Shown: piece by piece, positions 1 to 13,682 of the stretch
How the letters are laid out: every line of letters begins with the position of its first letter
Numbering within the stretch: the first letter of the stretch is position 1
Assembly: GCA_003697085.1 (NCBI GenBank)
Contig: RFFU01000072.1
Coordinates: forward strand, 1 to 13,682
Reading direction: 5' to 3'
From: Candidatus Hydrogenedentota bacterium
Lineage (GTDB): Bacteria > UBA8481 > J006
DNA length: 13,682 nt
Position numbers and translations under genes: made by a program
The notes under the pieces: generated by a model
Database searches by the model: none
Told to the model about the DNA's origin: nothing
The model's input: the letters and a program-made list of their open reading frames with translations, nothing else

Positions 1-48
1 TCATTCTTACAATTTGTCAATTTCGTTTTTCGGAACGGCCGGAAACGA

Positions 49-77
49 ACCACGGAAGGCACGGAATAAAGAAAAAG
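49..77. repeat. Dispersed ACCACGGA-type intergenic repeat, copy 1
   Basis: The stretch reads ACCACGGAAGGCACGGA followed by an A-rich tail. The 15-base tail GGAATAAAGAAAAAG (63-77) recurs exactly at 4425-4439, where it also follows an ACCACGAGAG...CACGAGAG head. The same order of head and tail at two distant intergenic sites is what shows it to be a repeat family. From general memory, such ACCAC(A/G)GAG-like sequences are common between genes in several uncultured bacterial groups; their function is not known to me. Confidence 0.6.
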
Positions 78-78
78 T

Positions 79-133
79 CAAAAGGCAAAAGGCAAAAGGA
101 AGAGGGCAAGGGCAGGGGCAAGGCCAAGGGCAA
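79..133. repeat. Purine-rich short tandem repeats (7-mer, then 6-mer)
   Basis: From 79 to 99 there are three units of the 7-mer AAAAGGC (the last partial). From 104 to 133 there are five units of the 6-mer GGGCAA with single-base variants (GGGCAG, GGCCAA). The units are adjacent with no spacers, so this is microsatellite-like DNA. It may vary in copy number between strains. Confidence 0.65.
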
Positions 134-146
134 GAAGGGGGAATCC

Positions 147-228
147 TGGGAGCGCAGGCATCTTGCCCGCGGTTGACCGGTCCGCGGTTGGCATGGAACA
201 CGATGGAGCGCAGACACTCTGGTCTGTG
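147..228. repeat. Two related REP-like hairpin units
   Basis: Two units begin with the same GGAGCGCAG (149-157 and 205-213) and then form different small hairpins. The first is GCAGGCA/TGCCCGC with a 3-base loop and one mismatch (154-170). The second is CAGAC/GTCTG with a 6-base loop (211-226). A conserved flank with a changed but still paired stem is what one expects of a dispersed palindromic element. It could still be chance, as there are only two copies in this window. Confidence 0.4.
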
Positions 229-305
229 AAAGAACGGGCCGGCATTCCAAAGGAATTCAGCGAAGAGACGAAAAACGCTGGACGAAGAACGGTGAACGAA
301 GAGAA

Positions 306-330
306 ACCACGGAAGACACGGAGGACACCG
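306..330. repeat. Dispersed ACCACGGA-type intergenic repeat, copy 2
   Basis: This copy reads ACCACGGAAGACACGGAGGACACCG and is followed by an A-rich stretch containing GGCAAAAG, much like the tract after copy 1. It is in the same orientation as copy 1, about 250 bases away, and ends about 40 bases beyond the end of the glycosyltransferase gene. Confidence 0.55.
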
Positions 331-369
331 AAAAAAGGCAAAAGTCGAAAGGAAAACAGGCGGACCGAT

Positions 370-1194
370 TCAGCGTCGGCCGTCGTACCAGATGGGGAGC
401 GCATTTCGGTCGCGCATTGAACGTCGCGGCCGAAACCAAAGAGGCAGTAGGGTCAGGAAAATTTCGGGAAGGGAATAGAGCGCGGCCTTTCGTGCGGAAG
501 TGACGGCGGTTTCCTTGAGGATGATGAAGCGCCTTCCTTCCGTTCGACCGACTTTCTTGAGGTCACGGGAGAGAATGATTTCCTCGGCAACGAAGTATTC
601 TTCTTTGAAACCGCCGATTTTCCGAAAGGAGTCCGTCCGGCAGAAGAGAAAGGCGCCGGCCGCGACCCGGAAGGTTCGGGAAATCCACCACCAGACGAAA
701 ACGGGAATGCGAACGCGGTAGGCTCTGGGATCATCGGTGACGATGTGACAGCCGCCTCCAACGACGGCGCCGGATTCAAGCGCCCGCACGGCTTTCCAAA
801 CTGTCTTCTCGGAGGGAAGGGTATCGGCGTCGACGAAGAAGAGGAAACGCCCCGAGGCAACGGCGGCTCCCGCGTTTCGCGCCGCCGCGATCTGCCGGCG
901 ATTTATGTGAACCACCTGCGCTCCCGTGTTTCCGGCGATTTCCGCCGTCGAATCGGAAGAGCCGTCGTCGACGACAATCACTTCGGCCTCACGACTTCTT
1001 TCACGCAATCGGCGGCGGATATCTTGGATATTCCGAAGTGTGCTCGGAAGAAGTTTCTCCTCATTGTGTGCGGGAATGACGAAACTCAATGTAACGGTTT
1101 TCTTGCTCATTGTGGGGAGACGATACCAAAGGAAGAATAATTCCACAATTTCGGAGAGATCGAGACGGTCATCTTCGTTTCGGAAGGAGGCCAT
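370..1194 (-). CDS. Family 2 glycosyltransferase (GT-A fold)
   Basis: It probably moves a sugar from an activated nucleotide-sugar donor onto a lipid or glycan acceptor at the cytoplasmic face of the membrane. Visible GT2 signatures are VIPAHNEE near the start, VVDDGSSDST (donor-binding acidic pair), ARNAGA, the DxD-type VDADT that binds the metal, and AEEIILSRDLKKVGR where family members carry the ED catalytic-base region. The end, LPIWYDGRR, also fits this GT2 group. There is no membrane domain apart from a hydrophobic patch near the C-terminus. Start choice: the ATG at 1194 has GGAG seven bases upstream, whereas the internal ATG at 1110 starts MSKKTVTLSFVIPA exactly where the family usually begins but has no ribosome site. 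Both are possible. The acceptor is unknown. It is transcribed away from the toroid protein gene, so a shared divergent promoter region at 1195-1350 is possible. Confidence 0.93.
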   Translation of the reverse strand: MASFRNEDDRLDLSEIVELFFLWYRLPTMSKKTVTLSFVIPAHNEEKLLPSTLRNIQDIRRRLRERSREAEVIVVDDGSSDSTAEIAGNTGAQVVHINRRQIAAARNAGAAVASGRFLFFVDADTLPSEKTVWKAVRALESGAVVGGGCHIVTDDPRAYRVRIPVFVWWWISRTFRVAAGAFLFCRTDSFRKIGGFKEEYFVAEEIILSRDLKKVGRTEGRRFIILKETAVTSARKAALYSLPEIFLTLLPLWFRPRRSMRDRNALPIWYDGRR

Positions 1195-1201
1195 CGGGGG
1201 T

Positions 1202-1205
1202 CTCC
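1202..1205 (-). promoter_or_regulatory. Ribosome binding site deciding the glycosyltransferase start
   Basis: On the minus strand GGAG is followed by seven bases and then ATG at 1194. The competing ATG at 1110 has no purine-rich site, so this favours the longer form, with 28 extra residues before the usual family start. Confidence 0.45.
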
Positions 1206-1350
1206 GAGAGGCGATGACCTCGGAATGGTTGTTGCGCGGAGGGATGTCTTCACGCTTTCACGGGTCCCGGTATTGAAGGCGGGCGGCGGGAACGAAGACT
1301 TGACCTTTCGTTATCCGATGCGAAGATGAAGCGGGAAAGGAGAAGAGGCG

Positions 1351-2955
1351 ATGCGGGCGAGGAATCCGTTTCTCGAGGTCAGTCGTATGGGGTTGCGGCG
1401 CCTGTTGGGGCTGGCCTGCCGGAATCCCTTGTCGCGCCATTTCGGCTCTTTTGCGCGGGATTTCTGGCATTACCGGGCCGTAACGGATTTTCCCTCGGCA
1501 ACGTACCAGCAAGGAGTCCTGCCGTTGGCTTTGGCTTACGCGAACAGACTCTTCGGAAAGGAATATTATCGAAACGATCGGATTCGGAAGTTAGCGGTGG
1601 GAGGGGTTCGGCGTTGGGTGGAGATTCAGCATTCGGATGGTTCCTTCGACGAATGGTATCCACAGGAGCACAGTCACGTAGCGACGGCCTTCACGAGTTA
1701 CGCGGTTTCGGAGGCCGTCCGGATATTGGGAATTTCCGAGGAGGCCGTGATTCGGGCCTTGGAACGAGCGGGAGCGTGGTTGGGTCGGAAGATCGATCGG
1801 GATGTCGCGAACCACACGGCGGGCGCGGTGGCCGCGCTGTGGAATATCGCGGAATTGACGGGGAGTGAGACGGTCCGGAAGGCATATAACCGAAACGTCG
1901 AAGCGATGGGGGATCTCCAATCGGAGGAGGGCTGGTTTCCGGAGAACGGATCGTTTGATATCGGATACCTTTCGGTGAGCCTCCATTATTTGGCGAAGGC
2001 GTATGACCGCAGCGGAGACGAGCGGATTCGAAGGATGGTGGAGCGGGGAGCGGAGTTTCTCGACTTCTTCGTGGCTCCGGACGGAGCCGTTCCATCGGAG
2101 ATTGGAAACAGAAACACGCAGTATTTGATGCCGGCGGGGATTCTGCTTGCTGCCCGATATTCGGAGGCGGCGCGTCGTCTTCGCCGGCGTTTTCTCGAGG
2201 GACTCGAAGCCGGCCGCGTGGTCGGTCCCACGGAGGCGGATGACCGTTATTTTACTTTTTTCTTTCTTCCAAATTTTATGCAAGCGGCCGTTCTTTATTC
2301 GGAGAACCCGCCGGTCGGAGTCGAGGAGGAGGAGAAGACGGGTGGGGGGCTTTACGGTGTTCGGGATTTTCCACGAGCGCGGGCGCTTGTTTCCCGGGTT
2401 CAGTCTCGGACACTGTTTCTCAATTACGGCAAGGGCGGGGTCTTTCGGCTCTACCGCGGGCCGAAACTCGTCGGGCGTGATGCCGGTTATTTCGCGCGTC
2501 TCGAGGACGGAAGGCTTCTGACGACGGCCCTGCTGGCCGAGAGTGAGGAAGTGAGGAAGATTACAGCGACCGAATTCTTAATCGAGACGCCTTTCAAATT
2601 CGTGGACGACACGGTGCCCGCGGAGCGGTTTCTCGTTCCGTTTCGTTTCTTCAGCGCGACGGCGGGGAGGGTGCCCGGCGTGATGCCGCGTTTTAATGAA
2701 TGGGTGAAAGAGAGATACATCCGGGCGCGAAAGCCGGGGCCGCTGCGGCTTAAACGGTGTATTACGTTGCTGGATTCAGGGGGGATTCGCGTGGAAGATG
2801 AGGTGACGGTCGAATCGGGTGTGAAAGCGGAGCTGATTCGTGCGACGTCCACGTCGGCAATGCATGTTCCCAGTTCGCGGTATGCCGCCACGGAGGACTT
2901 TCTCTTCGAGGAGGAGCCGGTGGAATCCGGAAAAAGTGTCCGGGTGATTGAGTAA
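1351..2955 (+). CDS. Putative carbohydrate-active protein, alpha/alpha-toroid plus beta-sandwich
   Basis: 534 residues; I recognise no named family. Residues about 45-310 are a run of amphipathic helices with the landmark GSFDEWYPQEHSH (97-109), then repeated motifs of the kind HYLAKAYDRSGDERI. This is the pattern of helical toroids in heparinase II/III-like polysaccharide lyases and cyclase-like proteins. Residues about 340-534 are beta-rich (RTLFLNYGKGGVFRLYRG and on), as in the C-terminal sandwich of heparinase-like lyases. The clustered His, Tyr, Trp and acidic residues around 100-109 could be an active site. No signal peptide is seen, which is odd for a polysaccharide-degrading enzyme and would suit a cytoplasmic or biosynthetic role. 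AGGAG lies 8 bases before the ATG. It is divergent from a glycosyltransferase, so a polysaccharide role is likely; the exact reaction is unknown. Confidence 0.85.
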   Translation: MRARNPFLEVSRMGLRRLLGLACRNPLSRHFGSFARDFWHYRAVTDFPSATYQQGVLPLALAYANRLFGKEYYRNDRIRKLAVGGVRRWVEIQHSDGSFDEWYPQEHSHVATAFTSYAVSEAVRILGISEEAVIRALERAGAWLGRKIDRDVANHTAGAVAALWNIAELTGSETVRKAYNRNVEAMGDLQSEEGWFPENGSFDIGYLSVSLHYLAKAYDRSGDERIRRMVERGAEFLDFFVAPDGAVPSEIGNRNTQYLMPAGILLAARYSEAARRLRRRFLEGLEAGRVVGPTEADDRYFTFFFLPNFMQAAVLYSENPPVGVEEEEKTGGGLYGVRDFPRARALVSRVQSRTLFLNYGKGGVFRLYRGPKLVGRDAGYFARLEDGRLLTTALLAESEEVRKITATEFLIETPFKFVDDTVPAERFLVPFRFFSATAGRVPGVMPRFNEWVKERYIRARKPGPLRLKRCITLLDSGGIRVEDEVTVESGVKAELIRATSTSAMHVPSSRYAATEDFLFEEEPVESGKSVRVIE

Positions 2956-3097
2956 GAAGCCGAGCGGGTTGTCTTGGACGTCCGAGGAAAAAGAATGCGA
3001 GGCGAGCCGGCCGGTTCTGGAATGACGCGTTCGCCCTCGGCGGCACGCGGAAATCGGAGATCGGGACGGTGGCAGCGGCGGCGGCGGATTGTGATTA

Positions 3098-4297
3098 TTA
3101 TTGAGCCATAATGTTTTCCGGTCTGATGAGGTAACTCCGTTCGATTTCGTGGAATCGGAGGGGGGTCCATGTTCCATCGTCTCTTCGAGTTCGCGAGAAA
3201 ATGGCGAAAAAGACCCGGTGGTCTCCGTTGGGCTGTTCAACGGCGACCGCTGCCTCCAGAAAACCGGCGTAACCTACGAGAAGGTCGTCACCATGCCATT
3301 CTGCGATCCAACTCTCGTCGAATTTCTCGCTCTGGATCGAAACCCTTTTGACCTTTTCCCCCTTAAAGGCCTCTTCGTAGGCTTTGGCAATCTGGCGGGC
3401 GAGTTTGTCGCGATGACCTCCCCGCCAACGTTCGACGGGCACGCGATTCGCGTCGATTTCCTTGTTCATCAGTTCTTCGGCGCGAGCGTTCTCGGTATCG
3501 CGCTTCTTGGTCAATTCCGAGATCTTGGTTCTCAACCCGGCGATTCGGTCGTCCGTATCCGTAAAGGTGCCGTCATCGATCTTTTTCAACACATCCAAGC
3601 CCCGATTGACATCGGCCAGGGCCCGCCAGATATCGCTCGCCGTCGAGGACTCAGCGGCCTTCGCGAGCCCCTTTTCGACATCCTTTGTGGTTTCAGGAAC
3701 GACACGTTGGGTCGCATGCTGATACGCGACGGCCGGTCCGAAGACAATATGGTAAAGGGCCGGCGTAATCTGTTCCACCAGATGAATCTTCTGGAAGAGC
3801 GTGGGATCAGAGATAACGGTCGTGGGAGGAGGAAATGAACTTGCCATCGCCGCCGCCTCCTTCCACGTCGCGTCGCGCAGGCCCAAAATCTGGGCGATTC
3901 TTTCTCGATAGTCCCAGACACCGTTTGGGAGGTTGTTCTCCGTGTCGAAGAGGCGGGCGAGTTCCATCATCCGCGACTTTTTCGTCTTCCAAACGGCAAA
4001 GAGGCGTTCCGCGCCGGCATCGGCTTTCGGCCAGAGTTGTTCTTCGAGATTTTTATAGCGCAAAACAAGGCCTCCGAGTTGGGGGTTGCCTGCGTAGGGG
4101 AGAAACGGTTGTATGAGACCCGCCGCCGCCCAAAGAACCATCCGAGCCTTGCTTTCATCCTCTTTGGAGGCCTCCTCGGCCGCTTGAGTAGCGGCCTGGA
4201 TATATTGAATCTTTTGCTGCGGGGTCAGATCAATCGCTCGAGCGGGTCCGAGGAAGAATAGAAGTAGGACAATTGAGAAAACCTTCGAGAATTTCAT
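3098..4297 (-). CDS. Secreted protein of unknown function, 399 residues
   Basis: I do not recognise the family. The N-terminus is a textbook Sec signal peptide: MKFSK, a hydrophobic core VFSIVLLLFFLG, then PARA with cleavage likely after residue 21 (before IDLTPQQ). The mature part is mostly helical and charged; the stretch from about VPETTKDVEKGL to AEELMNKEIDANR could form coiled coil. The last 120 or so residues look mixed alpha/beta (ESWIAEWHGDDLLVGYAGFL, then a long beta-like run to the end). There is no lipobox Cys and no membrane anchor, so a periplasmic or secreted soluble protein is expected. The open frame extends upstream to an ATG at 4345, but the strong AAGGAGGG before 4297, the signal peptide and the promoter position all fix the start at 4297. 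It converges with the toroid protein gene, whose stop is 142 bases away. Confidence 0.86.
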   Translation of the reverse strand: MKFSKVFSIVLLLFFLGPARAIDLTPQQKIQYIQAATQAAEEASKEDESKARMVLWAAAGLIQPFLPYAGNPQLGGLVLRYKNLEEQLWPKADAGAERLFAVWKTKKSRMMELARLFDTENNLPNGVWDYRERIAQILGLRDATWKEAAAMASSFPPPTTVISDPTLFQKIHLVEQITPALYHIVFGPAVAYQHATQRVVPETTKDVEKGLAKAAESSTASDIWRALADVNRGLDVLKKIDDGTFTDTDDRIAGLRTKISELTKKRDTENARAEELMNKEIDANRVPVERWRGGHRDKLARQIAKAYEEAFKGEKVKRVSIQSEKFDESWIAEWHGDDLLVGYAGFLEAAVAVEQPNGDHRVFFAIFSRTRRDDGTWTPLRFHEIERSYLIRPENIMAQ

Positions 4298-4302
4298 AAT
4301 CA

Positions 4303-4308
4303 CCCTCC
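4303..4308 (-). promoter_or_regulatory. Strong ribosome binding site of the secreted protein
   Basis: On the minus strand this is GGAGGG inside AAGGAGGGTGATTATG, five bases before the ATG at 4297. It is the best Shine-Dalgarno match in the window and rules out the upstream in-frame ATG at 4345. Confidence 0.85.
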
Positions 4309-4316
4309 TTTCCTTC

Positions 4317-4345
4317 TTCATAAAGCAAAGATTCGATAATGTCAA
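4317..4345 (-). promoter_or_regulatory. Sigma-70-type promoter of the secreted protein gene
   Basis: On the minus strand there is a perfect -35 TTGACA (4340-4345), a 17-base spacer and a -10 TATGAA (4317-4322, four of six consensus bases). The start of transcription would fall near 4310, just before the ribosome binding site, giving a leader of about 13 bases. The upstream in-frame ATG at 4345 lies at the -35, so it would not be in the transcript. Confidence 0.65.
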
Positions 4346-4928
4346 TTCGAGGGCGTGCCTGAATCCCAGAAGAAGATTTCACCACGAGAGTGCACGAGAG
4401 ATCACAAGAGAAGAAAACAGAGTAGGAATAAAGAAAAAGCGGAATTTAGGAGGGATTTGACTCGAAGACGGGACAGACGGGAAGTTCACCTTTCACCTGA
4501 TGGGGAAAGCCTTCTTTGAGAAAAAGCGGCCTTCCTTCTCCTTCCTTGCCTCTCGTGCTCTCAGTGAACTCTTGTGGTGAGCGGACGTCCGGGGAACAAG
4601 GTGTGAAAAAATAGGGGGCCGTAGGTACGGTTCGAAGGGGGGGAGAAACCGGGCAACCGATCCCTTCTACCCCTTCCCATGGGCCGGTCGCTGCTACCGC
4701 TTCGGCTGCGATGGCTCACACTATACCTGTGCATTTCTAGGAACGCCTTGAGAAGTTCTTTTCTAACGACCGCAATTATTATACTCTCCTGCCGTGCGGA
4801 GAGGATCTGGATTTCGTGGCAAGGGAGGCTCTCGAACTGTCAAAACGGTCTGTTGGCGGATGCGGAAGCCGCCCAAAAAAATAGAATGATGTTCGCCAGT
4901 GTCTTCCGGGGACAGGCACATTAATGCT
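4346..4928. other. Long intergenic gap with repeats
   Basis: About 580 bases between the secreted protein promoter and the sulfatase-like gene with no convincing gene. An open frame at 4679-4924 could encode 81 residues, but it has no ribosome site and resembles no known protein. The gap holds the inverted-repeat element at 4379-4580. A TATACT box at 4780-4785 could be a -10 for the sulfatase-like gene with a leader of about 140 bases, but no good -35 accompanies it. GGCGG/CCGCC at about 4855-4874 followed by seven A is a hairpin, but its T-run is on the wrong side to be a terminator for either strand. Confidence 0.6.
4379..4580. repeat. Inverted-repeat-bounded element of about 200 bases (same family as 49-77)
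   Basis: The left arm starts TCACCACGAGAGTGCACGAG (4379-4398). The right arm (4549-4580), read on the minus strand, starts TCACCACAAGAGTTCACTGA and goes on GAGCACGAGAGG. Eleven of the first twelve bases match and the CACGAGAG core recurs. Inside, GGAATAAAGAAAAAG (4425-4439) is identical to 63-77. No open frame of useful length lies between the arms, so this is not an insertion sequence with its own transposase. It could be a non-autonomous mobile element or two inverted copies of a dispersed repeat. Confidence 0.55.
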
Positions 4929-6797
4929 ATGCCGCCGGCCATGAGGGAAGGGAACCGTACGGGCGTAATTATCACAGGAGTCTATACCTTTTTCCTGCTT
5001 TTTCTCGGGGAATGGTATTCTTTTGGGGCGAAAACCTCCACCTTCTCCCTACCGCTTCTCTTCTTTTATGTTTTCAGCGGGGCTGTTGTCGGAGTTATCA
5101 CGCTGGTCATCCGCAACGAATGCCTTCGGACGGCGTTTCTTGCCGGCTGTGTCACGTTTTTGCTTGGTACAGTTTCTCTCTATCGACTTACGGGAATGCC
5201 TCCTTTTTCCCGGGGCGGCCTCGAATCATATTCTGCGGTTTTCGGTGTCGCGATGGTCATCGCCTTTTTTATTTTTTCTGGAAACCGATTTCTCAAACGG
5301 CGTTTCCATCAGGACGTTTCCATTCTCATTGGCACGGCTTTCATACCAGTTCTTCCTTCTTTCGTGAATAACATTCAAGAGGCACTGATGATGCGTGCCG
5401 GAAATCCTTCTTTCCTGCTCGAACCATCAACAGCACTTTGGATCCTGGCGCCGTTCGGTGTGACAATTCTGCTTTGTGGAATCGCCTGTCGTCTTGGGGA
5501 CGTCGTTCCGGCAACAGCTTGCATCCTTTTCGTCTTTCTTCTAGTGTTACTTTTCCGTTTTGATGGCGCCGCCGAAGTGTTCCCGAGGGCGGCATCGGAT
5601 AGTGCGCCCAATGTCCTTCTTGTAGTAGCGGATTCTCTTCGCGCGGACCATACGGAGATTGAAGGAACATGCTTTCGAAATACAACTCCGACGTTGCTTC
5701 ATCTTGCCGACAGCGCGTTGGTTTTCCGAAGGTGTCTTGCTGCCTCTCCTGTGAGCGAAATCTCCATTCCTTCCATCTTGACCGGGCTTCTTCCCCCCGA
5801 ACACGGAATTATTGAGCCGGGGAGCCGTCTACGGGAACCCGCATCGTCCCTTCCCGGGCATTTCCGAAGGATGGGCTATCGAACGGGTTATCTCTTGTGG
5901 GAGCGCCGCTATCGAATCGCCGGTTTGGCGGAGACTGTGTTCGATAAAAGAATGAATGCTCCCCCGGTTCGTTCTTTTCTCGGTGCGGCTTCCGATCAGT
6001 GGGCGCTGGGCTATCTCTTTGCTGCAATGACCGGCAATATCTTTTCTCCGCACTTTCTCTCGTCCGGAGAAACGGATCGCTTGCTCCTTGAACAAATTCT
6101 TTCATTTGTCCGCGAGGACTCTGAACGACCTTTTTTTCTCTATTTCCACGACCTGCGGCTCCATATTCCGATCATCGCCTATCCCGAAAGCGGGCCAGTA
6201 TGGAGTCGGCCTCTTGATCACAATTCTTACTGGGATTTTTGGGAGGTCTGGACAGAGGCTGTTCACGGGCGGCGTTCTCCGAAAACAGGTCACGTTCTGA
6301 AAGATTTCCGGGACCGCTACGACGATGCCGTGTTGTCTTTCGATATCTTTCTCCGTAAACTTCTCGACGGTCTTCACCATAGCGGTAACAGAAGAAGAAC
6401 GCTAGTCATCGTTACCGCTGATCACGGTGAGCCTCTCGGAGACGAAGGGGTGATCTGTCGATCGGTCGATCAACCCGAATTGGGTGCGGTTTGGGTGCCC
6501 TTGGTCGTTTACGACCCCGTTTTAAAAGAAAGAAGAGACATTTACCAGCCGGTAACCTCGGCAGATATTGCGGCCATCATTATGAACCGGCTGTATAACA
6601 CTCCGCTTCCGTCACACAACGCTGTCGCAGGGGGGATCCCCCCTGCCCTATACGGCGGTGATGGTCGGACGTTCATTCGCAGGACACAAAATGGGTTTCG
6701 AATCACCGGTTGGGGAACGGCTCGGGGCGAAACGGGTTCGATCGCGGTAATCCGACACGCATTAGGTGAATATTCGCGAAAATTCTCTTCGTTGTAA
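4929..6797 (+). CDS. Membrane-bound sulfatase/phosphotransferase-like protein (alkaline phosphatase superfamily)
   Basis: About 622 residues. The first 215 or so contain some seven hydrophobic segments (for example VIITGVYTFFLLFLG, LLFFYVFSGAVVGVITLVI, ATACILFVFLLVLLFRF). The rest is a sulfatase-like domain, probably outside the cytoplasmic membrane. Metal-binding landmarks are present: VVADSLRADH (Asp235) and TADHGEPLGDEG (Asp498, His499). The nucleophile loop is unusual: VSEISIPSILTG (275-286) stands where Cys/Ser-x-Pro-x-Arg is expected, so Ser276 or Ser279 replaces Cys, and the Arg is missing. That argues against a formylglycine sulfatase and for a phospho-group transferase, as in LTA-synthase or phosphoethanolamine-transferase relatives, or a decayed site. 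The usual His after the DHG block (GH...VP) is not seen in GVICRSVDQPELGAVWVP. Start uncertain: GTG 4899, ATG 4929 and ATG 4941 are in frame and none has a good ribosome site. An SGNH esterase gene follows 356 bases later. Confidence 0.9.
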   Translation: MPPAMREGNRTGVIITGVYTFFLLFLGEWYSFGAKTSTFSLPLLFFYVFSGAVVGVITLVIRNECLRTAFLAGCVTFLLGTVSLYRLTGMPPFSRGGLESYSAVFGVAMVIAFFIFSGNRFLKRRFHQDVSILIGTAFIPVLPSFVNNIQEALMMRAGNPSFLLEPSTALWILAPFGVTILLCGIACRLGDVVPATACILFVFLLVLLFRFDGAAEVFPRAASDSAPNVLLVVADSLRADHTEIEGTCFRNTTPTLLHLADSALVFRRCLAASPVSEISIPSILTGLLPPEHGIIEPGSRLREPASSLPGHFRRMGYRTGYLLWERRYRIAGLAETVFDKRMNAPPVRSFLGAASDQWALGYLFAAMTGNIFSPHFLSSGETDRLLLEQILSFVREDSERPFFLYFHDLRLHIPIIAYPESGPVWSRPLDHNSYWDFWEVWTEAVHGRRSPKTGHVLKDFRDRYDDAVLSFDIFLRKLLDGLHHSGNRRRTLVIVTADHGEPLGDEGVICRSVDQPELGAVWVPLVVYDPVLKERRDIYQPVTSADIAAIIMNRLYNTPLPSHNAVAGGIPPALYGGDGRTFIRRTQNGFRITGWGTARGETGSIAVIRHALGEYSRKFSSL

Positions 6798-7153
6798 CTG
6801 CGCGTCCTCGATTATGCGATTGTGGATGGTTGAATGACGATTCCCGTTATCTGCCCGGATTTCGGAATGACGTCTTCAGAAGAAATCTGTTTTCAAAGCG
6901 CCTCTGTTCTTGTTGCAAAAAACCAGTATCCTGCTCCGACCATGCTTCATTAATGGCGGTCGCATTTGTAAGTCCTGTTATGTTCTGCTGTCGGCAGGAG
7001 GTGTGTGTTGTCATTAAAATACGAAGTCTTCGGCGGGAAAGGGTGTTGATCCGAAACTTTCGGTCGTTATCTCGTTTTCGTAACGGTAAAATAGGGTTAT
7101 GACCGATTTTCCGATTGGAACCAGTCGATGAGTCGTGCCTTTCGGATTGTTCA
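6798..7153. other. Intergenic gap before the SGNH gene
   Basis: No convincing gene. A 90-codon frame at 6830-7102 needs a TTG start and has no ribosome site or recognisable features. TAAAAT at 7087-7092 lies six bases before an ATG at 7099 that opens a ten-codon frame ending at 7131, but there is no -35 match. AGGAGG at about 6996-7001 is not followed by a useful open frame. The length suggests that the SGNH gene may have its own promoter rather than depend on the sulfatase-like gene. Confidence 0.5.
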
Positions 7154-8239
7154 ATGACGGGGAAAGTTCGCGCTTCGACCGGCTCCTCCGGAAGAATTCT
7201 CAAACGGTTCCTTCTTCTGGTAGTCTCTACCTGTCTCGTTCTTCTTGCCGGAGAAGCGGCCCTCCGTCTCAGTGGGTATGGCTTTATTTGGGTCCCGTGC
7301 TCGGGCTTCCTCGTTCCGTCTTCTCAACAGGGCGTTGGATATGAGCCCCTTCCGTTCTTCAGTGGATTTTATGCCGGTGCCTATGTTCAGACGAACGAAC
7401 TGGGATTGCGCGATACCCAGGATCCTCGAACCTACCGGCGCCCCCGGATCCTTCTCCTGGGAGATTCGGTTCTCTTCGGCTTCGGTGTGCCGAACGAGCA
7501 AACCCTGGCGGCGCACCTGGAACGTCTCTTGCGAAAAAAGTATGGAAAGCCGTTCGAGGTCCTGAATGCCGGAGTGAACGGCTACCACATCGCCCAGGAG
7601 GCGGCCTTCGGGGACCGCTTCGTCCGACTTTTGAACCCCGACACCGTCGTCTTTATCGTCATTCCCAACGATGTGGACGGCCGGGAACTCTACGCCGATG
7701 CTTACGGTGACTTGCGGGACAGCGGTGTTCCGCCGCCGCCGAACCCTTGTTCCCCACAAACGCTTTTCGACAAGACGACTTTCTTTCTCAAGAAGCACTC
7801 CCAACTCTTCAACGCGATCCGCGTCAGCTATATTCGCTGGAAGGTCCTGCGCTCTCCGTGGGATAAACGGCTCGCCACGATTTACCCTCCCGGATTTCAC
7901 TATTCCGACAGCGATTGGAACCAATGGCGCGATCGCGTGAAGCGAACCGTCGCGGTGATCGATAAATGGAATCTCCCGACGGCGTTCTTCGTGGTCAGCA
8001 CCGACTTTCCCAGCCGTGAGGCGCTGGCGGCAGTCGTCCGCTCGCTCGAGGAAACCGGTTATCCCGTTTGGAATTCGGAATCGGACCTGGGAATCGTCAA
8101 CGAGAGGACGGCGCCTCCAGAAATCCTCTCGACCCGCCTCTGGTGGGATATACACCCGGACGGTCGCGGTCAGGAACTCATTGCCCGTTCGCTGTTTAAT
8201 CACCTGTGCGGCGAAAAAATTCGTGCTCCAATGCAGTGA
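7154..8239 (+). CDS. Membrane-anchored SGNH-fold hydrolase/acyltransferase-like protein
   Basis: 361 residues. One N-terminal membrane anchor (about 17-36, FLLLVVSTCLVLLAG) follows a positively charged start, so the catalytic domain should lie outside the membrane. SGNH blocks are in order: LLLGDSVLFGFG (nucleophile Ser105), NAGVNGYH (Gly140/Asn142), VIPNDVDG (Asn172) and WWDIHPDGRG (Asp332, His334). The last block is D-x-H rather than the usual D-x-x-H; if Asp332 is not the catalytic acid the site may be a dyad. Proteins of this kind often remove or add acetyl groups on surface glycans, so a role in envelope polysaccharide modification together with the preceding sulfatase-like gene is plausible but unproved. 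Start: a TTG at 7115 is in frame, but the ATG at 7154 gives a normal anchor; neither has a ribosome site. Downstream is a convergent gene whose stop is 200 bases away. Confidence 0.91.
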   Translation: MTGKVRASTGSSGRILKRFLLLVVSTCLVLLAGEAALRLSGYGFIWVPCSGFLVPSSQQGVGYEPLPFFSGFYAGAYVQTNELGLRDTQDPRTYRRPRILLLGDSVLFGFGVPNEQTLAAHLERLLRKKYGKPFEVLNAGVNGYHIAQEAAFGDRFVRLLNPDTVVFIVIPNDVDGRELYADAYGDLRDSGVPPPPNPCSPQTLFDKTTFFLKKHSQLFNAIRVSYIRWKVLRSPWDKRLATIYPPGFHYSDSDWNQWRDRVKRTVAVIDKWNLPTAFFVVSTDFPSREALAAVVRSLEETGYPVWNSESDLGIVNERTAPPEILSTRLWWDIHPDGRGQELIARSLFNHLCGEKIRAPMQ

Positions 8240-8354
8240 ATAGCAGTCGTGCCGTGTTCAGAGGGTGTTACTGAAAGAATACGGATGGAGGGACGGAGGT
8301 TCACTAATTCACTTATTCGGTTGCGGATCGGAGGATTCGTACGCATTCGCTTCT

Positions 8355-8379
8355 CGTTTGAGCCGCTCCGCATCAAACG
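8355..8379. other. Inverted repeat between convergent genes
   Basis: CGTTTGA (8355-8361) and TCAAACG (8373-8379) are perfect inverted repeats around an 11-base loop. It lies between the stops of the SGNH gene (8239) and the 201-residue membrane protein (8440). There is no T-run on either side, so it is a weak terminator candidate or an operator-like site. It could be chance. Confidence 0.3.
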
Positions 8380-8384
8380 GACAT

Positions 8385-8409
8385 AAAAGTCAAGGTGTCA
8401 ACCTTCGAC
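8385..8409 (-). terminator. Likely rho-independent terminator of the 201-residue membrane protein gene
   Basis: On the minus strand, about 30 bases after the stop, an eight-pair stem (GTC, bulged G, AAGGT / ACCTTGAC) closes a TGAC loop and is followed directly by TTTTATG. The stem is 8389-8409 and the T-run 8385-8388. The T-run is short, so strength is uncertain. Confidence 0.5.
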
Positions 8410-8439
8410 CCCCGATTTCGAAGAACTCCGCCCCACTCC

Positions 8440-9045
8440 TCAAGACCCGGCCATCTCCGCCATCAGCGGCGCAAGCAGGAAGAATCCCAGAAGCGCCATC
8501 GCCCCGGAGACCCAGTAGATCGCTCGGGGAAGATGAACGACGCCCTTCTTCAGTTCGAGAACGACGTCGTGTAACACGGCACCCTCCGCACGCAACTGGT
8601 TTACCGAGATCGTGTACGCGCCCTTCTTCGGAGCGGTGAAATCCCCGAGATATACATCGTTGTACAACACTCCCTTTGCGACATCCTTGAGAGCGTCTTT
8701 TACGCGCTCCGAGTACCTTTTGTAGTAGTTGGCGTCGCGTTGTTTCCCGATCGGCACGGAGGATGTCCTGGGACCGAGTACGGTTCCGGTAGGTCCCTGA
8801 ACGGAGAACGTATAGTGGAGTGTCATTCCCGTTCCGGTATATTGCGTGTAGGCTAGAAACATCCGCGCCGATACGGTATCCATCCCGGGGTCCAAGGAAA
8901 CCGGGCCGAGGCGATGGTTCGGATTCTTGAGGTTTCCTAATTCGAGCACCGTTATGGTGTCGCCCGACGTACGTTTGTAGAAGGCTCCCCCAAGCCACAC
9001 GATCAATCCAATTCCCAGACACGCCGCTCCCGCTAGAATCCTCAT
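8440..9045 (-). CDS. Small membrane protein with two anchors, unknown function
   Basis: 201 residues, family not recognised. One hydrophobic segment lies at each end (about 3-22, LAGAACLGIGLIVWLGGAF; about 176-196, IYWVSGAMALLGFFLLAPL), with about 150 residues between that look beta-rich (TITVLELGNL, LHYTFSVQG, VYLGDFTAPKKGAYTISVNQL). The middle resembles a GOLD-like or other beta-sandwich domain held outside the membrane between two anchors; this is by general look only. A charged helix (YKRYSERVKDALKDVAK) interrupts it. AAAGGA sits three bases before the ATG, closer than usual, and GGGAG 13 bases before. It is divergent from the helicase gene with 161 bases between the starts, and it has its own terminator, so it is probably a separate unit and not part of the DNA-modification locus, although a shared control region cannot be excluded. 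Confidence 0.8.
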   Translation of the reverse strand: MRILAGAACLGIGLIVWLGGAFYKRTSGDTITVLELGNLKNPNHRLGPVSLDPGMDTVSARMFLAYTQYTGTGMTLHYTFSVQGPTGTVLGPRTSSVPIGKQRDANYYKRYSERVKDALKDVAKGVLYNDVYLGDFTAPKKGAYTISVNQLRAEGAVLHDVVLELKKGVVHLPRAIYWVSGAMALLGFFLLAPLMAEMAGS

Positions 9046-9170
9046 CGATCCTTTGTGCTCCCTTCCCCTTCAGAGAGATTCCGGCCAAAGTCGCCTACTT
9101 TGTGGAATCTGTTTTTGAGGAGTTGGATCGTAACCGATAACTCGAGCACATCGGATGTCGCCTAAAAACC

Positions 9171-9199
9171 TTTTTTCCGTGAGGCCGATTTCTTATACT
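9171..9199 (+). promoter_or_regulatory. Promoter for a probably leaderless helicase mRNA
   Basis: A near-consensus -10 TATACT (9194-9199) ends seven bases before the GTG start at 9207, which puts transcription start at or within a base or two of the start codon. There is no ribosome binding site between or before. The -35 position (9171-9176, a run of T with a 17-base spacer) is a poor match. The start codon itself is secure because the first residues match what I recall of the family, so a leaderless transcript is the simplest reading. Confidence 0.55.
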
Positions 9200-9206
9200 C
9201 CCTTTC

Positions 9207-12101
9207 GTGAATTTAACCCCACACCAAACCCGCTACTACGCCTTCGACATCACACGGCGCGGACGGAAGGATCTCGATCGTCTTTCCCAGACCCTCTTCG
9301 AGGCTTCCGTGGATCTCAATCCGCACCAGATCGAGGCGGCGCTTTTCGCGCTCCGCTCACCGCTGTCGAAAGGCGCAATCCTCTGCGATGAAGTCGGGCT
9401 CGGGAAGACCATCGAGGCCGGGATCGTGCTCTGTCAGTTCTGGGCCGAACGGAAGCGCCGGTTGCTGGTGCTTTGCCCCGCATCCCTGAGGAAGCAGTGG
9501 GCTCTGGAACTCGAGGAAAAGTTTCATCTTCCGACACTGATTCTCGACGCCCGATCCATGCGCGAAGCCCAGCGAAATGCGAAAGATCCGTTTCGGGAAC
9601 CCGCCATCCTCATTATGTCCTATCAATACGCCCATCGCGTCCGGGATCGCATTCGCTCCGTCGGCTGGGATCTCGTCGTCATCGACGAAGCCCACAAACT
9701 CCGCAACGCCTATCGGCCCAGCAATGTCCTGGGCCAAAGCGTCCGCTGGGCAACCGAGGACTGCCGCAAACTCCTTTTGACAGCGACCCCGCTTCAGAAT
9801 TCGCTCCTCGAACTGTACGGTCTCTCGACCATCATCGATGACCGGATTTTCGGAGACATCAAAGCCTTTCGTTCGCAGTTCATGGGCACAGGGGCCGATC
9901 TCGGCGAACTGCGGCGCCGATTGGCGCCGATCGCGAAACGCACTCTTCGAAACCAGGTTACCGAGTACATCCGCTACACCGAGCGTCGCGCCATAACTCA
10001 GCCCTTCCATCCTTCGGACGACGAAGAGGCCTTTTACCGCGCGGTGGCCGACTTTCTTGAACGCGAGGATTCCTACGCCATTCCGACACGGCAGAAGCAC
10101 CTGACAAAACTGATTCTCTACAAACTTCTGGCCTCCTCCACGCCGGCCATTGTTGCCACCCTCGAGATGATCCGCGCGCGACTGGATCGCCTGGCGAAAG
10201 AGCGCGACAGGGAAGCGACGGAAAGGGATTTCGTCGAAAAGATCGTTCTCGACGAGGAACTGGAACCGGATCTCCTCGACGAGATTCTGGAAGAGGACGG
10301 AATGGATCAATCCGCCGATGAGAGAGAGCCCCCTCCCTCCCAAGAGACACTCGATCGCCGACGATTGGAAGCCGAAATTGCGGAGTTGGACCGCCTGATT
10401 GCCTGGGCCGGTCGTCTTGGGAAGGACACCAAGACGACCGCTCTTTTGACGGCTCTTTCCGCAGGCTTTGAACAAATGCGGACTCTGGGTGCGGCCGAAA
10501 AGGCGCTCATCTTTACGGAATCCCGGAAGACCCAGGACTACCTGAAACAGTTTCTCGAATCGAACGGCTACCAGGGGAAGGTGGTTGTCTTCAACGGATC
10601 GAACAGCGGACCCGAAGCCACCGCCATCTACGAAGCTTGGAAGACGAAGGCCGAGGCTGAAGGACGGAGCACCGGTACCAGAGCAATTGACGTCCGGACG
10701 GCGCTCATCGAACATTTTCGCGACGAGGCCTCCATCATGATTGCAACCGAAGCCGGCGCTGAGGGCGTCAATCTTCAGTTCTGCTCACTCGTCATCAACT
10801 ACGACCTGCCCTGGAATCCTCAACGGGTCGAACAACGGATCGGCCGTTGTCACAGGTACGGCCAGAAGTACGACGTCGTCGTCATCAATTTTCTGAACGA
10901 ACGAAACCACGCGGACCGAAGAATCCTGGAACTTCTGAGCGAAAAGTTCCGTCTCTTCTCGGGAATCTTCGGCGCGTCGGACGAGATACTCGGCGCAATC
11001 GAGTCGGGTCTCGATTTCGAGCGGAGGATTCTGGAAATCTACTCGAAATGCCGCACCGGCGAAGAGATCGACGCGGCCTTCGCGGCGCTTCAAAAGGAAC
11101 TCGAGGAATCCATCCGGGCACGCATGGACAAAACCCGCCGCGAACTTCTCGAACACTTCGACGAGGATGTCCATGAACGACTGCGGCTCCGACTGGAAGA
11201 TGCCAAAACCCGCCTCGATCGCTTCGGAAAGCGTTTCTGGCTGGTGACCCGCTTTGTTCTCGAGGACCGGGCCGATTTCAACGAGGAATCGCTGTCTTTC
11301 ACGCTTCGGGATCCTCCGATCCAGGGCGTGGCGCCGGGAAACTACCATCTGATTCACGAGGGTCCAGCCGATCGAAAAAAATCGGATCGTTTTCTCTACC
11401 GCCTGTCGCATCCGCTCGGCGAATGGGTGGTCGAGACCGCAAAGGCGCTCGATACCCCCTGTATGGAGATCGCCTTCGAGATCACGAACCACCCGACGAA
11501 GGTGAGCGTCGTCGAGGCGCTGAAAGGCAGATCGGGCTGGCTTACGCTCGAGCGGCTGCTGATCCGGTCGTACGAGGACGAGGAGTACCTTCTCTTCACG
11601 GGCATAACCGAGAACGGCGAGACGATCGATCAGGAAACACTGGAGAAGATGCTCGGCGTTTCGGGATGTGTCTCTGGCGCCGTGGAGATCCCGCCGGAAG
11701 TTCTCGAGCGGCTTCAGGCCGAGGCCGCGCGTCGTCGCGCCGCAACGATCAGCCGATCACTCGAGGAGAACAACAGGCACTTCCAGGAGGCGCGCGAGCG
11801 CTTGGAGAAGTGGGCCGACGACATGGTTCTCGCGGCCGAAAAGGCTCTACGGGACACGAAAGAGGAAATCAAGGTTCTCCGGCGCGAAGCCCGGCGCGCG
11901 GAGTCGCTTGAAGAGCAGAAGAACATTCAGGAAAAGATGCGCATCCTCGAACGAAAGATGCGCCGTCAGCGGAAGGAGATCTTCCGCGTCGAGGACAAAA
12001 TCGCTGAGAAACGCGACGAACTCATCGAGGAACTCGAGAAGCGTCTCTCGAGCGGTACAGAACACGAAGAGATCTTCACGATCCGCTGGAGGGTGGTGTG
12101 A
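9207..12101 (+). CDS. SNF2-family helicase/ATPase of a DNA-modification (probable defence) locus
   Basis: 964 residues, complete. It is an ATP-driven double-strand DNA translocase of the SNF2/RapA-like superfamily 2. Motifs: DEVGLGKT (Lys67, Walker A), DEAH (160-163), LLLTATP (189-195), IATEAGAEGVNLQ (motif V, from about 512) and QRIGRCHRYGQ (motif VI, 543-553, with the arginine finger). Between the two RecA lobes is an acidic insert (about 345-385, LDEELEPDLLDEILEEDG) and a helical linker. Residues about 580-830 are of unknown fold, and about 840-955 form a long, highly charged coiled coil. No nuclease motif is seen, so a cutting activity must come from another protein, if there is one. The GTG start gives MNLTPHQTRYYAFDITRRG, which matches the usual start of this family as I recall it. 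It is followed by a Mod-type methyltransferase; the pair recurs, to my memory, in type III-like restriction loci. DISARM DrmD is also a SNF2 helicase, but no other DISARM gene is visible. Confidence 0.96.
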   Translation: MNLTPHQTRYYAFDITRRGRKDLDRLSQTLFEASVDLNPHQIEAALFALRSPLSKGAILCDEVGLGKTIEAGIVLCQFWAERKRRLLVLCPASLRKQWALELEEKFHLPTLILDARSMREAQRNAKDPFREPAILIMSYQYAHRVRDRIRSVGWDLVVIDEAHKLRNAYRPSNVLGQSVRWATEDCRKLLLTATPLQNSLLELYGLSTIIDDRIFGDIKAFRSQFMGTGADLGELRRRLAPIAKRTLRNQVTEYIRYTERRAITQPFHPSDDEEAFYRAVADFLEREDSYAIPTRQKHLTKLILYKLLASSTPAIVATLEMIRARLDRLAKERDREATERDFVEKIVLDEELEPDLLDEILEEDGMDQSADEREPPPSQETLDRRRLEAEIAELDRLIAWAGRLGKDTKTTALLTALSAGFEQMRTLGAAEKALIFTESRKTQDYLKQFLESNGYQGKVVVFNGSNSGPEATAIYEAWKTKAEAEGRSTGTRAIDVRTALIEHFRDEASIMIATEAGAEGVNLQFCSLVINYDLPWNPQRVEQRIGRCHRYGQKYDVVVINFLNERNHADRRILELLSEKFRLFSGIFGASDEILGAIESGLDFERRILEIYSKCRTGEEIDAAFAALQKELEESIRARMDKTRRELLEHFDEDVHERLRLRLEDAKTRLDRFGKRFWLVTRFVLEDRADFNEESLSFTLRDPPIQGVAPGNYHLIHEGPADRKKSDRFLYRLSHPLGEWVVETAKALDTPCMEIAFEITNHPTKVSVVEALKGRSGWLTLERLLIRSYEDEEYLLFTGITENGETIDQETLEKMLGVSGCVSGAVEIPPEVLERLQAEAARRRAATISRSLEENNRHFQEARERLEKWADDMVLAAEKALRDTKEEIKVLRREARRAESLEEQKNIQEKMRILERKMRRQRKEIFRVEDKIAEKRDELIEELEKRLSSGTEHEEIFTIRWRVV

Positions 12102-12109
12102 GGGCGACG

Positions 12110-12175
12110 ATGTCGTGCGGGACAGTTCCTGGATTAGCGGATAAACTTCCCCACCGGAGGGAACGGGAACGATGA
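12110..12175 (+). CDS. Possible 21-codon ORF overlapping the methyltransferase start
   Basis: It fills the gap between helicase and methyltransferase: the ATG is eight bases after the helicase stop, AGGG lies five bases before it, and the stop overlaps the methyltransferase start as ATGA (12172-12175). Its product, beginning MSCGTVPGLADKL and ending in Arg/Glu repeats, resembles nothing known. Its likely role, if translated, is to carry ribosomes from the helicase to the methyltransferase start by re-initiation, not to make a functional peptide. It could be chance. Confidence 0.3.
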   Translation: MSCGTVPGLADKLPHRRERER

Positions 12176-13682
12176 CGAACCCAAGATTTGAAAAACTCAA
12201 AGGCCTGCTGAAGACGCTATTTCAGCTCGACCGGCCGGATCTCGATTTCGGGCTTTACCGGATTATGCATGCGCGAAGCGCCGAGATCACGAAGTTTCTC
12301 GACGAGGACCTGCTGCCGCAGGTGAACGAGTCGTTCGCCGAACTCGAGGCGACCTCGGCCGAGGAGGTCCGCCGCGAACTAGAGGAGATGGAAAAAGAAG
12401 CCGCCGAACTCGGTTTCGATTCGCCCGAGGCCATCCCGAAGTACAAGGACCGTTACCCGGCGCTCAAGCGGCAACTAGAATCGGCCTTCGACCGCGCCGC
12501 GGCCGAGGGCGAGGTCTTCGACCACCTCTTCCGGTTCTTCCGGCGCTACTACCACGAAGGCGACTTCATCAGCCGCCGGGTCTACAAGGAGGGCGTTTAC
12601 GCGATTCCCTACGAGGGCGAGGAGGTCAAACTCTACTGGGCGAACCACGACCAGTACTACATCAAGACCAGCGAATACCTGCGGGACTACGCCTTCTGCC
12701 TGCGGCCCGGCGACGAGAAGAACCCGATGCGGGTCCATTTCCGGATCAAAGACGCCGCCGAGGGGGAGCACGGCAATGTCAAGGAATCGCAGAAACGCGT
12801 CTTCGTCCCGGCCGCGGATAACCTCGTAGCGATCGAAGACGACCAACTTATCTGCCGTTTCGAGTACCGGCCCGCCACGCTCGAGGACTGGCCGGAGGAG
12901 GTACGCAACGGCAAAACCAAGCCGCCCGACCAGAAGGCGCTCAACGAGATCGCCGAGAAGCGCATCATCGACGCGATGCAGAAGGGCAAGACGGCGAAGG
13001 TGTTCGTCGAATGGTTGTCCGAACTCGGGAAGCCGTATGTGAAAGCGAACGGCGAGACGGCCGACTACACACGCCTTCGCGCCCACATCAACCGGTACAC
13101 CGCCCGCAACACTTTCGACTATTTCATCCACAAAGACCTGGGTGGTTTTCTGCGCCGCGAACTCGACTTCTACATCAAGAACGAGGTGATGCACCTCGAC
13201 GACATCGAGAAGACGACGCCCGAGCGACTCGACCAGTTGCTGGCGAAGATCAAGGTCATCCGGAAGATCGCCGGAAAGATCATCGCCTTTCTCGAACAAC
13301 TCGAGAACTTCCAGAAAAAGTTATGGCTCAAGAAGAAGTTCGTGGTCGAGACCTTCTGGTGCGTGACGCTGAAGACGATACTCGATATCGAGGACGAGAA
13401 GGAGCGCAAGTGGCTCTTGAAGCAAATCGCCGCGAACGACGCGCAGCGCGAGGAGTGGCTGCGGCTTTATGCGATCGACGAGCAGACCGGCAAGGGCGAC
13501 CTCTTCACGGTGGCGTATTCGGAGCTGCTCACGGTCGAGTTTCTCGAAGCCAACCCGACGCTCGTCGTGGACACGCGCCATTTCGACGACGAGTTCACCG
13601 CGCGCCTGCTCGACGCGATCGACGGCCTGGACGAGAAGACCGACGGCCTGCTCGTCCACAGCGAAAACTTCCAGGCGCTGAA
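12172..13682 (+). CDS. DNA adenine methyltransferase, type III Mod-like, N-terminal part (cut by window end)
   Basis: 503 codons are visible with no stop; the gene runs off the window. The start MTNPRFEKLKGLLKTLFQLDRPDLDFGLYRIM and blocks such as YYIKTSEYLRDYAF, RNTFDYFIHKDLGGFLRREL and LVHSENFQAL match, in my memory, a family of about 900-1,000-residue site-specific adenine methyltransferases in which a roughly 500-residue N-terminal module precedes the catalytic domain. The DPPYN catalytic and FxG AdoMet motifs are expected within about 30 codons after the window edge and are not visible here, so activity is inferred. GGAGG (12156-12160) lies eleven bases before the ATG. Codons end in G or C far more often than in the sulfatase-like gene, suggesting a different origin. 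It probably methylates adenine in a short asymmetric site and works with the helicase. Confidence 0.9.
   Translation, partial: MTNPRFEKLKGLLKTLFQLDRPDLDFGLYRIMHARSAEITKFLDEDLLPQVNESFAELEATSAEEVRRELEEMEKEAAELGFDSPEAIPKYKDRYPALKRQLESAFDRAAAEGEVFDHLFRFFRRYYHEGDFISRRVYKEGVYAIPYEGEEVKLYWANHDQYYIKTSEYLRDYAFCLRPGDEKNPMRVHFRIKDAAEGEHGNVKESQKRVFVPAADNLVAIEDDQLICRFEYRPATLEDWPEEVRNGKTKPPDQKALNEIAEKRIIDAMQKGKTAKVFVEWLSELGKPYVKANGETADYTRLRAHINRYTARNTFDYFIHKDLGGFLRRELDFYIKNEVMHLDDIEKTTPERLDQLLAKIKVIRKIAGKIIAFLEQLENFQKKLWLKKKFVVETFWCVTLKTILDIEDEKERKWLLKQIAANDAQREEWLRLYAIDEQTGKGDLFTVAYSELLTVEFLEANPTLVVDTRHFDDEFTARLLDAIDGLDEKTDGLLVHSENFQAL

Follow-up and report, generated by a model that had tools for sequence, protein, structure and literature searches.

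An SNF2-family motor gene beside a truncated mod gene: the probable 5' part of an Eco86II-like Type III restriction–modification locus in a Candidatus Hydrogenedentota bacterium

The window analysed here, a stretch of 13,682 nucleotides from a Candidatus Hydrogenedentota bacterium, is the entire contig C104 (RFFU01000072.1), belonging to a 3.2-Mb draft genome that comprises 145 contigs and is 94.6% complete. Two genes lie at its 3' end on the forward strand. The first (9207–12101) encodes a complete SNF2/RapA-like ATPase of 964 amino acids, with a GTG start and helicase motifs I to VI intact. A gap of 70 bases (12102–12171), which is too small to hold a cargo gene and carries GGAG 16 bases 5' of the Mod start, separates it from the N-terminal part of a Type III Mod of the long kind (12172–13682, 503 amino acids), whose reading frame (12172–13680) is still open at the window end. 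A preliminary description of this DNA had given this layout, a complete SNF2 frame followed after 70 bases by an open Mod frame, and the layout is real. Because the window is the whole of contig C104, the truncation of Mod reflects where the assembly breaks, not where the window was placed. The region upstream (370–8239) holds non-defence genes, encoding a family 2 glycosyltransferase, a weakly pectate-lyase-like protein, a sulfatase-family membrane protein and a GDSL-like protein.

The product of the first gene looks like an intact, nuclease-free, RapA-like motor, as had been proposed for it. Pfam recognises SNF2-rel_dom (114 bits) and Helicase_C (71 bits), and the full set of helicase motifs is present: DEVGLGKT at residue 61, DEAH at 160, TATPLQN at 192, ATEAGAEGVNLQ at 513 and QRIGRCHRYGQ at 543. 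A pattern search of residues 600–964 returned no PD-(D/E)XK pattern. RapA is the best full-length structural match of the model of this protein (mean pLDDT 84.6, pTM 0.77), with 716 residues aligned, and is the only structure to match it over its full length, other SNF2 structures matching the motor core only; RapA is also the top match by sequence. Two long helices (residues 830–947) stand before the last strand in the model, an arrangement common to BrxHII of Type-3 BREX and RapA (PMC12839542). The likeness to E. coli RapA (PDB 6bog, 8so8 and 8spg) thus extends over the Swi2/Snf2 core and the C-terminal half, with about 716 model residues aligned, whereas the N-terminal 120 residues of RapA have no counterpart, the alignment starting after them, and identity is around 17–20%. 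The partners also differ, being, as far as known, a restriction–modification system for the window protein and RNA polymerase for RapA. An identification as RapA itself was rejected, as the score of 165 bits compares with a RapA equivalog cut-off of 576. A profile search of the window's genome gave only one strong match to this SNF2 family, and phage records contained no full-length relative of the protein.

The second gene was identified as a Type III mod, in agreement with the preliminary description, because the fragment is 36–65% identical to complete Mods over their N-terminal halves, the methyltransferase domain itself lying beyond the window. Pfam finds no domain in the 503 residues; PADLOC matches them to MTase_III (PDLC03646) with 312 bits, covering the first 483 of 1057 profile positions. 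The full-length relatives are long Mods of about 980–1150 amino acids. In an alignment with them, the final residues of the window, DGLLVHSENFQAL, fall just ahead of the DPPY motif, so that the fragment stops some 25 residues upstream of Mod motif IV (DPPY/F), which is present in 30/30 complete relatives. A profile search detected a single long Mod in the window's genome. The structure model of the long Mod is of low confidence (pTM 0.46) and matches EcoP15I and other Mods in its catalytic half only, not in the N-terminal part of about 450 residues.

Whether homologues of the two genes tend to be neighbours, a check that had been suggested for this locus, was addressed in two samples, and they do. 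In the first, of 386 genomes chosen irrespective of the question, the SNF2 family occurs in 14 and the long Mod family in 18, and both occur together in 8 genomes against 0.65 expected (hypergeometric P = 1e-8). All eight double carriers have the two genes on one contig, a few kilobases apart. A ninth case (L075, 5311–8137, genome G080) has an SNF2 gene split in two frames beside a long Mod–Res pair; an intact Mod–Res may stand there beside a motor that has lost its function, unless the split is a sequencing error. In the second sample, the SNF2 alignment was scanned against 84,980 species genomes and 80 loci were returned. Where the sequence extends 6 kb or more past the SNF2 gene, a Type III-like Mod lies near it in 51/55 loci; where 8 kb or more are available downstream, 46/49 Mod-bearing loci also have a Res. 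Loci with both Mod and Res come from at least 12 phyla, and the order and orientation snf2–mod–res are conserved across them. The extra motor is thus a steady partner of Type III systems in a dozen phyla. The catalytic motifs are likewise retained, in SNF2 at 30/30 complete loci, as is Mod motif IV, and in nearly all Res. A long Mod beside a window-family SNF2 and a Res was also found on plasmids of Hymenobacter, Blastomonas, Aeromonas, Klebsiella and Conchiformibius. The SNF2 family is not exclusive to Type III systems, since some relatives adjoin other methyltransferases: one stands beside an Eco57I/MmeI-like protein and a UvrD helicase (L068, 2856–11665) and another beside a split N6 methyltransferase (L072, 9706–16227).

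The Mod and Res proteins of these loci fall into two main lineages, the long one, to which the window belongs, and a short one with Mods of about 510–650 and Res of about 900 amino acids; the assignment is loose for a few weakly scoring Mods. On the SNF2 tree the window protein belongs to a supported clade with 12 members; a long Mod accompanies 11 of these, and the other is truncated at its contig end. The labels long and short are strongly clustered on this tree, yet several switches are seen, and the extra motor has moved between the two Mod–Res lineages. Pairwise distances are correlated for SNF2 and Mod (r = 0.60), SNF2 and Res (0.73), and Mod and Res (0.88), correlations in which co-inheritance and host descent are not separated. 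The nearest locus by SNF2 (63% identity) comes from a Pirellulaceae bacterium (JAGFJK010000088.1, L082), and is a cargo-free locus of snf2, long mod and res, with 59% identity in the Mod fragment and 52% in the Res fragment; it differs in being complete and in belonging to another organism, of the Planctomycetota.

An arrangement of this kind has been described. Of the six m4C Type III systems that Murray et al. 2021 (PMC8259958) characterised, two, BspHIV and Eco86II, possess a further gene directly 5' of mod. Its product is helicase-like, has no nuclease motif, is not homologous to Res and was assigned no role; the genomes in which the gene adjoins mod and res number more than 500 (PMC8259958). 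The Eco86II locus was found in the E. coli NCTC86 record NZ_CP019778.1, where it encodes an SNF2-related protein, a Mod of 1040 amino acids and a Res. The window SNF2 is 53% identical to its Eco86II counterpart over the full length, and the Mod fragment is 36% identical to the Eco86II Mod over 519 columns; on these grounds the locus belongs to the already described Eco86II kind. The window gene is likewise a nuclease-free, helicase-like ATPase that is not a Res homologue and lies on the same strand 70 bases 5' of mod. We conclude that the locus is probably the 5' part of an Eco86II-kind three-gene Type III restriction–modification system, snf2–mod–res, a reading to which we give a probability of roughly 0.88 from sequence comparison. 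The window shares with Eco86II (E. coli NCTC86, target GAGCC, m4C) the gene order and the Mod N-terminal region, and its genome encodes a Res from the same family; the host lineage differs. Mod is merely 36% identical in the part compared, and the target site may well differ. The window Mod may be an m4C or an m6A enzyme, the two being indistinguishable with the catalytic half missing, and its relatives may be either. The suggestion that this was an under-described system holds only in part: the trio was described in 2021 in Eco86II and BspHIV, and what is left undescribed is the function of the motor. The identity of the pair is thereby settled, and a link is made to Eco86II, an enzyme that has been characterised.

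The third member of the proposed trio is probably represented elsewhere in the assembly. The window's genome has one strong match to the Res-family profile (E = 1e-54), on the forward strand at bases 10–480 of contig C3, which starts inside the gene; the match covers the final 160 positions of the profile. Res proteins of this family have a GSGKT Walker A motif, a DEGH box and, near the C-terminus, a PDF...(D/E)P(K/H) motif. The C3 fragment comprises the C-terminal 163 amino acids and contains PDFILWLVTGDYQTIIFVDPK, the nuclease motif in intact form (PDFILW...FVDPK). Its nearest relatives come largely from the same loci as those of Mod and SNF2, and the relatives of the Res and Mod fragments rank in near-identical order (Spearman 0.83). 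The simplest reading is that C104 continues into C3 across a gap of about 4.4–4.8 kb, which would hold the remainder of Mod and the greater part of Res. This linkage is inferred, since the assembly lacks the stretch of about 4.4–4.8 kb that would connect residue 503 of Mod with the Res fragment; the Mod catalytic half and the Res motor half would both fall within it. When a continuation was sought through shared contig ends, the last 1511 bases of C104 had no second match in the genome. Two other contigs were discarded as candidates: C81 starts at base 12 with an HsdR-like gene, unrelated to the Mod and Res of this family, and the Type III pair on C59 is of a different, shorter lineage. That second pair (L014, 6576–11322) consists of a Mod of 857 and a Res of 748 amino acids. 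The HsdR-like Type I protein on C81 (L013, 12–3629) has, as judged by eye, an apparent C-terminal S24/LexA-like peptidase region in frame. On C3 itself, some 5 kb past the Res fragment, a solitary N6/N4 methyltransferase is encoded (L174, 5971–7431), to which profile segments match in permuted order.

Type III restriction–modification systems cleave DNA that enters the cell without the host's methylation pattern. Their target, a short asymmetric site, is bound by a dimer of Mod, which modifies just one of the strands, at N4 of cytosine or N6 of adenine. At unmethylated sites, ATP hydrolysis sets Mod2Res sliding on the DNA, and cleavage by the Res nuclease follows an encounter between two such complexes. 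By the same scheme, the Mod dimer of the present system would mark one strand of its asymmetric site, an unmarked site would release Mod2Res to slide after ATP hydrolysis, and Res would cut where two complexes meet. The SNF2 protein would work alongside this core enzyme as a RapA-like double-strand DNA translocase, and may clear protein roadblocks or stalled Mod2Res from the protein-covered DNA in the cell. We infer this clearing function tentatively, as the likeliest task for such a motor but at rather less than even odds. For Eco86II-type enzymes, methylation is carried out by Mod alone, the extra protein being dispensable, and a partly purified Eco86II preparation that cleaved DNA contained no peptide of the extra ATPase (PMC8259958). 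A role for SNF2 as a helper or regulator of restriction in the cell is suggested because Mod methylates without the protein and, in vitro, partial cleavage apparently does not require it either. Such a role fits better than that of a core subunit, given that the gene, dispensable in vitro, is yet conserved in genomes. With Eco86II as a natural system, E. coli offers a host in which the motor's function can be tested.

The same findings could be taken to mean that snf2 hitchhikes, or that it is a defence gene in its own right, located in the same island as an ordinary Type III system. Its dispensability for methylation and the absence of its product from the cleaving preparation are compatible with this, as is the fact that about half of the related long Mod–Res pairs have no snf2. 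We nevertheless consider it unlikely, since Mod is near in 51/55 SNF2 loci, order and orientation are conserved across phyla, and SNF2 distances correlate with those of Mod and Res.

A different role for the motor is brought to mind by the other defence genes that the operon often houses. Genes are present between snf2 and mod in 36/63 Mod-bearing loci (27/36 with a short Mod, 6/21 with a long Mod), and between mod and res in 12/51. In the cases examined (L082–L161), these two slots contain Abi_2, AIPR/AbiU, SoFic, Schlafen AlbA, an SMC-like ATPase and a HEC-01A-like ATPase with DUF4276, and further RhuM/PDC-S05, a KAP NTPase, an HTH + M78 peptidase protein, a DUF4143 ATPase, GmrSD and a YhcG nuclease. 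The cargo is thus of defence type, in many cases abortive, and its members are mutually unrelated. The HTH + M78 (IrrE-like) peptidase protein, a type of regulator found on mobile elements, was seen between snf2 and mod at three loci (L066, 6570–7688; L063, 11557–12669; L155, 9558–10652). With effectors such as Abi_2, AIPR/AbiU, SoFic, GmrSD and YhcG in these positions, SNF2 might be a sensor or coupler that links the failure of restriction by Mod–Res, as a first line, to an abortive cargo effector as a second. This too seems improbable: in 15/21 long-Mod loci, as in the window, mod follows snf2 without any cargo, and unrelated cargo genes would fit a passive insertion hotspot equally well. 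Still more speculative is the broader idea that snf2–mod–res is a general scaffold for two-layer immunity, in which SNF2 would sense or signal whatever gets past Mod–Res and would trigger interchangeable abortive effectors from the two slots. Were it true, the window locus would represent a form without cargo, at any rate in the slot that separates snf2 from mod.

Two further readings would change the nature of the locus, as opposed to the role of its motor. The preliminary description had offered a choice between a Res downstream of Mod, giving a system with an extra motor, and a pair that acts without cutting. The former is what the relatives display, and the Res C-terminus on C3 agrees with it. 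That the pair provides methylation and a motor only is very improbable: the window itself holds no nuclease, but the Res end that opens C3 of the same genome has an intact nuclease motif, and Res follows in 46/49 relatives.

The remaining alternative, that a DISARM, BREX or Hma (DUF499) locus has been cut by the contig end, with SNF2 as DrmD, BrxHII or HmaA, can be dismissed as highly improbable, for although PADLOC ranks DrmD first for SNF2 (656 bits) and also lists BrxHI/HII and HmaA, the score against NCBIfam DrmD_b is 663 bits, under the cut-off of 950, and the SNF2 partner is a Type III Mod, with Res next in relatives. A search of the 94.6% complete genome for a DrmB-type protein (PF09369, DUF1998/MZB) gave no match, which, with the sub-cut-off DrmD score, rules out DISARM. 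DrmD of DISARM, BrxHII of BREX, HmaA of the DUF499/Hma systems and ArmA of ARMADA are, like the window protein, SNF2/RapA-like motors beside DNA methyltransferases in defence loci. Their methyltransferases, however, are of other types, and their partners are DrmAB, PglZ, DUF499 or YprA, none of which is known at the window locus.

The resemblance between these motors also touches on automatic annotation. The PADLOC DrmD model PDLC02619 gives the window SNF2 family more than 600 bits, so that some loci called as DISARM by automatic annotation could in fact be Type III systems. A RefSeq 'mads1' label is likewise attached to a 66-residue, excisionase-like HTH gene before snf2 at two loci (L165, 11814–12014; L027, 6232–6432), with a score of 83.5 against a cut-off of 80. 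MADS (methylation-associated defence) was rejected there, the other genes at the 'mads1' locus encoding an Abi protein and the Mod and Res of a Type III system, and the label at such a Type III plus Abi locus is possibly misleading.
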